Assembly (NCBI GenBank): GCA_003281385.1
Contig: QCCE01000002.1
Span: 62,001 to 126,000 of the forward strand
Direction of reading: 5' to 3'
DNA from: Prochlorococcus sp. AG-347-K17
GTDB lineage: Bacteria > Cyanobacteriota > Cyanobacteriia > PCC-6307 > Cyanobiaceae
DNA: 64,000 nt
In this document: positions 1 to 64,000 of the stretch, one piece after another
Position numbering within the stretch: the stretch's first letter is position 1
Layout of the letters: the number at the start of each line of letters is the position of its first letter
Position numbers and translations under genes: made by a program
Notes under the pieces: model-generated
Databases searched by the model: none
What the model was told of the DNA's origin: nothing
Seen by the model: only the letters and a program-made list of their open reading frames with translations

Positions 1-221
1 ATCAAATACCAACTCATAACCAAATAAAATCACACCAAGGAGAAGTTGAATATCTAGAAAATGAACATGTCGAGGCTCATCAACATGAACATAATCATAA
101 TCAACCTCACCATCACCATCACCATAGTATTTATCCAAATTCAAAACACCCTTTGGGCCCTGTCACGCTTCGCTTGCCTAATGAAGATCAAATCTTAAGA
201 AAATCCGTTGAAAATAACTGA
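1..221 (+). CDS. C-terminal part of a histidine-rich protein
   Basis: The window opens inside a plus-strand frame that reads through from base 3 to a TGA at 219-221, giving 72 residues. The visible tail is rich in histidine: alternating H/E/N residues lead into a run of six histidines, followed by a proline-containing stretch ending RLPNEDQILRKSVENN. Histidine runs of this kind usually bind nickel, zinc or cobalt in metallochaperones and transporters, but nothing visible fixes the family. The start lies outside the window, so the protein's length and N-terminal domains are unknown. Confidence 0.7.
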   Translation, partial: QIPTHNQIKSHQGEVEYLENEHVEAHQHEHNHNQPHHHHHHSIYPNSKHPLGPVTLRLPNEDQILRKSVENN

Positions 222-572
222 ATCATCTGTCTCTTTCTCGGCTAAGTCTTAATAGACTCAGTACATATAAGTTTTATTAATATAAAATCTTGAAAGTATT
301 TTGAGCTAGATTTTCCACAATTAAGCGGTCGTTTTCCACGTCCAAATCCACATTGGATTAGAAATGCCAGCTGTTTTTAAAAAAAACAGGACTTCAACAT
401 TATTGTTGACTTTTTTTTAAGGTCTAATCAATTTCCTTATTTAAAAAGTGAGTTTAAAAAAAAACAACTTATGACATGAGTCTCATTTGATAACTTGAAA
501 AGTTTATCGACAGAATTTTTTTGATTTTTTTAGAAAAAAATATCATCATATTCATGTAAGAAATATAAATTT
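222..572. other. Intergenic region with two or three DnaA-box-like sites
   Basis: This 351-base gap holds no convincing gene. It contains TTTTCCACA at 311-319, TTTTCCACG at 332-340 and a weaker AAATCCACA near 344-352, all on the plus strand. The first matches the DnaA-box form reported in cyanobacteria. An A/T-rich hairpin (CTGTTTTT paired with AAAACAG, about 371-390) follows. The right part probably holds the promoter of the DUF2811-like gene at 573. Confidence 0.35.
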
Positions 573-830
573 ATGGATCAAATCAGCCAATCAAATTTAA
601 CTGATAAGAAACTTGTCGAATGTTCATCAAATAAAGTCTCTTTAGAGACAGAGCTTTCTGAAACTCTTTATAACACTATGAAAGATTTTGTATTAAGTAA
701 TCCAACTTGGGATCAATATAAGCTTATAAATTCAGCATTAGCTACTTTTCTCGTTCAAAACGGATGTACAGATAATTCTGTCTCAGAAATTTATTTAAAT
801 CAATTATTTACACCTTCTAAGTCTTTTTAA
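573..830 (+). CDS. DUF2811-like small protein
   Basis: This encodes 85 residues. The central part (about residues 22-65) has a VSLETELSETLYNTMKDF stretch followed by NPTWDQYKLINSALATFLVQNG. That pattern resembles the cyanobacterial DUF2811 family, whose members carry a helical segment ending in a WDQ..L..ALA.FL.QNG-type motif. No function is known for the family. The gene ends tail to tail with the GMC oxidoreductase on the other strand, overlapping by 14 bases, which is unremarkable in a compact genome. The ATG start fits the family pattern of a short, poorly conserved N-terminus. Confidence 0.75.
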   Translation: MDQISQSNLTDKKLVECSSNKVSLETELSETLYNTMKDFVLSNPTWDQYKLINSALATFLVQNGCTDNSVSEIYLNQLFTPSKSF

Positions 831-2457
831 TATTTAAACAGGCTCTTCTACTCAAAGCCATCATTGTAAGTGTGGGGCTTTGCCAAGATGATGTAGGCCA
901 GCATGCTCCATCAAGCACAAGCACATTCTTGCATCCCCATAATCTATTAAATTTATCAACTACGCTATTTTCTTCATTTATCCCCATTGGTGCACCTCCT
1001 ACTTCATGAATGTAATATCCAGGAGGAGGAGGACTATCTGAAAGTGCTATCAAATTTCTTGTGAATAAACTCCCCAATGGGATATCCATTAGTTCATCAA
1101 TATTTTTCATTTCTCCATTTGCAGCTTTAATTGATTTTTGTATTGTGTTATCCATATGTTTAGCCATATTTAACTCATTCTCGCTCCATTCGAATTCAAT
1201 GTAGGGAATTGGGATACCCCATTCATCTGTTTTTTTTGAGAGAGAAACTGAGTTTTTCTCTCTAGGAAGGACCTCGCCATGAGCGATAAGAAAGCCAATG
1301 GATTTGTTTTTGTCTTTTTGCAAAAATTTTGGTATTCCTAATCTATCAATTGCCCCCCAGATTCCATAACCTCTACGGAAATTCATGTCGTCAATTTCTG
1401 GTAAATTTGAACCAAATGGAATAAAGAAGCTGCCTGCTCCAGAAAGATCGGGGGGATTATCTACTGGTTTATTTGATTTTTTTGTTTTTGGGACTGAAAA
1501 AAATCTACAGATAGATATGTGATCCATGAGGTATTTGCCTAATTTCCCAGAATTATCTTTAAACCCTGAGGAATTTGATTTGTATTCTGAGTTAAGTAGT
1601 ATTCTCAACGTTGAAATTGTTGATGCGCAGAGAAGAATTAAATCACAATTCAATACTTCTTTTTGTCCATTTTCTAGGTTTACGATCGTAAGTTTTGAGG
1701 CAAGCTCTGTTGCCTTGTTAATCTCAAAAGACTCCACTAGGTAATTAGAGATTATTTGTACATTTCCAGTATCTAAAGCTTTTTTTAAAGAGGTTCCTAA
1801 GCTAGAGGATTTGGGCCATTTTTTTTCTTTTACTGATGCATTACGGTCAAATCCTCTTGATTGGATAAATGGATAGTTTAATTTTGATTTTACTTTGTTT
1901 CCAAAAACATTTTCATTTTCTGTAAGAGGTATTTCACCAATATATTTACCGTTTGGGACTTCTTTAATGTCATCTTTTCGTCCATAGATGCCGCAGAAAT
2001 TTTCAATGAAATCATAATGAGGGGACAGTTCATAGTATGAAATAGGCCAGTTTGGTCCGAATCCGTCTTTTTTGGCTGGATGAAAGTCTTCTGGGGAAAG
2101 TCTTAGTGTTATACCTCCCCAAGTTAATGTTCTCCCCCCATATTGTTTACCTTGGGTCCAAAGAAATGGCTTGTTTTTTGGAAAGTCATAAGGATGCTTC
2201 AATTCATTTGAATATAAGTCAGGATTATTTTTCCAATAACCAGGATGTTGGCATTGATTAGCATGTTTTTTTGTTAGAACTCCTGATAATCTTTTTAATG
2301 TACTTTTTGGCTCATGATTACTAGCTTGATGCCTTTTAACTTTAGGCCCCGCTTCTATTACTAAAACTTTGATCCCTTGTTCTGCTAATGTAAGAGCTGC
2401 TATTCCTCCTGTAGCTCCAGAACCAACAATAATTGCATCATAAGGACTTATATCCAA
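817..2457 (-). CDS. GMC-type FAD-dependent oxidoreductase
   Basis: This is a 546-residue flavoprotein of the glucose-methanol-choline oxidoreductase family. Residues 8-36 form the N-terminal dinucleotide-binding fold with GSGATGG at 12-18 and VIEAG closing the second strand. A GGRTLTWGG segment follows near residue 107. The C-terminus carries the family's active-site region: HEVGGAPMG, a VLDGA segment and SPTLTMMALSRRA. Length is normal for the family. The substrate cannot be read from the sequence; relatives oxidise alcohols and sugars using FAD. It stands alone on the minus strand, so context gives no pathway. Confident on family, not on substrate. Confidence 0.9.
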   Translation of the reverse strand: MDISPYDAIIVGSGATGGIAALTLAEQGIKVLVIEAGPKVKRHQASNHEPKSTLKRLSGVLTKKHANQCQHPGYWKNNPDLYSNELKHPYDFPKNKPFLWTQGKQYGGRTLTWGGITLRLSPEDFHPAKKDGFGPNWPISYYELSPHYDFIENFCGIYGRKDDIKEVPNGKYIGEIPLTENENVFGNKVKSKLNYPFIQSRGFDRNASVKEKKWPKSSSLGTSLKKALDTGNVQIISNYLVESFEINKATELASKLTIVNLENGQKEVLNCDLILLCASTISTLRILLNSEYKSNSSGFKDNSGKLGKYLMDHISICRFFSVPKTKKSNKPVDNPPDLSGAGSFFIPFGSNLPEIDDMNFRRGYGIWGAIDRLGIPKFLQKDKNKSIGFLIAHGEVLPREKNSVSLSKKTDEWGIPIPYIEFEWSENELNMAKHMDNTIQKSIKAANGEMKNIDELMDIPLGSLFTRNLIALSDSPPPPGYYIHEVGGAPMGINEENSVVDKFNRLWGCKNVLVLDGACWPTSSWQSPTLTMMALSRRACLNIKKT

Positions 2458-2564
2458 AATCTATTCGGTGATTTGCTATTTTAATAAATATAGCATTCAG
2501 TAAATTACTAATTTTTAGATTTCAGCTTAAGAAGCTAGAATTTATTGAAATACCACTCAAACAA

Positions 2565-3038
2565 ATGAGGTTTATAATTTTAACTTTTTTAATAGTTGTT
2601 TTAACACTTCCTTCTAGAAGCTTCGCTGCGTTGGATTATGGTAAACAATCTTTGGTAGGAGCTGATTTTTCTGGATCTGATTTAAAAGGAGCAACTTTCT
2701 ATTTAACTGATTTACAAGACGCAAATTTGTCAGGTTGTCAGCTCCAGAATGCGACTCTTTATGGAGCAAAATTGAAAGATACTAATTTAAGTAACTCCAA
2801 CTTAAGAGAAGTAACTTTAGACTCAGCTGTTTTAGATGGAACAGATTTATCTAATACTAACTTGGAGGATTCTTTTGCTTATAGTACACAGTTTGAAAAT
2901 GTAAAAATACAAGGCGCAGACTTCACAAATGTTTTTTTACCAAAAGATATTATTAGGAAATTTTGTGAAAGTGCTACTGGAACTAATCCAATTACAAATA
3001 GAGAAACTAGAGAAACTTTAGAGTGCGATTACATTTAA
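2565..3038 (+). CDS. Secreted or lumenal pentapeptide-repeat protein
   Basis: This encodes 157 residues. Residues 1-22 form a hydrophobic signal peptide ending RSFA, so the mature protein is probably exported to the thylakoid lumen or periplasm. From about residue 29 to 125 there are consecutive A(D/N)L-type pentapeptide repeats (ADFSGSDLKGATFY, DANLSG, DTNLSNSNL), which fold into a right-handed quadrilateral beta helix. Two cysteines near the C-terminus could form a disulfide. Lumenal pentapeptide proteins are common in cyanobacteria and mostly have no assigned role. The end overlaps the convergent minus-strand gene by four bases. Confidence 0.88.
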   Translation: MRFIILTFLIVVLTLPSRSFAALDYGKQSLVGADFSGSDLKGATFYLTDLQDANLSGCQLQNATLYGAKLKDTNLSNSNLREVTLDSAVLDGTDLSNTNLEDSFAYSTQFENVKIQGADFTNVFLPKDIIRKFCESATGTNPITNRETRETLECDYI

Positions 3039-3433
3039 ATTTGTGCACATACAAGTTCTTTTTTAATCTTTCTTTGTTTATGAAGTGAACTTCCAATAGG
3101 CCAACCTAAAGTAGATAAATGTTTCATTAAAGAACTTGAGTATTTGAAATAAAAATTGTCTGAATATTTGATGCCAAGTTCTTTTAGAGTGGTTATTAAT
3201 AAAAATAGATCTTTCTTTTTACCTTTTTTCATATCCAATAATATCAATGCTTCACTTGATAATTTTTTTTCTAGAACCTTATCATTTTCAGCGAAACCAA
3301 CTTGAAGTGAATTAAATTCATCAGAATAAAGAGTATAAATTATTCCATCTTGGAATTTATCTACATAAGTATCTACATTAAATCTTGATGATATTAATGT
3401 CTTGTATCCTTTAATGATTTTTCTGTTATTCAT
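3035..3433 (-). CDS. Hypothetical protein, 132 aa
   Basis: A 132-residue soluble protein with no family that I recognise. It is lysine-rich, has no membrane segment or signal peptide, and contains a GIIYTLYSDEFNSLQVGFA stretch that looks like beta strands. It lies five bases after the ribbon-helix-helix-like gene at 3439-3933 on the same strand, so the two are probably cotranscribed. The partner's DNA-binding look makes a regulator-plus-partner pair possible but unproven. Confidence 0.7.
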   Translation of the reverse strand: MNNRKIIKGYKTLISSRFNVDTYVDKFQDGIIYTLYSDEFNSLQVGFAENDKVLEKKLSSEALILLDMKKGKKKDLFLLITTLKELGIKYSDNFYFKYSSSLMKHLSTLGWPIGSSLHKQRKIKKELVCAQI

Positions 3434-3438
3434 AATTA

Positions 3439-3933
3439 TTAGATTTCATCCTGAGCTAATTCGTATTTCTCCAATAGATTATTTACTTCTGCCAGTGCAA
3501 TCCTCTTTTGACAGGCCGAGTCATATCTATTTACTGCTATTGAAGGTATTGAACCTTTGCTTTTCATTTCCCTTATACCAGTTTCTAAACATTGAAAAGC
3601 AACACTTGATAGATCTCTTCCTTCTGCTGCGGCCCAAACTTTCAAAAGATAAGTAAGATTTGATGGTACTGAGATCTGTACTTTGTTTGAATTTGAAGTA
3701 TTTAATGCAATATCATCGAGACTAATTTCTTTAGCGGAAATAGTTTCTTTAACCTTTTTCTTCAAAAATTTTACTTGGCTTATAGCGTCTTCTTTATTTT
3801 TTAATTTTTTTTCTATTTCAAATAACTCTTCTTCAGAATTAATTAAAGCTTCTAATGCCCATTTAGCATCATCTTTCGCAACCGCGGTTTTATCAAGCCA
3901 TTCATCTCTTATTTTTGACCAATTACTAGGCAT
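3439..3933 (-). CDS. Ribbon-helix-helix-like protein, 164 aa
   Basis: A 164-residue protein in two parts. The first half (about residues 25-75) is a charged, coiled-coil-like segment with the repeating pattern EELFEIEKKLKNKEDAIS. The second half has VQISVPSNLTYLLKVWAAAE followed by LSSVAFQCLETGIREM, a strand-helix-helix arrangement like CopG/Arc-type ribbon-helix-helix DNA-binding domains. It is first in a two-gene minus-strand unit with the 132-residue protein. A role as a DNA-binding regulator is inference; the family is not recognised. Confidence 0.72.
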   Translation of the reverse strand: MPSNWSKIRDEWLDKTAVAKDDAKWALEALINSEEELFEIEKKLKNKEDAISQVKFLKKKVKETISAKEISLDDIALNTSNSNKVQISVPSNLTYLLKVWAAAEGRDLSSVAFQCLETGIREMKSKGSIPSIAVNRYDSACQKRIALAEVNNLLEKYELAQDEI

Positions 3934-4197
3934 AAGCTTTATGCGATAATTTTATAATATATAAATCTATATAGATTGTCTACTTATTCTAAATAGAATT
4001 AATATAGAATCTATAAAATTTTAATTTTATTTTTAATAATTCCAAATCTTAGAAATAATCTTTTCCCATAATTGATACTGCATAATTTATGCAATGTAAT
4101 CTTAGAGGTATTTTTTCGCTAATTGAAAACTATATTTTGATAATTCAATCTTTTTGAAATTTAGTTATTTGTTTATTTAATTAAAACTTCTGAGCTT

Positions 4198-4587
4198 TTA
4201 ATCTCTTTCAATAAGTTCAATTTTATAACCATCAGGATCTTCAACAAAAGCTAGGATAGTAGTACTGTTTTTCATTGTTTTAGGTTTGGTTGTTATTTTA
4301 CAGCCATTATTTTCTAATCCTTGACAAATTAGATGGATATCTTTTACTCCAATAGCTATATGACCATATTTATCTCCAAGCTCATAGTCTTCAGACTTTT
4401 TGTCCCAGTTATAAGTTAATTCAATTACTGTGTTTTCTTTTTCTGAGCCATAACCCACAAATGCCAAGGTGAATTTTCCATGAGGGTAATCCTTTTTTCG
4501 CAATAAATTCATTCCTAATCTATTGACGTAGAAATCAATGGATTTATCTAAATCTCCAACCCTCAACATTGTATGTAGGATACGCAT
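4198..4587 (-). CDS. gloA: Lactoylglutathione lyase (glyoxalase I)
   Basis: This 129-residue enzyme converts the hemithioacetal of methylglyoxal and glutathione into S-lactoylglutathione, the first step of methylglyoxal detoxification. All four metal ligands of the family are in place: His5 (RILHTMLRV), Glu56 (VIELTYN), His76 (YGHIAIGV) and Glu124 (GYKIELIE). The length equals that of bacterial single-domain glyoxalase I. The gene stands alone on the minus strand, with the divergent tic20-like gene 133 bases upstream. No unusual features. Confidence 0.95.
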   Translation of the reverse strand: MRILHTMLRVGDLDKSIDFYVNRLGMNLLRKKDYPHGKFTLAFVGYGSEKENTVIELTYNWDKKSEDYELGDKYGHIAIGVKDIHLICQGLENNGCKITTKPKTMKNSTTILAFVEDPDGYKIELIERD

Positions 4588-4720
4588 TTTGAATTATGAA
4601 CCTGAATTAATTATCTAATATTTAATAACCAATTGCCAAAGTTGATTTTTTTGAAAATAAGTTTCTTTATTAAGTTCAAAATATTAGGTTAAAATATGAA
4701 TACGAAATTTCAATAATATA

Positions 4721-5155
4721 TTGAATCAGATATTCCAGAGACTCTCATCAGTATTTTTGTATACTTTGCCATTAAAGGCATCAATACCTTTTGGATATTA
4801 TTTGTTCTACAAATATTCATTTTTAAAAATACTATTATTACTAACTTTCCCGATAGCAATAATTGAAAAATCTTTGCCTTTTGGTAGTTTTTTATTATTT
4901 ATAATTTTATTTGCTGGATTAGCAAGAAATCCAAATGTTCCTTATTTCGTTAGATATAACGCATGTCAAGCATTACTTATTGATATTGCTTTGATAATAA
5001 TTTCATATCTCTTGAGAATATTTCCCATAGTTGAGTTAGGCTCAATAATTTTTATATTTACACTTTGTATTTTTATTTATTCGATTTCTCAATGTATTTA
5101 TGGAGTTGAACCTGAAATTCCCTTAATTAGTAAATCTGTAAGAATGCAAATTTAA
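4721..5155 (+). CDS. Tic20-family membrane protein
   Basis: A 144-residue protein with about four membrane segments that matches the cyanobacterial Tic20/Ycf60 family: an N-terminal QRLSSVFLYTLPLKASIPFG stretch, then FGSFLLFIILFAGLARNPNV, YFVRYNACQALLIDIAL, and a C-terminal helix ending QCIYGVEPEIP. In plastids Tic20 is part of the inner-envelope import channel; the cyanobacterial role is not established. The start is a TTG at 4721; the nearby ATG at 4696 runs straight into a stop, and no better start exists. It has its own promoter region opposite gloA. Confidence 0.85.
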   Translation: MNQIFQRLSSVFLYTLPLKASIPFGYYLFYKYSFLKILLLLTFPIAIIEKSLPFGSFLLFIILFAGLARNPNVPYFVRYNACQALLIDIALIIISYLLRIFPIVELGSIIFIFTLCIFIYSISQCIYGVEPEIPLISKSVRMQI

Positions 5156-5182
5156 AAAGATTTATAGATTTACTAACTTTCT

Positions 5183-5506
5183 TCAGCACTCATTCAGAAT
5201 AGATTCCCATCTTTGTTGACTTGCCTTTATTGCTTTCATTGGCGGATTAGCCCCCTCTATTTCAAAGGCTTTAATTAATGATTTATTAGCTAATAGACCT
5301 AATCTTGCGGCCTCTCTTTGTCTAGAACATACTTTTTTCCTTGATCCCTCTTTGAGACTATTTTCGATTTCTTTAAGAATCTTGCTAGCCTCATTAGACT
5401 TAGAATAAAAATCATTCATATAAACATCAAGTGCCGTATCAGCAAAAATTTCAATAGGAGAGATTATTGTTAATAAGCACAATATAAAACTTGTAAATAC
5501 TTTCAT
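5183..5506 (-). CDS. Secreted hypothetical protein, 107 aa
   Basis: A 107-residue protein with a clear signal peptide at residues 1-22 (FTSFILCLLTIISPIEIFA), so it is exported. The mature part is helical, with two cysteines at about residue 60 and the C-terminus that could pair. The segment AARLGLLANKSLIKAFE is the most regular helix. No family is recognised. It follows the 194-residue membrane protein gene by seven bases on the same strand, so it is probably its operon partner. Confidence 0.75.
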   Translation of the reverse strand: MKVFTSFILCLLTIISPIEIFADTALDVYMNDFYSKSNEASKILKEIENSLKEGSRKKVCSRQREAARLGLLANKSLIKAFEIEGANPPMKAIKASQQRWESILNEC

Positions 5507-5513
5507 AAGAATC

Positions 5514-6098
5514 TTAAGTGGATTTTTTGTTCGATCTCTTTAACACAAAATAAAATGTTAGAACGCTTATTGTTCCAGATGGGCCTATTAATATATGCCA
5601 AAATTGATCACCACTAATTGATAACCGTGTTCCGAAGAAAGTCGTAAAAAAAATGCCAAATATTGGGTAAAGGATAAAAATCCAATCTTTAAAAATTCTT
5701 TGCCAATTTATTATTAAAAAGATACTAATTATTACTTGAAAAAGAAGAGCAATAGTTTTATTAAATAAAAAATATGAGATTATTGAACATAAAGAAATGC
5801 AAAAGTTAGTTGTTTGAATAAATTTATTTTTTATAACTGATATTGATAAACACGTTAGGCCTAAAGAGAGGAAAGAATAAAATAACCAATTAAATAGAGA
5901 GGAATGATCTACATAAATCCATGAGGTTTGGTTATGATCTATCATTTCAAAAAATGAGGCTAATCCTAGAAAATTAAAACCAAAAGGTATGAATTTGTTA
6001 TTACTTATATGTTTGAATTTATTGATGGATTTGATTCCTAATACTATCGGAATGATTACCGCTTGAAAATGGGCTAAAAGTAAAATTGTAAAAAACAA
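5514..6098 (-). CDS. Multi-spanning membrane protein, 194 aa
   Basis: A 194-residue protein with five or six hydrophobic segments spread along its length, mostly isoleucine, leucine and phenylalanine with few charges. I do not recognise a family. The reading frame starts at a TTG (6098), giving MFFTILLLAHFQ, with the first membrane helix at once; there is no ATG upstream in frame. It is followed closely by the secreted 107-residue protein gene, suggesting a two-gene unit. Confidence 0.7.
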   Translation of the reverse strand: MFFTILLLAHFQAVIIPIVLGIKSINKFKHISNNKFIPFGFNFLGLASFFEMIDHNQTSWIYVDHSSLFNWLFYSFLSLGLTCLSISVIKNKFIQTTNFCISLCSIISYFLFNKTIALLFQVIISIFLIINWQRIFKDWIFILYPIFGIFFTTFFGTRLSISGDQFWHILIGPSGTISVLTFYFVLKRSNKKST

Positions 6099-6152
6099 AA
6101 TAAATTTTCAAACTTAATTAATATAAAATCTAAATGTAAAAACCTTTTTATG

Positions 6153-6353
6153 TTATTTGAGGAGAGAAATATACCATTGGCCAATTACTATAATTAAAAT
6201 TGTTAAAACAAAAGGAAAAGCAGGATATTTAGTTTGAAAACTAGCAGGTGGCCAAGGTGACCAAGATATTAATCTTCCTTGAGGTTCGTTTGAAATAACT
6301 TTTTTTTTGGATTTTTGTGGTTTGAAGTCTTTTGTCGCGAATCCTTTGCTCAT
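6153..6353 (-). CDS. Small membrane protein, 66 aa
   Basis: A 66-residue protein with a positively charged N-terminus (KDFKPQKSKKK), a tryptophan- and proline-rich middle (WSPWPPASFQTKYPAFP) and one C-terminal membrane helix (FVLTILIIVIGQWYISLL). The layout suggests a membrane anchor with its basic tail on the cytoplasmic side. The function is unknown. It lies just downstream of the tRNA-Ser gene on the same strand. Confidence 0.75.
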   Translation of the reverse strand: MSKGFATKDFKPQKSKKKVISNEPQGRLISWSPWPPASFQTKYPAFPFVLTILIIVIGQWYISLLK

Positions 6354-6435
6354 AGTATAAATAAAAATAATCTAACAAGAACAATTAAAGGGTGTTAAAA
6401 AAATGCGATTATATTTAAGTTATTTTTTATTTAAA

Positions 6436-6522
6436 CGGAGGGGGTGGGATTCGAACCCACGGTGCCCTTGCAGACACGCTAGTTTTCAAGACTAGAGCCT
6501 TAAACCACTCGACCACCCCTCC
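6436..6522 (-). tRNA. tRNA-Ser (anticodon TGA)
   Basis: Read on the minus strand, this 87-base RNA begins GGAGGGGTGG and ends in CCCCTCC plus a G discriminator, giving a seven-pair acceptor stem. The anticodon arm CTAGTCTTGAAAACTAG has a perfect stem around a CTTGAAA loop, so the anticodon is TGA (serine, UCN codons). A long variable arm lies between the anticodon arm and the T arm (GGTTCGAATCC), as expected for class II tRNA-Ser. The CCA end is not encoded. Confidence 0.97.
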
Positions 6523-6652
6523 AGGCAAAAAGTATTAAATTTTTAGCTTTTTAATTATAACAAAAGGAGGTTGATTTTTTCGGAAACAATTCTGAAACGT
6601 ATGTCAAGTTAGATATCAAAGCTATTGCCATAACTAAGGATAAATCTAGCTT

Positions 6653-7012
6653 TCAAGATATACACTTATGCCACGATGCAAATTTATTAAGAGGTTTTAT
6701 TTTTGTTGGTAACAATGATGTTAAAGAATAATTAGCTTTTACTGCTTTAAGAACACTATTAACTATTAGAGTTACCTCCTTTTGTCTTGCCTTATTAATA
6801 ACGGCTCCAAATAATGGGAGAAATGAAGTAATAGTCAAGCTAATAATTAACGTTACAAGTAAAATTTCAACTATCGTGTATCCATATTGTCCTTCACAAA
6901 AAATATTTTTTTTTGAAAAAAATAATTTTTTTCCATCCATAAATTTATAAATCATACTCAGCATCTCACTTTTTACTCTTTTGTCCAGCTTTAAATGTAA
7001 AAGTACGGTCAT
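6653..7012 (-). CDS. Short type IV pilin-like protein
   Basis: A 119-residue protein with a prepilin cleavage and assembly motif: a basic leader ending QYG followed by YTIVEILLVTLIISLTITSF, where the +5 glutamate and the following hydrophobic helix are diagnostic of type IV pilins and pseudopilins. The leader is unusually long (about 43 residues) if the first ATG is used; an inner ATG (MLSMIYKFMDG) would shorten it. After the helix only about 55 residues remain, shorter than a normal pilin globular domain, so the gene may be truncated. No pilus genes are nearby. Confidence 0.75.
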   Translation of the reverse strand: MTVLLHLKLDKRVKSEMLSMIYKFMDGKKLFFSKKNIFCEGQYGYTIVEILLVTLIISLTITSFLPLFGAVINKARQKEVTLIVNSVLKAVKANYSLTSLLPTKIKPLNKFASWHKCIS

Positions 7013-7161
7013 AAAACTGATTTACAACTTTGTACTATTCTTAGAAAAGTGCAATACCTTTTTTAACACCTTTATCTTTTATGTAAAATTTCTTAAAATG
7101 TCCTTATAAAAAATATATTTATAAATTAAAGTTTTGCATTTAAGAATAGGTGTGAATTCTA

Positions 7162-7311
7162 TTATCCGAAGTTGACATTCTGTTGAAATAAACCAAATAA
7201 GTTGTTCCCAACTATGGCAGCAATTATTAATACGAAGGCTACTATGACGAAAAGAGCACTCACATCTTTTATGTTATAAGGTGATTTAAATAAGGGTTTC
7301 TGGTCTGCCAT
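7162..7311 (-). CDS. Small single-span membrane protein, 49 aa
   Basis: A 49-residue frame from ATG at 7311 to TAA at 7162. The N-terminus is MADQKPLFKSPYNIKD, followed by one strong membrane helix (ALFVIVAFVLIIAAIVG) and a short NNLFGLFQQNVNFG tail. The charge pattern and compact design look like the small thylakoid proteins of picocyanobacteria, but I cannot assign it to a named photosystem or cytochrome subunit. A strong hairpin terminator at 7391-7437 separates it from the gene to its right. Confidence 0.7.
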   Translation of the reverse strand: MADQKPLFKSPYNIKDVSALFVIVAFVLIIAAIVGNNLFGLFQQNVNFG

Positions 7312-7390
7312 GGTTATAAAATCTATAAATGAGATTAAATCATATAATTTTAAAGCCTGTAAGAATTATTAAGTGATTTTAAGATTATGA

Positions 7391-7437
7391 TTAGACAATA
7401 AAAAAAGCCACAAAAAGTGGCTTTTTTTATTGTCTAA
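7391..7437. terminator. Bidirectional hairpin terminator
   Basis: A near-perfect inverted repeat: TTAGACAATAAAAAAAGCCAC pairs, around an AAAAA loop, with GTGGCTTTTTTTATTGTCTAA. On the plus strand the GC core (GCCAC/GTGGC) is followed by seven T residues. The A-run on the other side gives the same structure on the minus strand, so it can terminate transcription in both directions. It lies directly after the end (7443) of the minus-strand DUF4278-like gene. Confidence 0.85.
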
Positions 7438-7442
7438 GTGAA

Positions 7443-7544
7443 CTAACTTGTATAAGCTTTGCCTCTGTAAGTAAGTTCATTATGCTGCTTCTTCGCTGCT
7501 TCTTTATTCTGGACGTACTTTTGTCCTCTGTAAATTAGAGTCAT
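7443..7544 (-). CDS. DUF4278-like tiny protein, 33 aa
   Basis: A 33-residue frame from ATG (7544) to TAG (7443) containing two copies of a YRG motif: LIYRGQKYVQ near the start and LTYRGKAYTS at the end. This YRG.(A/K)Y pattern is typical of the DUF4278 proteins common in cyanobacteria, of unknown function. A GGAG ribosome binding site sits about seven bases before the ATG. The message has a long, structured leader (see 7545-7640) and ends at the hairpin 7391-7437. Confidence 0.8.
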   Translation of the reverse strand: MTLIYRGQKYVQNKEAAKKQHNELTYRGKAYTS

Positions 7545-7640
7545 TTTTTAGCTCCGGTTTCGCTTAAGTCCCCGTTCCATGGCTTAAGTCGATTTGCGGC
7601 TTGCTATACGCAAGTTGAACGTTTTGGTAACGGTTGCTAC
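7545..7640 (-). promoter_or_regulatory. Structured 5' leader of the DUF4278-like gene
   Basis: On the minus strand, upstream of the ATG at 7544, there is an unusually GC-rich stretch for this genome. It contains the hairpin CTTGC-GTATA-GCAAG, a direct repeat of ACTTAAGC on both sides of a CCATGGAACGGGG segment, and GCCGC between them. The first bases follow a TATTATAAAT promoter-like sequence around 7645-7655. The contrast in base composition with its flanks suggests a conserved RNA structure; its role is not known. Confidence 0.45.
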
Positions 7641-7848
7641 AAATTTATAATAACATCCATTAAAATTATTTGTCTAGGTTTTTAATAAATTAACTTAATA
7701 TATTAATGATAGATTAGGTTTCTGATAAAAATATTTATCATAATCCCGGCTTAATTTCTCACAGGTTACATTTTGTTCGTTTTTGAGAAGTATTTTTTAT
7801 TTAATGAACTTTTAAATGTAAAATTCTTAAGATTATAAAATTTGTTTT

Positions 7849-8043
7849 ATGTTTTCTAGAAGCAAAAAACCTACAGTAAAAAAATCTGCAATAGTTGAAG
7901 AGACTCCATTATTTGCTCAATTATTACCATTCGCAAACAGAATGAATGATAAGGTCCAATTGGTAAATGCTTTGGCTTTTACTTTTATTATGGGATTCTC
8001 AATTTTTGGAATTGCTCTATGGAAACTATCAGGGCTGACCTAA
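7849..8043 (+). CDS. Small membrane protein, 64 aa
   Basis: A 64-residue protein: a basic start (FSRSKKPTVKKS), an amphipathic middle (PLFAQLLPFANRMNDKVQLV) and one membrane helix (ALAFTFIMGFSIFGIALWKL) ending SGLT. A NR.ND...(V)NALAF.FIMGF arrangement recalls the chlorophyll-binding helix of high-light-inducible proteins, but the ExxNGRxAMxGF signature itself is missing. I therefore call it only a single-span membrane protein. The upstream region back to 7640 shows no other gene. Confidence 0.75.
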   Translation: MFSRSKKPTVKKSAIVEETPLFAQLLPFANRMNDKVQLVNALAFTFIMGFSIFGIALWKLSGLT

Positions 8044-8048
8044 ATATT

Positions 8049-8306
8049 TTATTTTTGCAAAGCATCAATTTTTGATTCTTTGTTTTCAATTATCGTAATT
8101 AACCATTTAGAGGCTAGCCCTCTGGATATTGATCTATTTTTTAGAAATCTACATATATATACGTGTAGATTTTTTTCGTTTTTGGAGTTAAATTTTTCCT
8201 CAAAATCTAAGATATCCTCTTCTGATGTTCTTTTTCTTAGCTCATCCACCAATGCATGACTGGAGGAATCATTAAACAAGTTCCCAATATTTAAGCTTAA
8301 TGTCAT
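8049..8306 (-). CDS. Hypothetical protein, 85 aa
   Basis: An 85-residue, charged, mostly helical soluble protein with no recognised family. It contains a DILDFEEKFNSKNEKNLHVY segment and a helix RGLASKWLITIIENKES. No membrane segment. It ends five bases from the convergent membrane-protein gene at 7849-8043, and there is about 90 bases of spacer between it and the nrdJ stop. Confidence 0.65.
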   Translation of the reverse strand: MTLSLNIGNLFNDSSSHALVDELRKRTSEEDILDFEEKFNSKNEKNLHVYICRFLKNRSISRGLASKWLITIIENKESKIDALQK

Positions 8307-8393
8307 AAATAATTTATGTCCCTATTTAAGAGGTAGCCATAAATTAAATTTTTAAAAACTAATTTATATTTTTTTTTACAAAAAAATTAAATC

Positions 8394-10727
8394 TTAATCT
8401 TTCGGTTTAGCCAAAGGAAGCAAGCACTTATCTGAATCACAACCCGCTGGTCCTGCTTCAGATAGTTCTCCAACATCATATTTATTAAGAGCGTCAAAGA
8501 AATCGTTATTGACTTTCCTTTCTATTACTTTATTCTGCAATGATATATATTCCTGTTTACTTATTGGTTCAAAGGGTAATCTCGGGAAAGTAGCGTTAGC
8601 ACTAAATCTAGCCAGCAATGCTGCTGAAATATATCCCTCATTATTTTCTATTGCATTATGAATAGCCTTAGCTAAATCCTCGATTTCATTTTCTCTAAAT
8701 TCTACGGTTGCAGAGGTATTATGCTCTGTGTAAAATTTCTGCACTTGCATGTAAAAATCAAATTGAGCTAATGCTGAGAAATTATTGATGTCTATTTGGT
8801 CTGCGCCGTCTATATTTGCCCAACTAACTTCTGTAGGGATTTCAACTAACCATTCTGTACATCTTGGATCAAATGGATTATCGAGCAAGCAACCATTTTC
8901 ATCTTTATCAGATTGAGATGGAACAACTGAGTAACCATAATCCATGCAAGCTAAAGCGATTGGGTCATTTTTCCTGAAAGTTATTCTTCTTATGAATCTT
9001 TGAGCCTTTGGAGGATGCCAACCTGGAGCTGCTCCAGTAAGAAGACTTTTAGTTCCAGCTGGCTGAACTGTTGTGCATCTATTTGGTCTCCTTAGATTAT
9101 GCTTATCACAATATTCCCATACAGTTTCTTTTACTATTTTTCTCCAAGAATCTAAGAATTTAGCTTCCTTTTCTTTGAAGGCCCTCCCTTCTTCGCTATT
9201 TGGCCTTCCTGCTTCCCACCATTTCAACCATGGCGTCCCAAAGGCATGGACACAAAAATCAAATAATCCAGTGAAACTTACTCCTACGATAGGATCATAT
9301 TCCCTACTTTTTCTGTAACGATCAACTTCAAATTCATGATTAAGTAAGCATGCTACAGAAAGAGCGGCTGCTTTAAAAGCTTTTTTTTGCTCTTCAAAAT
9401 TTCCTGGATCAATCTGATTTAAATGAACTTCAGCCAAATTGCAATGGAAATCATTTCCCAAGATCTCCCCACAAGGGTTAAGTCCATATCGGCTCATCCT
9501 GTGGTCTAACTCTTCTTCTGAAAAAGGACCATAACTGCTATTTATCCAATTTCTCGCTTCATCCTTGCCTTGTTCTGAGTAGATTTCAATAAATTCCTTT
9601 CTCAATTCATCATCTTTGAGAATATCTGCATTTGACCTTGCGATTGCTTCTGGTGCAAATTGAATGGCTCCCTCACCTGAATGGAATTGTTTTGTTACTG
9701 CATCCAAAACAGTTTGGTAAGTGGGTTTTGTATGGTAAACCCTAGTATGATTGGCCATTCTGAGGGCATCTTTTTCAGGATCTATTCTCCAATTACCATT
9801 CTCATCTTGACTCCATAAATTTTCTTTTGCTGATGCGGCTTCCTTATCATTTGAAGCAAATTGTCTCATTCCAGCACTTCTTCTTATATTCCCAGCAACT
9901 ATGGTTACTGCAGCTTCATCAATTAATAAACAACACTCTACTGTACTTAATTTCCTACCAATTGCCTTCCCAAGAAGTGATGCGACTCTAGAGTAAAGAT
10001 CTTTCAATTTTATAGGATTTGCCATACCACCAAAACCTTTTAATGATTCTCCCGCAGGCCTAATATCTTCCAAATCAATATAAACATCAATTTCTCTCTC
10101 AAGACTCTCGTTACTTGATGCCTCAAGAAGATACTTATAGCTATCTACCCAGCCTCTTCTGCTATCCCCAACTTTGATGTGAAGATCTTTCCCTTTAATT
10201 TCTAATGATGACTTTTCTTCTCTTTGATCTTTAGGGGTTATTCCAACTTCACTAACTGATTTAATGTTTATTTTGTTAATTACAGTAGGTAGATTATTTA
10301 TAAAATGTGGCTCAATTATTGCACCTGTTCCACATCCCATCATTGCTAAGTCCATCATTAATGCGAAGGCTTCCCAATCAATTAAGTTTGTTGAGGTGCA
10401 GTTGTATGCTCCTGAGAAATTTTGGTTCTTATTAATCCAAGGGGTTCCGCCTATCCATAACCACCTTCCTGAAGGTTGGGCTTTTTGGTTACTTTGCATT
10501 TCTCTCATTAGAATTAATTCTTCTTCAGAAAGTTTTCCTAATTCTTTTAATCCCGATAAATTCCTTTCGCCTACTTCGCTCCAGTTCTCCCTTTTGCCAG
10601 ATGAAGTTTTTCTACTATAAGATCTGAAAAAAACTGGGTAAGCAGCTGGCGCAGTCTTTGGAAAATCATCTTTTTTAAGATTATTGGAATTGCTCTCAGA
10701 AGAAGCTTTATTTGGTGCAACAGTCAC
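8394..10727 (-). CDS. nrdJ: Adenosylcobalamin-dependent (class II) ribonucleotide reductase
   Basis: A monomeric class II enzyme that reduces ribonucleoside triphosphates to deoxyribonucleotides using a vitamin B12 cofactor. I take the GTG at 10727 as the start, giving MTVAPNKAS and 777 residues; a longer frame back to an ATG at 10790 adds a hydrophobic 21-residue piece that does not fit. Key parts are the NCTSTN cysteine, the NPCGEI catalytic loop, PAGTKS, and the C-terminal redox pair CDSDKC that regenerates the active site. Being B12-dependent and oxygen-independent fits marine picocyanobacteria, which make pseudocobalamin. No cobalamin riboswitch is visible in the short upstream region. 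Confidence 0.96.
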   Translation of the reverse strand: MTVAPNKASSESNSNNLKKDDFPKTAPAAYPVFFRSYSRKTSSGKRENWSEVGERNLSGLKELGKLSEEELILMREMQSNQKAQPSGRWLWIGGTPWINKNQNFSGAYNCTSTNLIDWEAFALMMDLAMMGCGTGAIIEPHFINNLPTVINKINIKSVSEVGITPKDQREEKSSLEIKGKDLHIKVGDSRRGWVDSYKYLLEASSNESLEREIDVYIDLEDIRPAGESLKGFGGMANPIKLKDLYSRVASLLGKAIGRKLSTVECCLLIDEAAVTIVAGNIRRSAGMRQFASNDKEAASAKENLWSQDENGNWRIDPEKDALRMANHTRVYHTKPTYQTVLDAVTKQFHSGEGAIQFAPEAIARSNADILKDDELRKEFIEIYSEQGKDEARNWINSSYGPFSEEELDHRMSRYGLNPCGEILGNDFHCNLAEVHLNQIDPGNFEEQKKAFKAAALSVACLLNHEFEVDRYRKSREYDPIVGVSFTGLFDFCVHAFGTPWLKWWEAGRPNSEEGRAFKEKEAKFLDSWRKIVKETVWEYCDKHNLRRPNRCTTVQPAGTKSLLTGAAPGWHPPKAQRFIRRITFRKNDPIALACMDYGYSVVPSQSDKDENGCLLDNPFDPRCTEWLVEIPTEVSWANIDGADQIDINNFSALAQFDFYMQVQKFYTEHNTSATVEFRENEIEDLAKAIHNAIENNEGYISAALLARFSANATFPRLPFEPISKQEYISLQNKVIERKVNNDFFDALNKYDVGELSEAGPAGCDSDKCLLPLAKPKD

Positions 10728-10861
10728 GATAAAAAAAACGTATGTAAATAACCCGTACTGGAAGAATAACTCTACCTGTGGCGTCTGCAACCATTCTTAC
10801 CACTATTTAACGGTTTGTGTAGAATTATGTTTAATATGAAATCTTTGTTTCAAAAAAGTAT

Positions 10862-11557
10862 ATGGAAAGAGTCCCCGAACCTGAATTAATGGAAGAAAAA
10901 GAGCAGGTCATTTCTTATGACGAAGCTGACTTTTCAGAAGGGGAAGTTAATCTAATTAATCAAATAAATCAATATCTTTTGAAAAAAAATATTTCTTTAG
11001 GTGAAAAAGATTTAATAGTTGATTTAGGATGTGGCCCTGGAAATATTTCTGAGAAGTTAGCAATAAAATGGCCTAATACTGCAGTCGTAGGAATAGATGG
11101 TTCTAAAGAGATGATTTTGAGAGCAGAATATAATAAAAATATTTCTAATAATCAAAAAAAATTAAAAAATTTACGCTACATTTGTTCTGACATCAAAGAC
11201 ATTAAATCAAATAATTTTTTATTTAAAAAAAGAATTAGTTTACTTGTAAGCAACAGTTTGATTCATCACATTACCAATCTTGAAGATTTCTTCAACACAA
11301 TAAGAATTTTATCTAGTAATTTTACAGTAAATTTTCACAAGGACTTAAAAAGGCCACTAGATGAAAAGTCTGCTTTAGAACTCAAAGCAAAATGTTCAAC
11401 TAAATATAATGAGATTTTAACTAATGATTATTATGCCTCTTTAAAAGCTTCTTATACTTTTAAAGAGTTAAAAAATTTCATCTTAGAGAATGATCTATCC
11501 TCTTTAGATGTGTTTGAGGAAGGTGAAAATTATTTAATAGTCTATGGTAATGTTTAA
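10862..11557 (+). CDS. SAM-dependent methyltransferase (class I)
   Basis: A 231-residue protein with the class I methyltransferase fold. Motif I is LIVDLGCGPGNISEKLA near residue 55, followed by the acidic VVGIDGSKEMI strand that binds the ribose of S-adenosylmethionine, and a RYICSDIKDI motif. LLVSNSLIHHI marks the later strand. The substrate is not evident. It diverges from nrdJ with about 134 bases between them and is followed after 31 bases by prfC on the same strand. Confidence 0.85.
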   Translation: MERVPEPELMEEKEQVISYDEADFSEGEVNLINQINQYLLKKNISLGEKDLIVDLGCGPGNISEKLAIKWPNTAVVGIDGSKEMILRAEYNKNISNNQKKLKNLRYICSDIKDIKSNNFLFKKRISLLVSNSLIHHITNLEDFFNTIRILSSNFTVNFHKDLKRPLDEKSALELKAKCSTKYNEILTNDYYASLKASYTFKELKNFILENDLSSLDVFEEGENYLIVYGNV

Positions 11558-11588
11558 GAACCAAGTGAAAGGCCCTTATATTATATAA

Positions 11589-13226
11589 ATGAGCTTAGGT
11601 ACAAAAATTCTAAATAATAAAGAAATACTGGATGCGGTAAATAAAAGAAGAAATTTTGCTATTATTTCACATCCAGATGCTGGGAAAACGACTCTTACCG
11701 AGAAGCTTCTGTTGTATGGAGGTGCAATTCAACAGGCAGGAGCAGTAAAAGCTAGGGGTAACCAGAGAAAAGCCACTTCAGACTGGATGGAACTTGAGAA
11801 ACAAAGAGGTATTTCTATTACATCAACTGTATTGCAATTTGAATATGAAAGATCTGTAATTAATCTATTAGATACACCAGGACACCAAGATTTCTCCGAA
11901 GATACTTATAGAACATTAGCTGCTGCTGATAATGCAGTTATGTTGGAAGATGCTGCTAAAGGACTAGAACCTCAAACTAGAAAATTGTTTGAAGTTTGCA
12001 AAATGCGAAAAATACCAATATTTACTTTCATAAATAAAATGGATAGACCAGGAAGAGAGCCATTTTCTTTACTAGATGAAATTGAATCAGAACTTGGATT
12101 AAATACCCTACCTATAAACTGGCCAATTGGGAGTGGCGAGGAATTTAGAGGGGTTATTGATAGATTTTCGAGAGAGGTGATTTTATTTGATAAAGCAGTG
12201 AGAGGGAAACAATCGAATGAGAAAAGATTAAGTCTTGAAGATAAAGAGCTATCAAAATATGTAGAGAGAGATTTACTTGAAAACTCACTTGAAGAATTGG
12301 AGGTTCTTGATGAGGCAGGATCTAAATTTGAAAAAGAAAAAGTTTTTAATGGCTCTTTAACCCCAGTTTTCTTTGGTTCTGCCATGACTAATTTTGGCGT
12401 AAGGCCATTTTTAGATAGTTTTTTAAAAATGGCACAAAAACCAACTTCAAGAAATAGTAATAAAGGGGATATTGAACCTGCAAGCGATGATTTTAGTGGG
12501 TTTGTTTTTAAGCTTCAGGCAAATATGGATCCAAAGCACAGAGATAGGGTTGCTTTTATAAGAGTTTGTAGTGGCAAATTTGAAAAGGATATGTCAGTTA
12601 AACATTCCAGAACTGGGAAAACAATTAGATTATCAAGACCACAAAAAATATTTGGGCAAGATAGAGAAGTAGTTGATGATGCCTATCCTGGAGATGTTAT
12701 TGGTTTAAATAATCCAGGGATGTTTTCTATTGGAGATACTCTTTATACGGGTGCTCATCTGGAATATGAGGGCATACCATCCTTTAGTCCTGAAATATTC
12801 AGCTGGTTAAGAAATCCAAATCCCTCAGCATTTAAAAACTTTAGAAAGGGTGTTAATGAACTTCGAGAAGAAGGAGCTGTTCAGATTCTTTATGACTTTG
12901 ATGAGAGTAAAAGAGACCCTATACTCGCAGCCGTTGGTCAATTGCAGTTGGAGGTAGTAACTCACAGATTAAAAAGTGAATATGGTGTAGATGCAAATCT
13001 TGAAGCAATGCCATATCAATTGGCTAGATGGATTTCTGATGGATGGCCAGCCATTGAAAAACTAGGCAGAATATTCAACTGTAAAATAGTTAAAGATTGT
13101 TGGAATAGGCCAGTTATTCTTTTCAAAAATGAGTGGAATCTAAATCAATTTGTTGAAGACAATAATCAATTAAATTTAAACAAAGTTGCGCCCGTTGTTA
13201 GTGGAGTCGAACCAATTGTTTTATAA
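11589..13226 (+). CDS. prfC: Peptide chain release factor 3
   Basis: A 545-residue translational GTPase that recycles release factors RF1 and RF2 from the ribosome after peptide release. The GTP-binding signatures are complete: [19 protein letters not shown] (G1), the G2 region [15 protein letters not shown] (G3) and NKMDR (G4). The C-terminal part has the domain arrangement of RF3 rather than EF-G, with [13 protein letters not shown] and QLQLEVV.HRL. Length is normal. It starts at ATG 11589, shortly after the methyltransferase, and may share its transcript. Confidence 0.97.
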
Positions 13227-13277
13227 AGTCTTAATGGATTATAAAATTAGTTAATCTGTTAGTATTGGTAAAAAATT

Positions 13278-13952
13278 TTGGATTCAAACAGTAATAAAAA
13301 TAATAACGAAAAATCACCTTATGAAATTTTAGGTGTAAAAGAAGGTGCTGCTTTTGAGGATATTCAGAAGGCTAGAGATATTAAAGTTAAAGAGGCTGGT
13401 GAAGACTTAATTTTAAAAGCGAAAATAGAATCTTCCTTTGATCAATTACTCATGGGTAGTTTGAAAGCTAGGCAATCAGGAAATGTAAGCTATGAAGCTG
13501 TTAGTGCCTCAAAAAAAGAAAAACAAATTAATCAATTTACCAATAATAACTTCCCACTTCTTTCTAAGATAAAAAATTTAAATAATAACTCTAACAATTC
13601 AAGTCAGTATAGTCTGCCAAAAATAACTACCCCCTCATTTGATAATCTTTCAATAAAAATATCTGTTGGGCTATTATTTTTAATTTTGTTATTTATCAGT
13701 CCTGACTCTAATAATAGACTTTTACTCTCTATCTCAACTTTAATACTTACCTATACTCAAATTAAATCAGGGAAAAGATTTATAGGTTCTCTGGGTTGGA
13801 GTGTTACCTTTCTCTCAATAGGATTAATATTTGGTGGATTGCTTGAAAATAATTCTTTCATTCAGGAAGTATCAAACAACTCTTTATCAATACAAAAAAT
13901 TCAAAGTATTCCGGCCATGGTTATTTTATGGCTAGGCGTAATTTTTTTATGA
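13278..13952 (+). CDS. CPP1-like J-domain-related membrane protein
   Basis: A 224-residue protein. Residues 13-65 resemble a degenerate J-domain ([20 protein letters not shown]) without the HPD tripeptide. After a low-complexity asparagine/serine linker (about 75-115) come three or four membrane helices starting [16 protein letters not shown]. This layout matches the cyanobacterial and plastid CPP1 family, chaperone-like membrane proteins linked in plants to protochlorophyllide oxidoreductase stability. The start is TTG at 13278; no ATG or GTG gives a better N-terminus. The C-terminus overlaps hslO on the other strand by six bases. Confidence 0.75.
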
Positions 13953-14855
13953 TTGATTTTCTATCATAGATTTAATTTCTTCATAATTTATAAGATATTT
14001 ATTTTTACAAAATTCACAAACCAACTCTGCTTTGCCATCTTTCTTGAGGATGTCCTCTAACTCGCTCTTATCAAGCATTTTCATCGCATTTAAACTTCTT
14101 TGTTTGGAACACTTGCATTTAAAACTCACTTCTTGAGAACGAGCTTTTTCAGAGATTGATTTATCGTCAATATCGGGAAATATATTTCTAATTAAATCAA
14201 GAAGATTATCTTTTGACTTAAATAGATCTTCGCTGAAAGAATTAATTTCTTTGCATCTTTCTTCAAGTAGAGAGACTAGCAGAGGGTCAGTATCTTTTTT
14301 AGGTAAAACTTGAGCTAATAAGCCACCACTACAAATAACACTTTTATTTTGAATTTTTTCTCCAATAAATACAGCAGAGGGAGTTTGCTCTGAATGATAT
14401 AAATATGAAGCTAAGTCTTCAGCAATATTCCCATTTACTAATTCAACAGTGCTTGTAAAGGGTTCTCCAAATCCACTATCTCTAATTACATTTAAATATC
14501 CTGTACCTAATGCTTTTGCGAAATCAAAAGAATATTTATTATTATCTATTTTGACTAGATCCAATTCTAAATTAGGATTCCCTACATAACCCCTAACTTT
14601 CCCGTCTCTACCTGCATCAACTAGTAATCCCTTTAAAGGTCCGTCAGATCTAACTCTTAAAGTGACTCTCCCATGCATTATTTTCATCGAGCTTGCTAAA
14701 AGCAGTGAAGCACTAAATGCTCTGCCTAAGATACAGGTGGTTAAGTAAGAAAGGCCGTGTCTTTTTTTGGCTTCTAAAGAAGATTCTGTTGTTAAGACCG
14801 CAACTAATCTTATTCCTCCATTGGCTGCAGTAGCCCGAACTATCCTATCCTGCAT
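13947..14855 (-). CDS. hslO: Hsp33 redox-regulated chaperone
   Basis: A 302-residue holdase chaperone that is switched on by oxidative unfolding. The zinc-binding redox switch is intact near the C-terminus: FKCKCSK followed about 30 residues later by VCEFC, the family's CxC and CxxC pattern. The N-terminal substrate-binding domain has the expected [15 protein letters not shown] and GYVGNP segments. The start ATG overlaps the end of the upstream ABC ATPase gene by 11 bases, so the two are translationally linked. Confidence 0.96.
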
Positions 14856-15492
14856 GATTTTCTTTCATAAAATTTTTGATTTTCCCTTTTTCCAAGAATA
14901 ATATCCTAGAAGGAATTCCCTCAAATAAGGCAGGTTCATGAGTAACAATAATAATTGTATTTTTATTTTTTAAATCAAGAATTAAATTCTTCACATCATT
15001 TCTCATTGAATAGTCTAATCCAGCAGTTGGTTCATCAAGTAAAAGAATTGAGGGGTTTCTAAGTAGTTGAACTGCTACAGCTAACCGCCTTTGTTGTCCG
15101 CCACTTAGCTGTTCTGGTGGTTGAGTTAGATTAATTTTTTTCAAACCAACTTTATTTAAAACTATTTCTATATTTTTTTCTCTTAAAGATTTATGGCCTA
15201 TTTTTAATTCTTTACCAATGGTTGTACCTATAAAGTATCTTTCAGGAAATTGGAATACTACTCCACAAAACCATCTTCTTTGTCTAGAAGACAATATTTT
15301 ATTCTTCCAAGTAATTTTTCCCTTTTGTGGATTTGTTAATCCGCTTATTATTTCGAGTAGTGTTGTTTTCCCAGAGCCACTACTGCCGCAAATTAAAATG
15401 ATTTCATTTTCATGAACTTTTAAATTTAAATTGTCTATTATTTTTCTTTCACCAGTTTGGGGTTGATAAGATATTTCTTTTAAATCAAGCAT
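14845..15492 (-). CDS. ABC transporter ATP-binding protein (215 aa)
   Basis: A 215-residue ABC ATPase: Walker [14 protein letters not shown] (about residues 35-47), signature [12 protein letters not shown] (about 128), Walker [13 protein letters not shown] (about 148) and the H-loop VTHEP. The GKITWKNK and [10 protein letters not shown] (Q-loop) segments resemble the cobalt/biotin-type (ECF) ATPases. No permease gene accompanies it here, so its membrane partner is elsewhere or unknown. It is the first gene of a two-gene unit with hslO. Confidence 0.9.
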
Positions 15493-15575
15493 TATTAATT
15501 AAGTTATAGGTATGAATTTGAATCTAGTAATAACTTACTTATAATAGCTTTAGATCTAAAAAGATATTAGTCAAT

Positions 15576-16019
15576 ATGAATATTACTTTTAGGGAAGTTG
15601 ATCCTTTTAATTGTTGGATATGGATCAGGTTTTCAGAATCACCAACTCAAGACGAAAAAAATTATTTAGATGGTGTTTTTGATAGTTGGTACGTTTTAGG
15701 AAGGTTAGGTGGATTTAATTCTGAAAATTTGCAAACTCATGAAGAGGGTTCCGATCTAAGTTGGATGACCTATGATAATGACCAAAAAAATGCATCTCTT
15801 CCAGCCTTAATGCATAATTTAGGAATTATGGAATATCAAAATCTTTGGGGAAGATGTTGGGTTGATTTTGGAACTTCAGACTCCATTTCAATAGATATAT
15901 TAATTAATTCTTTGAATGAGATATCAAATAATTATGTAAAAATTGAAGAGTTAATTATTGGGGGTGAAAATAATGATTGGTCAGTTGAAGAACATGAAGA
16001 TTTAGTTTTCAAAGATTAA
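15576..16019 (+). CDS. DUF3531 family protein
   Basis: A 147-residue soluble protein, unusually rich in tryptophan and acidic residues. The N-terminus (NITFREVDPFNCWIWIRF) and the middle (FDSWYVLGRLGGFNSENLQ and SWMTYD) match the cyanobacterial and plant DUF3531 family, which has no assigned biochemical function. It is followed nine bases later by rsmE on the same strand, and then by the DUF92 gene, in a likely three-gene operon. Confidence 0.82.
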   Translation: MNITFREVDPFNCWIWIRFSESPTQDEKNYLDGVFDSWYVLGRLGGFNSENLQTHEEGSDLSWMTYDNDQKNASLPALMHNLGIMEYQNLWGRCWVDFGTSDSISIDILINSLNEISNNYVKIEELIIGGENNDWSVEEHEDLVFKD

Positions 16020-16028
16020 GTGTTTTAG

Positions 16029-16802
16029 ATGGAAGACTTAACAAGATTAATTATTTCCCATGAAAGAATTGAAAATATTAAGAACAATAATTTAGAACTT
16101 TCTAAAGAAGAGGCTCATTATTTAAATAAAGTAATGAGGATAAAAAATGGTAAAAAAATATTTATAGCTAACGGAGAGGGTTCATTATGGAAAGCTATAA
16201 AAGTTAAAAACGATTGCTTAGAAATAATTAAATCAAAAAAACCTTACTTATTTCAAGAACAAGAAATTCACTTATTAGGAATAGCTGTTGTTATACCAAA
16301 AAGTGGTTTTGAGGATATTTTAAAAATGTGTACTGAAATAGGGATTGATTATATACAGCCATTATTTTCAGAAAGACAGGTAAACAAAAATTTAAATTTT
16401 TCTAGAAAAATTTTGAGATGGAATTTAATTATCAATGAAGCTGTTGAGCAAAGTGAGAGATTATGGAAACCATCTATTTTAAATGGAATGGATATTATTG
16501 AATGGCTAAAAAGTAGAGATAATCAAGAAAGAGTTTCAATTTCTATAACTAGAGAAGAAACACTATATGACTTAAATCAATGGTTAAGAAAACAACAAGA
16601 ATTTGGAAATAAAAAAGGAGGTATTTTTTGGAATGTAATTGGTCCTGAAGGAGGTTGGTCCGCTAAAGAAATTGATTTTTTTAAAAAAAATAATATTAGC
16701 TTTGTTAAGCTTTCCGACACTATCTTGAGAACTTCAACGGCTAGTATTAACGCATCATCAATTCTAAATCAGTGGAGAATTGATTTGAAATTAAAGAATT
16801 AG
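16029..16802 (+). CDS. rsmE: 16S rRNA (uracil-1498-N3)-methyltransferase
   Basis: A 257-residue SPOUT-class RNA methyltransferase that modifies U1498 of 16S rRNA. The N-terminal PUA-like domain contains HYLNKVMRIKNGKKIFIANGEG. The C-terminal knot carries the SAM-binding motifs, with WNVIGPEGGWSAKEIDFF and the closing SDTILRTSTASINASSIL loop. Length is typical. It sits between the DUF3531 gene and the DUF92 gene with spacers of 9 and 6 bases. Confidence 0.94.
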   Translation: MEDLTRLIISHERIENIKNNNLELSKEEAHYLNKVMRIKNGKKIFIANGEGSLWKAIKVKNDCLEIIKSKKPYLFQEQEIHLLGIAVVIPKSGFEDILKMCTEIGIDYIQPLFSERQVNKNLNFSRKILRWNLIINEAVEQSERLWKPSILNGMDIIEWLKSRDNQERVSISITREETLYDLNQWLRKQQEFGNKKGGIFWNVIGPEGGWSAKEIDFFKKNNISFVKLSDTILRTSTASINASSILNQWRIDLKLKN

Positions 16803-16808
16803 ATAAAT

Positions 16809-17552
16809 ATGGATTTAATTAGAAATCAATTTTTTATAGGTTTTTGCATTAATTTTATTTTGATTTATACATTTTGCAGGATTCCTTTGATGACGAAAAG
16901 TGGTTGGGTAAGTGCAGGCATCTTAGGCACAATTTTGTGGGGATGTTTGTCTTGGCAGGGATGGATGTCAGTTGTAATTTATTTATTATTTGGATCCCTC
17001 GTTACCAAAATAGGTTTTAAATTTAAAAAAGCACAAGGAATTGCTGAAAAAAGAGGCGGGAGGAGAGGTCCTGAGAATGTATGGGGCTCAGCAGCTACAG
17101 GATTATTTCTTGCTATTATGACCAAATTTAATGCTGCCAATGTAGTGATTTTTAAAGTAGGTTTTGCTGCAAGTTTTGCTGCAAAGTTGGCGGATACTTT
17201 TGGTAGCGAAATTGGGAAAAGATTTGGTAAAGACACATACTTAATTACTTCACTTAAAAAGGTGGATAGGGGAACTGAGGGAGGAATAAGTATAGAAGGA
17301 ACATTAGCTAGTGTTTTGGGATCAATATTTATGGCTTTTATAATGCTTCGTCTATCAATTATTTCTACAAAATATCATTTTATAGTTGTTGTAGTTTCTG
17401 GATTCTTGGCAACACTTTCCGAAAGTATTATTGGTGCTAAATTTCAAAACAAATATAAATTAAGTAATGAATTGGTAAATGCTATTCAGACAAGTATTGC
17501 TTCTTTTTTTGCTATCTTTGCTCTTATTTTATATTCATATTTTTTAAATTAA
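16809..17552 (+). CDS. DUF92/TIGR00297 membrane protein (VTE6-like)
   Basis: A 247-residue membrane protein with about six hydrophobic segments. The central RGGRRGPENVWGSAATG and FAAKLADTFGSEIGKRFGK motifs are characteristic of DUF92. Plant VTE6 and its cyanobacterial relatives in this family act as phytyl-phosphate kinases, recycling chlorophyll-derived phytol into phytyl diphosphate for tocopherol or quinone synthesis. I infer that role here from family membership; the sequence does not prove it. It is last in the DUF3531-rsmE-DUF92 group. Confidence 0.85.
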   Translation: MDLIRNQFFIGFCINFILIYTFCRIPLMTKSGWVSAGILGTILWGCLSWQGWMSVVIYLLFGSLVTKIGFKFKKAQGIAEKRGGRRGPENVWGSAATGLFLAIMTKFNAANVVIFKVGFAASFAAKLADTFGSEIGKRFGKDTYLITSLKKVDRGTEGGISIEGTLASVLGSIFMAFIMLRLSIISTKYHFIVVVVSGFLATLSESIIGAKFQNKYKLSNELVNAIQTSIASFFAIFALILYSYFLN

Positions 17553-17568
17553 TAATATTTGGAAAGAC

Positions 17569-18213
17569 CTAAGATCCCTTCCATTTTGAAAGAATCTGCC
17601 AGCTTTTAAGTCTTTGGAAAAGCCAGAAATGACCTTCGGAATTTAGATGAATTCCATCATGCGTAATCCAATTTTTACTCCTTTTATCAGAGTACATTTC
17701 TCTAAAAGTAGGAAGAAATGGGACATTCTGATTGAGGCATACTTCCTCCATTCTCCTTTCATAAGAATTACAAAAATCATTTGAGTACCATAGACATCCT
17801 GCGAACGGCATTTTGCTTTCGTCAACTGGTGTCAAACCAATAACAAATACATTTGTTTGAGAGTTAATTTCATTAATTAGCCTCTCGAATCCATATTCAA
17901 ATCCATCTATATCTAATTGATGTCTTCCATTTACCTGACCAATTGCTGCAGTGTCGTTAAGACCTACATTTAGTAGGATTGCTTTAGGTTTATTTCTTCT
18001 CGTTTCTCCTCTAGATGACCATTCTTTTTCCCATCTAGATGAAACTTTTTCTATCCCATCACCCCTAACGCCAAGTTGATAAATAACTGGCCCATTTTGG
18101 TTATTACCCCAATCTTTTCTAAGCCTCTCACACCATCCACCACCCTCATTATCTCCCCATCCATAAACTGAGCTATCTCCAATTACAACAAGCTGTTTTG
18201 GTAAACTAATCAC
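17569..18213 (-). CDS. SGNH/GDSL-type esterase
   Basis: A 214-residue hydrolase of the SGNH family. Block I is VVIGDSSVYGWG near residue 10 with the nucleophilic serine, a GLNDTA segment near 93 gives the conserved Asn, and the C-terminal THDGIHLNSEGH contains the catalytic Asp-x-x-His. No signal peptide is visible, so it probably acts in the cytoplasm. The substrate (lipid, acetyl or other ester) is unknown. It is convergent with the DUF92 gene and separated by about 50 bases from the phn cluster. Confidence 0.88.
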   Translation of the reverse strand: MISLPKQLVVIGDSSVYGWGDNEGGGWCERLRKDWGNNQNGPVIYQLGVRGDGIEKVSSRWEKEWSSRGETRRNKPKAILLNVGLNDTAAIGQVNGRHQLDIDGFEYGFERLINEINSQTNVFVIGLTPVDESKMPFAGCLWYSNDFCNSYERRMEEVCLNQNVPFLPTFREMYSDKRSKNWITHDGIHLNSEGHFWLFQRLKSWQILSKWKGS

Positions 18214-18261
18214 TATTACCGGAAAAAATAATTACTTGATTTAACAAATTATTCTTACAAA

Positions 18262-19764
18262 TCAAGTTAAACTATTTTTGATTTTACCATTTATTAATTC
18301 TCCAACTATTGCGATGGAGCTATAAGCTATCAAAACTATGGTGACTTCTTGCCATGCAAAGGAACTTAGTGACTCTTGTAATTGCCAACCTAGACCAACA
18401 CTTCCAATAACCCCAACAATTGCAGTTTCTCTAATAATGATGTCAGATCTATAAGCGCAATATGCTAAGTAACTTTTTGCTTGTTGAGAAAATAAACCTA
18501 AAAGCCAACTAGTCTTTTTTGAGATTCCGAGAGATTTCATTGCAATATAATTTCTCTTGTCTTGGCTATCTAGATTTGTAAAAAGTAATTTGCTAGTAAT
18601 ACCAGCATTGTGGAGACCTAATGTTAAAGCTGCTAAAGATAAAGAAGGATTATTAAAAGTTAATAGAGTTAGAAGTATTACAGGTGTAGGTATTAAACGT
18701 AATAAAAATGCAAAAATTTTTATAAAAATTTTAGAACTATTGTTGTTAAAAATTCCTATTACTAATGGAGGTAAACTAATTGCGATTCCTGTTGATAAAA
18801 GACTTAAAATTATTGTTTCTAATATAAGTTTTAAGAAATCAAATAATCCTAAATCTGAGCTTGATTTAAAAAGAGAACTAACGGAATTAAAATTTTCAAA
18901 ATTATTATTAAAAATAAAATAAAGAAAATATGAAAAAGAAAATAAGATTGTTATGAAAAAAACTGTAATAAAAAAAATAGATAGGATTTTATTTGTAGTA
19001 TTAAATTTTATTTTTTTGAATATTAATCCAGAAAGAATTATCAAAATTGCTAAGGACCATAAATAAGTCCATAACTCTCTAAAATTCAAAGTTTGGAAAG
19101 ATAAAAAAATACTGGTACCTATTCCTCCAATTCCAAAAAGTCCTAAAATCACAGTACTTCTTATTGAACACTCTAATCGATATAAACCAAAGTTTTTAAA
19201 TGTATTTATTATTGGACTCCATATTAAAGTTAGTAAAGAAGAAAATTTAGGTGCATTTATTTGATTTATAGATTCAAAACTTTTGTAGTCAATAGTTTCT
19301 AATTGTTCAGCAAAAACTTTTGAATTTACAGCAATATAAGGTATACATATAGCTATTATTCCTATCGAAAAATTTATTCCATATATTTGCATTAATATTA
19401 TTCCCCAAACCACTTCGTGTATAGATCTAATTATTGTTAGAAAAAACCTTATTATGCGAGAGAAGAAATTTGGCATATTAAAGATTTTATAAAAAATATT
19501 TGAGGAAATTATTCCAAAAATTGCTCCAAAAATAATACTTACTAACCAACTAAAAAAACCAATTAAAATAGTTTCATTTAATCGCTTAAATACGGTAATA
19601 ATAATTTCATTATCGATCTTGGGATTAAAAGCAGAAATTAAGAATTCTTGGAATAATTTAAATCCTCCAAAATGAATATTGTTTATTAATTGATACCCTA
19701 GAGGTATGCATACCAAAATTGGAAGAAAAGATAATGAGGTATAGTTTAATTTTAATTTGTTCAA
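18262..19764 (-). CDS. phnE: Phosphonate/phosphite-type ABC permease, two fused permease domains
   Basis: A 500-residue membrane protein made of two binding-protein-dependent permease units. The first (about residues 60-240) ends in a coupling loop around FESINQINAPKFSSLLTLIW and the second (about 310-490) in AMKSLGISKKTSWLLG. Ordinary PhnE proteins have a single domain of about 270 residues, so this is a fused dimer. It closes a phnD-phnC-phnE operon. Transporters of this type carry phosphonates or phosphite; the substrate cannot be told from the permease alone. Confidence 0.9.
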   Translation of the reverse strand: MNKLKLNYTSLSFLPILVCIPLGYQLINNIHFGGFKLFQEFLISAFNPKIDNEIIITVFKRLNETILIGFFSWLVSIIFGAIFGIISSNIFYKIFNMPNFFSRIIRFFLTIIRSIHEVVWGIILMQIYGINFSIGIIAICIPYIAVNSKVFAEQLETIDYKSFESINQINAPKFSSLLTLIWSPIINTFKNFGLYRLECSIRSTVILGLFGIGGIGTSIFLSFQTLNFRELWTYLWSLAILIILSGLIFKKIKFNTTNKILSIFFITVFFITILFSFSYFLYFIFNNNFENFNSVSSLFKSSSDLGLFDFLKLILETIILSLLSTGIAISLPPLVIGIFNNNSSKIFIKIFAFLLRLIPTPVILLTLLTFNNPSLSLAALTLGLHNAGITSKLLFTNLDSQDKRNYIAMKSLGISKKTSWLLGLFSQQAKSYLAYCAYRSDIIIRETAIVGVIGSVGLGWQLQESLSSFAWQEVTIVLIAYSSIAIVGELINGKIKNSLT

Positions 19765-19768
19765 CTAA

Positions 19769-20509
19769 TTAATATATTTTCTCTAAATGAATCTTCTTTA
19801 AGTTATTTCTTTTGATATTGAAAAAAATTTTACCATCCTTTATTCCAATAACTTTATCGAAATCGTTCAGCAAATCTAATCTATGTAATGCAACTAATGC
19901 TGTCTTTGGGGATTTTTTTGTATTATTTTTATCTACATTTTCAAGCAGAAGGTTTTTAATTGTTGTTATCAATTTGGGATCTAGGTTATTAAAAGGCTCA
20001 TCTGCAAGTAATATATTTGATTCCTGAATTAATGATCTAGCTATAGCCACCCTTTGTTTTTGCCCCCCAGATAGTTTTCTGATTTTTTTGTCGTAAATAG
20101 AGTTATGAAGTCTACATAATTTCATATATTTATGCGCCTTCTTAAAAGAACTTATATTTAGTAAATTTTTAAAAGCGAAATAAAAATTGTTTTCCGCTAG
20201 TAGTCCACAATTAACATTTTGTTCTGCAGAGAGATCTTCTATTAATCTTAAATCTTGCCATATAGTTGTTATTTTACTTTTCTGCTTTCTATCTAATTCC
20301 TCGAAACTTTCATTGAATAATTTAACCTCACCTTGAGTTGGCTTTATAGTGCCATTAAGAACTGATATAAGTGTAGTTTTTCCTGAACCGCTTTTACCTA
20401 AAAGTGCAATTTTTTCCCCAGAATTTATTTTTAAATTTATTTTATTTAGGATCAGATCGTTTTTGTATTTATAAGATATATTTTCTAATTCTAAGACAGT
20501 ATTATTCAT
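19769..20509 (-). CDS. phnC: Phosphonate/phosphite-type ABC transporter ATPase
   Basis: A 246-residue ATPase with all ABC motifs: Walker [15 protein letters not shown]-loop in WQDLRLIEDL, signature KLSGGQKQRVAIARS, Walker B NILLADEPFNNLDP and H-loop LHRLD. It energises the permease encoded four bases downstream. Its ATG overlaps the stop of phnD by four bases (ATGA), so translation of the two is coupled. Confidence 0.93.
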   Translation of the reverse strand: MNNTVLELENISYKYKNDLILNKINLKINSGEKIALLGKSGSGKTTLISVLNGTIKPTQGEVKLFNESFEELDRKQKSKITTIWQDLRLIEDLSAEQNVNCGLLAENNFYFAFKNLLNISSFKKAHKYMKLCRLHNSIYDKKIRKLSGGQKQRVAIARSLIQESNILLADEPFNNLDPKLITTIKNLLLENVDKNNTKKSPKTALVALHRLDLLNDFDKVIGIKDGKIFFNIKRNNLKKIHLEKIY

Positions 20510-21399
20510 CTAATTTTATTTAATTTCCTCCCGATTTCCTCTATATTTTTATACTGTTTTGATTCTGCCTTTATAAATCTTTTTGCATTGAACATATCTA
20601 ATATCTGTTTATGTGATTTTTGCTTTATATCTAAATTTAGAATTACTGATTTAAGTTCTTTTGTAAACCCTTCCCCGAATCTATTTTCAAGATCACCTTG
20701 AGCTACCCAATGATAGTCAACATATTCCGGTGTAATCCAGAATAATTCTAAATTACTTGTTCTTTTGGGATTATTTTTAAGATTGTTTTCCCAAACCTGT
20801 TTATTTAAAGCTCCAGCATCAAATGCCCCACTATTAACTAAAGCTATAGTGGCATCATGACTCCCACTAAAACCTGCTTTTTTTCCTCTAAAATGTTTAA
20901 TTTCTACCCCTGCTTGATTTAAAAAATATTCTGGCATTAATCTTCCAGAAGTTGAGTTTTCAGAGCCAAAAGTAAATCTTGAATTCTTTAGTTTTTTAAG
21001 TCCTTTAATGTTTGAAATTGAGTTAAGTTCTAAATTTTTATTTACTATAAAAACACTTTTAAATTCCTTATCGATATCTCTTTGAGCTATGACAATTGAT
21101 TTAGGTGTTTGTAATCTTGCTTGAACTCCTGATAAACCGCCAAACCAAACTAAATCTAAATCTTTAGTTCTAAATCCACTTACTGCTGCAACATAATTAA
21201 TAACAGGAATGTATTTTACTTCTACATCAAGTTGTTTGGATAATTCTTTTGAAAATAAATTAAATCTTTTGTCCAAAACATCTTGCTTTTGATCAGGTAT
21301 TGCTCCAACTTTTAAAACTTTGGGATTTGAAAATACAGGTGATGAAAAAACAGAGAATAATAGAGATGAACTTAGTAGGAAATTCTTTAAATTAAACAT
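20506..21399 (-). CDS. phnD: Phosphonate/phosphite-type periplasmic binding protein
   Basis: A 297-residue substrate-binding protein. Residues 1-24 are a signal peptide (FLLSSSLLFSVFSSPVFSNP), so it is exported to the periplasm. The mature protein has the PhnD fold: LKVGAIPDQKQD at the start, LDLVWFGGLSG, FGSENSTSGRLMPEYF and FSGSHDATIALVNSGAFDAG, which line the phosphonate or phosphite pocket. Marine Prochlorococcus carry PhnD-type proteins described as phosphite or phosphonate binders; which one this is cannot be judged here. It is the first gene of the phnDCE unit. Confidence 0.93.
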   Translation of the reverse strand: MFNLKNFLLSSSLLFSVFSSPVFSNPKVLKVGAIPDQKQDVLDKRFNLFSKELSKQLDVEVKYIPVINYVAAVSGFRTKDLDLVWFGGLSGVQARLQTPKSIVIAQRDIDKEFKSVFIVNKNLELNSISNIKGLKKLKNSRFTFGSENSTSGRLMPEYFLNQAGVEIKHFRGKKAGFSGSHDATIALVNSGAFDAGALNKQVWENNLKNNPKRTSNLELFWITPEYVDYHWVAQGDLENRFGEGFTKELKSVILNLDIKQKSHKQILDMFNAKRFIKAESKQYKNIEEIGRKLNKIR

Positions 21400-21411
21400 A
21401 ACTTAGTTAAA

Positions 21412-22608
21412 TTAATAGTATTCAGAGATTGCTTTTTCAATCCTCTTTAGTCCATCTTTTATTTTAACCTCTGAAGCTGCACAAGATATTCTTATACATT
21501 GATCAGCTCCAAAAGCTTTTCCAGGTACAACAACTAATCCGTAATCTTGAAGAGCTTTATTGCAGAAATCAACAGAAGTAATTGAGGAGTTGGGTAATTT
21601 TGGAAATGCGTAAAATGCTCCATTAGGTTCTTCAATATAAATCCCATTTATATTATTAAGGCCCTCATAGAGAAGTCTTCTTCTTTGATCATAATGGCTA
21701 TTTATCATTGAGAAAAACTCATTATTAATTTTTAAAGCCTCTAAAGCACCTTTTTGAACAAAAGAGCAAACATTACTTGTACTTTGACTTTGTAATGCTG
21801 AGGATGCTTTGATTACATCTTTGGGACCTACTAAATAACCTATCCTCCAGCCAGTCATAGCCCATCCTTTCGCAAAACCATTTATTATAAAAATTCTATC
21901 TTTTAAGTCATTTGCTAATGAAGATAAACTGTAGTGTTTAAATTCTTTTTTAAGGATTAGTTCGTAAATCTCATCAGAAAGAATATTGATATTTGGATTT
22001 TCTCTAGCTAAATCGGAAATTTGTAATAATTCTTCCTTTGACATAACTCTTCCAGTAGGGTTATTAGGAGAATTGATAATTATAAATTTAGTTTTTGAAG
22101 AGATTTTAGACTTCAAATCTTCTATATTTATTTTGAATCCATCTTCTGCAGAAGAATTTGTAAAAATTGGCTTCCCACCCGCCAATCTAACCATCTGGGG
22201 ATAACTTAACCAATATGGAGAAGGAATAATAACTTCGTCTCCAGTATTTAACAATACTTGGAAAAGATTATATATTGCTTGCTTAGCACCATTTGTGACC
22301 ATTACATTTTCAAATTCATAATTTAAATCGTTTTGAATTTGAAGTTTATTTGCAATTGCTTTTCGGAGATCTAAATTACCCGCTGCGGGCCCGTACTTTG
22401 TAAATCCATCAAATATAGCTTTACTTGTAGCCTCTATAACTTCTTTTGGGGCATCAAAATCAGGTTCACCTGCACTTAAATTGCAAATATCTACTCCTTC
22501 TGCAGATAATTGATTTGCTTTAGCACTTATCTGCAATGTAAGAGAAGGCTCAATTGAAAGTGCCCGATCAGATAAATTAACTTGACTCATTGACTTATGA
22601 CTTTTCAA
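21412..22608 (-). CDS. Class I aminotransferase (aspartate aminotransferase type)
   Basis: A 398-residue PLP enzyme. Characteristic parts are VTNGAKQAIYN (cofactor phosphate site), SPNNPTGRVMSKEEL, a LSDEIYELI aspartate and the Schiff-base lysine in GFAKGWAMTGWRIGYLVG. Its overall pattern (PSPYWLSYPQMVRLAGG) fits the bacterial aspartate aminotransferase/prephenate aminotransferase group. It ends 13 bases before phnD, but is more likely a neighbour by chance than part of the transporter operon. Reaction: amino-group exchange between aspartate and 2-oxoglutarate, possibly also with prephenate. Confidence 0.9.
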   Translation of the reverse strand: MKSHKSMSQVNLSDRALSIEPSLTLQISAKANQLSAEGVDICNLSAGEPDFDAPKEVIEATSKAIFDGFTKYGPAAGNLDLRKAIANKLQIQNDLNYEFENVMVTNGAKQAIYNLFQVLLNTGDEVIIPSPYWLSYPQMVRLAGGKPIFTNSSAEDGFKINIEDLKSKISSKTKFIIINSPNNPTGRVMSKEELLQISDLARENPNINILSDEIYELILKKEFKHYSLSSLANDLKDRIFIINGFAKGWAMTGWRIGYLVGPKDVIKASSALQSQSTSNVCSFVQKGALEALKINNEFFSMINSHYDQRRRLLYEGLNNINGIYIEEPNGAFYAFPKLPNSSITSVDFCNKALQDYGLVVVPGKAFGADQCIRISCAASEVKIKDGLKRIEKAISEYY

Positions 22609-22751
22609 ATATGACTTTTAATAATGACAAATGCATAAATTAAGAATAAATAAAACTATCACACTATGGTTTAATTTAGTTCATTTTCTTAATCTATTTT
22701 ATTTTCATGTTTTGAGTTCTTAAGATAAAAATATTTAAAGTTTTATTTTCG

Positions 22752-23255
22752 GTGAAAAGGTTAGTTATTGGGAGAGGAAGTGTATTTGCAGATTTGTTAG
22801 TAATTGGTGAGGCACCTGGAGCCCAAGAAGATTTAGAAGGAAAACCTTATGTAGGTAAATCTGGTAAGTTATTAAACGAATTATTAGTACAAGCTGGAAT
22901 CGATTATAAGAAGGATGTTTATTTTTGTAATGTGATTAAATGTCGTCCACCAAATAATAGAAAACCCACTGCTAGAGAAATTAATATTCATAAACCTTGG
23001 TTATTACAGCAAATAAAGTTAGTCGATCCAAAATTTATATTACTTACTGGTTCTACTGCTATGAGAGCTATTTTAGAAGTTAAAGATCCTATAAGTAATT
23101 TAAGAGGTCAATGGATTAAAAAAGATGGGAGAGAAATTATGGTAATTTTTCATCCATCTTATTTGTTGAGATTTCCTTCAAAAGAAATCAATAAACCTTA
23201 CCATCTAACTTTGAAAGACCTAGAGAATGTAAGTGGTAAACTATATGCCGTATAA
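22752..23255 (+). CDS. Family 4 uracil-DNA glycosylase, iron-sulfur ligands lost
   Basis: A 167-residue enzyme of the family 4 uracil-DNA glycosylases, which remove uracil from DNA. The water-activating motif GEAPGAQEDLEGKPYVGKSG (from residue 19) and the C-terminal HPSYLLR are present. Related enzymes hold a [4Fe-4S] cluster through four cysteines. Here the N-terminal CxxC pair is absent: the start is GTG at 22752 and the in-frame codons back to a TGA at 22713 encode no cysteine. The fourth ligand position (16 residues after Cys64) is His80, so only Cys64 in KCRPP remains. Confidence 0.88.
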   Translation: MKRLVIGRGSVFADLLVIGEAPGAQEDLEGKPYVGKSGKLLNELLVQAGIDYKKDVYFCNVIKCRPPNNRKPTAREINIHKPWLLQQIKLVDPKFILLTGSTAMRAILEVKDPISNLRGQWIKKDGREIMVIFHPSYLLRFPSKEINKPYHLTLKDLENVSGKLYAV

Positions 23256-23290
23256 TTTAGTGAAATCCTTTTTGAATATCAAGAATTTTA

Positions 23291-24508
23291 ATGTCATTAA
23301 CTCAATCTAAAGAGGTTAATAGTCTCTCCAAAAGATATTCAACTCATATTGAGAGAAGGATAACTAGAACAGTAATGGTAGGTGATATAGCTATTGGAAG
23401 TGATTATCCAGTAAGAGTTCAATCGATGATAAATGAAGATACTATGGATGTCGAAAATGCTTACTTAGCTATCAAAAGACTTCATGATGTGGGTTGTGAA
23501 ATAGTAAGGTTAACTGTCCCTTCCTTAGCACATGCCAAAGCAGTAGGAGATATAAAGGCAAAATTACTAGAAAATAATATCAATACCCCCTTGGTGGCTG
23601 ATGTTCACCATAATGGTATGAAAATTGCAATGGAAGTTGCAAAACATGTTGATAAAGTAAGAATTAATCCTGGATTGTTTGTTTTTGAAAAATCAGACCC
23701 TACAAGAACTGAATATACAGATGAGGAATTTGAAACCATTAAGCAAACAATACTTAAAAGATTTACCCCTTTAGTTGAAGTTTTAAAGGCTGAAAACAAA
23801 GCTCTAAGGATTGGAGTTAATCATGGGTCTCTATCTGAAAGGATGCTTTTTACTTATGGAGATACGCCATTAGGAATGACAGAATCCGCGATGGAGTTCG
23901 TCAAAATTTGTGATGAGCTTGATTTTCATAACATAATTATTTCTATGAAAGCTTCTAGGGCTCCGGTCATGATGGCAGCTTACAGAATGATTGCAGATAG
24001 GCTTGACTCAGAAGGATATAACTATCCCTTACATTTAGGAGTGACCGAAGCTGGTGATGGTGATTATGGAAGGATTAAAAGTACTGCTGGAATTGGAACG
24101 CTTTTAGCAGAGGGATTAGGAGATACCATCAGGGTTTCCTTAACAGAAGCTCCAGAAAAGGAAATACCAGTGTGCTATTCAATTTTGCAATCTTTAGGAT
24201 TAAGAAAAACAATGGTTGAATACATCAGTTGCCCCAGTTGTGGTAGAACACTTTTCAATCTAGAAGAAGTTGTAGATAAAGTTAGGAACGCTACCTCACA
24301 TTTGACGGGTCTAGATATAGCAATAATGGGATGTATTGTTAATGGGCCAGGAGAAATGGCAGATGCTGATTATGGTTATGTTGGAAAAGGTAAAGGAACT
24401 ATTGCCTTATATAGAAGAAAAGAAGAGATAAAAAGAGTACCTGAAGATGAGGGTGTTAATGCTTTAATCCAACTTATTAAGGATGATGGGAAGTGGATTG
24501 ATCCTTAA
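23291..24508 (+). CDS. ispG: 4-hydroxy-3-methylbut-2-enyl-diphosphate synthase
   Basis: A 405-residue iron-sulfur enzyme of the MEP isoprenoid pathway, converting methylerythritol cyclodiphosphate to HMBPP. The N-terminal TIM barrel includes [20 protein letters not shown] and RINPGLF. The C-terminal domain carries the cluster ligands in [14 protein letters not shown] and [19 protein letters not shown]. Electrons are likely supplied by ferredoxin in cyanobacteria. It feeds carotenoid, phytol and plastoquinone synthesis. The start ATG lies 36 bases after the glycosylase gene. Confidence 0.97.
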
Positions 24509-24569
24509 GGATTTGTCAAATTTTTGAATTATAAATAAATTCTTTTTATAATAAAAAATATCGAATTAT

Positions 24570-25904
24570 TTGAAGATAAGAAAATTGCTTAAAAAAAAAT
24601 ATATATTTCTGTTTGCGACATCCTTTTCTGGGTTATTTTTAAATAATTTTGCAGAGGCAACAGTTTTAAATAATAGTTATAAAGAAGTAATTGATCATGT
24701 TTGGCAAATTGTATATAGAGATTTTCTTGATTCAAACGGCAAATTTCAAAAGTCCAATTGGATTAATCTAAGAAAAGAAGTTTTATCAAAAACATATTCA
24801 GACAGCAATGAAGCATATGATGCGATTAGAGATATGCTTTCTAATTTAGATGATTCTTATACAAGATTTTTAGAACCTAAGGAATTTAATCAAATGAGAA
24901 TTGATACCTCTGGCGAATTAACTGGAGTTGGTATCCAAATATTTAAAGATAAAGAATCTGATGATTTAATAATTATTTCTCCCATAGAGGGCACCCCTGC
25001 ATTTGATGCTGGAATTAAAGCTAAAGATAAAATATTATCTATAGATGATATTTCTACTGAAGGTATGAATATTGAGGATGCCGTGAAATTAATAAGAGGA
25101 CAAAGAGGTACTAAAGTAAAGCTTGAAATTCTTAGGGATTCTCGATCCTTTTTTAAGACTTTATCAAGAGAAAAAATTGAAATTAAATCTGTATCAAGTA
25201 AAGTCAATAAAACCAAAAATGGCTTATCAATTGGCTATGTAAGAATTAAACAATTTAATGCAAATGCATCCAAAGAAACTAGAGATGCTATTAAGGATTT
25301 AGAAACAAAAAAAGTCGCAGGATATGTTCTTGACTTGAGAAGTAATCCTGGAGGTTTATTAGAATCAAGCATTGATATCTCAAGGCACTTCATTAACAAA
25401 GGAGTAATAGTAAGTACAGTAAGTAAAGATGGTTTAAAAGAAACAAAAAAAGGAAACGGTCAAGCTCTAACAAAAAAGCCCTTAGTTGTCTTAGTTAATG
25501 AGGGTTCTGCTAGTGCTAGTGAAATAGTTTCTGGTGCAATAAAAGATAACAAAAGAGGAAAATTAGTTGGGAAGAAAACATTTGGTAAAGGTCTAGTTCA
25601 ATCCATGAGAACTTTAGTTGATGGTTCAGGACTAACTGTTACAGTCGCTAAGTATTTAACTCCGAACGGCACTGATATAAATAAATCTGGAATTATTCCA
25701 GACATAGAAGTAAGAATGAATATAAACCCTATACTTCAAAGAGAGATAGGAACTAGAAAAGATAAACAATATAGAGCTGGTGAAAAAGAGCTAATAAATA
25801 TAATTAATAGAAAGAATCAGATAAGCGAATTTAATCCCGACACCACAAACCTTAATGCATTCCTAAAAATTAATAAGGAAGATAAAGTATTTTCATTAAA
25901 TTAA
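24570..25904 (+). CDS. ctpA: Carboxyl-terminal processing protease
   Basis: A 444-residue serine protease of the tail-specific protease family. Residues 1-30 form a signal peptide (FLFATSFSGLFLNNFAEA), pointing to the thylakoid lumen or periplasm. A PDZ domain (GVGIQIFKDKESDDLII onward, about residues 110-190) precedes the protease core with the catalytic serine in VNEGSASASEIVSGA and the lysine in GKKTFGKGLVQ. In cyanobacteria CtpA trims the C-terminus of the D1 protein of photosystem II; several paralogs exist, so that exact role is inferred. The start is TTG at 24570. The end overlaps nadA by four bases. Confidence 0.93.
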   Translation: MKIRKLLKKKYIFLFATSFSGLFLNNFAEATVLNNSYKEVIDHVWQIVYRDFLDSNGKFQKSNWINLRKEVLSKTYSDSNEAYDAIRDMLSNLDDSYTRFLEPKEFNQMRIDTSGELTGVGIQIFKDKESDDLIIISPIEGTPAFDAGIKAKDKILSIDDISTEGMNIEDAVKLIRGQRGTKVKLEILRDSRSFFKTLSREKIEIKSVSSKVNKTKNGLSIGYVRIKQFNANASKETRDAIKDLETKKVAGYVLDLRSNPGGLLESSIDISRHFINKGVIVSTVSKDGLKETKKGNGQALTKKPLVVLVNEGSASASEIVSGAIKDNKRGKLVGKKTFGKGLVQSMRTLVDGSGLTVTVAKYLTPNGTDINKSGIIPDIEVRMNINPILQREIGTRKDKQYRAGEKELINIINRKNQISEFNPDTTNLNAFLKINKEDKVFSLN

Positions 25905-26815
25905 TTACTCATATCCAGCATTCTCTTTATTGGCATATAGGCTCTTCTTATTATTTCTGGGTCTAGTTCAATAGACGGGGAATTATTTTTCAAACAATCA
26001 AGAATTTTTTCTAAAGTGTTTAATTTCATATATGGACACTCGTTACATTTACAACCTTCTACATCGGGAACTTCAATAAAAATTTTATTAGGTTCTTTCT
26101 TTTTCATTTGATGAATTATTCCAGGTTCAGTTAGTACCATATAAGTTTTAGATGGATCTTTACTTACGAAATCAAGCAGCTTACTTGTTGATCCAATAAA
26201 GTCTGAGAGAGTTAGTAAATTTTGACTACATTCAGGATGAGCAATTACTTTTGATCCTGGATTTTGATATTTTAATTTTAGAAGTGCTTCTTCACTAAAT
26301 GATTCATGAACAATGCAGCTGCCAGGCCATAATTTAAGATCTCTTCCTGAATTTTTCTGTACCCATCTCCCAAGGTTCTGATCTGGCGCAAATATTATCT
26401 TTTTATCTTCAGGTATCTTTTTAATTAATGAGACTGCATTACTGCTTGTACATATCAGATCACTTTGAGCTTTTACTTCTGCAGTGCAATTTATATAACT
26501 TACGACATAGTGATCTGGATTTTCTTCCCTGAATTTTTGAAATTTATCTGAAGGACAATCGTCTGCTAATGAACATCCTGCGTCAATATCTGGTAATAGG
26601 ACTGTTTTATTAGGGCTAAGTATTTTTGCGGTTTCGGCCATAAAGTGCACACCGCAAAAAATTATTATATCTGCGTCATTATTTGCAGCTTTCCTAGATA
26701 GATCTAATGAATCGCCAATAAAATCTGCAATTTCCTGAATCTCTGGAGCTTGATAATAGTGCGCAAGAATAATTGCATTAGCTTTTCCGCAACGCTCCTT
26801 TATTTCAGAAATCAA
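25901..26815 (-). CDS. nadA: Quinolinate synthase
   Basis: A 304-residue [4Fe-4S] enzyme condensing iminoaspartate with dihydroxyacetone phosphate to quinolinate for NAD synthesis. Motifs are ILAHYYQAPEIQ, IIFCGVHFMAETAKIL, VSYINCTAEVKA, VIAHPECSQN and CKCNECPYMKLNTLEK, which together hold the cluster cysteines. The conventional start is TTG at 26815. The frame stays open to a CTG at 26869 giving MTSITSTAKQK and 18 more residues, and relatives have a comparable leader, so the CTG may be the real start. Divergent from the phosphoesterase gene. Confidence 0.93.
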   Translation of the reverse strand: MISEIKERCGKANAIILAHYYQAPEIQEIADFIGDSLDLSRKAANNDADIIIFCGVHFMAETAKILSPNKTVLLPDIDAGCSLADDCPSDKFQKFREENPDHYVVSYINCTAEVKAQSDLICTSSNAVSLIKKIPEDKKIIFAPDQNLGRWVQKNSGRDLKLWPGSCIVHESFSEEALLKLKYQNPGSKVIAHPECSQNLLTLSDFIGSTSKLLDFVSKDPSKTYMVLTEPGIIHQMKKKEPNKIFIEVPDVEGCKCNECPYMKLNTLEKILDCLKNNSPSIELDPEIIRRAYMPIKRMLDMSN

Positions 26816-26918
26816 ATCCTCTTCGTTTTGAACTGATTTCTGTTTTGCAGTAGAAGTTATACTGGTCAGGATTTAGAATATCTCTAAATAGATTATATGC
26901 CTTTAAACAGAAAAAATT

Positions 26919-27758
26919 CTGACAAATTTAAAAATTGCTATTGTTGGTGACTGTCATGGTCAATGGTCTGAATTAGACTTGAAAGTTTTATCGATTATTA
27001 AACCAAATATTGTTTTATTTGTTGGTGATATTTCTGATGGAAGTGTCAAAATAATTAAAAAAATCAATGAGATCAAAATCCCTACTTTTGTGATTTTAGG
27101 AAATCATGATAGAGGGAAAGATTCTACAGGCGAAACTCTCTCAAAGCAGATACGTGTTCTTGGTGAAAAATATTGTGCATGGGATTTGAAAGTTTTTAAT
27201 AATCAAATAAATTTATTATCTGCAAGACCATGTAGTTCTGGCGGCGGCTATTATCTTTCGAAAGAAGTTAAAGGTGTTTATGGACCTATCACCGAACAAG
27301 ATTCAATAAATAAAATCATCAAATGTTCAGAAGAGAGTATTGACGATATACCTTTAATAATTATGTCTCATGCAGGCCCCTCTGGTTTAGGCTCAGAACC
27401 TAAAAGCATTTGTGGGAAAGACTGGAAATTACCCTCATTAGATTGGGGAGATAGAGATTTGTCTGTGGCTATTTCTCAAATACAAAAGAGAAGAAAAGTT
27501 GATCTTGTGATTTTTGGTCATATGCACAACCGGCTTAAAAGAAATCTTGGTTTAAGAGAGATGTTTAAAATTGATACCAAAGGAACAATTTATTTCAACA
27601 CTGCTGTGGTGCCAAGATATAAAACTGATGAAGATGGGAAATTACTAGTTAACTTTTCATGGATTGAGTTTGAAAAAAAGAGATTAAGTCATGTTTCCCA
27701 TCGATGGTATTCAGAGTCTGGTGAAATTTGTAAAGAAGATAAATATTTTAAGGATTAG
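26919..27758 (+). CDS. Calcineurin-like metallophosphoesterase
   Basis: A 279-residue phosphoesterase with the full metal-binding set: GDCHGQW (the D-x-H motif), VGDISDG, LGNHDRG, MSHAGPSG and FGHMH. The D-x-H motif lies upstream of the first TTG (26979), so translation must begin earlier. The frame opens after a TAA at 26904, and the only plausible start codons are CTG at 26919 (giving MTNLKIAIVGDCHG) or an ATT three bases before it. The protein resembles the cyanobacterial/plant TIGR04168 family; its substrate is unknown. It shares a short divergent promoter region with nadA. Confidence 0.87.
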   Translation: MTNLKIAIVGDCHGQWSELDLKVLSIIKPNIVLFVGDISDGSVKIIKKINEIKIPTFVILGNHDRGKDSTGETLSKQIRVLGEKYCAWDLKVFNNQINLLSARPCSSGGGYYLSKEVKGVYGPITEQDSINKIIKCSEESIDDIPLIIMSHAGPSGLGSEPKSICGKDWKLPSLDWGDRDLSVAISQIQKRRKVDLVIFGHMHNRLKRNLGLREMFKIDTKGTIYFNTAVVPRYKTDEDGKLLVNFSWIEFEKKRLSHVSHRWYSESGEICKEDKYFKD

Positions 27759-27776
27759 ATATTTCTGATCATATTT

Positions 27777-28574
27777 TTAAGTATTTTTGGGCTTTTCATA
27801 TCTTGAAAATAATGTTTGAGACAAGATATAACCCGCAATTCCTGCGGCTGTAAAAGCTAATCCATTTTTAAATAAAGGTAATAAATCATTTGTTCTGGAT
27901 ATTATTGGCGCCAAACCAAAAATTCCAAATAACATTCCCCATAAAGGAGAGAGAAGAGCTAAAAAACCAATTGATATGATTTGACCATCTTTTCTTGGAG
28001 CAGATGCGAAACCTGCTACTAAACCTCCAAGAATAGATGTACATAAAGTCCATATATATTGCTCTTTGGGTAGGCCAGGGACAACTTGGCATCCTCCTCT
28101 CTCGAGGCAAATCTTTACTGAATCAATTGCATCTAATACTGCACCATCCTCACCATGATCTTTAACATAGTATTGGTTGCCAAATCTTGTTTGAAGTTCA
28201 ACCCAAAATAACCTAGGCATAAAATTAAAATAAGCCTCCCCTACGTTAAAGTTCAGCAAATTTCCCCCTCTAGGATCCGCAACTATCAATAAACTTGTTT
28301 CATCTAAATCCCAATAGTCCTTTATTGCACTACCAGGAGAACTTTCAAACTGAGATAAATATTTAATTTTCCACCCACTTTCAATTTCTAGATTGTTGAG
28401 CTTTTCCTCTAAAGATTTTTTCTGATTAGGGCTTAATGTTTTAGCTAAGTCAATTACTGGTGTTTTTTCTTCTGGTAAGAGATTTGGATTATTTATAGCG
28501 AAAACGGGTTTATGTGAAATTAAAACTAATATAGATAGAAATATTCCTAATAAATAGTTAATCTTTGAAGGCAT
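27777..28574 (-). CDS. TPM-domain membrane protein (Psb32-like)
   Basis: A 265-residue protein. A signal peptide or anchor at residues 1-25 is followed by a TPM domain: PVIDLAKTLSPNQKKSLEEKLNNLE, then a DLDETSLLIVADPRGGNLLNFNVG core. Three hydrophobic helices close the protein (about residues 170-255). Psb32, the plant and cyanobacterial TPM protein that protects photosystem II and speeds its repair, has this layout. I infer a Psb32-like role at the thylakoid from domain order only. It overlaps no neighbour. Confidence 0.82.
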   Translation of the reverse strand: MPSKINYLLGIFLSILVLISHKPVFAINNPNLLPEEKTPVIDLAKTLSPNQKKSLEEKLNNLEIESGWKIKYLSQFESSPGSAIKDYWDLDETSLLIVADPRGGNLLNFNVGEAYFNFMPRLFWVELQTRFGNQYYVKDHGEDGAVLDAIDSVKICLERGGCQVVPGLPKEQYIWTLCTSILGGLVAGFASAPRKDGQIISIGFLALLSPLWGMLFGIFGLAPIISRTNDLLPLFKNGLAFTAAGIAGYILSQTLFSRYEKPKNT

Positions 28575-28605
28575 AAATAAGTTTTGTCTCTTTATATTTT
28601 CGCCG

Positions 28606-29796
28606 ATGAATAGCTTACCCGCGAATAATCCAGATTGGTTAGTAAAAAAAATAATAAAAATGGGTGGGACTATAAGTTTTTATGACTTTATGAATTTTGC
28701 ATTAAATGATCCTATTAATGGTTATTACGGCAGCGGTAAAGCTGAGTTAGGCGTTCGAGGAGATTTTGTCACATCACCATCTTTATCTGATGATTTTGCT
28801 TTTTTAGTTGGTAAACAAATAGAAGATTGGTTGATTCAGTTCAAAAGTAGTTTTTTATCTAATGAGAGATTATCTGTAACTGAATTTGGAGCTGGAGATG
28901 GAAGCTTTATGAGTGGATTAATTAAATACTTTTTAGAAAACAGCAGGAATTTTTTAGAAGGTATTTCTTTTGTAATTATTGAACCTAATGAAGGGATGGT
29001 AGAAAAACAAAAAAATAAATTGGAGGAATTTTTGAACTTAGGTATTGATATTTTATGGAAAGGTTTGGATGAAGTAGAGGAAAATAATATAAATGGAATA
29101 GTTCTAGCAAATGAAGTTTTGGATGCTTTGCCAGTAGAAAGAATAACCTTCTCAAAGGGAAAACTAATTCGACAAGCAGTTTCTACAGACAAAAAATCTC
29201 ATAAATTATTTTTTGATAAAATGCCAATTACACGTGAATTGGAAAAAAGTTTTGAACTTGCTAAAAGTAAGTTGGGAATAACTATTCCGCCTGAAGATGC
29301 TCTTGAAGGATGGACGACAGAATGGCATGTAGATAACTCAAAATGGTTAGAAGCTATTTATGGGAAAATCAATAATGGTATTTTATTGATAATTGATTAC
29401 GCTAAAGATGCTAAAAAATACTATAACTCTAAGAATTCTGATGGGACTATAGTTTCATATGAAAATCAAAAAATGAAGAATAATGTCCTAGATTCTCCTG
29501 GAAATTGCGATTTAACATCTCATGTGTGCATAGAAACTTTAATTAATGATGCTGATACTCTTGGATTTGATACTGTTGGAATGACAAAACAAGGAGAGGC
29601 TTTATTGGCGCTTGGATTGGCTGAGAGACTTTATGGGATTCAGAAAGAATTTAAGGAGAATTTATCAAATGCTCTTTTAAGAAGAGAGGCATTACTTAGA
29701 CTCGTAGATCCTGTTTGTTTAGGTGATTTTAAGTGGTTTGTTTTTAAAAAGTTTAGTGAGAAGAAAATGAATATAAATTCAACCTGTTTGCGTTAA
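28606..29796 (+). CDS. SAM-dependent methyltransferase of the MidA/NDUFAF7 type
   Basis: A 396-residue COG1565-type methyltransferase. The N-terminal [21 protein letters not shown] and [12 protein letters not shown] are typical, followed by motif [13 protein letters not shown] and the later [16 protein letters not shown] and LLIIDYA strands. In mitochondria the NDUFAF7 homolog methylates an arginine of complex I subunit NDUFS2. Whether the cyanobacterial protein modifies NDH-1 in the same way is inference. The gene diverges from the TPM gene by 31 bases and overlaps aroB at the end by four bases. Confidence 0.9.
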
Positions 29797-30884
29797 GAAA
29801 AAAACTTTAAAAATAATGAATCTTCCACGTCATCATATATATCAACAGCACCAATTTCTTTCGGTAATATAAATCTCATTTTGCCATCACGAACTTTTTT
29901 ATCACCCATAAGTATTGTTAGAACGTCTTCTTTATTTATTTTGGGGATCTCGGTAGGAAGATCATAACTCTTTAAGAGAATTCGCTGTCTCTCTAATTCT
30001 TCTTTAGACCATAACCCTTTTTCAATTGCTATTTTCCCCGCAATATTCATACCAATTGATATTGCCTCACCATGCAGAAATTTGCCGTATCCACATAAAT
30101 TTTCAATAACGTGACCAAAAGAATGACCATAATTCAATATTGCTCTAACACCATTTTCATGTTCGTCTTGAGAAACAACATTAGACTTTGTTTTAATTGA
30201 ACTATTAATTATTTTAATTAAATATTCATTTTTGAGATTTATAAGTTCATTTTTGTTTTTTTCAATTTCTAAGTATTCGAAAAGTTCTTTATCTCTTATT
30301 ACTCCGTATTTTATTACTTCAGCCATGCCTGCACTAAATTCTCTTTTGGGCAAACTTTTTAAAGTTTCTGGATCAATAAAAACTGCTTTAGGTTGATTGA
30401 AAGCTCCAATTAAATTCTTACCTTTTGGATGATTTACTCCTGTTTTTCCTCCCACAGATGAATCAACCATTGATAATAATGTTGTTGGAATCTGAATATA
30501 TTCGATACCTCTCAGCCAAGTCGCAGCGGCAAAACCACTTACATCTCCAACAATTCCTCCTCCAAGGGCAATAATTATTGAATTTCTATCTAAGCCAAAT
30601 TCAAATGCTACATCATATATTTCACTTAAGGTTTTTAAGTTTTTATATGATTCTCCAGCCTTGATAAGGAACATTTTGGCCTGAAATTTATTATCTTTTA
30701 AATTATTTAAGAATTTCTCACCATACAAATTTGATATTTCTTCATTTGAAATCACAAGTATTTTTTTATTCTTTGTTATTCCAATTTTTAAGAGTTCTTC
30801 GCTGATATTATTTAGTATCCCTGCTTCTATAGTTACTTCGTATGACTTATCACCTAACGGGACTAATATTTTTCTCTCATTCAC
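29793..30884 (-). CDS. aroB: 3-dehydroquinate synthase
   Basis: A 363-residue NAD- and metal-dependent enzyme catalysing the second step of the shikimate pathway. Recognisable parts: the NAD-binding [58 protein letters not shown], the metal-binding [11 protein letters not shown] and [11 protein letters not shown]. Length and order are normal. Faces purK across a 125-base intergenic region. Confidence 0.97.
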
Positions 30885-31009
30885 GATTGATTACCTAGTT
30901 AAAATTTATAAATATTTGGTATTAAACACTTTTTATATTAGCAAAATCTAAGCTCTAGATACTTAAAAATTCAGTTGTTAAGAATTAGAAATGGTAATAA
31001 AATCATGCT

Positions 31010-32200
31010 ATGAGTTTAAAAAAAAATATAAAAGATATTAAGAAAAATTATTCCTTAGGAATAATTGGAGGTGGTCAGCTTGCTTTGATGTTAACTGAGG
31101 CAGCAAAAAAAAGAGATTTAGAAGTATGTGTGCAAACAAAATCTTGTGATGATCCTGCTGGTTCAAAAGCAGATCATGTCATAGAAGCTGATCCTTTAAA
31201 GATAAGAGGTAATAAATCATTAATTAATGAATGTGAAAAAATAATTTTTGAAAATGAATGGATAAAAATTGATAAATTAAATTTAATTGACAATAATGAT
31301 ATTTTCGTCCCAAGCCTTAATGCAATTAAGCCATTAGTAGATAGGTTTTCTCAAAAAAAATTAATAGACAGGATGAATATCCCCTGTCCAAAATGGATAA
31401 GTATTGAAGATTTTAAAAATCTCTCGGATGAGGAAATCAATAATTGGACTTTTCCTTTAATGGCAAAATCAAATAAAGGTGGATATGACGGCAAAGGTAA
31501 CAGAAAAATAAAGACAAAAGAAGATTTAGATTCATTTTTAACAGAGAACAATTCTGATGAATGGTTAATAGAAGAATGGATAGAGTATGAAAAAGAACTG
31601 GCTCTTGTTGGTTCGAGAGATAGGACCGGTAAGATAAGATTCTTTCCAATAGTTGAGACGTTCCAATCAAACCATGTTTGTGATTGGGTTCTTGCACCTG
31701 GAACAAATGAATATGATTTGAACTTATTTGCAATAAATATTTTCTCCTCAATAGTGAATGAACTTAATTACTTTGGAGTTTTAGCTATTGAATTCTTCTA
31801 TGGAGATAATGGTCTTTTAATTAATGAAATAGCTCCTAGAACACATAACTCAGCTCATTTCTCTATTGAAGCTTGCACTTCAAGTCAGTTTGATCAATAT
31901 GTTTGCATTTCTTCTGGGATAATGCCACCTGAAATTAAAATGAACTGTGAAGGCGCAATTATGATAAATCTACTGGGGTTAAAAAAGAATTTCCCAATCT
32001 CAATGGAAACCAGAATTAAGATGTTATCTGAAATTGAGGGTTCTAATATTCATTGTTATGGTAAATCTCGCGAAATTCTGGGAAGAAAAATGGCTCACAT
32101 CACATTTTTATTAAATGGTAAAACGCATTCAGAAAGATATGATGAAGCTCAAATTTTATTAACTATGGTAAGAGACATTTGGCCATCTCCAAATGCATAA
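31010..32200 (+). CDS. purK: N5-carboxyaminoimidazole ribonucleotide synthase
   Basis: A 396-residue ATP-grasp enzyme of purine synthesis that carboxylates aminoimidazole ribonucleotide using ATP and bicarbonate. Motifs: LGIIGGGQLALMLTEAAK at the N-terminus, FPLMAKSNKGGYDGKGN (ATP lid), EEWIEYEKELALVGSRD and NEIAPRTHNSAHFSIEAC. The 6S RNA gene follows 22 bases after the stop on the same strand, an arrangement seen in other cyanobacteria. Confidence 0.97.
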   Translation: MSLKKNIKDIKKNYSLGIIGGGQLALMLTEAAKKRDLEVCVQTKSCDDPAGSKADHVIEADPLKIRGNKSLINECEKIIFENEWIKIDKLNLIDNNDIFVPSLNAIKPLVDRFSQKKLIDRMNIPCPKWISIEDFKNLSDEEINNWTFPLMAKSNKGGYDGKGNRKIKTKEDLDSFLTENNSDEWLIEEWIEYEKELALVGSRDRTGKIRFFPIVETFQSNHVCDWVLAPGTNEYDLNLFAINIFSSIVNELNYFGVLAIEFFYGDNGLLINEIAPRTHNSAHFSIEACTSSQFDQYVCISSGIMPPEIKMNCEGAIMINLLGLKKNFPISMETRIKMLSEIEGSNIHCYGKSREILGRKMAHITFLLNGKTHSERYDEAQILLTMVRDIWPSPNA

Positions 32201-32222
32201 AAAAATAAGTTAGAGTTAATTT

Positions 32223-32396
32223 ACTGGATCTTTGGTTAAGTTCTTCTTTATGTGCTCTGATCTGACTCTCTTTCGACATGAGGAGACTGTCGTGATGCGG
32301 TAGTAAACCGATCTTGTAATCGGAAACGAAAGCCCACTTTGAATCCTCTTCTGGCATTTCCAGGTCGATGCAGCAGAGAACTGACGGGGATCCGGT
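32223..32396 (+). ncRNA. ssrS: 6S RNA (probable)
   Basis: A GC-richer segment directly after purK, the usual location of cyanobacterial 6S RNA. The ends pair perfectly: ACTGGATC (32223-32230) with GATCCGGT (32389-32396), eight pairs including one GU. Internal arms continue the long rod, for example GTTCTTCT near 32240 with AGAGAAC near 32375, with an unpaired centre around 32270-32330, as expected for the open-promoter mimic that binds RNA polymerase. Length of about 174 bases is right for 6S. True transcript ends may extend a few bases either side. No protein reading frame here is credible. Confidence 0.75.
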
Positions 32397-32509
32397 GTTA
32401 CCTATCAAAATGCTTGCTAAAACGGGCTTTTGGTGGGTATTTTATTTTTTTGGAATAACTGACCTGTTTTTATTCTCTATTAGTGTATGTAATTTATTTG
32501 CCAAAATAC

Positions 32510-32564
32510 TTGACGATCCATTTCTAATGTATTTATATTGATAGTACACATGTATTACTAATTA
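32510..32564 (+). promoter_or_regulatory. Promoter with LexA-like palindrome, DUF1651 gene copy 1
   Basis: A textbook sigma-70 promoter: TTGACG at 32510-32515, an 18-base spacer and TATATT at 32534-32539. Overlapping the expected transcription start is TAGTACACATGTATTA (32542-32557), whose halves TAGTACA and TGTATTA form an imperfect palindrome close to the cyanobacterial LexA box (RGTACNNNDGTWC, one mismatch). The ATG follows seven bases later, so the message would have almost no leader. The same arrangement occurs before the second DUF1651 gene. Confidence 0.65.
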
Positions 32565-32864
32565 ATGACTTTAGGAGGAGCTAATGTTTGGACTAATTTT
32601 TCTTACGGTTATCGTAATGAGTCCCCAAGTGGTTGGTTGCTTAGCCCAGACCGCAGCAGACTAATTTTATTCACAAGAAATAAAAAATCTCCAAGAAATA
32701 GTATGAGAATTTTTGCTCATACATATTATGCAAATGATCTTGGTGAGCCAATGGCAATTAAATCATCAACTCAAATGTATTTGGATAATGCTTGGGATAA
32801 ATGGCACGACCTTCAATTAGAAGGTTGGACTTTTGAAGAACTTGAATTACCTGAATCTGTATGA
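32565..32864 (+). CDS. DUF1651 family protein, copy 1
   Basis: A 99-residue protein typical of the DUF1651 proteins of Prochlorococcus: SGWLLSPDRSRLILF near residue 22, then YYANDLGEPMAIKSSTQMYLDNAWDKWHDLQLEGW, the GxP(x)n(A)W...L...GW signature. Function is unknown; several members of the family are reported as stress- or phage-responsive, which I state only as background. It starts a three-gene unit in which each stop overlaps the next start. An alternative frame with its own ribosome binding site lies inside (32584-32664). Confidence 0.82.
   Translation: MTLGGANVWTNFSYGYRNESPSGWLLSPDRSRLILFTRNKKSPRNSMRIFAHTYYANDLGEPMAIKSSTQMYLDNAWDKWHDLQLEGWTFEELELPESV
32584..32664 (+). other. Overlapping 26-codon frame inside DUF1651 copy 1
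   Basis: In the +1 frame of the DUF1651 gene, AGGAGGAG followed three bases later by ATG opens a 26-residue frame starting MFGLIFLTVIVMSPQVVGC and ending CLAQTAAD. It looks like a hydrophobic helix followed by a lipobox-like VVGC. The second DUF1651 gene holds a frame of exactly the same length at the same offset. Translation is unproven; the likeness may only reflect shared codons of the main frame. Confidence 0.35.
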
Positions 32865-33001
32865 CTAACTTAAATCCAATCAAAAAGAAATTATCAAAAG
32901 TAGATAGAAAGACATCTATGCGAGACCCATCAAAATTATTAGCAGAATTTTTTAATGGTGTTGTCATTGAGCTTGATGAAGAATATAAATATGACTCATA
33001 A
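32861..33001 (+). CDS. Small hypothetical protein, 46 aa
   Basis: A 46-residue frame whose ATG overlaps the TGA of the DUF1651 gene (ATGA), implying coupled translation. The protein is basic at the N-terminus (NPIKKKLSKVDRKTSMRDPS) and acidic at the C-terminus (IELDEEYKYDS), with a LLAEFFNGVVIEL helix in between. No family is recognised. Its own stop overlaps the start of the next gene at 32991. Confidence 0.7.
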   Translation: MTNLNPIKKKLSKVDRKTSMRDPSKLLAEFFNGVVIELDEEYKYDS

Positions 33002-33143
33002 AGAATTGATAGATCAAGTTTCCGCGAATTTATTTAAACAAAGTGGAAAGTTAGAAAGCAGAAGATCTTGGTTGGCAATGAGAAATTATCTTGAACAATT
33101 AGATACCGAACAACTTAAATCTATGCTTAAGGACCACGGATAA
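32991..33143 (+). CDS. Small hypothetical protein, 50 aa
   Basis: A 50-residue helical protein. I use ATG 32991 (MTHKELIDQVSANLF), which overlaps the preceding gene's TAA; a longer in-frame start at 32955 would lie fully inside that gene. Sequence features are amphipathic helices SRRSWLAMRNYLEQL and EQLKSMLKDHG. Third and last gene of the DUF1651 copy 1 unit. Confidence 0.68.
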   Translation: MTHKELIDQVSANLFKQSGKLESRRSWLAMRNYLEQLDTEQLKSMLKDHG

Positions 33144-33153
33144 TTTAAAAACT

Positions 33154-33267
33154 TTATTTAGTTTTTATTTTTTTCTTAATTCTCAGAAAACCGTAAGTTG
33201 CAAAGCCAACCAAAAACATATCCAAGTAAATATGCCAAGTAGGAAAAATCTGGTGTATTAATTCCAT
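33154..33267 (-). CDS. Tiny membrane protein, 37 aa
   Basis: A 37-residue frame (ATG 33267, TAA 33154): a short amphipathic start MELIHQIFPTWHIY, one hydrophobic stretch LDMFLVGFATYGFL and a basic tail RIKKKIKTK. Its ATG overlaps the stop of the ligase-like gene (TAATG), so it is probably translated from the same message. Function unknown. Confidence 0.55.
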   Translation of the reverse strand: MELIHQIFPTWHIYLDMFLVGFATYGFLRIKKKIKTK

Positions 33268-34016
33268 TAACGTTTTATTGCCACTTGCCAATAAGGATAA
33301 TCTAAATTTGATTTTTCTCTAATTAATTGTAATTTTCTAGAATTTATTTTTACTACTATTCCATCTATTGGATAGTTACTAAAAAGCTTCCCTTCTAGCC
33401 ATTGTTTTCTAAATACTTCAACTTGGCTCGTAAAGTTGCATGAAATATCCTGAGGGATCGTGAAGCCAAGCTTTGAAAGACTTTTTTTGGACTCATATTG
33501 GTTAAGTGTTGAATTAAGTATTTGAAATGCGCAGAGGCTAAGACTTTCAGAAAATCCTTCTTTAGCTCTTAGAAATCCAGAAGCGATTCTCTGGGAGATA
33601 TTTGGACTTTGGTTGGGTGCATATAATTCACCTCTAACTTGAAGAACTCCTCGTAAAGGAAGATTTTTGGGGATGTCTTGGACTTTAATAAGTTTACTAG
33701 TAACGTCTGCCCCTTTTCTTGTAATTGCTTTCTCCAGGGTTCCATCCCTATATTGCAAAGCAACAGCACAACCATCAATTTTTGGTTCAATTAATAATCT
33801 GGTATCTACTAATAATCCTTTCAAAAATTCATCTATTGAATCCTTTTCTAATGAAGGTAAAACTAGTTTATTTTTCTTTTTAAAGTAATCACAATTAGGG
33901 TTTGTTCTTAATAAATTTTTTTCAAGTTGGTCGAACTGCTTATCAGAGATTAAAGCATTCCCATTTCTATAATTATCGTCATACCACTCAATTCGTTCTT
34001 CTAAATAAGTTTTCAT
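33267..34016 (-). CDS. Stand-alone NAD-dependent DNA ligase-like adenylation protein
   Basis: A 249-residue protein that corresponds only to the N-terminal half of bacterial LigA. Residues 10-40 match domain Ia, the NAD-binding cap (YDDNYRNGNALISDKQFDQL). The nucleotidyltransferase core follows with the nucleophile lysine in EPKIDG (Lys79), VRGELYAPN, PIDGIVVKI and a shortened final motif YWQVAIKR. The OB-fold, zinc finger, helix-hairpin-helix and BRCT domains of a full ligase (about 670 residues) are all missing. It could still adenylate itself with NAD, but sealing nicks alone is doubtful. It sits in a minus-strand cluster between two LexA-like promoters. Confidence 0.85.
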   Translation of the reverse strand: MKTYLEERIEWYDDNYRNGNALISDKQFDQLEKNLLRTNPNCDYFKKKNKLVLPSLEKDSIDEFLKGLLVDTRLLIEPKIDGCAVALQYRDGTLEKAITRKGADVTSKLIKVQDIPKNLPLRGVLQVRGELYAPNQSPNISQRIASGFLRAKEGFSESLSLCAFQILNSTLNQYESKKSLSKLGFTIPQDISCNFTSQVEVFRKQWLEGKLFSNYPIDGIVVKINSRKLQLIREKSNLDYPYWQVAIKR

Positions 34017-34222
34017 TTAATAAGATGGCTTAAGTTTTTGGTCAGGTATCCAACTTGGCTTATCTATAATCCATTTTTCTCTATCTTCAAATTTAACAGT
34101 CCATAAAAGAAATGAAGAAATTTCTTTTAGAGTTATGCCAACCAAGTATCTTGTTTTTGGACTTATTGATATAAATCCAAATAAGAGTATTAATAAAATA
34201 AGCTTAAAGATACCTTAATCAT
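34017..34222 (-). pseudogene. Small membrane protein gene with a broken start
   Basis: From about 34212 down to TAA 34017 an open frame encodes a hydrophobic helix (FKLILLILLFGFISISP) and a soluble tail that includes LKEISSFLLWTVKFEDREKW. The only ATG nearby (34222) is in another frame and stops after ten codons; joining the two frames needs a one-base shift. Either the gene is newly inactivated, starts at an unusual ATT or ATC codon, or the sequence has an error. Its stop abuts the ATG of the ligase-like gene (TAA-ATG). Confidence 0.5.
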
Positions 34223-34253
34223 TTAAAAAATCAGCATAATTTTTGCGAACTTT

Positions 34254-34511
34254 TTAATTAATGCAATTCTTATAACCTTCAATCTTTGCTAGTTCTTCAA
34301 TATTCAAACCTGTTTCTTCTTGTAAAGTTTCTCCTATATCGTCCTTATTAAATTTAGTTAAAGCTCCTTTAGTAGAGTACTTAATACATTGGTTTTTGTA
34401 TTTTGCTTCTTTGACAACAGGAGATAAATAAAAACCAAACAAGATGATAAAAGCTCCATAGGTTACAACTTTTCTATGGTTTTTCCACCATTCATAAAAT
34501 TTATTGGACAC
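34254..34511 (-). CDS. Single-span membrane protein, 85 aa
   Basis: An 85-residue protein with a basic, aromatic N-terminus (FYEWWKNHRKVV), one membrane helix (TYGAFIILFGFYLSPVV) and a soluble tail with two cysteines. The PVVKEAKYKNQC stretch after the helix resembles PIIKHAKNKLDC in the 124-residue protein at 61494-61868, suggesting two members of one family. Function unknown. It lies upstream of the ligase-like gene on the same strand. Confidence 0.7.
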   Translation of the reverse strand: MSNKFYEWWKNHRKVVTYGAFIILFGFYLSPVVKEAKYKNQCIKYSTKGALTKFNKDDIGETLQEETGLNIEELAKIEGYKNCIN

Positions 34512-34580
34512 GAAAAATAAATGACTATTTTCTATTTTAAATTGACTGTCAACAAATTACTTTAGAAGTTTAAGGATTGG

Positions 34581-34889
34581 TTAATTTATTGTTTTTTCAT
34601 TAATAGATTTAACCCAAGAATAATATCTTGATTTTCTAATCCTTTGCTCTTTCGAAACTAATCTATCCGCAGATTCTAGGGGTGATTCTCCTTTCTTAAC
34701 TTTTGTTGTAATAGAAATACCAAAACCTCTTGCTTCAATTTTTGCAATGCCACCCTCTAAAAAAAATAAAAAAGACCAACCCTTGTTCCATCCTAAGTAG
34801 AAGGGATTTCGATACATTGCATTCTTTCGGAGATTCTCTTTAAATGATATTTTCCTTTTCAAGGAGTTACTTGTATTCAGTATTACCAA
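34581..34889 (-). CDS. Hypothetical protein, 102 aa
   Basis: A 102-residue basic protein. Its core runs from YRNPFYLGWNKGWSFLFFLEGG through IAKIEARGFGISITTKVKKGES to a lysine/arginine-rich C-terminus with SRYYSWV. An inner ATG (MYRNPFYLG, at 34817) would give 78 residues and may be the true start, since the first 24 residues are low in complexity. No family recognised. It is the first gene of the minus-strand cluster that contains the ligase-like protein. Confidence 0.6.
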   Translation of the reverse strand: MVILNTSNSLKRKISFKENLRKNAMYRNPFYLGWNKGWSFLFFLEGGIAKIEARGFGISITTKVKKGESPLESADRLVSKEQRIRKSRYYSWVKSINEKTIN

Positions 34890-34957
34890 ATAAGAAGTTT
34901 ATGGCTGATTATTTCTGGAAAGTAATTTTAGTTTTTAAATAATTACCAGAGGAACAC

Positions 34958-35009
34958 TTGACGCCTGCGAGTAGTACATTTATATTAATAGTACAACTGT
35001 ATTATCTTC
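34958..35009 (+). promoter_or_regulatory. Promoter with LexA-like palindrome, DUF1651 gene copy 2
   Basis: TTGACG (34958-34963), a 17-base spacer and TATATT (34981-34986) form a strong promoter. TAGTACAACTGTATTA (34989-35004) overlaps the start point and has exactly the same halves, TAGTACA and TGTATTA, as the site before DUF1651 copy 1. Five bases later the ATG follows. An extra TAGTACA half site lies at 34972-34978 between -35 and -10. Confidence 0.65.
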
Positions 35010-35300
35010 ATGACTTCAGGAGTTGCTAATGTTCGGACTTATTTTTATCGTGGCAGCCTTATTGACCCCCCAACTGGCTGGTTGTTTAACAAAAAAAGTG
35101 GTTTATTAATTTTTTTTGAGAGTTATAAGAAATCTGTATCTAATAACTTACTAGTATATACTCATCTTTTCTATGCAAATGAATTAGGTGAACCAGCCCA
35201 AATTAAAAATTCAAGACTTCATTCTATTGAGTGTGCTTGTGAAACATGGAATGAATTAATTTCAGGAGGTTGGCAAATTGTTACTAATAAATTTCAGTAA
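35010..35300 (+). CDS. DUF1651 family protein, copy 2
   Basis: A 96-residue paralog of the protein at 32565-32864, with PTGWLFNKKSGLLIFFE near residue 22 and FYANELGEPAQIKNS...ACETWNELISGGW. The N-terminal ANVRTYFYRGS matches ANVWTNFSYGY of copy 1. The promoter, the LexA-like site and the position of an internal overlapping frame are all shared with copy 1. It is followed two bases after its stop by a cysteine-containing protein rather than by copy 1's partners. Confidence 0.82.
   Translation: MTSGVANVRTYFYRGSLIDPPTGWLFNKKSGLLIFFESYKKSVSNNLLVYTHLFYANELGEPAQIKNSRLHSIECACETWNELISGGWQIVTNKFQ
35029..35109 (+). other. Overlapping 26-codon frame inside DUF1651 copy 2
   Basis: AGGAG followed six bases later by ATG opens a 26-residue +1 frame, MFGLIFIVAALLTPQLAGC followed by LTKKVVY. 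It equals the copy 1 frame in length, in its 19-base offset from the DUF1651 start, in the MFGLIF start, in PQ at residues 14-15 and in GCL at 18-20. It reads like a hydrophobic peptide with a lipobox-like LAGC. Expression is not shown. Confidence 0.35.
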
Positions 35301-35302
35301 TC

Positions 35303-35536
35303 ATGATCAAGGTAAATCCTTCAAAATGGCAATATCTAAAAGAATCTACCCTAAAACGAAAACGAACAAAGATTTGTATTACTTGCAATCACTTTCGCTA
35401 CAGCACTACAGAAACTTTTGCTACTATCTTGATCTGTCCAAAATACGAAAAACGCATACCGCAAGGTGATCATTTACTTAAAGGCTGTGAGTATTGGCAA
35501 AAAAATAGGACGATATTTTCTCCTGAATCATCTTAA
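35303..35536 (+). CDS. Cysteine-containing small protein, 77 aa
   Basis: A 77-residue basic protein with CITCNHF near residue 25, LICPKYEKRIPQG near 44 and GCEYW near 62. The CxxC plus two later cysteines could bind a zinc ion or iron. It starts two bases after DUF1651 copy 2 and is almost surely cotranscribed under the LexA-like promoter. No family is recognised with confidence. Confidence 0.68.
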   Translation: MIKVNPSKWQYLKESTLKRKRTKICITCNHFRYSTTETFATILICPKYEKRIPQGDHLLKGCEYWQKNRTIFSPESS

Positions 35537-35636
35537 TTATTCTCTAATTAAACTTCTCTAGGTAGAGATATTTAATTATGTAAACAAAGCATTATTTTAT
35601 ACAACTTAAAAAATTCCTTTTAAGTAATTTTGTAAC

Positions 35637-35738
35637 ATGATACAATTCTACTTTTCCATATTTTTATTAGTTGTGCTTACATTTTTTGCACTTTTATTAG
35701 ATGCACCAGAATTGGCATCTTTAATTCAAACATTTTAG
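35637..35738 (+). CDS. Tiny membrane protein, 33 aa
   Basis: A 33-residue frame (ATG 35637, TAG 35736-35738): one long hydrophobic helix, YFSIFLLVVLTFFALLL, followed by DAPELASLIQTF. It is followed by a weak hairpin (AAATCAG at 35746 with CTGATTT at 35761) that may end the message. Unknown function. Confidence 0.5.
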   Translation: MIQFYFSIFLLVVLTFFALLLDAPELASLIQTF

Positions 35739-35814
35739 AAATAATAAATCAGCATTTTTACTGATTTACTTTCTTAATAAGTAAGGCGTAGGTTTAAATA
35801 GTTGAATTGGAGGG

Positions 35815-35921
35815 ATCTAATGATTGAAAGTCCACCAGAGAAGTTAAATTATAAAATTTAAATCTAGATAAAACTAATGCTAAATCTGGAATGAATCTTC
35901 TATTTGAGGTTCATTCCTTTT
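35815..35921 (+). other. Possible short transcript with mini-ORF and terminator
   Basis: GGAGGGATCT at about 35810 precedes ATG 35820, which opens a 13-codon frame (MIESPPEKLNYKI). About 30 bases after its TAA comes a strong hairpin, GGAATGAA (35888-35895) with TTCATTCC (35910-35917), followed by TTTTAATTTCTTT. Together this could be a small regulatory RNA or leader peptide unit. The rest of the 35922-36053 gap shows nothing clear. Confidence 0.3.
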
Positions 35922-36053
35922 AATTTCTTTCTAAAAAATGTAAATTATAAATATTAAATTTTAAAAGTAAAAAATCTGTTTTAAAGTGATTTAAGGTCTA
36001 AGTATCTTCTGAGATAGTGGCTAACTTTACCTGAATCCAAAACCAGTTTTTTG

Positions 36054-36209
36054 TTATTCTTTTTCTTCCAATTCATTAATAATTAGTTTTAGTAAACTTT
36101 TAAGTTCTGAATTCGAAGCATAAGTATCTTTTTGAAGATTTTTACAAATGTTTTTTATTTCCTCAAAAGCATTATCAATTAAGATTGTTTTTTGATCTGG
36201 ATTAGCCAT
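36054..36209 (-). CDS. Small acidic helical protein, 51 aa
   Basis: A 51-residue frame (ATG 36209, TAA 36054). The sequence is one long charged helix: DQKTILIDNAFEEIKNICKN followed by SELKSLLKLIINELEEKE. No membrane segment. It follows the 65-residue membrane protein gene by six bases and is likely cotranscribed. Unknown function. Confidence 0.65.
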   Translation of the reverse strand: MANPDQKTILIDNAFEEIKNICKNLQKDTYASNSELKSLLKLIINELEEKE

Positions 36210-36215
36210 AGAATT

Positions 36216-36413
36216 TTAAAATGCTCCATTACAGTTGAACCCACTGCAGTTAATAACCCTGAAAATATTCATTACAAAGTTGTGGAATCTTTCATCATAA
36301 AAAAATGCCCAGGTCGTAAATATAGCAAAACCAGAGACAGCAAAAGCAGCATATTGAAGCCAATGTATGCCATAGCTATCCAATCCATTTTTATCAAAAT
36401 CAGAATTACTCAA
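36216..36413 (-). CDS. Single-span membrane protein, 65 aa
   Basis: A 65-residue protein with an acidic start (SNSDFDKNGLDSYG), one membrane helix (WLQYAAFAVSGFAIFTTWAFF) and a tail with two cysteines (INCSGFNCNGAF). The helix lacks the chlorophyll-binding signature of the neighbouring high-light-inducible-type protein. Unknown function, probably a thylakoid or plasma membrane protein. Confidence 0.68.
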   Translation of the reverse strand: MSNSDFDKNGLDSYGIHWLQYAAFAVSGFAIFTTWAFFYDERFHNFVMNIFRVINCSGFNCNGAF

Positions 36414-36512
36414 TTGTTTTTTACTTATAATAAAAATTTTTTTTTTAAAAGGAGAGTTTGTTTTGAACGAGAGATTTATATTTTTTTTTTAAGACCTTAA
36501 TGTATTGATAGT

Positions 36513-36767
36513 TTAAATAAAACCAGGTATTATCCACCCAAAAAAACCGTAGTTTATTATCAAAGCAAAAAAACCAATCATAGCAAATCTCCCATTTGTT
36601 ATTTCGGCATTTTTCCAAAATTTACCCATGTAGTTTTTATTTTTATTTGAGTTTTTATCTATCAAATATTTTGGTTCTAAAGGTTCCTGCAACCTTTTGA
36701 TGGCGTATAAAGAGAATTGAATTGTAATAGCGATGATAACAACTATAAAACTAGTAAGTGCATCCAT
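36513..36767 (-). CDS. High-light-inducible-type chlorophyll-binding protein
   Basis: An 84-residue protein whose second half carries the high-light-inducible signature: NAEITNGRFAMIGFFALIIN, the ExxNGRxAMxGF motif that binds chlorophyll, then YGFFGWIIPGF. Unusually it has an extra N-terminal membrane helix (SFIVVIIAITIQFSLYAI), making it longer than the common 45-70 residue members. Such proteins bind chlorophyll and carotenoid and protect photosystems under light stress. Confidence 0.92.
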   Translation of the reverse strand: MDALTSFIVVIIAITIQFSLYAIKRLQEPLEPKYLIDKNSNKNKNYMGKFWKNAEITNGRFAMIGFFALIINYGFFGWIIPGFI

Positions 36768-37121
36768 TTTTAGATTTCATATGTGATCAATTAGTAAGCC
36801 AAAGAGTAAATGACATTTGTATACATCAAACACTTCCTCATTTCTGCTTTATTGACAGAGGAAACCTTAACTTGAATTATTAAATAATGTAACATATTTA
36901 AAAAAAATTAGTATGAATTCTTACTTTTTCTTTGGATTTCACATTTTTAAGGACTTTATTGTTACATTTATGTATCATAATCATCATAATACTAGTCTTA
37001 ATAGAATTACAGAATTAGCTTTACAGTTTTTACTTTAAATCAGATAAAATATTGAAAAATTTTTATAAGGAATATATTTTCAATGTTATTTATTTACAAT
37101 ATATTTAATGACTAGAAATTG
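36768..37121. other. Intergenic region, possible 41-aa frame
   Basis: A gap of 354 bases. The only candidate is a 41-codon plus-strand frame at 36913-37038 (starting MNSYFFFGFHIFKDF, with a YHNHHN stretch), preceded by a TTGACA at 36853 but with no matching -10 at the right distance. It has no ribosome binding site and I do not regard it as a likely gene. The promoter of the high-light-inducible-type gene should lie in the left part. Confidence 0.3.
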
Positions 37122-37241
37122 TTACTTTTGTTTGATTTCCGGAAGGTAGAATTTATTGCCTAATGTGTAACCAATTGACATCAGTACGAACCCAATAAGT
37201 TGAGGTAAATGAGAATTTGCTAGAGAGATTTTTTCAATCAT
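37122..37241 (-). CDS. Tiny membrane protein, 39 aa
   Basis: A 39-residue frame (ATG 37241, TAA 37122): a short lead MIEKISLANSHLP, a hydrophobic QLIGFVLMSIGYTLG segment and NKFYLPEIKQK at the end. Unknown function; the compact single-helix form is like other small membrane proteins in this region. Confidence 0.55.
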   Translation of the reverse strand: MIEKISLANSHLPQLIGFVLMSIGYTLGNKFYLPEIKQK

Positions 37242-37292
37242 TTCTCAATCTATAAATTAACATAATAATAAAAAATTTATAATAATGTAAGT

Positions 37293-37478
37293 CTATTTTC
37301 TTTTTGATTCTTTAATCTCCCCAGATTTTTTTAGTGAATTAACAAGCCTTTCATTTTCTGTTTTTAAATTTTCTAATGCAGATTTTGTGAATTGTTCATT
37401 AGCCTCAAATTTTGCTGAACTTATAACTTTTTTATTAGGGAGTTTTTTCTCCGGTTCTGACTTCATATTAAACAGCAA
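37293..37478 (-). CDS. Short coiled-coil protein, 61 aa
   Basis: A 61-residue, highly charged helical protein. The second half (SALENLKTENERLVNSLKKSG) has heptad-like spacing. The 41-residue protein at 41282-41407 has a matching LEVLTNENDFLVKNLKKAG segment, so the two are likely relatives. The first ATG gives MLFNMKSEPEKK; the second ATG (MKSEPEKK) may be the true start. Unknown function. Confidence 0.65.
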   Translation of the reverse strand: MLFNMKSEPEKKLPNKKVISSAKFEANEQFTKSALENLKTENERLVNSLKKSGEIKESKRK

Positions 37479-37566
37479 TTAAAAAAAATATTAAAGGTTA
37501 TTTTTTTTGAGTTAGGTATTATTTTTTACAGTTTTCTGGTTAATAATATTTGTTTACATTGACAAA

Positions 37567-37779
37567 TTAATCTTTATCTTTTGGGAGCCTTAACCATCCA
37601 GTAGTCCATTCTGATTTTAGTTTTGCCCATGAGATCCTTTTAATATCTTTTTTATTTTTGGTAGGAAAAATATCAACCCATCTATCTTCATTTTTCCCAC
37701 CATAAGCTTTAACTTGAAAATGCCTATTACCATTAATAGTTTTTGGTGCTGTCCAACACAAAGTAGGAGGCCATTTCAT
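37567..37779 (-). CDS. Small tryptophan-rich protein (TIGR02450-like)
   Basis: A 70-residue soluble protein with five tryptophans: WPPTLCWTAPKTINGNRHFQ near the start, DRWVDIFPT, then ISWAKLKSEWTTGWLRLP. The W...P...G..HF..(x)n..W.EL..W..GW pattern resembles the small Trp-rich family TIGR02450, of unknown function. Stand-alone minus-strand gene. Confidence 0.7.
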   Translation of the reverse strand: MKWPPTLCWTAPKTINGNRHFQVKAYGGKNEDRWVDIFPTKNKKDIKRISWAKLKSEWTTGWLRLPKDKD

Positions 37780-37803
37780 GAGAACTTTTTAAAAGTTAAA
37801 AAA

Positions 37804-37890
37804 CTAAGGGTTGCTTTGCCCAGTTAAAACTAAACCATAATATGCAATAGTACCAAGGATAAGTACGATACCTAGTATTCTAATAATCAT
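37804..37890 (-). CDS. Tiny membrane peptide, 28 aa
   Basis: A 28-residue frame (ATG 37890, TAG 37804): MIIRILGIVLILGTIAYYG followed by LVLTGQSNP, a single membrane helix with almost no flanks. This resembles the very small subunits of cyanobacterial membrane complexes but matches none that I know (not PetN, PetL, PsbM or PsaM). Without comparison across strains it stays tentative. Confidence 0.5.
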   Translation of the reverse strand: MIIRILGIVLILGTIAYYGLVLTGQSNP

Positions 37891-37960
37891 TATTTAATAT
37901 TTTTAAATTCAAATTATATTAGAGAAATTTTATAAATTTGAGTTGAAGATTTAATATTTT

Positions 37961-38170
37961 CTAATTTTTCCTTTCTTTATTTCTAACTATTGAGTGGCAA
38001 GATTCAGGATGCCATTCATTCTGAATCTTGCCAATAAAATCATATATAAATGAATCGGGACATCCAGTTATTTTTTGAAGTTCTGAAAGTTCTTCTTTAA
38101 TGAATTCATATACACTCGTTATTGCCCCTAAATTTTCTTCTTGGGAAGGAGCCCATTTTTTATTCTCCAT
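37961..38170 (-). CDS. Hypothetical protein, 69 aa
   Basis: A 69-residue soluble protein with a helical core (ITSVYEFIKEELSELQKITG) and a C-terminal ESCHSIVRNKERKN. Two cysteines and a WAPS start are its only marks. Its ATG lies inside the end of the upstream gene (38160-38351), an 11-base overlap that suggests coupled translation. No family recognised. Confidence 0.68.
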   Translation of the reverse strand: MENKKWAPSQEENLGAITSVYEFIKEELSELQKITGCPDSFIYDFIGKIQNEWHPESCHSIVRNKERKN

Positions 38171-38351
38171 TAGTATTTTTTAAATTATTTTCTACAATAT
38201 CGTAGTAGGTTACGTCTCCATAATCAGCATCTGAACAACATAAATCTCCATATAGTTCCTCTAATAAATCGTACGCATCTGAATACTTATCAAAACTTTG
38301 AGTTGTTAATTCGTCATCTTTCCCATCAATTCTAATTATTTTGTAAGTCAT
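38160..38351 (-). CDS. Small acidic protein, 63 aa
   Basis: A 63-residue acidic protein: MTYKIIRIDGKDDELTTQSF, then DAYDLLEELYGDLCCSDADYG and VTYYDIVEN. The beta-helix-beta look and paired cysteines are visible, but no family can be named. It is first in a two-gene overlap with the 69-residue gene. Confidence 0.7.
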   Translation of the reverse strand: MTYKIIRIDGKDDELTTQSFDKYSDAYDLLEELYGDLCCSDADYGDVTYYDIVENNLKNTNGE

Positions 38352-38413
38352 ATTTTACTTAGTGGCAAAAAATATTTTTTTTGATTCATTAGTTCATCTT
38401 ATAAATAAAAATC

Positions 38414-38620
38414 TTATTTAGGAGTATTAGTTGGGTAAAGCTTCTGAATTTTATTTTTCTGAATTTCTATTTTTCTTCTTTCATATTTTTTTGCCATTAT
38501 TTTTCTGATAAATAATTGTGGGATAAGCCAGACTAACGCAATAGCTATAGCCATGAAAGCAGGATTTCTCCAAGTTAACCTAATAATCTCTTGTATAAAT
38601 TCTTGATTGAAAATTTCCAT
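38414..38620 (-). CDS. Single-span membrane protein, 68 aa
   Basis: A 68-residue protein with an N-terminal helix (EFIQEIIRLTWRNP), a membrane segment (AFMAIAIALVWLIPQLFI) and a strongly basic C-terminal tail (AKKYERRKIEIQKNKIQK) likely on the cytoplasmic side. No family recognised. Confidence 0.7.
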   Translation of the reverse strand: MEIFNQEFIQEIIRLTWRNPAFMAIAIALVWLIPQLFIRKIMAKKYERRKIEIQKNKIQKLYPTNTPK

Positions 38621-38791
38621 ACATTAAATTTTGATGATAAAAATATCTTTGCTTTCTTTTATAAGATCTTTAAAATTCATAATCCATCATAACCTTAAAA
38701 AATCTAATAAGTAATTTTATAAATTTTTTCTTTTTTTATTTCGTTTTTTTATATTTGGATTTAGATTAATTTTTTATTTTTTAGTTTAAAG

Positions 38792-39457
38792 ATGTCGACT
38801 TATCTAATTACAGGATCAAATAGGGGTATTGGATTAGAACTTTGTAGACAAATTCATAAGAGGGGAGATAATGTAATTGCAACGTGCAGGATAGCTTCAA
38901 AAGAACTTAGAGATTTAGGAGTGAGAATTGAAGAGAATATAGAAATTTCTTCTGATGAGTCGATAAAAAATTTGTGTAAAAAACTATCTGGAGTTAATTT
39001 AGATTGCTTTATTCATAATGCAGGAATTTATGAATTTAATTCTTTCGAAAACTTAGATAAAAAAAGTATTTTGCGGCAATTTGAAGTCAATGCATTGAGC
39101 CCAATATGTATGACTCAATCTCTTAAACATTTTTTAAAAAGATCTTCTAAAGTTGCTTTTATCACGAGTAGAATGGGATCTATTGAAGATAATACATCAG
39201 GAAGTTCTTATGGTTACAGAATGTCTAAGGTTGCCTTGTCCATGGCAGCAAAATCACTTTCCATAGATTTATCAAGGGAAGATATTTATGTAGCTATTTT
39301 GCATCCTGGTTTAGTGAGTACAAGAATGACTGGCTTTACAAGAAATGGAATTAGTCCTGAAGAATCAGCAAATGGCCTTTTAAAACGTATTGATTCTTTA
39401 AATAAAAATAACTCGGGTACTTTTTGGCATGCTAACGGAGAAGTTTTGCCTTGGTAA
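38792..39457 (+). CDS. Short-chain dehydrogenase/reductase
   Basis: A 221-residue oxidoreductase of the classical SDR family. The cofactor site is ITGSNRGIGLELCRQI at the N-terminus, followed by the HNAGIYE motif, the catalytic serine in AFITSRMGSIED and the YxxxK pair in GYRMSKVALSMAAK. The LHPGLVSTRMTG loop completes it. It resembles the C-factor/sniffer-like subgroup. The substrate is unknown. It stands alone between small-gene clusters. Confidence 0.92.
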   Translation: MSTYLITGSNRGIGLELCRQIHKRGDNVIATCRIASKELRDLGVRIEENIEISSDESIKNLCKKLSGVNLDCFIHNAGIYEFNSFENLDKKSILRQFEVNALSPICMTQSLKHFLKRSSKVAFITSRMGSIEDNTSGSSYGYRMSKVALSMAAKSLSIDLSREDIYVAILHPGLVSTRMTGFTRNGISPEESANGLLKRIDSLNKNNSGTFWHANGEVLPW

Positions 39458-39589
39458 TATCAATACATTTATATTGAAGAGATTTATATCTTTAATTTGT
39501 TAAAAAATTTTTAAATTTTTAACGAATTTCTTTCCTTGTTTAATTCTTTTGGTTATCTTTAGAAAAACATTAGTAAAGGAGGTGATTCA

Positions 39590-39712
39590 TTGTCGTATCT
39601 ACCGAAAAATGCGGTTATCAAAGGGGCCGTGAATTCAGTATCATCATCACATTCATCGGTCTCTTTTTCTTTGATTAAGAAAAAAGGTTTTATAATCAAT
39701 AGATTTATATAA
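39590..39712 (+). CDS. 40-aa protein with an extremely strong ribosome binding site
   Basis: A 40-residue frame beginning at TTG 39590. It is preceded by AAAGGAGGTGAT (39575-39586), twelve bases identical to the complement of the 16S rRNA 3' end, with about seven bases between GGAGG and the start. The peptide begins MSYLPKNAVIKGAVNSV, has a serine/histidine-rich middle and ends in basic residues (SLIKKKGFIINRFI). A strong terminator follows at 39732. Unknown function, but the signals at both ends say it is expressed. Confidence 0.65.
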   Translation: MSYLPKNAVIKGAVNSVSSSHSSVSFSLIKKKGFIINRFI

Positions 39713-39731
39713 ATCAGTTATTTAATAATTA

Positions 39732-39768
39732 AAAGCTCTGCATCTCATGAAGTCGCAGAGCTTTTTTT
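39732..39768 (+). terminator. Rho-independent terminator
   Basis: AAAGCTCTGC (39732-39741) pairs with GCAGAGCTTT (39755-39764) around a 13-base loop, followed by a run of T residues. It lies 20 bases after the stop of the 40-residue gene and ends its short transcript. Confidence 0.88.
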
Positions 39769-39798
39769 ATGAATTTAAATAGTCTTTCAAACTTTAAT

Positions 39799-39900
39799 CT
39801 ATCTTTTTTGGCCGAAGTAAATTAAGGCTAAAAAAGATAAAGTGCTTACCAAAGCGATTAAGTACCATCCAGTTGAGGAGTTGCTAGTTACTTCGGTCAT
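39799..39900 (-). CDS. Tiny membrane protein, 33 aa
   Basis: A 33-residue frame (ATG 39900, TAG 39799): MTEVTSNSSTGWY, then one helix LIALVSTLSFLALIYFG ending QKR. The acidic lead and basic tail define its orientation. It is followed upstream by a 29-residue membrane peptide gene with no gap between their ends, so the row 40472-39799 is probably one operon. Confidence 0.55.
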   Translation of the reverse strand: MTEVTSNSSTGWYLIALVSTLSFLALIYFGQKR

Positions 39901-39990
39901 TTATTTTGATTTATCGAAGGAATTGATTATTTGAGTGAAAATCACAATTGATATTATTAAAAAAACTAAAAGGATGTATGTTACGTACAT
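39901..39990 (-). CDS. Tiny membrane peptide, 29 aa
   Basis: A 29-residue frame (ATG 39990, TAA 39901): MYVTYILLVFLIISIVIFTQ followed by INSFDKSK, a single hydrophobic helix. It directly follows the 84-residue membrane protein gene (stop at 39991) and abuts the next small gene, consistent with an operon of small membrane proteins. Confidence 0.5.
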   Translation of the reverse strand: MYVTYILLVFLIISIVIFTQIINSFDKSK

Positions 39991-40245
39991 TTATAGAAAA
40001 ATGCTAATTATCAAAAAGATTATTCCTAGAACTACCGTAACAATTGCTCCATCTACTAATAAGTCTTTCCATGTATAACTTTTAAGCATTCTTGTTTTAT
40101 CTTCTTCACTCATAAGGTTCTTTAACCACGTCCAATTTAAAAGCTGTGTCAATGCAACACCAAAAATTAAATGACCAAACAAAATACCAATTAGATCAAT
40201 TCTAGAAATATCTTTAGTGAAACTTGTAATAATAAAAAAGTCCAC
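39991..40245 (-). CDS. Two-span membrane protein, 84 aa
   Basis: An 84-residue protein with two membrane segments (LIGILFGHLIFGVALTQLL and GAIVTVVLGIIFLIISIFL) joined by a charged loop that contains LMSEEDKTRMLKSYTW. Its start overlaps the stop of the 75-residue gene upstream by one base, so the two are translated together. Unknown function. Confidence 0.72.
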   Translation of the reverse strand: MDFFIITSFTKDISRIDLIGILFGHLIFGVALTQLLNWTWLKNLMSEEDKTRMLKSYTWKDLLVDGAIVTVVLGIIFLIISIFL

Positions 40246-40472
40246 TAGCTTTTTTCTTTATTAGATAAAGCACCACCTTCTTCTTTGTATTTTTCCCAAG
40301 CTTCGCTTATTTTTGCTTTAGAGAAATTTTGTTTTCCCTCAGAGAATTTATTTTTGAGGTTATTTAAACTATTATTCAGTTCTTTTTTTGTTGGTTCATC
40401 AAGAAAGTTTGATGTTAATTTCCATAAATACCAGCTACTAGCTAGAAGAAGAATTAATCCGAGTAATTGCAT
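40245..40472 (-). CDS. Membrane-anchored coiled-coil protein, 75 aa
   Basis: A 75-residue protein: an N-terminal membrane helix (MQLLGLILLLASSWYLW) and a long, charged helical tail (EPTKKELNNSLNNLKNKFSEG, then KISEAWEKYKEEGG). It begins the operon of small membrane proteins running down to 39799. Unknown function. Confidence 0.72.
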   Translation of the reverse strand: MQLLGLILLLASSWYLWKLTSNFLDEPTKKELNNSLNNLKNKFSEGKQNFSKAKISEAWEKYKEEGGALSNKEKS

Positions 40473-40563
40473 ATTAGTTTTCTACCATCCTACAACTTTT
40501 CAAATGGTTTCGATAAATTATTTTATTTAATACCTGCAGAAATTTTTTTGACTTAAATAAAAA

Positions 40564-40719
40564 TTAAAACTTTAACCAGTGGAAAAATATTCTATCCATT
40601 AGCCATATAGTTATACCCCCTTCTAGGAAAGCTAACCAATACATCCCATAATCAGAAAATCCCATTTGTTCTTTAACTGTTTTAATCAATTTTTTGTGTG
40701 CTTGAATGAGATCTTTCAT
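40564..40719 (-). CDS. Small membrane protein, 51 aa
   Basis: A 51-residue frame (ATG 40719, TAA 40564): a basic helix MKDLIQAHKKLIKTVKEQMG, then an aromatic hydrophobic segment (DYGMYWLAFLEGGITIWLM) and DRIFFHWLKF. The FLEGGI stretch is also seen in the 102-residue protein at 34581-34889, a weak link. Lies 17 bases downstream of the zinc-finger protein gene. Confidence 0.62.
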   Translation of the reverse strand: MKDLIQAHKKLIKTVKEQMGFSDYGMYWLAFLEGGITIWLMDRIFFHWLKF

Positions 40720-40735
40720 TAACAATCAAAATTTT

Positions 40736-40987
40736 TTAAACCTGCTGAATTTCTTTAATTAAAAAACCCTTCCCATAGCAAGATAGACATGTTTTAGTCT
40801 CATCTAATGAAATTCTTAGAAAACCTGCTCCATTACACCTAAAGCAATTTACTTTAGTGTTTGAATAGATCTTTGATTTAATTTTAGCAGCACGATTTAA
40901 GTAAGAAATAGTTTCTTTACGACCGTTTGCTTTGGCAGCTTTGTTTAAAAGCTTTTTGTGGTTGACTTTAAGTTCTTGGATATTCAT
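40736..40987 (-). CDS. DnaJ-type zinc-finger-like protein, 83 aa
   Basis: An 83-residue protein with a helical N-terminus (LKVNHKKLLNKAAKANGRKE) and two CxxCxGxG-type repeats: CFRCNGAGF and CLSCYGKGF, separated by about 19 residues. That is one half of the zinc-binding domain of DnaJ. Related small proteins in cyanobacteria and plants bind zinc and act in disulfide handling or thylakoid assembly; this exact one is uncharacterised. Confidence 0.82.
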   Translation of the reverse strand: MNIQELKVNHKKLLNKAAKANGRKETISYLNRAAKIKSKIYSNTKVNCFRCNGAGFLRISLDETKTCLSCYGKGFLIKEIQQV

Positions 40988-41092
40988 CTTTTATAGAAAC
41001 TATGATGTAAATACAGGAAAAATTAAATGTTTAAATTATTTTTAAAAACTTTCAATTTCCCATTTATATTTCTAATCTGATCTCTTGCTGAG

Positions 41093-41132
41093 ATTTGCTT
41101 AATATAACTAGTATTTGCTTAATATGTTTAGT
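41093..41132. repeat. Tandem 20-bp direct repeat
   Basis: Two adjoining 20-base units, ATTTGCTTAATATAACTAGT and ATTTGCTTAATATGTTTAGT, differ at three positions, and a partial third (ATCTGG) follows. They sit in the 294-base gap between the zinc-finger gene start (40987) and the coiled-coil gene end (41282), where no gene is seen. They may be regulator binding sites or slippage products. Confidence 0.55.
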
Positions 41133-41281
41133 ATCTGGAGTATTAATTTGTATATTTAATAGAAATTTTATATTTGACAAACTTAAACTTTTTCGGATGA
41201 TCATTCAAGAAAATATTATTTTGTCTTTGTAAGGAAGTTTAAATAATTTATTGTTTGAAAAATATTTAAAGCTCTAGTAGA

Positions 41282-41407
41282 TTATCCAGCCTTTTTAAGG
41301 TTTTTAACTAAAAAATCATTTTCATTAGTAAGAACTTCAAGCTTAGATTTTTCCAACTCTTTTTTGATTTCGGGATTTAAATCCTTTTTAGTCTCATTTA
41401 GATTCAT
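41282..41407 (-). CDS. Short coiled-coil protein, 41 aa
   Basis: A 41-residue frame (ATG 41407, TAA 41282) forming one charged helix: NETKKDLNPEIKKELEKSKL, then EVLTNENDFLVKNLKKAG. It aligns with the C-terminal half of the 61-residue protein at 37293-37478 (NERLVNSLKKSG). Unknown function; one of two likely paralogs. Confidence 0.58.
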   Translation of the reverse strand: MNLNETKKDLNPEIKKELEKSKLEVLTNENDFLVKNLKKAG

Positions 41408-41939
41408 AGGATTTGTACTTAAAAATTTATAAAGACTCTGAGATCATACTGATCCCCAAAAAAAATTGTGGATAGTTTTTTCTTAAAAGAAGATAATATT
41501 TTATTTTGCACATAGAAATTCAAATTTAATCAACATATTGTGGAAAACCCTGTTGAAAAATGCTTAAAAAGTGGATAACTCTTCGGGAGCATTATCAAAA
41601 CAAGCTTTTCTGGAAAAAATTTTTAAGTATTAATACTTCATCAAAAAAAATAAAATATAGTTTAAAAAGTAGCATAATCTATTGTTATAACTATGGGATC
41701 ATTACTTTTAATAAAAAGATTAATTATCTATACGAGAAGCTCATGTTGATAAAAAATTTAAAAAGTTTTTTCTTCATGATGTATCAAATTGAAAATTAAA
41801 GTGAAGAAAAATCAATCTAAACTTGAAATTTTTATTTTTTATCATAGCTGATTAAAAATTGTTTAATTCGGTTTTCTCTATGCAAATATTTCTCAAACCA
41901 AAATTTAATCAAATAAATTAAATTAAGTTTTAAGTCAAA
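41408..41939. other. Long gap with three DnaA-box-like sites
   Basis: A 532-base stretch without a convincing gene. It contains three minus-strand DnaA-box-like nonamers: CTATCCACA (41467-41475), TTTTCCACA (41539-41547) and TTATCCACT (41570-41578), each within one base of a bacterial or cyanobacterial consensus. A 79-codon frame at 41560-41799 exists but is low in complexity and lacks a ribosome binding site. The flanks are very AT-rich. Confidence 0.35.
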
Positions 41940-42176
41940 ATGACAGAAGAAAAAAAGGATCCAAAAAAATGTTCTGGAAAGAAAAACATTATGTTTGCCT
42001 ATGGTTTTATACAACTAGGTTCTAGTTTCGTATCTGCTATAGCTTTAGCTGCAATCGCTTTTGGATTCTGTTCAGTAAAAAAGGAATCTAAACTTTTCAA
42101 TAAATGTGTTGCAGAAATAATTGAAGATGGTGGTACCAATTCTGAGGCGGTAAGGTATTGCAATGGGGGAAATTAA
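41940..42176 (+). CDS. Small membrane protein, 78 aa
   Basis: A 78-residue protein with a lysine-rich start (TEEKKDPKKCSGKKN), one membrane helix (MFAYGFIQLGSSFVSAIALAAIAFGFC) and a soluble tail with two cysteines (KCVAEIIEDGG...YCNGGN). Possibly a disulfide-containing domain outside the membrane. No family recognised. Followed 21 bases later by the 80-residue gene. Confidence 0.7.
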   Translation: MTEEKKDPKKCSGKKNIMFAYGFIQLGSSFVSAIALAAIAFGFCSVKKESKLFNKCVAEIIEDGGTNSEAVRYCNGGN

Positions 42177-42197
42177 AATTCCTCGCGGTTTGATTAA

Positions 42198-42440
42198 ATG
42201 GATTCAACCTTTGATTTGATTCTTGACTCTTTAAAAAAAGAGCCTATTGGAGAAACTGATCATTTTATTTGGTTCATAACTGATATTGGCATAGTTGCCC
42301 TATTTAAAAGAGAGGAAAACTTTGAAACTTATAGTTCTAATGTCGAAATTGAGGCAAATAAAATTGCTTTGGATATAACCAAAGAAGAGAAAGAGTACCT
42401 CAAAATAAAAGAGAGACACCTTTTCTTGTTTTATTCATAA
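42198..42440 (+). CDS. Hypothetical protein, 80 aa
   Basis: An 80-residue soluble protein: DSTFDLILDSLKKEPIGETD, FIWFITDIGIVALFKREENF and a charged C-terminus ending ERHLFLFYS. It looks like a small alpha/beta fold. No family recognised. Probably cotranscribed with the membrane protein gene before it. Confidence 0.65.
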   Translation: MDSTFDLILDSLKKEPIGETDHFIWFITDIGIVALFKREENFETYSSNVEIEANKIALDITKEEKEYLKIKERHLFLFYS

Positions 42441-42460
42441 TCTAAAATTTTATCCTTGAT

Positions 42461-42652
42461 TTAGTAAGATGGCTCAAGGTTAAAGGCCGGCTCCATAATA
42501 CTGTTTTCGCTAATTAATTCGTAGGTTAGCTCTTTATTTAGGGCGTTTATATAGGATGTATAAAGTTTCCCCCAAACAAATTCAAATTCATCTTTACTTA
42601 AATTCTTGAAAAGAATATCTCCTTTGAAGTAAATGTGATAAGAATCATTCAT
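42461..42652 (-). CDS. Hypothetical protein, 63 aa
   Basis: A 63-residue acidic protein (MNDSYHIYFKGDILFKNLSK, then EFEFVWGKLYTSYINALNKE). The HIYFKG...L..DEFE.VW pattern appears in several small Prochlorococcus proteins that I cannot name. Stand-alone minus-strand gene, convergent with the 80-residue gene. Confidence 0.65.
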   Translation of the reverse strand: MNDSYHIYFKGDILFKNLSKDEFEFVWGKLYTSYINALNKELTYELISENSIMEPAFNLEPSY

Positions 42653-42748
42653 TACGGAAAATTAATCTTATCCTTTTTAACGCAGTGAGATATGTATGAA
42701 GTATTAGGTGCTACTAAAAAGAAATTTATATTTGGAAGTCAAATACTT

Positions 42749-43060
42749 TTAGACTATCCGTGTATTCATTTTTTGTTTTTTGAATAATCCGACTGTCTCA
42801 TCAAGATCCATGCACGGCTGAATACTTATATCCATTAACCTTCTCCAAGGATGCCATTGCTTCCAAATTGTCTCAAGAGAATCTGCACTTACTACAGAAT
42901 GTCCAATCCCATTTTGAACCATAAAAATCCAAGAATGAACCTCGTAGTTTTCAGGTCTGTTTTGGGGACCACCTGATTCATACCAATTAATTAGCATTTC
43001 TGCCCCTTCTTCTTGATCTTCGCCATCTGTAAATTCGTAGGAAATCAAATACCTTTGCAT
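42749..43060 (-). CDS. DUF3303-like small protein
   Basis: A 103-residue protein with LISYEFTDGEDQEEGAEML, NYEVHSWIFMVQNGIGHSV, SLETIWKQWHPWRRLMDISI and a QPCMDLDETVGL end. The order resembles DUF3303 proteins, dimeric alpha/beta-barrel-like domains of about 95 residues and unknown function. Nothing nearby links it to a pathway. Confidence 0.7.
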   Translation of the reverse strand: MQRYLISYEFTDGEDQEEGAEMLINWYESGGPQNRPENYEVHSWIFMVQNGIGHSVVSADSLETIWKQWHPWRRLMDISIQPCMDLDETVGLFKKQKMNTRIV

Positions 43061-43343
43061 ATAGATTATTATTAATATCTCTAAACTATTTTAACTCTAG
43101 ATTTAGATATTGCCTCCAAATTTAATTAATGCTATGAAGTTTATAGAAGTGATTTTTTTAAATGACTGAAAGATTTTGGAAAGTTAAAAAGAATATTTTG
43201 ACTAATTTATCTTTTATAAATAAGACAATCTTGAAGTATTTTCAAAACCATGATCTGTTCGTATAACTCCAGTTAACAGATAAAATTTGATACTTTTTAA
43301 AATACCTTAAATTAGTTACCATATTTGTACTGTATAGATACCA

Positions 43344-43727
43344 ATGATAAATAAAAAGGATCAAAGCGATCCAATTGATAATTTAGAGTATGAAAAAATT
43401 CTAGAAGAAGAAATAATTAATTCGTACGAAAGTAAATTTCAGAAAGATACTGAAGAAGATAGTAAAAAGATTAAATTTTACAGACTTAAAAGAACTCCAT
43501 TAGAAATACTAAATAGGTCATTTTTCTTTTTCTTTATTGGAAGTTTTCTTTTCTCTTTGTTTTTAGCTTATTCAGAAAGTAAGTTATGGTTCATACTTTA
43601 TGTAATAAGTGCATTGTCATGTGTTTTCTATACTCCTAACAGAAAGGCACTTAAAGAATTAATAGCAGCTTGGCCAAATTTAGAGGATCTCATTAAAGGG
43701 AGGAGTTTGTGGAGAAAAGGTAAGTAA
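43344..43727 (+). CDS. Two-span membrane protein, 127 aa
   Basis: A 127-residue protein with a charged N-terminal half (KDQSDPIDNLEYEKILEEE...), two membrane helices (FFFFFIGSFLFSLFLAYSES and WFILYVISALSCVFYTPN) and a basic C-terminal tail (LIKGRSLWRKGK). No family recognised. It is followed seven bases after its stop by a 30-residue gene that overlaps a 45-residue one, forming a three-gene unit. Confidence 0.72.
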   Translation: MINKKDQSDPIDNLEYEKILEEEIINSYESKFQKDTEEDSKKIKFYRLKRTPLEILNRSFFFFFIGSFLFSLFLAYSESKLWFILYVISALSCVFYTPNRKALKELIAAWPNLEDLIKGRSLWRKGK

Positions 43728-43734
43728 AAAGATT

Positions 43735-43827
43735 ATGAAACCGTTAAATTCATTTAAAAAGTGGTTATTAAATATTCTTGTGCCATACATTGAGGGCACC
43801 AACAAGAAGAAAGAGGATAAAAAATGA
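43735..43827 (+). CDS. Tiny basic peptide, 30 aa
   Basis: A 30-residue frame (ATG 43735, TGA 43825-43827): MKPLNSFKKWLLNILVPYIE followed by GTNKKKEDKK, an amphipathic or membrane-lining helix with a basic tail. It overlaps the next gene by four bases (ATGA). Its small size makes it tentative, but the overlap supports it. Confidence 0.5.
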   Translation: MKPLNSFKKWLLNILVPYIEGTNKKKEDKK

Positions 43828-43961
43828 GTCTAATAACGATTGGAATTATTGTTGAAATTTTTTTGTTTGTGGGAGTTTTTTTATGGGTTAGGAAACTAAC
43901 TAGTAATGAAGGTAGACAACCATCTCTATCAAAAAAAACAATTAAAAATCTCAAATTTTAG
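43824..43961 (+). CDS. Small membrane protein, 45 aa
   Basis: A 45-residue frame (ATG 43824, TAG 43959-43961): one hydrophobic helix at the start (LITIGIIVEIFLFVGVFLWV) and a basic tail (RKLTSNEGRQPSLSKKTIK). The start overlaps the stop of the 30-residue gene, so coupled translation is likely. Unknown function. Confidence 0.58.
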   Translation: MSLITIGIIVEIFLFVGVFLWVRKLTSNEGRQPSLSKKTIKNLKF

Positions 43962-44082
43962 AATTTTGATCAAAAAATAAGGAATCTTTATAAAGAGATT
44001 AAATGTATGGGGCATTTATTTACTTTTTTTCTCTCACTTTGTGTATGAAATCGGTTAGAACATCTATATCTTTCTTAAAAAT

Positions 44083-44436
44083 ATGGTTTCCTCCATTCAA
44101 GGTCTTGCTCCCATAACTAATCCATTAAATAGTGTCTTAGTAGAAAAGAAACTAATAAATGTTGATCAAAAGTTTATTCAACTTGTTTCTCTGGCAGAAG
44201 GGTTACCTCGTACAGAAGTTATTGAAAGTGGCAGAAATTATTGGAGAGGCGTTTGTAGAAGCTTAATTTTTAGATTTCCAGATGACCTAGAAATTTTAAA
44301 GCTTGATGTAAGAAGTTATGTAGATAGATCAAAAGGAATTATTCAGATAAGATCTGCAGCAAGATTAGGGCAATCTGATTTAGGCGTAAATCTTAGAAGA
44401 GTGGAATACTTGTTTAATAAATTAGAGAAGTTTTAA
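44083..44436 (+). CDS. DUF1499 family protein
   Basis: A 117-residue protein with a short N-terminus and the DUF1499 core: NYWRGVCRSLIFRFPDDLEI, LDVRSYVDRSKGIIQIRSAARLGQSDLGVN and RRVEYLFNKLE. The family is widespread in cyanobacteria, often membrane-linked, without a known biochemical role. The RSAARxGxSDLGVNRxR(V/I) motif is its hallmark and is intact. Confidence 0.88.
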   Translation: MVSSIQGLAPITNPLNSVLVEKKLINVDQKFIQLVSLAEGLPRTEVIESGRNYWRGVCRSLIFRFPDDLEILKLDVRSYVDRSKGIIQIRSAARLGQSDLGVNLRRVEYLFNKLEKF

Positions 44437-44513
44437 TTAATCTATTTTTTATAAATTTAAGGTTCTTTTTACTAAATAGTTGTGCTTTAATTCATAAGAA
44501 TATTTGAATTGCC

Positions 44514-44645
44514 ATGGTAAAGATAATCTTAGTTGGAATCATCGTCGCACTTGTATATTCTCAACCTGATCTCCGTCTTACAGTCGCGGATTGGTTAAAA
44601 GCAGCTTCTGATTTTCTTATTGAATCAGTACAAGTAAAACCTTGA
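44514..44645 (+). CDS. Small membrane protein, 43 aa
   Basis: A 43-residue frame (ATG 44514, TGA 44643-44645): an N-terminal helix MVKIILVGIIVALVYSQPD followed by LRLTVADWLKAASDFLIES and VQVKP. A cleavable or anchoring helix plus an amphipathic helix. Conserved small proteins of this shape occur in picocyanobacteria, but I cannot name it. Confidence 0.55.
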   Translation: MVKIILVGIIVALVYSQPDLRLTVADWLKAASDFLIESVQVKP

Positions 44646-44828
44646 ATTTATTTTCTATGAAGTATTAAATAAGACCTGAAACTGTAATCATTTGTTTAAT
44701 GCATATGGCTACGAAAATAAATATTATTATCCTGCTAAATATGTATTTCACTTAAACAAATAAATAATTTTAGGAACATAATAGAAAATTTTTTTGAAAT
44801 TTTTGAATAGTTAACGATAATAAGGGAT

Positions 44829-45884
44829 ATGAAGCTTAGATTATTTGAGTTCTATTTTATTAAAGACTATTTAAGGCCTTGGTTTGGTCTTATTTATTCT
44901 TTATTCTTTCTGTTTTTTTTAGGTGCAATTGGCTATCGAATAACAGAGGGGTGGGAATGGAGTGATTGCTTATGGATGGTTCTTATCACGATAACCACTA
45001 TTGGTTTTGGAGAAGTTCAACCTTTAAGTCCCGAAGGCAGGATCGTAACTGTTTTAGTAATCGTTGGCGGATTGATCTTTATTCAATTTACCTTTCAAAA
45101 AGCTGTTAGATTATTCGAATCCGGCTATTTTCAAAGGGTAAACGAATTACGTTTTAAAAGAATTCTTAGAAAAATGGAAAATCATGTAATTTTGTGCGGA
45201 TATGGGAGGGTAGGTCAGGAAATATCTAACCAAATAAAAACGCAAAATATTCCAATTATTGTTGTTGAGAGCGATGAAGATAGAAAAAAGATTGCAGAAG
45301 AAAATGGTTTAGAAGTACTTTGTGCTGATGCAACTCTTGATGAGACTTTAAAACTGGCAGGATTAGAAAAATGCAAAAGTTTGGTCGTTACCCTACCTAA
45401 TGATGCTGCTAATTTATATGTGGTTTTAAGCGCTAAAGGAATAAGGGGTTCTATAAGAGTAATTGCAAGAGCAGGTACTGAAGAGGCTGCAAGTAAATTG
45501 AGATTAGCTGGTGCAAGTATAGTCGTAAGCCCTTACATCGCAGCAGGGAGAGCAATGGCATCAATGGCTTTAAGACCTATTGCTATTGACTTTCTTGATC
45601 TTCTCGCCGGAAGTGAATGTGAAATAGAAGAATTTGAATTAAGTAATGATATTAGTCTTTTTGAAACTGCAGAGAAAAGATCACTTTCTGAACTTGGAAT
45701 AGGTAAAAAAAGCGGTGCAAAAATTTTAGCTATTAAAGAAAATGAAAAGTTGTTCACTAACCCTGGAGGGAATTTCATACTTCAACCAGGTCAGGTATTA
45801 ATAGCATTTGGTAGTAAAGAACAACTAAATATCTTGAACGGACTTTTAGGAAATCTTGTTGTAGCAGTAGAGCTATTAAAATAG
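44829..45884 (+). CDS. Ion channel with TrkA-type regulatory domains
   Basis: A 351-residue membrane protein. Two helices flank a pore loop carrying ITITTIGFGEVQPLS, a variant of the potassium selectivity filter T(V/I)G(Y/F)G(D/E). A RCK/TrkA-N domain follows: HVILCGYGRVGQEISNQIK (Rossmann) with VVESDED, then a TrkA-C domain near the end (LLAGSECEIEEFELS and QPGQVLIAFGS). It matches two-helix potassium channels gated by a cytoplasmic ligand such as NAD or calcium. It faces the pstS remnant 3' and has its own promoter. Confidence 0.9.
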   Translation: MKLRLFEFYFIKDYLRPWFGLIYSLFFLFFLGAIGYRITEGWEWSDCLWMVLITITTIGFGEVQPLSPEGRIVTVLVIVGGLIFIQFTFQKAVRLFESGYFQRVNELRFKRILRKMENHVILCGYGRVGQEISNQIKTQNIPIIVVESDEDRKKIAEENGLEVLCADATLDETLKLAGLEKCKSLVVTLPNDAANLYVVLSAKGIRGSIRVIARAGTEEAASKLRLAGASIVVSPYIAAGRAMASMALRPIAIDFLDLLAGSECEIEEFELSNDISLFETAEKRSLSELGIGKKSGAKILAIKENEKLFTNPGGNFILQPGQVLIAFGSKEQLNILNGLLGNLVVAVELLK

Positions 45885-45936
45885 ATTTATCAAAATAATT
45901 TGATATATAAATCTTTCAATTTTTAAATTTCTTTAA

Positions 45937-46500
45937 GGCTGTAAGTCAGAAAAGTTAACTTGGACGCATCGTTCTGATTGTTCAGGAACTACTAAGGCTT
46001 TCACAAACTCTATGGAAGCATTTTCATCAATATTGACTTTAGGAACTGGTAAATCAGTTAAGTGGCCAGCAGGCGTTGGAGCAAAAGGTAATTCTGGTGT
46101 AGCAGGTGTAATTCAAAACACTCCAGGCGCAATTGGTTATGTAAATCAGTCATATATTAAAGGTAATGTTAAGGCTGCTGCACTTCAAAATCTTTCAGGG
46201 GAGTTTCTAAAACCATCTGCAGAAGCAGGAGCTAAGGCTCTTAATGGTATTACTTTAGATGAAAATCTTGCGGGTAAAAATCCTATTCCAACAGCAAAAG
46301 GAGCGTACCCTATCGCTTCATTGACATGGATACTTGCTTACGAAAAAGGTAATGGTAGAAACACTAAAGCAATCAAACAAGCCTTTAATACATTGTTAAG
46401 TGATGAGTATCAAGATAAGGCTTAATCCCTTGGATTTATCCCCTTAAAAGGAGATATTCTTGAGAAGTCAAGAGCTGCCGTTGAAAAAATAGGTAGTTAA
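45937..46500 (+). pseudogene. pstS remnant (phosphate-binding protein), decayed
   Basis: Translation in one frame gives LTWTHRSDCSGTTKAFTNS, matching the HRSDGSGTT(x)xFT motif of PstS except for a Gly-to-Cys change, then a long C-terminal PstS part (GVAGVIQNTPGAIGYVNQSY, ASLTWILAYEK). The frame opens after a TAA at 45934, and an in-frame TAA at 46423-46425 interrupts ...DKA-SLGFIPLKGDILEKSRAAVEKIGS, which continues to a stop at 46500. The N-terminal domain and signal peptide are gone. An ATG at 46012 could still start a 137-residue fragment. Intact pstC begins 106 bases on. Confidence 0.85.
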
Positions 46501-46605
46501 ATATTTTAATAGATGTCAAATTATCATGACTTTCATATACCTTTAAGTCCTCTTAAAGTCTTTTACAGCATTTAGTAGTAGATTTATAGAGATATTCTTT
46601 TTTTA

Positions 46606-47553
46606 ATGGAAGAGAAATTAACTCTTTTCAAGAATCGTAAAAGATTTGGTATCGAAAAAAATATAGATATTATCTTCAAAAATACTGCTCTAGTCTTGTC
46701 TAGTTTCGTAGCAATAATACTTTTAGGAATAATTTTAGTAGTCTTTTTTCAGTCATTTGAATCCTTTTCAAGGTATGGCTTGAAGTTTCTAGTAACCTCT
46801 GAATGGAATCCAGTAAAAGATGAATACGGAGCTTTTACTGCAATATATGGCACATTAGTAACCTCATTTCTTTCGCTATTAATAACTATCCCTCTAGGAG
46901 TTGGAACCGCAATATTTATTACCGAAGACTTTGTCCCGAAAGTTATTAGAGAAATAATAGGTTCATTTGTTGAATTATTAGCAGCTATTCCATCAGTTGT
47001 ATTAGGACTCTGGGCAATATTTGTAATGGAACCCTTTTTTAGAGCATTTTTTGTTTTTTTACATAATTTCTTTGGTTGGATACCTTTATTTAGTACAGAA
47101 CCTACGGGGAGGAATTCCTTTTTAGCAATATTAATTTTAGTAATTATGCTTTTGCCAATAGTGACTTCTATTGCAAGAGATTCGCTCAATCAAGTTCCTA
47201 AAAAGCTAAGAAATGCAGCATATGGAATTGGAGCAAGTAGATGGAAAACAATATTTTCAGTGATTTTGCCGGCAGCATTATCAGGAATTATGGCAGGGGT
47301 TCTATTAGCTTTAGGCAGAGCGATGGGAGAAACTATGGCAGTGACAATGATTATTGGTAATTCCAATGCATTTAGTTGGTCTCTATTATCTCCTGGATAT
47401 ACCATTTCTTCCATGCTTGCAAACCAGTTTGGTGAGGCTGATGGAAGTCAGGTTTCATCACTGTTTTATGCGGCTTTTGTACTTATGATCCTATCTTTAA
47501 TAGTCAATATCTTTGCGCAGTGGCTAGTTAAAAAATTTAGTCTCAAATATTAG
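46606..47553 (+). CDS. pstC: Phosphate ABC transporter permease PstC
   Basis: A 315-residue inner-membrane protein with six membrane helices and the permease coupling loop in LRNAAYGIGASRWKTIFSVILPAAL. The N-terminal segment carries EWNPVKDEYGAFTAIYGTLV, typical of PstC rather than PstA. It pairs with PstA to form the high-affinity phosphate channel. The gene opens a pstC-pstA-pstB operon. Its usual binding-protein gene upstream survives only as the remnant at 45937-46500, so the transporter must use a PstS encoded elsewhere. Confidence 0.95.
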   Translation: MEEKLTLFKNRKRFGIEKNIDIIFKNTALVLSSFVAIILLGIILVVFFQSFESFSRYGLKFLVTSEWNPVKDEYGAFTAIYGTLVTSFLSLLITIPLGVGTAIFITEDFVPKVIREIIGSFVELLAAIPSVVLGLWAIFVMEPFFRAFFVFLHNFFGWIPLFSTEPTGRNSFLAILILVIMLLPIVTSIARDSLNQVPKKLRNAAYGIGASRWKTIFSVILPAALSGIMAGVLLALGRAMGETMAVTMIIGNSNAFSWSLLSPGYTISSMLANQFGEADGSQVSSLFYAAFVLMILSLIVNIFAQWLVKKFSLKY

Positions 47554-47559
47554 ATAATC

Positions 47560-48453
47560 ATGAATTCACTCTATTACCAGAAAAGATTATCAAGAAATAT
47601 AGGAGATAAATTCTTTACTTCTTTATCAGTAATTTGCGCATTGATCGCAATACTCCCCTTGATTTTTCTGGTGACTTATATTCTCATTAAGGGTGGATCC
47701 CAAATCACACCAGAACTATTTACTTTAGAACCAAATCCCCCTGGAGATGATTTAGATGCAGGTGGTATTAATCCAGCATTGATCGGGACATTAATAATAA
47801 CTACTATTGCTTCAATAATTGCGATACCTGTAGGTGTTGGTGGTGGAATATATCTGGCTGAATACTCTAAAGGTGGAGCTTTTTCAAGATTTATCAGATT
47901 CGGGGTAAATGTTTTAGCTGGAGTCCCTTCAATTATTGCCGGTGTATTTATTTATGCCTTAATTGTTTCAACAAAGATCTTATTTGGAAGTATGTACAGT
48001 GGCTTGGCCGGAGGTATGGCACTTTCAATATTGATGTTGCCTACTGTGATTAAGACTACTGACGAAGGTTTAAAGCTGGTGCCTAATGAGTTGAGATATG
48101 CGTCTCTTGGTGTTGGAGCAAGTATGTATACAACCATATTGAAAGTTTCTTTGCCCTCTGCCTTTAGGTCTATTGCTACTGGCGTTGTACTTGGAATCGC
48201 AAGAGCTGCAGGTGAAACAGCACCTTTGATATTTACTGCTTTATTCTCTTACTACTACATAACAGGCTTTGAAGACTTGTTTTATGAGATGGGTTCTTTG
48301 GCTGTATTGATATACAACTTTGCTCTTGAACCTTATGATGCACAAAATAAATTAGCCTGGGCAGCTTCCTTTATTCTTGTTTTGTCGATACTATCAGTAA
48401 ATATATTTTCAAGGATTTTGGCCGCTTTTACCGAGAAAACTAAGAGAGTATAA
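47560..48453 (+). CDS. pstA: Phosphate ABC transporter permease PstA
   Basis: A 297-residue membrane permease with six helices, GGINPALIGTLIITTIA and PVGVGGGIYLAEYSKGG near the N-terminal third, and the coupling loop LRYASLGVGASMYTTILKVSLPSA. It starts six bases after pstC and ends one base before the pstB ATG. Partner of PstC in phosphate uptake. Confidence 0.95.
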   Translation: MNSLYYQKRLSRNIGDKFFTSLSVICALIAILPLIFLVTYILIKGGSQITPELFTLEPNPPGDDLDAGGINPALIGTLIITTIASIIAIPVGVGGGIYLAEYSKGGAFSRFIRFGVNVLAGVPSIIAGVFIYALIVSTKILFGSMYSGLAGGMALSILMLPTVIKTTDEGLKLVPNELRYASLGVGASMYTTILKVSLPSAFRSIATGVVLGIARAAGETAPLIFTALFSYYYITGFEDLFYEMGSLAVLIYNFALEPYDAQNKLAWAASFILVLSILSVNIFSRILAAFTEKTKRV

Positions 48454-49263
48454 ATGATTAAAACTAATAAAAAAATACCAAAGAATATCATTTTATCTCT
48501 TGAGAATGTTTCAATTAGCTATGGAACTTTTGAAGCAGTAAGAAATGTTTTTTGTAATTTTAAAAAAGGAAATATAACCTCCCTTATTGGACCTTCAGGT
48601 TGTGGTAAATCAACTGTTCTTAGATCTTTAAATAGGATGAACGATTTAATTCCTAATTGTTCTTTAAAAGGAACAGTTCTGTTTGATGGAACTAATATTT
48701 ACGACAAAAGAGTAGATCCAGTCGAAGTAAGAAGAAGAATTGGAATGGTTTTTCAACAACCAAATCCTTTCCCGAAATCTATCTATGAAAATATTGCATT
48801 TGGGGCAAGAATTAATGGCTTTACTGGAGATATGGATGAATTAGTGGAAAGTTCACTAAGAAAGGCAGCTTTATGGGACGAATGTAAGGATAAATTAAAT
48901 GATAGTGGTTACTCTTTATCTGGAGGACAACAACAAAGATTATGTATTGCTCGAACTATTGCAATTGAGCCTGAAATAATTCTAATGGACGAGCCATGTT
49001 CAGCATTGGATCCTATTTCTACTTTGAAAATAGAAGAGACGATGCATGAACTTAAGAAGAATTACACAATAATTATCGTTACTCATAATATGCAACAGGC
49101 ATTAAGAGTTAGTGATATGACTGCATTTTTTAATGCTATTGAATATGAAGATGGTGATGGAGGAAAGGTTGGTTATCTCGCCGAATTTAATTCGACAAAG
49201 AAAATTTTCAACTCACCCAAAGAAAAAACAACTCAGGAATACATATCAGGTAAATTTGGTTGA
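48454..49263 (+). CDS. pstB: Phosphate ABC transporter ATPase PstB
   Basis: A 269-residue ABC ATPase: Walker [41 protein letters not shown] (Q-loop, very typical of PstB), signature [16 protein letters not shown], Walker [14 protein letters not shown] and H-loop VTHNM. It powers the PstC-PstA channel. Last gene of the operon. Confidence 0.97.
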
Positions 49264-49369
49264 TGTTTAATTTTTACTTTTTAAAATAAAAATTTACCTT
49301 TAATACTTACTAGGGGTAGACAAACAGTATAAATACCTATATAGTAATTTCGAATTAGTAAGTTTATTT

Positions 49370-49459
49370 TTGAAAAACTACCCTTTCCTACCTTTCTTGA
49401 TTTTTGCAGGTGCTCTCATAACAACTGCAACAATAGGATTGCCTGTATTTACTTCATAA
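49370..49459 (+). CDS. Tiny membrane peptide, 29 aa
   Basis: A 29-residue frame starting at TTG 49370: MKNYPFLPFLIFAGALITTA followed by TIGLPVFTS, one helix. Start codon choice is uncertain and no ribosome binding site is clear. Included because such short hydrophobic frames in this genome often belong to conserved small proteins. Confidence 0.35.
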   Translation: MKNYPFLPFLIFAGALITTATIGLPVFTS

Positions 49460-49489
49460 TTTAAGAGTATTTCTATTTAAGGTAATCTT

Positions 49490-49645
49490 ATGATTTCAAT
49501 AATAAATAAAGAATTAATTGGAAGTCCTCATAAATCTTTAATAAAGGAAAATTTATTTGACTTTATAAAAAAAAGAGAGAATATGAATCTGTGTGGGAGT
49601 AAAAAATCTGTACTTAAACCATTTTTAAAAGTGGTTAATTTCTAA
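49490..49645 (+). CDS. Small basic protein, 51 aa
   Basis: A 51-residue frame (ATG 49490, TAA 49643-49645): ELIGSPHKSLIKENLFDFIK followed by KRENMNLCGSKKSVLKPFLK. Basic and soluble-looking, no family recognised. It precedes another small gene (49656) by ten bases, so the two are likely cotranscribed. Confidence 0.45.
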   Translation: MISIINKELIGSPHKSLIKENLFDFIKKRENMNLCGSKKSVLKPFLKVVNF

Positions 49646-49655
49646 TTTATTTATC

Positions 49656-49802
49656 ATGGATAAAACTAAAGAACAGTTAGAAAAATTAAGAGAAGTTGCA
49701 GAAGCATCTCTTACAAAAACGGATGAACTTCAAAAAGTTCTTGCTCAAATAGAAGCTTTAATGTCTAGAGAAGAGTCACAAACGTTATCAAAGAAGAAAT
49801 AA
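49656..49802 (+). CDS. Small helical protein, 48 aa
   Basis: A 48-residue frame (ATG 49656, TAA 49800-49802) that is one long charged helix: DKTKEQLEKLREVAEASLTK then TDELQKVLAQIEALMSREES, ending TLSKKK. Heptad spacing suggests a coiled coil or a small adaptor. Unknown function. Confidence 0.58.
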   Translation: MDKTKEQLEKLREVAEASLTKTDELQKVLAQIEALMSREESQTLSKKK

Positions 49803-49910
49803 TTATTTAAAAAATTTTTAGTTTTTGTACTTTTAATTACACCTCTACAATTATATTGCAGTTAATAATTGGAAATGCAGAACCCGTTCCAAAGTTTTCT
49901 GTTAGGTCTC

Positions 49911-49950
49911 AAGGTCTCACCTTCTTTAAGTAAAAGACCTTTTTAATTTT
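49911..49950 (+). terminator. Hairpin with T-run, possible small-RNA end
   Basis: AAGGTCT (49911-49917) pairs with AGACCTT (49935-49941), followed by TTTTTAATTTTTTT. An upstream AGGTCT at 49904-49909 can pair instead. It may end the transcript of the small helical protein or a short RNA from about 49860. It lies near the stop of the minus-strand secreted protein gene, on the opposite strand. Confidence 0.5.
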
Positions 49951-49982
49951 TTTGTTTTTATCATATTTTTATAGACTACTTT

Positions 49983-50285
49983 TTAGTTGATTACTTTATG
50001 GATTTCTTTCAAACAGACATTTACATCGAATGATTCAGTATTTACAACCTCCAAGCCTGTTTTTTCTGTAACTTCAACAGTGGCATTGCATTCGTCTTGC
50101 TTAAGAGCCATATAACTTGGCTTTTTATCTTCTATATCTAATTCAACATTTGATTCATTATCTTCCTTATATTGATCCATTACAAGTTTAAGTGCCTCTA
50201 TCTCTACTGAAAAATTATCATTTGCTTTTGCTCCAAATGGGATGACAAGAAATGGGAATAAAATCAAGGCTATTAATTTTTTCAT
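49983..50285 (-). CDS. Secreted hypothetical protein, 100 aa
   Basis: A 100-residue protein with a signal peptide at residues 1-21 (LIALILFPFLVIPFGAKA) and an acidic mature domain containing two cysteines (KQDECNATVEVTEKTG and VNVCLKEIHKVIN) that may form a disulfide. Exported, function unknown. Stands alone between the pst operon and the DNA repair operon. Confidence 0.75.
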   Translation of the reverse strand: MKKLIALILFPFLVIPFGAKANDNFSVEIEALKLVMDQYKEDNESNVELDIEDKKPSYMALKQDECNATVEVTEKTGLEVVNTESFDVNVCLKEIHKVIN

Positions 50286-50491
50286 TTCTACAAAATGTGT
50301 TTATTTTTTTTATAACGTGGATTATTTGCTAAAGGAAGGGGCATTAGTTGTTTAAATTTTTTATTATCTATTCTTATTTGCAAAAAAAAGATTAATAGAT
50401 TTAAAATAATCGATAAAAAACTAAAAGAGACTTTCAAGTATAAATTGGTTTCCCCAAATGAAAAATTTAATTCACTTTAATAGAATTTTTC

Positions 50492-51142
50492 TTAAGATTT
50501 AATTTCGATAATTTCTTTTTCAGAAACAATTGCCCATTTTTTAAATAACTTTTTGCATGGATATCCTCCTGTTAAGTCTCCAAAAGCAGGCAGATATAAT
50601 ACATTTTTATTCATATCCATTGCAAAACATCTGAAGGATAATTTATCTCCATTGTTTTTTAAATAGACTTTTGGATGATAATGTCCACAAATATTCAAGG
50701 TTTTATTAACTACTAAATTAACTGGCTCATGGCTAAATGTAATATTTTTAGTTTTTATAATATTAAAAATTTTTATATTTTTAATATCGCAACCTAAATC
50801 ATGATTCCCAAGTACAAGTTCAACATTAGTCTTTAGTAGTTCAGGTAGATCCTCTACTTTTTTTTGAAGAGTTTTATCTATTGAATATTTACTATGGAAT
50901 AAATCCCCCAAAATTATTAACTTTTCAGGACTATATTTTTTTACTATTTTTTTTATTCTTGTGAAATTGTGTTTATCTGAATTATTAGTAAGAGGGATAC
51001 CATTTTGCTGAAAATACTCAGCTTTCCCAAGATGAATATCGCATATTAACAACTCTTTTGTCTCCGGTAAAAGTAATGCTCTTGAAGGAAGCATCTCTAA
51101 CAATATATTTTCCCAATAAAATTTAAAAGAATTTTCTTTCAT
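50492..51142 (-). CDS. Ligase-associated phosphoesterase (PdeM-like)
   Basis: A 216-residue calcineurin-like metallophosphoesterase: LLICDIHLGKAEYFQQNGIP (D-x-H), IILGDLFHSK, ELVLGNHD and ICGHYHPK supply the two-metal site. The HLGKAxxFRxxG(I/L)P loop marks it as the type encoded beside the DNA-ligase repair cluster, called PdeM or ligase-associated endonuclease. It directly abuts the helicase gene (51143), so it is the last member of the repair operon. Confidence 0.9.
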   Translation of the reverse strand: MKENSFKFYWENILLEMLPSRALLLPETKELLICDIHLGKAEYFQQNGIPLTNNSDKHNFTRIKKIVKKYSPEKLIILGDLFHSKYSIDKTLQKKVEDLPELLKTNVELVLGNHDLGCDIKNIKIFNIIKTKNITFSHEPVNLVVNKTLNICGHYHPKVYLKNNGDKLSFRCFAMDMNKNVLYLPAFGDLTGGYPCKKLFKKWAIVSEKEIIEIKS

Positions 51143-53629
51143 TTAATCGCTATATTTTTTTATAAGTTTTTCTACTCTTTTTTCTATCGGTTCATTGCTT
51201 AAAGTATTTTTAAGTCTCTCAACTAATAAAGGGAAAGCAAAAGGAGTTGGAGTTTTTATTTCGTTTAATAGCATTTTTAAATCCTTTAATCTTTCTAATG
51301 ATCTAGATATTCTTTTATTTTCTAATTGATATTCTTTAACTTCTTGATGCGATTGTTTTATCAAAAGATGGTCTTCTTCATATTTAGTAAAGACATCGTA
51401 GAAAAGACTTGAACTTATTTGCAGTTGAGAAGAAGTTTTTGTTTTGGTTGGATTATTTTGATTTACTAGTCCACTTATTTGGGCAATATTTTTAAATCTA
51501 CGTTTTGTTAATTCTGAAAAATTAATTGCATTTTCTAGATCCTCTTCTAATTTTTTATTATCCAGAAGGTAATTAGCTTCTTTTTTTATTATGGAAAAAT
51601 CAAAATCTTCTGAGGTTGTTAAGCTGAATCCAAAATCATTAGCAGTAATACTAAATGTAGATTGTTTTAATTTTGCAAATCTTAAAGCCCATAGAAATCC
51701 AATTCCTTCATTCACAAATTTGCCATCTAATGTAAAAACAAAAAGATTTGATAAATCCTTGGTTTTATATATTTCTATAAGGAATTCATCTTTCTTTGGA
51801 ATATTTGAAAGAACCTTTTGTTTTGCCAATATTGGGCGTAATGAATTTAGTTCAGGATTTAAGTAAGGATAATTTTCTAATTCATTGCATATGTCTATTT
51901 CTTTTCTCAAACTTTCACAAAGTAAATCAGAAATTGCCATTTGACCGCCAACCCATGCAGGAATTAGAGAACTTTTTTTTGTTGATTTTTTAACGTATAA
52001 AATCATATCTCTGATTCTTACAAATTGAAGCATTTTACCAGCAAAGTAAAAGGTATCTCCAGGATTTAATTTTGAAGCAAAATTCTCTTCTAAATTACCT
52101 AAGGATTTGCCTTTCATATATTGAACCCTTACAAATTTATCGCTTGTAATTGTCCCAATATTGAACTTATGCATTCTTATTAAAGATTTGTCTTTTACAA
52201 AATATTTAAAGTTTTCATTATTATTTTGTGATTCTTCTTTAACTATCTTTTTATATTTCGGGTATGCTTTAAGACATTTTCCTCCATATTCTAGAAAGTC
52301 AAGACACCAATTCCAATCTTGATCTTTTAAGTTTCTATAACTCCAGCAATTTTTAATTCTTTCTTTCTCAATTTTCGGATCAAAGCCGTTTCCGCATGCC
52401 AAACTTATCAGATGTTGTAGAAGCACATCATAAGATAATTCAGGAAGTTTAATCTCCTCAGATATACCACTTTTTATTATTCTTCTCATTGCACTAATCT
52501 CTAATAACTCCAGAGAATTAGTTGGCATAAAAATTATTTTTGATTTTCCGCCTGGTCTATGAGCACTTCTTCCCGCTCTTTGGATAAGTCTTGCTAAATT
52601 CTTTGCACTACCAATTTGGACTATTTGATCTACAGGTTGGAAATCAACGCCCAAATCTAACGAGCTAGTACAGACTACCCATTTTATTAATCCATCTTTA
52701 ACCCCTTCTTCAACTCTTTTTCTATCTTCTTTATCTAGGGAACCGTGATGAATTGCGATTTTATCTTCCATCTCTGGGAGAAAAAATTTAAGACATTGAT
52801 ACCATCTTTCAGATTGATTTCTTGTATTGGTGAATAATAAGGTACTTTTATTTTTATCTAGGATTCTTAAAAGTGAAGAATGACTTCTAATTCCAAGATG
52901 CCCGCTCCATGGAAAGGTTGTTTCCTTCTCTGGTAAAACACTTGTAATATCAATTTCTTTTTGAATATCTGTACTTATAATTTTGGGCTTAATAGCGCTC
53001 ATGCCAACTATTGCTCTTGCCGCTTCTTCGATATTCCCTATCGTTGCAGACATTGCCCAAATTTGTAAGTTTTTAATATTACCTCTTAGCCAACTTAAAG
53101 ATAATTCGCACTGGTTTCCTCTTTTACTACCCATCAATTCATGCCATTCGTCAATAATTATTGATGACAAATCTTTAAATAGATTATTAGATTCTTTATT
53201 AGAAAGTAAAAGAGATAGAGACTCTGGAGTAGTAATAAGAATATTAGGTGGTTTAGCTAATTGCTTTCTCTTTTCATATGAGGTGGTATCCCCATTTCTA
53301 ATCTGAACAGTAATTTCTTTGTTAAAATGCAAAGCTGCTAACTGTACAGAATTTTGTAAATCTCTACTAAGAGCTTTTAAAGGGGTAATTAATAATATAT
53401 TCACACTTTTATTATTTTTAGGATCTTCTATTTGTGATAGAGGTCCCATTATTGCAGCATAAGTTTTGCCGCATCCAGTTGGGACTTGTATTATTCCATT
53501 CTTCCCATTTAAAAATGATTCCCATGATTCAATCTGGTAGGGCAATGGCTCCCATCCATTCGTGAAAAAAAACTGTTTAATTTTATAAATTAAATTACGT
53601 TGCCTACTATTTTGCGTGATATTTTTCAT
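51143..53629 (-). CDS. Ligase-associated DEXH-box helicase (Lhr-like)
   Basis: An 828-residue superfamily 2 helicase. Walker A is IIQVPTGCGKTYAAIMGPL near residue 45; then LLITPLKALSRDL, TTPESLSLLLS, the DEWHELMG (DEXH) box, AMSATIG and the second RecA-like domain with CTSSLDLGVDF and QRAGRSAHRPGG. After the two helicase domains, winged-helix-like and accessory parts run to the end, as in the Lhr family. It is encoded with a DNA ligase, an MBL exonuclease and a phosphoesterase, the set known as ligase-associated DNA damage response. Its ATG overlaps the ligase stop by four bases. Confidence 0.92.
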   Translation of the reverse strand: MKNITQNSRQRNLIYKIKQFFFTNGWEPLPYQIESWESFLNGKNGIIQVPTGCGKTYAAIMGPLSQIEDPKNNKSVNILLITPLKALSRDLQNSVQLAALHFNKEITVQIRNGDTTSYEKRKQLAKPPNILITTPESLSLLLSNKESNNLFKDLSSIIIDEWHELMGSKRGNQCELSLSWLRGNIKNLQIWAMSATIGNIEEAARAIVGMSAIKPKIISTDIQKEIDITSVLPEKETTFPWSGHLGIRSHSSLLRILDKNKSTLLFTNTRNQSERWYQCLKFFLPEMEDKIAIHHGSLDKEDRKRVEEGVKDGLIKWVVCTSSLDLGVDFQPVDQIVQIGSAKNLARLIQRAGRSAHRPGGKSKIIFMPTNSLELLEISAMRRIIKSGISEEIKLPELSYDVLLQHLISLACGNGFDPKIEKERIKNCWSYRNLKDQDWNWCLDFLEYGGKCLKAYPKYKKIVKEESQNNNENFKYFVKDKSLIRMHKFNIGTITSDKFVRVQYMKGKSLGNLEENFASKLNPGDTFYFAGKMLQFVRIRDMILYVKKSTKKSSLIPAWVGGQMAISDLLCESLRKEIDICNELENYPYLNPELNSLRPILAKQKVLSNIPKKDEFLIEIYKTKDLSNLFVFTLDGKFVNEGIGFLWALRFAKLKQSTFSITANDFGFSLTTSEDFDFSIIKKEANYLLDNKKLEEDLENAINFSELTKRRFKNIAQISGLVNQNNPTKTKTSSQLQISSSLFYDVFTKYEEDHLLIKQSHQEVKEYQLENKRISRSLERLKDLKMLLNEIKTPTPFAFPLLVERLKNTLSNEPIEKRVEKLIKKYSD

Positions 53630-55266
53630 GATATTTTTTTCATCAGTTCATAAGCTTTCTCTAGGCTATCTGCATCATTAATTTTTTTATCTTTTCTCCA
53701 TTTTGTTATTCTTGGAAATCTAACTGCTATGCCTGACTTATGACGTTTTGAAATTTGTATTTTCTCAAAAGATATTTCGAATACCATTTCTGGTTTCAAA
53801 GATCGAACAGGACCAAATTTTTCTATTGTATTTTTCCTTATCCATTTATCTAGCTCTTTAATCTCAATATTCGTTAAACCAGAATATGCACTTGCAAACT
53901 TAATTAATTCTTGGTCTTTCCATAAGGCAAAACTATAATCTGTATAGAGACCAGCTCTTCTACCGCTACCGCCCCTAGCGTAAATTAGAACAGCATCTAG
54001 TTGCATAGGATCAACTTTATATTTCCACCAAATACCTTTTTTTCTTCCAGAGGTGTATTTAGCTCTTTTGTTCTTAATTATTAATCCCTCAGTATTAATT
54101 TCTCTAGATTTTTCTTTAAAAGTTAACGCATCATGCCAATCTTTAGGATAGATTAAATCGCATATTTTGAAAATATGAGTGGTATTATTCTCAGCTTTAT
54201 TTTGCCATCTTGAAAAATATTTTTCTAACTCAATTCTTCTATTTTCTAATTTAATTTCTCTTATATCTTTTCCATTAATCTCTAAAATATCAAAAGCAAT
54301 AAAAATAATTGGATATTTTATTTGTATAGATCTTGTAGGAGATTTTCTATTTATTCTTTTTTGCAGAAAAGAAAAATCAAAGGCAATTTGTTCTTTAAAA
54401 TTCCAAACTAATAATTCTCCATCAAGAACAAAATCATCTTTTATATATAATATTTTTTCTACTAATTCTGGGAAAGATTCATTTACTAATTCTTGCCCTC
54501 TTGTCCATAACGACACGTTCCCTTTTCTTTTAATTAATTGAATCCTGATCCCATCGTATTTCCATTCAAATTGAAAATCACTTATTGAATCTTTGAAGAT
54601 TTTATCTTCAAAGGAATTTGCTAAAAGAAAGGGAAATGGCTTGGAATTTAACTCTTCAAGATTGATATTCTTATTAATTAAAAATTCATATGAATCAATT
54701 GAAGGCTTGAAATTACCCATCAACCTATGAGAAATAATTTCTTCATCAATTTTAACTAGTTTTGATATTGATTTTGTTATTAATCCGATAGAGACTCCTA
54801 CTCTAAAGGTTCCTGTAAGAATTTTATTAAAAATTAGATGATTATCTTCAGGCAATGATTCCCAAATATTTTTAATTTCTAAACTTTTCTCCTCCTCATT
54901 AAGTTTTGATAACTCAGGTATTATTTCTTCTAGTAATTTATTGAGACTTATATTTGATAATTTTTTATTTTTCGAAGTTGTTTTATTCTTAAGTAATAAT
55001 GTTATTACCTCAGCAGAATCACCAACTTTTAAGTAACAAGTATCAATTAACCATTGAGGATATTCATATATTTGAGAAAAAAGATTTTTTAAATATCTTC
55101 CACTAATAAATCTCTTATTACTTTTTCCAGTTAATAAATATATTGCCCATGAATTATCTATTGGTTGATTTGATAGAAAATAACTTTTTAAAACTTCAAT
55201 TTTATTATTTGTACTATTAATTGAATCTAGATCATCAAATAATTTTGAAAACTTTTTTAAGCTCAT
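53626..55266 (-). CDS. ATP-dependent DNA ligase (ligase-associated repair type)
   Basis: A 546-residue ATP-dependent ligase. The N-terminal DNA-binding domain (about residues 1-200, with ITKSISKLVKIDEEIISHRL) is followed by the adenylation core: EWKYDGIRIQL with the nucleophile lysine (motif I), DGELLVW, FIAFDILEINGKD, EGLIIKNKRAKYTSGR and IWWKYKV (motif V), then an OB domain. It is distinct from the NAD-type housekeeping ligase. It overlaps both neighbouring genes by four bases, a fully coupled operon. Confidence 0.93.
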   Translation of the reverse strand: MSLKKFSKLFDDLDSINSTNNKIEVLKSYFLSNQPIDNSWAIYLLTGKSNKRFISGRYLKNLFSQIYEYPQWLIDTCYLKVGDSAEVITLLLKNKTTSKNKKLSNISLNKLLEEIIPELSKLNEEEKSLEIKNIWESLPEDNHLIFNKILTGTFRVGVSIGLITKSISKLVKIDEEIISHRLMGNFKPSIDSYEFLINKNINLEELNSKPFPFLLANSFEDKIFKDSISDFQFEWKYDGIRIQLIKRKGNVSLWTRGQELVNESFPELVEKILYIKDDFVLDGELLVWNFKEQIAFDFSFLQKRINRKSPTRSIQIKYPIIFIAFDILEINGKDIREIKLENRRIELEKYFSRWQNKAENNTTHIFKICDLIYPKDWHDALTFKEKSREINTEGLIIKNKRAKYTSGRKKGIWWKYKVDPMQLDAVLIYARGGSGRRAGLYTDYSFALWKDQELIKFASAYSGLTNIEIKELDKWIRKNTIEKFGPVRSLKPEMVFEISFEKIQISKRHKSGIAVRFPRITKWRKDKKINDADSLEKAYELMKKIS

Positions 55267-56255
55267 ATTTTTTTACCAAATAAAAGAACATTTATTGATT
55301 CCTTTTCAACTAAATATTTGCTTAAGGCATCACTATCTCCATGATGAAAAAATACATTTTTTGCTTCAGACTTTTTTACTACATCGAGAATCCCCTCCCA
55401 ATCAGCATGATCGGAGATTACGAATCCTTTATCATATCCTGATCTTTTTCTTAGAGCTCTTATTGCCATCCATCCACTCGCAAAAGCTGTTTGTATATTT
55501 TTAAAATTTTTAAGATAAGAGCCCTTACTCAAAGATGGTGGTAATAATATTAGACTTCCTTTAAGTTCATCTATCTTATTTTTATTTTCGATTTTTATAG
55601 TATCTTTGATATCAGATCCAAGTTCCTTATAACAATTGTTCATTTTATGAATACTGCCATGAGAATAAATATTACCTTTAAAATTTGTTTGACTAATTTC
55701 GTTTATCAATCTCTGAGCTTTTCCAAGTGAATAGCAGAAAAGTAAAGAAGTTTTATCTGGTGAATTAGTTATCCATTTTGAAATATCATTTGCTATTTTA
55801 TTTGTCTTATCCCACTTAAATATTGGCAAACCAAAAGTACATTCACTTATTAAATAATCAGTTTTTACTATTTCATATTGTCTGCAAGTCTCATCTTTTT
55901 GAAGCTTAAAGTCACCTGAGATTAGCCATTTTTCTTCAGCAAAAATAAACCTTATTTGACTAGATCCAAGGATGTGACCGGATGGATGAAAAGAAATATT
56001 GATGCCATTTATCTTAAATTCTTCTCCATATTCAAAAGTCTTAATTTTGATATTTTCTCCAACTCTTTTTTTAAGAAGTATCGCAGTCTCCTTGGTAGTA
56101 ATGTATTCTTCACAGCCAAATGTAAAGTGATCAAAATGAGCATGGGTTATTAATGCTTTTTTAACTGGCTTGCTTGGATCAATCCAAATATCGGCTAGTT
56201 CACAATAAAGATTTCCATCCTTATATCTAATTAAATATTCCTGTTTAGTTCTCAA
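55263..56255 (-). CDS. Ligase-associated exonuclease, metallo-beta-lactamase fold
   Basis: A 330-residue nuclease of the metallo-beta-lactamase fold. The zinc-binding THAHFDHFTFG motif is at about residues 36-46, followed by PSGHILGSSQIRF, ISGDFKLQKDE and VISDHADWEGIL, as in the beta-CASP-like nucleases encoded beside bacterial DNA ligases. It is the first gene of the operon; transcription probably begins within about 35 bases upstream, between it and the 137-residue gene. Confidence 0.9.
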   Translation of the reverse strand: MRTKQEYLIRYKDGNLYCELADIWIDPSKPVKKALITHAHFDHFTFGCEEYITTKETAILLKKRVGENIKIKTFEYGEEFKINGINISFHPSGHILGSSQIRFIFAEEKWLISGDFKLQKDETCRQYEIVKTDYLISECTFGLPIFKWDKTNKIANDISKWITNSPDKTSLLFCYSLGKAQRLINEISQTNFKGNIYSHGSIHKMNNCYKELGSDIKDTIKIENKNKIDELKGSLILLPPSLSKGSYLKNFKNIQTAFASGWMAIRALRKRSGYDKGFVISDHADWEGILDVVKKSEAKNVFFHHGDSDALSKYLVEKESINVLLFGKKI

Positions 56256-56290
56256 AACTACATCTCTTACAATGAAAATAATTTAGCTAA

Positions 56291-56704
56291 TTATGCCCAT
56301 GCTTGTTTTGATAAAGCGATTGCTGAAATTGTTAGTAAAGCAATAATTACCAGTTTGTTGCTCCAATTAATCATGAATAAACTAATTTTGTTAAAAGAAA
56401 TGCTATTTTTTTGCACAATTTTTTTCTTATTCAGAATGTCATTATTTTCACTTTTATCTAAGTAATTTAAATCTTTAATCTTACTAATTAATTTAGATTC
56501 GCAAGTGGAGAGTTGTTCTACTTGATTTAATAAATCAATATCTTCTGGTCTTAATAAAGTATTTAATTCTCTAATTTGTCGTTCATTTTTAATAAGAAAT
56601 TCATTAACTATCTCATCTGTTCCTAAACCTTTTTTTATATTTAGAAGAATATCATCTCTTTCCCAGGATTTTTCAAGAGAATTTAAAATTTGGCTAATGC
56701 TCAT
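56291..56704 (-). CDS. Membrane-anchored hypothetical protein, 137 aa
   Basis: A 137-residue protein with a charged helical N-terminal part (residues 1-85, with SLEKSWERDDILLNIKKGLG and RQIRELNTLLRPEDIDLL), a basic linker and a single C-terminal membrane anchor (NKLVIIALLTISAIALS). Tail-anchored layout, function unknown. It lies just upstream of the repair operon on the same strand, but with a 35-base gap, so membership is unclear. Confidence 0.7.
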   Translation of the reverse strand: MSISQILNSLEKSWERDDILLNIKKGLGTDEIVNEFLIKNERQIRELNTLLRPEDIDLLNQVEQLSTCESKLISKIKDLNYLDKSENNDILNKKKIVQKNSISFNKISLFMINWSNKLVIIALLTISAIALSKQAWA

Positions 56705-56788
56705 TGTAAGTATTTTTACTTATGATAAATTATTATTTTTTTCTTCTGTGGCTTATTCTTTTAAGTAATTAGAAAAAATTATTTTTAT

Positions 56789-57070
56789 TTAAGATTTGCG
56801 AATAAGTCTATTTGCAAAATATTTTATTTTTACCTTTTCTACAATTTTTTTAGAATTGACTTTAGTTTTAACTTTATTTAAATTTATCACTTCATCAGAC
56901 ACATTTTTGCCCGTTTCAAAATAACTTTTGATTTTTTTTAATTCCTCTTCATTTAATCTTTTTGTAGCGCCCTTAGCGTTGATTCCAAGTTTCTTACAGG
57001 CTAATAGTATTTTATTACTTTCGACATTAAGATCTTTGGCAATACTGAAAATAGGAGTGTTGATAGACAT
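56789..57070 (-). CDS. Orphan IF2-N-like protein, 93 aa
   Basis: A 93-residue protein whose first 55 residues resemble the N-terminal domain of translation initiation factor IF2: TPIFSIAKDLNVESNKILLA, then KKLGINAKGATKRLNEEELKKIKSYF. The rest is a short lysine-rich tail. In IF2 this domain binds fMet-tRNA or the ribosome; a free-standing copy has no established function. It might bind nucleic acid. Stand-alone minus-strand gene. Confidence 0.75.
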   Translation of the reverse strand: MSINTPIFSIAKDLNVESNKILLACKKLGINAKGATKRLNEEELKKIKSYFETGKNVSDEVINLNKVKTKVNSKKIVEKVKIKYFANRLIRKS

Positions 57071-57165
57071 TATTTTCTTTACTGTGTAATTTATTATTTA
57101 TAGTATATTTATAACCTAGAAATTAAATATATTTTTAACTAATATTAATTCAAAAACTTTTTTAA

Positions 57166-58485
57166 TTAAGCAACTTCATCTTCAAAATTATTTAAATCAT
57201 TAAACTTTTTCTTCATGGTTGGGTTATTCTTAGTTAATTTCTTTACTGTCAAATCTTGAGATTTGCTGTCAGCAGATAAAAGATGTTTTTTGGAGAGAAC
57301 TAAAGCCTCCTTCGTTTTTTGCAAATGGGTTATTGATTTATCAATTTCTGAAATTGCATCATTAAATCTATCTTGAGCAAGTGAAACATTTTTACCAACT
57401 GCATTTTTGAATTGCTCAAGAGTACTTTCAAAATTAGTTATGTCAAAATTCTCACGTTTCATTAAATCAATTTGTGATTTGTATTTTAAGGTTTCCATAG
57501 ATGCATTTCTTAGTAGAGAGATAATCGGTAAGAAAAATTGCGGTCTTATGACATACATTTTTGGGAATCTATGAGAAACATCTACTATGCCTGAATTATA
57601 TAGTTCACTATCTGGTTCTAGAAGCGATACGAGTACTGCATATTCGCAAGATTTTTGTCTTCTATCTTTATCTAATTCTTTTAAAAAATCTTCGTTTTTT
57701 CTTTTATTAGTTCCATTTAAACTTTCATTCTTCATCTCAAACATTATAGAAGTGACTTCAGTATTATTTTCATCAAATTCTCTAAATATATAGTCACCTT
57801 TACTTCCAGAAGAGGCATCATTATCCTTTTCGAAATATGAGTTTTTAAACGCAGAGGCACGATTCAAATTAAATTGGTTTTCGCAATGGATTTCTAATGT
57901 TTCGCCGATCATCTTTGTAGATAATCTAGATTTCATTTCTCTTAGTTCCTGAATAGTCAGGTCCCTTTCGCTAATTTTGCTTTTAAACTTTTCTACAATT
58001 AATTTTTCATTAATTGAATGTTCAAGCCTCATCTTTTCAATGGAATTTGTTAATGATGAGTTCTCTTTTTCTAAATTAGTAACAGCTTCACTAACTTTGT
58101 TTTTTAAAGATAATTCTGAAATTAAAGACTGGTTTTTGATTTCATCCTTCAACTTGATTATTTCATTATTCAATGAATTAATTTTATTTGTTGCTTGATT
58201 TTTAAAATCATTAAGGACATTTGTTTTCTTTTCTTCAGCAATTTTTAATTTAGATTCTAGAGTTTGGATCTCAGACTCTTTAATGCGATTTTGCTCTATT
58301 AATTTTATTTTTAATTCTCGCTTTAAAATTTCCAATGCTTTTTTATTATCTTCTTCAGCCAAAAGAAGTCTTTCTTTTATTTGTTTGTTAAATTCCTCGT
58401 CTTTTATCTGAAGAAGTATTTCCTCAAAGCTGCTGGGATCAATTCGGAAAGTTTTGCCACATGACGGGCATTTAATATCTTTCAT
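57166..58485 (-). CDS. DUF2130 coiled-coil, PD-(D/E)XK nuclease-like protein
   Basis: A 439-residue protein in three parts: an N-terminal zinc ribbon half (CPSCGKTF at 5-12), a long coiled coil from about residue 20 to 200, and a C-terminal domain with GSKGDYIF near 230, IMFEMKNES and SCEYAVLVS. That GD...(E)xK arrangement is the PD-(D/E)XK nuclease core reported for DUF2130. Its target and role are unknown. It may act in DNA handling or defence; it lies between the ligase operon and a ribbon-helix-helix-like gene. Confidence 0.82.
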   Translation of the reverse strand: MKDIKCPSCGKTFRIDPSSFEEILLQIKDEEFNKQIKERLLLAEEDNKKALEILKRELKIKLIEQNRIKESEIQTLESKLKIAEEKKTNVLNDFKNQATNKINSLNNEIIKLKDEIKNQSLISELSLKNKVSEAVTNLEKENSSLTNSIEKMRLEHSINEKLIVEKFKSKISERDLTIQELREMKSRLSTKMIGETLEIHCENQFNLNRASAFKNSYFEKDNDASSGSKGDYIFREFDENNTEVTSIMFEMKNESLNGTNKRKNEDFLKELDKDRRQKSCEYAVLVSLLEPDSELYNSGIVDVSHRFPKMYVIRPQFFLPIISLLRNASMETLKYKSQIDLMKRENFDITNFESTLEQFKNAVGKNVSLAQDRFNDAISEIDKSITHLQKTKEALVLSKKHLLSADSKSQDLTVKKLTKNNPTMKKKFNDLNNFEDEVA

Positions 58486-58617
58486 TTTTTAATTACAACT
58501 TTAATATTTAGAAAGAATTTAATATTCGTCTTATATAAAAAGAATATTATTCTGGACTAAGAATAAACAATGATCCAATATTCTGCATAAAAAATAAAAT
58601 AATTACTCCAATTGAAT

Positions 58618-58986
58618 TCATATTAATCCAGATTCCTTAAGAATATTAATTTTATTTGCTAATTCAATATCTGCAGAAGATATTGAGCGATCTAAGGTTT
58701 TGTGAGAAGAAACGGTGTAACCACTATCATCAACAAATTCATCTTCCGCATCTTTTAAGTGGGCATTCTCATTTTGCAGATCTTTAAAATTATCCGACAT
58801 ATATATGTTTGACTTATTGATATTGCTATATCCAAAGTTCGCAATTCCTCTTGCGCCCAATGCTTCCTCAACTAATATTCCAACTACCTTGGACCTACTT
58901 ATAGATTCGCTCTTGGATATTTCGTCAATAATCTCAAGGACTCTTTTTCTAGGGAGATATCCTATTCGTTTAACTTTATTTTCCAT
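58618..58986 (-). CDS. Possible ribbon-helix-helix protein, 122 aa
   Basis: A 122-residue protein. The N-terminus (VKRIGYLPRKRVLEIIDEIS followed by SRSKVVGILVEEALGARG) has a strand-helix-helix look like ribbon-helix-helix regulators, with a helix that would insert in the DNA groove. The C-terminal half is acidic and helical (DEFVDDSGYTVSSHKTL...). A transcription regulator or antitoxin-like protein is possible but not proven. It is next to the DUF2130 gene on the same strand, 132 bases away. Confidence 0.62.
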   Translation of the reverse strand: MENKVKRIGYLPRKRVLEIIDEISKSESISRSKVVGILVEEALGARGIANFGYSNINKSNIYMSDNFKDLQNENAHLKDAEDEFVDDSGYTVSSHKTLDRSISSADIELANKINILKESGLI

Positions 58987-59218
58987 AAATCTATATATAT
59001 GTCAATATTGTAACACTTCTGTCAAATCTAAACAGATTTTATTCAATAACACTATGTACAATTTTAAATATTGAGTTTAAAGTATAATTTTAAAGAACAC
59101 TCATAGAAAGTTTTTTTTTAAATTAGTCATCATGAGGATAGTTTTATATGATTCTTCTAATTACTCTTTCGGATTGGGTCAGATTTCTGAATTTTTTTTT
59201 ATTTAAATTCTAAATATT

Positions 59219-59422
59219 ATGAGAGATAAACTTTATGACAATGCTGATAGCTTTGCAATGTCATTTGATGAGGAGTGGAAAAATATTGATTGTAATGATC
59301 TAACATTAAAAATTGATAAGGTATTTGAACTTTTAAAAGATCATCCTTTTTTGATCTCAAATCCAGAAAATGCAAGGAAAATGATAAAATTCAGGATATT
59401 TTCATTAAAAAAATTTCAATAA
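59219..59422 (+). CDS. Hypothetical protein, 67 aa
   Basis: A 67-residue soluble protein: ADSFAMSFDEEWKNIDCNDL and KVFELLKDHPFLISNPENARKMIKFRIF. Helical, acidic start and basic end. No family recognised. It stands between two convergent or unrelated genes in a low-density stretch. Confidence 0.6.
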   Translation: MRDKLYDNADSFAMSFDEEWKNIDCNDLTLKIDKVFELLKDHPFLISNPENARKMIKFRIFSLKKFQ

Positions 59423-59481
59423 TTATTTAAATAAATTTAAATTTAATCTTTTTTTATGATTTAAACTTTTTTTCTTAAGAT

Positions 59482-59655
59482 TTAAATAGTTGGGGGATTA
59501 AAAAAACCCTTTGTATATAAAAATATTATTATCCCAATTATTGGACCTATTCCAAATACAAAAAGAACTAATTTCGCAGAATTTTTTGTTTGACCTAATT
59601 TCTGATCTTTTAGATTTGGTTTTGCTTGAATTTTTTTTAATTTTTTCTTTTTCAT
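59482..59655 (-). CDS. Single-span membrane protein, 57 aa
   Basis: A small protein with a lysine-rich N-terminus (KKKKLKKIQAKPNLKDQKLG), one membrane helix (AKLVLFVFGIGPIIGIIIFLY) and a short end TKGFFNPPTI. I use the ATG at 59655 (MKKKKLKK); a start 14 codons upstream (59697) is possible but adds a poorly conserved, cysteine-containing lead. Membrane orientation is probably N-inside. Unknown function. Confidence 0.65.
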   Translation of the reverse strand: MKKKKLKKIQAKPNLKDQKLGQTKNSAKLVLFVFGIGPIIGIIIFLYTKGFFNPPTI

Positions 59656-59791
59656 CAATGATATATTACTACAACGCAACTTTAAAAGATTCTTCAATGT
59701 TATTGAGTTTGAAATAATTTTTCAATTTAATAAAATTAAATCGGGCTTCAAAAAAGACAATATTGTATAATATAAAAACTTTAACGCAAAT

Positions 59792-59989
59792 ATGAGTGCA
59801 ACTAAGAGAGAGGAAGTAAGTTCTCACCTTAGATACATAAGGTTAGAGCTCAGAGAGATGCATCAAATGCTTTTAAAGGAAGATTTATTGCCAGACCTTA
59901 ACGAAGCTAGAGAAGTACATGCACAACTTGATGCATTATTGGATTTATTATCAGAAAAAAAAGTAAAGAGGATAAAAAGCAAATTTTGA
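59792..59989 (+). CDS. Small helical protein, 65 aa
   Basis: A 65-residue charged helical protein: SATKREEVSSHLRYIRLELR followed by EMHQMLLKEDLLPDLNEARE and LDALLDLLSEKK. Good heptad-like spacing suggests a coiled coil or helical hairpin, and the gene has a clean start. No family recognised. The gene at 60013-60207 on the opposite strand has a similar size and character. Confidence 0.68.
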   Translation: MSATKREEVSSHLRYIRLELREMHQMLLKEDLLPDLNEAREVHAQLDALLDLLSEKKVKRIKSKF

Positions 59990-60012
59990 AACTCAAATTA
60001 ATTTGATTATAT

Positions 60013-60207
60013 TCAGAGATAATTTGTAGCCGATTCAATTTTTTTACGATTATCGTGCATTAATTCTAATTTATTGTAAATTTCTTTAATTTGTATTTGT
60101 ATTAGGTCAGTTGAATTTATATTACTTAACGCATCTAATGCTGATAGAAGACTTTCCTTCGCTTCAATTAAGTGTCTACATTCTTTACTACCTGCTTCGT
60201 ATGACAT
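60013..60207 (-). CDS. Small helical protein, 64 aa
   Basis: A 64-residue helical protein: MSYEAGSKECRHLIEAKESL, then LSALDALSNINSTDLIQIQI and IYNKLELMHDNRKK. It could form a helical hairpin. No family recognised. Convergent with the 65-residue gene, 23 bases apart. Confidence 0.62.
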   Translation of the reverse strand: MSYEAGSKECRHLIEAKESLLSALDALSNINSTDLIQIQIKEIYNKLELMHDNRKKIESATNYL

Positions 60208-60349
60208 GGGAGTTTTATGAAAATATTATTATCCCGAATATAATAAAATTTCTTCAGTATTGATTGATACTCTTATTAAATCAACGCTTATTATTGTAAT
60301 TTTCAATACATAAGAATTTTTTAGTTTTCCTAATATTCAATAAAAACTT

Positions 60350-60532
60350 ATGCAAGAAAATTCCAATGATTATATAACCTGTATTAAATTAGCTCTAGAT
60401 AATGCAAAAAAAAGGATTAATCTACTAGATAACTCTGATAAAAAGTGCGTCATTGAGGAATATAAAGAATGGATAAATGATGGTTTAAATAAGCATACAG
60501 TTTTATTGCTAAGAGATGACCCGATTATCTAG
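60350..60532 (+). CDS. Hypothetical protein, 60 aa
   Basis: A 60-residue soluble protein (QENSNDYITCIKLALDNAKK, then RINLLDNSDKKCVIEEYKEW and VLLLRDDPII). Helical with two cysteines. No family recognised; stands alone. Confidence 0.55.
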   Translation: MQENSNDYITCIKLALDNAKKRINLLDNSDKKCVIEEYKEWINDGLNKHTVLLLRDDPII

Positions 60533-60552
60533 GAATAATGCAAAAATATCTT

Positions 60553-60648
60553 CTAATTCTTTGTGTTCGATGTAACCCTTAATAAAAAATAAAGACTTAG
60601 AATAAAAATTATCGCCAAAGTAACAGTTAATGAAGAAAAACTATCCAT
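60553..60648 (-). CDS. Tiny membrane peptide, 31 aa
   Basis: A 31-residue frame (ATG 60648, TAG 60553): MDSFSSLTVTLAIIFILSLY followed by FLLRVTSNTKN, one membrane helix. The start is acidic and the end basic, fitting a single-span protein. Unknown function; supported mainly by the hydrophobic helix. Confidence 0.45.
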   Translation of the reverse strand: MDSFSSLTVTLAIIFILSLYFLLRVTSNTKN

Positions 60649-60706
60649 ATCTTTACTAATAAAAAATTTATTTAACTATAGCAGTTAGATTAAATAGATC
60701 TTTATT

Positions 60707-60835
60707 TCAGTTTTCTTTGAGAAGTGAAAGAATAAATTTATTCAAATTTTCTTTTTTTAAAAATAATTTTTTATTCTTGTATGTATTTAATTTATTAAAA
60801 ATTAAATTAACTAAATCTTCTAATTTTGGAGTCAT
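60707..60835 (-). CDS. Small basic protein, 42 aa
   Basis: A 42-residue frame (ATG 60835, TGA 60707): MTPKLEDLVNLIFNKLNTYK followed by NKKLFLKKENLNKFILSLLK. Very lysine-rich, helical. It begins three bases after the stop of the lipoprotein gene at 60839, so it is likely cotranscribed with it. Confidence 0.48.
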   Translation of the reverse strand: MTPKLEDLVNLIFNKLNTYKNKKLFLKKENLNKFILSLLKEN

Positions 60836-60838
60836 AGG

Positions 60839-61195
60839 TTAAATCTTTTTTTCTAATAAATAAGTTTTCTCTTCACCAATTTTATCTGGCTTGGTTATTT
60901 TACAACCTTTATCTTTTTCCATATTACAATCTTTTGTGGCAGGAACAGATTTCCAGGTGCAAATTTTTTCTTGGGAATCTTCTTTTAAAATATTCCAACC
61001 ATCATCTAAATATTCTGAAATACCATCCTCTTCGCATGAAAATTTTATTTCCATTCTTTCCTTTTTTGGGCTAGAAATCTCATTAATATTTTTTTCCAAA
61101 TTTTTTATGGGACTCTCTTTGTTATTTGCTGTCTTACAAGAACTTAAGAAAATGGCTATTAGAACTATTAGTGGAAATTGCTTAATTAAGTTCAT
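60839..61195 (-). CDS. Predicted lipoprotein, 118 aa
   Basis: A 118-residue exported protein with a lipobox: PLIVLIAIFLSSC at about residues 8-20, so the mature N-terminal cysteine would be lipidated and membrane-anchored. The mature part is acidic with several cysteines (IKFSCEEDG, EKICTWKSV, KDCNMEKDKGCK) that may form disulfides. Function unknown. Confidence 0.75.
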   Translation of the reverse strand: MNLIKQFPLIVLIAIFLSSCKTANNKESPIKNLEKNINEISSPKKERMEIKFSCEEDGISEYLDDGWNILKEDSQEKICTWKSVPATKDCNMEKDKGCKITKPDKIGEEKTYLLEKKI

Positions 61196-61235
61196 TTTTA
61201 AATTTTTGAAGATTCTAAATAATTTGAATTATAAT

Positions 61236-61412
61236 TTATTTTGATTCTATTAATCTTAGTAGTTTATCCATTTTATTCATCAATTTTTTTACATCATCTG
61301 GCTTCGGTAACATTAATTCTTCTATAACTTCTAAATGCATTTTCTTTAAGTTTTGCCTCAAATCTTTTAAATGCATTTTTACATTTTCTTTCTTTTGGTT
61401 TATGTCAGTCAT
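61236..61412 (-). CDS. Small helical protein, 58 aa
   Basis: A 58-residue frame (ATG 61412, TAA 61236) of charged helices: TDINQKKENVKMHLKDLRQN then LKKMHLEVIEELMLPKPDDV and KKLMNKMDKLLRLIES. Heptad spacing suggests a helical bundle or coiled coil. Its stop is 41 bases from the start of the lipoprotein gene. Confidence 0.6.
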   Translation of the reverse strand: MTDINQKKENVKMHLKDLRQNLKKMHLEVIEELMLPKPDDVKKLMNKMDKLLRLIESK

Positions 61413-61493
61413 AGGATTTAAATTTAAACTTTATCAAACTTAAAGTTTCAATCATAATATTGGAATGGTTATTAATAGAAAATAATTAAAGAT

Positions 61494-61868
61494 TTAATTT
61501 CTTAAATTCTCTATTTCATAGATTTCTTCGCCGCCATAACAAAAATTTGTGGATAACATTTTTATTTCCCTATTATTTATTCCAACTGTATTTTTATTTT
61601 TAATAATATAATTTTTAGCTATCGATTCACAATCTAATTTATTTTTTGCATGTTTAATAATTGGATAGAAATATGTCAATATCGTAAGTACAAAGAGAAA
61701 TATTATTAATGATTTTTTTTCGTTTTTAATAAATTCTTTAGAAGTTTTTTTGGCTTTTAATATTTTTATTAATAATTTATCTGGTAATCCTATTTGAACA
61801 AATAATAACTCTACCCACCATGGAAGATCTTTTTGTTTCTTTTTCTTTGAGTTTTCGTAGGTATTCAT
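61494..61868 (-). CDS. Single-span membrane protein, 124 aa
   Basis: A 124-residue protein: a basic start, a WVELLFVQIGLPDKLLIKIL amphipathic region, a membrane helix (LIIFLFVLTILTYFYPIIK) and a soluble tail with two cysteines (KLDCESIAKNY, NFCYGGEE). The PIIKHAKNKLDC stretch is similar to PVVKEAKYKNQC in the 85-residue protein at 34254-34511, suggesting a shared family. Unknown function. Confidence 0.7.
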   Translation of the reverse strand: MNTYENSKKKKQKDLPWWVELLFVQIGLPDKLLIKILKAKKTSKEFIKNEKKSLIIFLFVLTILTYFYPIIKHAKNKLDCESIAKNYIIKNKNTVGINNREIKMLSTNFCYGGEEIYEIENLRN

Positions 61869-61930
61869 TTTCTTAGCTTCATAATTTTTGTTTCTAACCT
61901 CTTTAGAATTAGTTGTTTCTTTTTACTCAT
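61865..61930 (-). CDS. Possible micro-protein, 21 aa
   Basis: A 21-residue frame (ATG 61930, TGA 61865) beginning MSKKKQLILKRLETKIMKLR, strongly basic and helical, whose stop overlaps the ATG of the 124-residue gene (ATGA). The frame stays open 12 codons further upstream (NLYIPYKSFDD) but has no better start. Included because of the coupling overlap; could be spurious. Confidence 0.3.
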   Translation of the reverse strand: MSKKKQLILKRLETKIMKLRK

Positions 61931-62058
61931 ATCATCGAATGATTTATATGGAATGTAGAGGTTTTATTTTGATTTGAAAACTATATTTTTATTTTATAAG
62001 TTTTAATTTAATTTATCTATGATTTTGAGTATTCTTAATCAGTATTTAAATTTTTTTG

Positions 62059-62328
62059 ATGGCAAAAAAAAGAAGGAAGTTAAATAAAGATTTTGAGAAA
62101 AAAATATATGCATCAAAAAAAAATGTCGAATTAGTATTGGCAAAAATTTATGATATCGATGATGAAGATATACAAAAAGAATATATGAGTGCTTTTAACA
62201 GAGTTGTTTACTTATATGATGAATTAAAAGAAGACTATGAACAGCAAGGATTTTCTGATAATTCCGAAGAACTTCTTACAAAATATAAAAAAGCTTTTAT
62301 TCTTTTCGAATCAGAATTTGAAATTTAA
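62059..62328 (+). CDS. Helical protein, 89 aa
   Basis: An 89-residue charged helical protein (ATG 62059, directly after a TTG that is a less likely start): AKKRRKLNKDFEKKIYASKK, then NVELVLAKIYDIDDEDIQKE and a tyrosine-rich AFNRVVYLYDELKEDYEQQG. The four-helix look and charges suggest a soluble adaptor or nucleic-acid-linked protein. Family unknown. Confidence 0.68.
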   Translation: MAKKRRKLNKDFEKKIYASKKNVELVLAKIYDIDDEDIQKEYMSAFNRVVYLYDELKEDYEQQGFSDNSEELLTKYKKAFILFESEFEI

Positions 62329-62341
62329 GATCTATTACTAA

Positions 62342-62548
62342 TTAGCGTTTGAAAGGTTTTACAGGAATTTCAATTAGCTTTCCTTCTTGGAGATCAGATC
62401 TTTTCTCTTGCAAAATTTTGATACATAAAGATGCTCTTTTCTCTTTTTTGCAAAATCTTTTTATTTGATAGTTAGTAAGTGAGAATGATTCATTACTTAA
62501 TGAAAAAAAGGCTAATAAAAACATAGAAAAATTTAATACCAATTTCAT
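62342..62548 (-). CDS. Exported hypothetical protein, 68 aa
   Basis: A 68-residue protein with a signal peptide (LVLNFSMFLLAFFSLSNESFS) and a basic mature part with two cysteines (RFCKKEKRASLCIKIL). Exported, possibly disulfide-bonded. Function unknown. Convergent with the 89-residue gene. Confidence 0.68.
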   Translation of the reverse strand: MKLVLNFSMFLLAFFSLSNESFSLTNYQIKRFCKKEKRASLCIKILQEKRSDLQEGKLIEIPVKPFKR

Positions 62549-62588
62549 TTGTCCTCTCCTAACTATTTTATAATTCTCTTTAATTTAA

Positions 62589-62867
62589 TTACTTTCTATT
62601 ATAAGTATCTATAATTTTTTTTAATTCATCTTTACTTAAGTCTGTTGAAATAAAAACTTCTTGAGCTGTTTTACCTTTTCTTGCTATCGCTTTATATCCG
62701 TTTATAGTTTTCACTGACAATCTAATTATCAATTTAGAAGATCTCCCTCTAGCTCTTGAAATAGCAGCTGGAGTTATTGTCTTGATGTTAATATCCATCG
62801 CTAATTTTTTTAGTATAGGAATTAAACCTTCTATATTTGTACTATGATTTAAAACTAATCTTCCCAA
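62589..62867 (-). CDS. DUF2103 family protein
   Basis: A 92-residue protein matching the DUF2103 pattern: MGRLVLNHSTNIEGLIPILK, INIKTITPAAISRARGRSSK, LIIRLSVKTINGYKAIARKG and TAQEVFIST. Members are predicted metal-binding or nucleic-acid-associated proteins without a known function; some have an added C-terminal metal-binding part that is absent here. Confidence 0.82.
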   Translation of the reverse strand: MGRLVLNHSTNIEGLIPILKKLAMDINIKTITPAAISRARGRSSKLIIRLSVKTINGYKAIARKGKTAQEVFISTDLSKDELKKIIDTYNRK

Positions 62868-62983
62868 TTTAGATTTTTTTTTATTCTATTGAGAAAATTT
62901 TGTTTCTGAGAAATTAACTTTGGCTTTAAAATGATTAAAAATTTTGAAGTTCTGTTATATTTATAATAGCTTTTTTAAATTTA

Positions 62984-63085
62984 ATGATCTTTCAAATAGG
63001 TTGGGCTGCATTGGCTGCCATTTTTACTTTTTCAATTGCCATGGTTGTTTGGGGAAGAAATGGCGATGGTTCCATTGATATATGA
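62984..63085 (+). CDS. petN: Cytochrome b6-f complex subunit VIII
   Basis: A 33-residue single-span subunit of the cytochrome b6-f complex in the thylakoid. The sequence [20 protein letters not shown] followed by [12 protein letters not shown] is the PetN signature, especially the conserved VWGRNG end. Start ATG 62984, TGA 63083-63085. The next gene's ATG overlaps the TGA by four bases (ATGA), so the two are translated together. Confidence 0.97.
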
Positions 63086-63222
63086 TTTCATTTTTAACTT
63101 ATGAAGTATATTTAAGTAAATTTCTTATTTTAACATCGTTTTTTTTACTCATATTAATAACATTCGCTGTAATTTATATATCCTATGTCTCCTGGAAAGA
63201 TAAAAAAAGATTAAAAAAATAG
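63082..63222 (+). CDS. Small membrane protein translationally coupled to petN, 46 aa
   Basis: A 46-residue frame (ATG 63082, TAG 63220-63222): [20 protein letters not shown], a long membrane helix that continues [13 protein letters not shown], then a basic tail KDKKRLKK. Its ATG overlaps the petN stop, so it is made from the same message and may act with the cytochrome b6-f complex or its assembly. That link is inferred from position alone. Confidence 0.65.
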
Positions 63223-63237
63223 ATATTATTGTTCTTG

Positions 63238-63837
63238 CTATTTTTTCTTATCCTTAATTCTTAGCTCCTCAATTAATTCTTTTGCTTGTTCCATTTTAGA
63301 GATACTGCTTTTGTAAATCCCAATATCTTTTTCTGCTTTATTAGCAGATAAGCTTAACTTCTCAAAAATATCAAAAGTTATCTTATTTATGTCTGAATCA
63401 TTTTTCTCTTCGAGATCTTGGGATTTTGAAATTAAAATGTATATTCCTAAGTTCAAAATCCTTGAACTATAAAGTTTAGAATTACTTTTTTCTAATAATA
63501 ATTTTAAAATATCTTTAGATGTTTTATCCTTGAATTCAGTTAAAGACTTTTTAGATAGTTCATTAATTTCCTTCGCCTCAAAATTTGTAGAACTGCATAA
63601 AGATTCAAAAAGTAGATTCAAGTGTCTTTCAGGTTGATATCCTTTCATTAATTCTTTGAATGTTTCAGTGAGACCGACACAAAAGAGATAATCTTGCGTA
63701 AATTCATTTTGATGGTTTAAAAGATTAAGTTCGACAAGCATTTCATCAACTATTCTTTTATATAAACCTGGAATGACGTAAGGAAATTTTTCATGAAATA
63801 ACTTTTTGCTATCTGAAACAGTCAATTTTTCTTTCAA
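63238..63837 (-). CDS. psb29: Photosystem II biogenesis protein Psb29 / Thf1
   Basis: About 199 residues of the Psb29/Thf1 family, needed for thylakoid formation and photosystem II repair, partly through FtsH protease stability. The hallmark parts are present: TVSDSKKLFHEKFPYVIPGL, YKRIVDEMLVELNLL, FCVGLTETFKELMKGYQPE and a C-terminal coiled-coil (SSISKMEQAKELIEELRIKD). I use the TTG at 63837 (MKEKLTVSD), which puts the TVSD motif at the N-terminus as in relatives. A longer frame from TTG 63882 adds 15 residues. It diverges from clpP. Confidence 0.88.
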   Translation of the reverse strand: MKEKLTVSDSKKLFHEKFPYVIPGLYKRIVDEMLVELNLLNHQNEFTQDYLFCVGLTETFKELMKGYQPERHLNLLFESLCSSTNFEAKEINELSKKSLTEFKDKTSKDILKLLLEKSNSKLYSSRILNLGIYILISKSQDLEEKNDSDINKITFDIFEKLSLSANKAEKDIGIYKSSISKMEQAKELIEELRIKDKKK

Positions 63838-63917
63838 TTTTTTATATGTAAACCTTAATAAGGTTAGCGTATGTTGACTCAATATCGTTAATATCTAATA
63901 AACAGATAAATATTATT

Positions 63918-64000
63918 ATGATCCCCTTAGTTTTAGAAGAATCAGGCGGTAGTGAAAGAGTCTTTGATATTTATTCGAGACTATTAAGAGAGAGAATAAT
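63918..64000 (+). CDS. clpP: ATP-dependent Clp protease proteolytic subunit (N-terminal part)
   Basis: The frame opens at ATG 63918 and runs off the window: [20 protein letters not shown] then RLLRERII, the N-terminus of ClpP. Only about 27 residues are visible; the catalytic residues lie beyond the window. In cyanobacteria a clpP next to psb29 is common. Confidence 0.9.

Follow-up and report, generated by a model that had tools for sequence, protein, structure and literature searches.

The locus studied here lies within a 64,000-nucleotide stretch of Prochlorococcus sp. AG-347-K17 (called the window below) and carries two small DUF1651 genes behind almost the same upstream region, which raises the question of whether both are controlled by LexA, the SOS repressor, and what such control would mean for this family in marine picocyanobacteria.

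Promoters, palindromes and genes

Read directly from the sequence, two copies of a promoter followed by a palindrome are present, each before a DUF1651 gene, as an earlier note had described (Table 1). In both copies, the gap between TATATT and the palindrome is 2 nt, the operator overlapping or abutting the core promoter, and the start codons follow behind (ATG at 32565 in copy 1 and at 35010 in copy 2). Both palindromes are indeed one mismatch away from the published Prochlorococcus motif TAGTACA-N2-TGTACTA, and the GTATT half of these sites recurs in the lexA box of MED4 (PMC3091678 Table 1).

Table 1. Features of the two copies, with positions in the window
Feature	Positions	Strand	Basis or remark
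Promoter 1: TTGACG 32510-32515, 18-nt spacer, TATATT 32534-32539	32510..32539	+	sequence; kept in relatives
Candidate LexA-type operator 1, TAGTACACATGTATTA	32542..32557	+	over expected start site; 17.1 bits
DUF1651 gene 1, 99 aa; corresponds in position to MED4 PMM0684	32565..32864	+	Pfam PF07864, 41.4 bits (gathering cut-off 22 bits)
Nested +1-frame ORF in gene 1, 26 codons, hydrophobic, AGGAGG upstream; putative coding	32584..32664	+	
46-aa ORF that overlaps the stop of DUF1651; probably in one operon with it	32861..33001	+	ORF
50-aa ORF; likely same operon	32991..33143	+	translation
Promoter 2: TTGACG 34958-34963, 17-nt spacer, TATATT 34981-34986	34958..34986	+	sequence; kept in relatives
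Weaker second LexA-type box of copy 2, TAGTACATTTATATTA, over its -10	34972..34987	+	9.4 bits
Candidate LexA-type operator 2, TAGTACAACTGTATTA	34989..35004	+	16.4 bits
DUF1651 gene 2, 96 aa	35010..35300	+	Pfam PF07864, 48.8 bits (gathering cut-off 22 bits)
Nested +1-frame ORF in gene 2, 26 codons, hydrophobic; putative coding	35029..35109	+	
Cys-rich protein of 77 aa, Zn-ribbon-like; probably shares the operon of gene 2	35303..35536	+	Cys pattern in translation

The upstream neighbours are purK and the 6S RNA, and the order purK - 6S RNA - DUF1651 is common to the gene 1 locus and MED4. The gene taken as PMM0819 in MED4 is also gene-1-like by sequence. The probable operon partners are widely kept: peptide signatures were found for the 46-aa ORF in 69/80 relatives, for the 50-aa ORF (a loose signature) in 70/80, and for the 77-aa protein in 75 of the 79 relatives with room for it, the first and the last matching no Pfam family. 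A MED4 paralogue of the 77-aa protein stands alone, with a perfect palindrome in front. An RNA structure behind the conserved start of both genes was also considered and rejected, since shuffled versions of the two stretches fold at least as well (z 0.91 and 0.77).

The two operons had further been placed in a 'DNA-stress island' with the ligase-like gene that lies between them. This part of the proposal was rejected for want of a LexA box at that gene, which is conserved in 77/80 relatives: within 200 bp 5′ of it, no box of at least 11 bits occurs in any of them (0/77), the best site scoring 4.9 bits.

Rank, position and conservation of the two sites

Sites were scored with a matrix built from 20 of the 24 marine picocyanobacterial boxes (recA/lexA-type) of a published table, themselves largely predictions, after exclusion of two ssb and two unnamed sites. 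The own-genome recA, lexA and umuDC boxes represent the same motif as the two palindromes and, among the near-matches listed for the genome, both palindromes (scores in Table 1) fall between recA (21.1 bits) and lexA (15.7 bits) and above umuDC (14.1 bits), the recA and lexA scores being inflated by identity to training sites. This is a form of the ranking that the earlier note had proposed as a check. The own lexA gene has a tandem second box of 12.1 bits, and the next-best site in the whole window reaches 10.2 bits, at 7514. However, the score alone is not proof, because 1.15 random sites of at least 15 bits are expected per genome under a first-order Markov background. A match to the loose motif RGTACNNNDGTWC with one mismatch allowed is by itself no evidence for a LexA site, as the window contains 15 such matches against 11.3 expected and shows no enrichment.

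The case for both sites is instead carried by position and conservation. Exact copies of TAGTACANNTGTATTA occur four times in the 1.50-Mb genome, twice at these genes, and all lie 5–7 nt before an ATG. Operator 1 was retained at 13 bits or more in every relative for which gene 1 was found (75/75), and operator 2 at the same level in 78/80, the remaining two scoring 10.6 and 10.7 bits. The weaker box of gene 2 scores 9.4–10.8 bits in the five relatives examined for it (L289-L292 and L090), and gene 2 of L090 has boxes of 10.1 and 10.8 bits only.

The association extends to other DUF1651 genes, which in Prochlorococcus form a boxed and a box-less type. In five complete genomes, 14 of 30 DUF1651 genes have a box of 12.0–17.1 bits located 85–95 bp before the domain, and for the other 16 no site within 420 bp exceeds 4.2 bits. 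In other genera, a box of at least 11 bits was found within 460 bp at 22 of 30 DUF1651 loci and was missing in this range at the other eight; counted by position, sites of this strength number 20 per 9,900 positions 5′ of DUF1651 and 5 per 86,238 elsewhere in the loci. These boxes also keep their place relative to the promoter, since 15/22 lie 24–26 nt after TTGAC, a motif found within 45 bp of the box on the sense strand in 18/22 cases and as its reverse complement in 1/22.

Proposed LexA control, its possible trigger and competing explanations

The rank against recA, lexA and umuC, the conservation and the DUF1651 boxes of other genera strongly support, at the level of sequence, the proposed LexA control of both genes. 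We consider it very probable that both palindromes are operators of LexA and that one DUF1651 branch forms a clade-specific SOS family of marine picocyanobacteria. The genome encodes a putatively cleavable LexA with LexA_DNA_bind and Peptidase_S24 domains (NCBIfam lexA, 187 bits), in which an Ala-Gly pair and a GDSM serine are present, as well as umuC (IMS domains) and a full-length recA ORF recognized by eye. In operator class, presumed regulator and core-promoter position, the two sites agree with the LexA regulon described for cyanobacteria (Li et al. 2010, PMC3091678; Kolowrat et al. 2010, PMC2921402), which includes recA, lexA and umuDC. The main text of PMC3091678 does not mention DUF1651, PMM0684 or PMM0819, and its supplementary regulon tables may include them without comment.

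The computation covers the sequence of the operators, their rank and position, how well they are conserved and how widely they occur among genera; LexA binding, cleavage and induction at both genes would follow the known LexA pathway. In an undamaged cell, a LexA dimer bound to the palindrome, which covers the expected start site immediately downstream of the -10, would block the sigma-70-type promoter. Once UV, replication blocks or a phage attacking the host chromosome cause single-stranded DNA to build up, RecA filaments would induce LexA self-cleavage, and both small operons would be switched on along with recA, lexA and umuDC. Their joint switching-on is a reasonable prediction.

A compatible variant of LexA control, which we regard as possible but somewhat improbable, holds that the genes are LexA-repressed and respond mainly to phage infection or to light and oxidative stress rather than to UV, the phage benefiting from the products. 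Indeed, PMM0684 and PMM0819 are upregulated during P-SSP7 infection, and several DUF1651 members are among the host genes that rise in phage infection, in a family widespread in marine cyanobacteria (PMC5490813). In addition, mutation of the SYNW1659-SYNW1658 operon, in which DUF1651 is the second gene, leads to fewer phages, but according to the authors this phenotype may stem from the DUF3387 gene (PMC5490813). As far as the available parts of the sources go, added UV affected repair genes of PCC9511 only slightly and left the lexA pattern nearly unchanged (PMC2921402), whereas recA was induced by UV in MED4 (PMC2955971) and recA, lexA and umuC by mitomycin C in two marine Synechococcus strains (PMC3744912). 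In the latter, within the same limits, mitomycin C induced 15/27 of the predicted LexA genes in CC9311 and 10/46 in WH8102 (PMC3744912), and our confidence in LexA control is slightly lowered because so few of them rose.

For the phage-induced genes of MED4, one of which (PMM0684) corresponds in position to gene 1, PMC5490813 leaves undecided whether the host is responding to stress or the phage upregulates them directly; it mentions no LexA (0 occurrences), and the LexA operator is proposed in the present analysis. PMM0684 and PMM0819 have boxes of 17.0 and 17.1 bits, the two strongest DUF1651 boxes of MED4. A third DUF1651 gene of MED4, whose box scores 12.0 bits, is not one of those named as phage-induced. 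PMM0686, given in the available part of its source as the most phage-induced host mRNA of MED4, has no box of its own. As for DUF1651 in phages themselves, a copy is mentioned for coliphage ECBP5 (PMC5490813); one query from another genus gave 0 matches in 50,697 phage records (E 0.1), and no PHROG family was found with three DUF1651 proteins.

The palindromes could instead be bound by another dimeric regulator whose site is LexA-like, their resemblance to the SOS box being incidental, and LexA-like sites do occur in cyanobacteria devoid of lexA, for which other regulators have been suggested (PMC3091678). We judge this improbable, since both sites score among the recA, lexA and umuDC boxes of the same genome and motif, and such a regulator would need to have the complete motif in common with LexA throughout the family. 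Chance matches in an AT-rich genome, which the frequency of the loose motif would allow, are practically negligible as an explanation given the rarity of the full palindrome, its place before ATG codons, its retention in relatives and its concentration upstream of DUF1651 in other genera.

A nested reading frame and the meaning of the proposed LexA control

Both DUF1651 genes contain a nested +1-frame ORF. In gene 1, it is intact in 32/32 copies of one set and shortened in 1/75 of a larger set; in gene 2, its start is retained in 80/80 copies, one of which ends one codon early. The start is lost in one paralogue (L066). In gene 2, main-frame synonymous changes are depleted in the first half of the overlap (3/29 versus 52/110 in the rest of the gene, p=0.0002, a value that, like the other p-value here, ignores relatedness among sequences), and 10/51 possible ones are seen in the whole overlap. 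The same test was not significant for gene 1, either over the whole overlap (18/48 versus 41/109 in the rest) or in its first half (4/24, p=0.058), where only 1/8 changes is silent in the +1 frame. Similar arrangements exist elsewhere: at 7/30 loci of other genera, an 'SSPYA' ORF starts just behind the LexA box and runs out of frame into DUF1651 (five loci) or a Zn-ribbon-like ORF (two loci), and in Prochlorococcus the same pieces are scattered, each with its own LexA box in front. An RNA antisense to PMM0684, asMED4_07401, is described in the available part of PMC2518516. It is conceivable, though rather unlikely, that LexA-controlled transcripts encode two products, the DUF1651 protein and a 26-residue hydrophobic peptide in the +1 frame (MFGLIF...).

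In other bacteria, SulA, SidA, YneA and TisB are small effectors induced by the SOS response. The DUF1651 proteins resemble them in outline, as small and clade-specific proteins under direct LexA control, the latter being predicted for DUF1651, and the likeness of the nested ORF to TisB and SidA is one of size and character only. Should both frames be translated, the two genes would belong to an SOS module whose small proteins are overprinted, and a membrane peptide of the TisB or SidA kind may be among its products. As a guess of low confidence, DUF1651 proteins may take part in replicating or repairing DNA once it has been damaged, and some phages may profit from them.

The use of an SOS response by Prochlorococcus is described as yet to be established in the available part of PMC2955971. 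Altogether, LexA control would add genes of so far unassigned role to the Prochlorococcus SOS response, and the operators could explain why related DUF1651 genes turn on under viral attack. A conserved LexA operator also makes the choice between host stress and phage-driven induction directly testable, the prediction being that boxed DUF1651 genes respond and box-less ones do not.

Two LexA-type palindromes and their rank

Direct reading confirmed the coordinates and sequence that an earlier note had given for both promoter/palindrome copies. The source is, by inference, a high-light type Prochlorococcus, since the best matches to gene 2 carry the names Prochlorococcus or uncultured Synechococcaceae and the gene order is MED4-like.

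Features of the window around the two DUF1651 genes
Feature	Position	Strand	Basis or context
6S RNA	32218-32402	+	Rfam RF00013, 92.3 bits; between purK and gene 1
Promoter 1, TTGACG-N18-TATATT	32510-32539	+	sequence reading
Palindrome 1 (site 1), TAGTACACATGTATTA	32542-32557		2 nt 3′ of promoter 1, then gene 1
DUF1651 gene 1	32565-32864	+	Pfam, 41.4 bits
Ligase-like protein, 249 aa	33267-34016	-	NAD-dependent DNA ligase adenylation domain, KIDG motif
Promoter 2, TTGACG-N17-TATATT	34958-34986	+	sequence reading
Palindrome 2 (site 2), TAGTACAACTGTATTA	34989-35004		2 nt 3′ of promoter 2, then gene 2
DUF1651 gene 2	35010-35300	+	Pfam, 48.8 bits
Likely operon partner of gene 2, 77 aa	35303-35536		Cys-rich, Zn-ribbon-like

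The loose motif quoted in that note proved uninformative (15 matches observed versus 11.3 expected). Unlike it, the full palindrome is informative: exact TAGTACANNTGTATTA has four copies in the 1.50-Mb genome, every one 5-7 nt 5′ of an ATG, and the symmetric form with at most one mismatch occurs at nine places, including recA, umuDC, a third DUF1651 gene and several small ORFs. Table 1 of PMC3091678 lists 24 marine picocyanobacterial boxes, and 20 of these went into a matrix (two ssb and two unnamed boxes were left out, and no window site was among the 20). The matrix was applied to own-genome places within two mismatches of the symmetric form and to the two lexA boxes, thus ranking listed near-matches rather than scanning the whole genome. 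The highest score was that of recA (21.1 bits), followed by a 68-aa ORF (contig C9, position 675; 17.8), site 1 (17.1), site 2 (16.4), C11:6880 (16.4), lexA (15.7), the third DUF1651 gene (15.2) and umuDC (14.1). The comparison with recA, lexA and umuC that the earlier note had proposed, in the form used here, places both sites between recA and lexA, whose own scores are inflated because their boxes are identical to training sites, which those of the window are not. Elsewhere in the window the maximum was 10.2 bits. This rank is suggestive of LexA-type operators, but alone it needs conservation and family evidence, since a Markov background gives ~1 site of at least 15 bits per genome. The genome itself encodes a LexA with both domains.

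Conservation and spread of the box in the DUF1651 family

Among 32 relatives fetched by genomic place, the gene 1 box reaches at least 14 bits in 31, the remaining locus (L119) starting too late to judge; the gene 2 box does so in 31 as well, the exception (L090) carrying two weaker boxes of 10.1 and 10.8 bits. A named collection yielded 361 relatives; among the best 80 of them, some also in the first sample, a box of at least 13 bits precedes gene 2 at 78 loci and gene 1 at all 75 where the search pattern detected that gene (at three more loci the pattern detected no gene 1 although there was room for it, and two left no room). Substitutions among relatives fall mainly at the central bases. 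The 249-aa ligase-like gene is present in 77 of the 80, on the strand opposite to both DUF1651 operons; its product has matches in two PHROGs for NAD-dependent DNA ligase, 3869 and 3359, the latter being the shorter, and a search for further ligase domains in it found none.

The locus was readable for 30 of 31 DUF1651 hits in five complete Prochlorococcus genomes: 14 genes carry a box of 12.0-17.1 bits located 85-95 bp 5′ of the domain, and 16 show at most 4.2 bits within 420 bp. By eye, GWLxNP...LGEP occurs in most boxed proteins and DxGxI..LG..PPxM in most box-less ones. The genome under study has boxes at three of its six DUF1651 genes. In a first genus search, the 29 best-scoring loci comprised six with a box directly 5′ of DUF1651, one (L076) with a box solely 3′ and 22 without any site of 10 bits.

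Outside the genus, DUF1651 is present in 27 of 32 chosen genomes. In 30 such loci, sites of at least 11 bits number 20 (in 19 loci) within the 9,900 positions directly 5′ of the domain, versus five in the 86,238 positions elsewhere; three of these five sit 374-405 bp 5′ of DUF1651 and, with them counted, 22 loci are boxed and eight are not. Sense-strand TTGAC lies 5′ of the box in 18 of the 22 boxed loci, at a spacing of 24-26 nt in 15, and its reverse complement GTCAA in one; this spacing places the box on the -10 element, whereas in the window it lies over the start site. A more stringent pattern, requiring the exact palindrome and an ATG 3-14 nt 3′ of it, matched 6/6 genomes of the genus and 5/145 others, with one match for the reversed-pattern control; two of these five other-genus matches have a clear gene (SSPYA/DUF1651 and DUF3104) and three do not.

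The operator at other small genes and a nested reading frame

MED4 has ten places with at most one mismatch, nine scoring at least 12.7 bits and one (1469821) lying inside an ORF at 0.0 bits. The perfect palindrome lies 5′ of a Zn-ribbon-like gene that stands alone and is a paralogue of gene 2's likely partner, and other boxes precede recA, umuD, two DUF1651 genes, DUF3104, an ORF with the SSPYA peptide motif, a 70-aa ORF and one of 78 aa that has a hydrophobic stretch. The DUF3104 gene (77 bits) stands immediately 3′ of its box at 323616 (L231); in another genus (L123), an ORF that looks like DUF3104 follows an exact palindrome. SSPYA ORFs start 3′ of the box in seven of the 30 other-genus loci, overlapping out of frame with DUF1651 (five) or a Zn-ribbon-like ORF (two). 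By a loose pattern, each of the 13 distinct SSPYA ORFs has a box-like stretch no more than 60 nt away; this is not independent evidence because the loci were fetched via box or DUF1651. Forms of 65-68 aa with SSSPYA near the start follow tandem boxes in the own genome (C9:655-690, L046) and at L135, L136, L140, L143 and L248. A boxed 75-78-aa ORF (own genome C11:6880, L047; MED4 30264, L230) combines a hydrophobic stretch with a Cys-containing C-terminus, matches no Pfam family in its 75-aa form and is a candidate SOS membrane protein. The 70-aa ORF, ~15-17 nt 3′ of a 12.7-bit box (own genome C1:104193, L042; MED4 1103475, L236), likewise matches no Pfam family.

Genes 1 and 2 each contain a 26-codon +1 frame (MFGLIF...) behind AGGAGG or CAGGAG, intact in 64/64 copies from the 32 relatives and shortened in 1/80 (gene 2) and 1/75 (gene 1) among the best 80 of 361; one paralogue (L066) lacks its ATG. 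Within the first half of this frame, main-frame synonymous changes are depleted in gene 2 (3/29 possible changes seen, versus 52/110 for the remainder of the gene, p=0.0002), where 14 of 25 changes are silent in the +1 frame versus ~31% expected; RNA structure was rejected as the explanation, since the starts of both genes form no better folds than shuffled sequences. Gene 1 shows no overall depletion across the frame, and just one of eight first-half changes leaves the +1 translation unaltered. The frame may encode a peptide.

Phage induction and predicted SOS control

The genome read as MED4 is identified by two RNAs and one gene: its 6S and Cyano-1 RNAs (652620-652804 and 654509-654576) lie at the published positions of yfr7 (652625..652844) and yfr3 (654511..654604; PMC1242208), and an HLIP gene (773484-773693) spans 773,638, where PMC7852597 locates PMM0817. 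In MED4, yfr7 is flanked by purK and PMM0684, the order of purK, 6S RNA and gene 1 in the window. We infer that the DUF1651 gene at 774456-774755 is PMM0819, being the sole one of six near PMM0817. PMM0684 and PMM0819 are both named as phage-induced (PMC5490813), and their boxes score 17.0 and 17.1 bits; among the remaining four, one has a 12.0-bit box and three have none. PMM0686 was the most induced host mRNA (PMC2518516), yet the ORF taken as PMM0686 (654112-654294) has no LexA box, which counts against a simple SOS account of phage induction; its transcription may be read-through from PMM0684. This 60-aa ORF (L244) resembles the start of ClpS at 20.9 bits, below the cut-off of 23.

The operator's sequence, rank, place, conservation and family spread are established computationally. 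In the inferred mechanism, LexA would bind both palindromes, RecA would drive its cleavage, and both DUF1651 operons would be induced jointly. Caution on such predicted control comes from two Synechococcus, in which mitomycin C raised just 15/27 and 10/46 predicted LexA genes (PMC3744912). Among the papers searched, DUF1651 appears in a single one, PMC5490813, where LexA goes unmentioned, and a literature search on LexA/SOS in Prochlorococcus, cyanophage and MED4 locus tags found no publication linking it with DUF1651; PMM0684 and PMM0819 are absent from the main text of PMC3091678, an earlier listing being possible in its supplementary lists. Altogether, we call the DUF1651 genes behind these boxes putative new SOS genes of an already known regulator.
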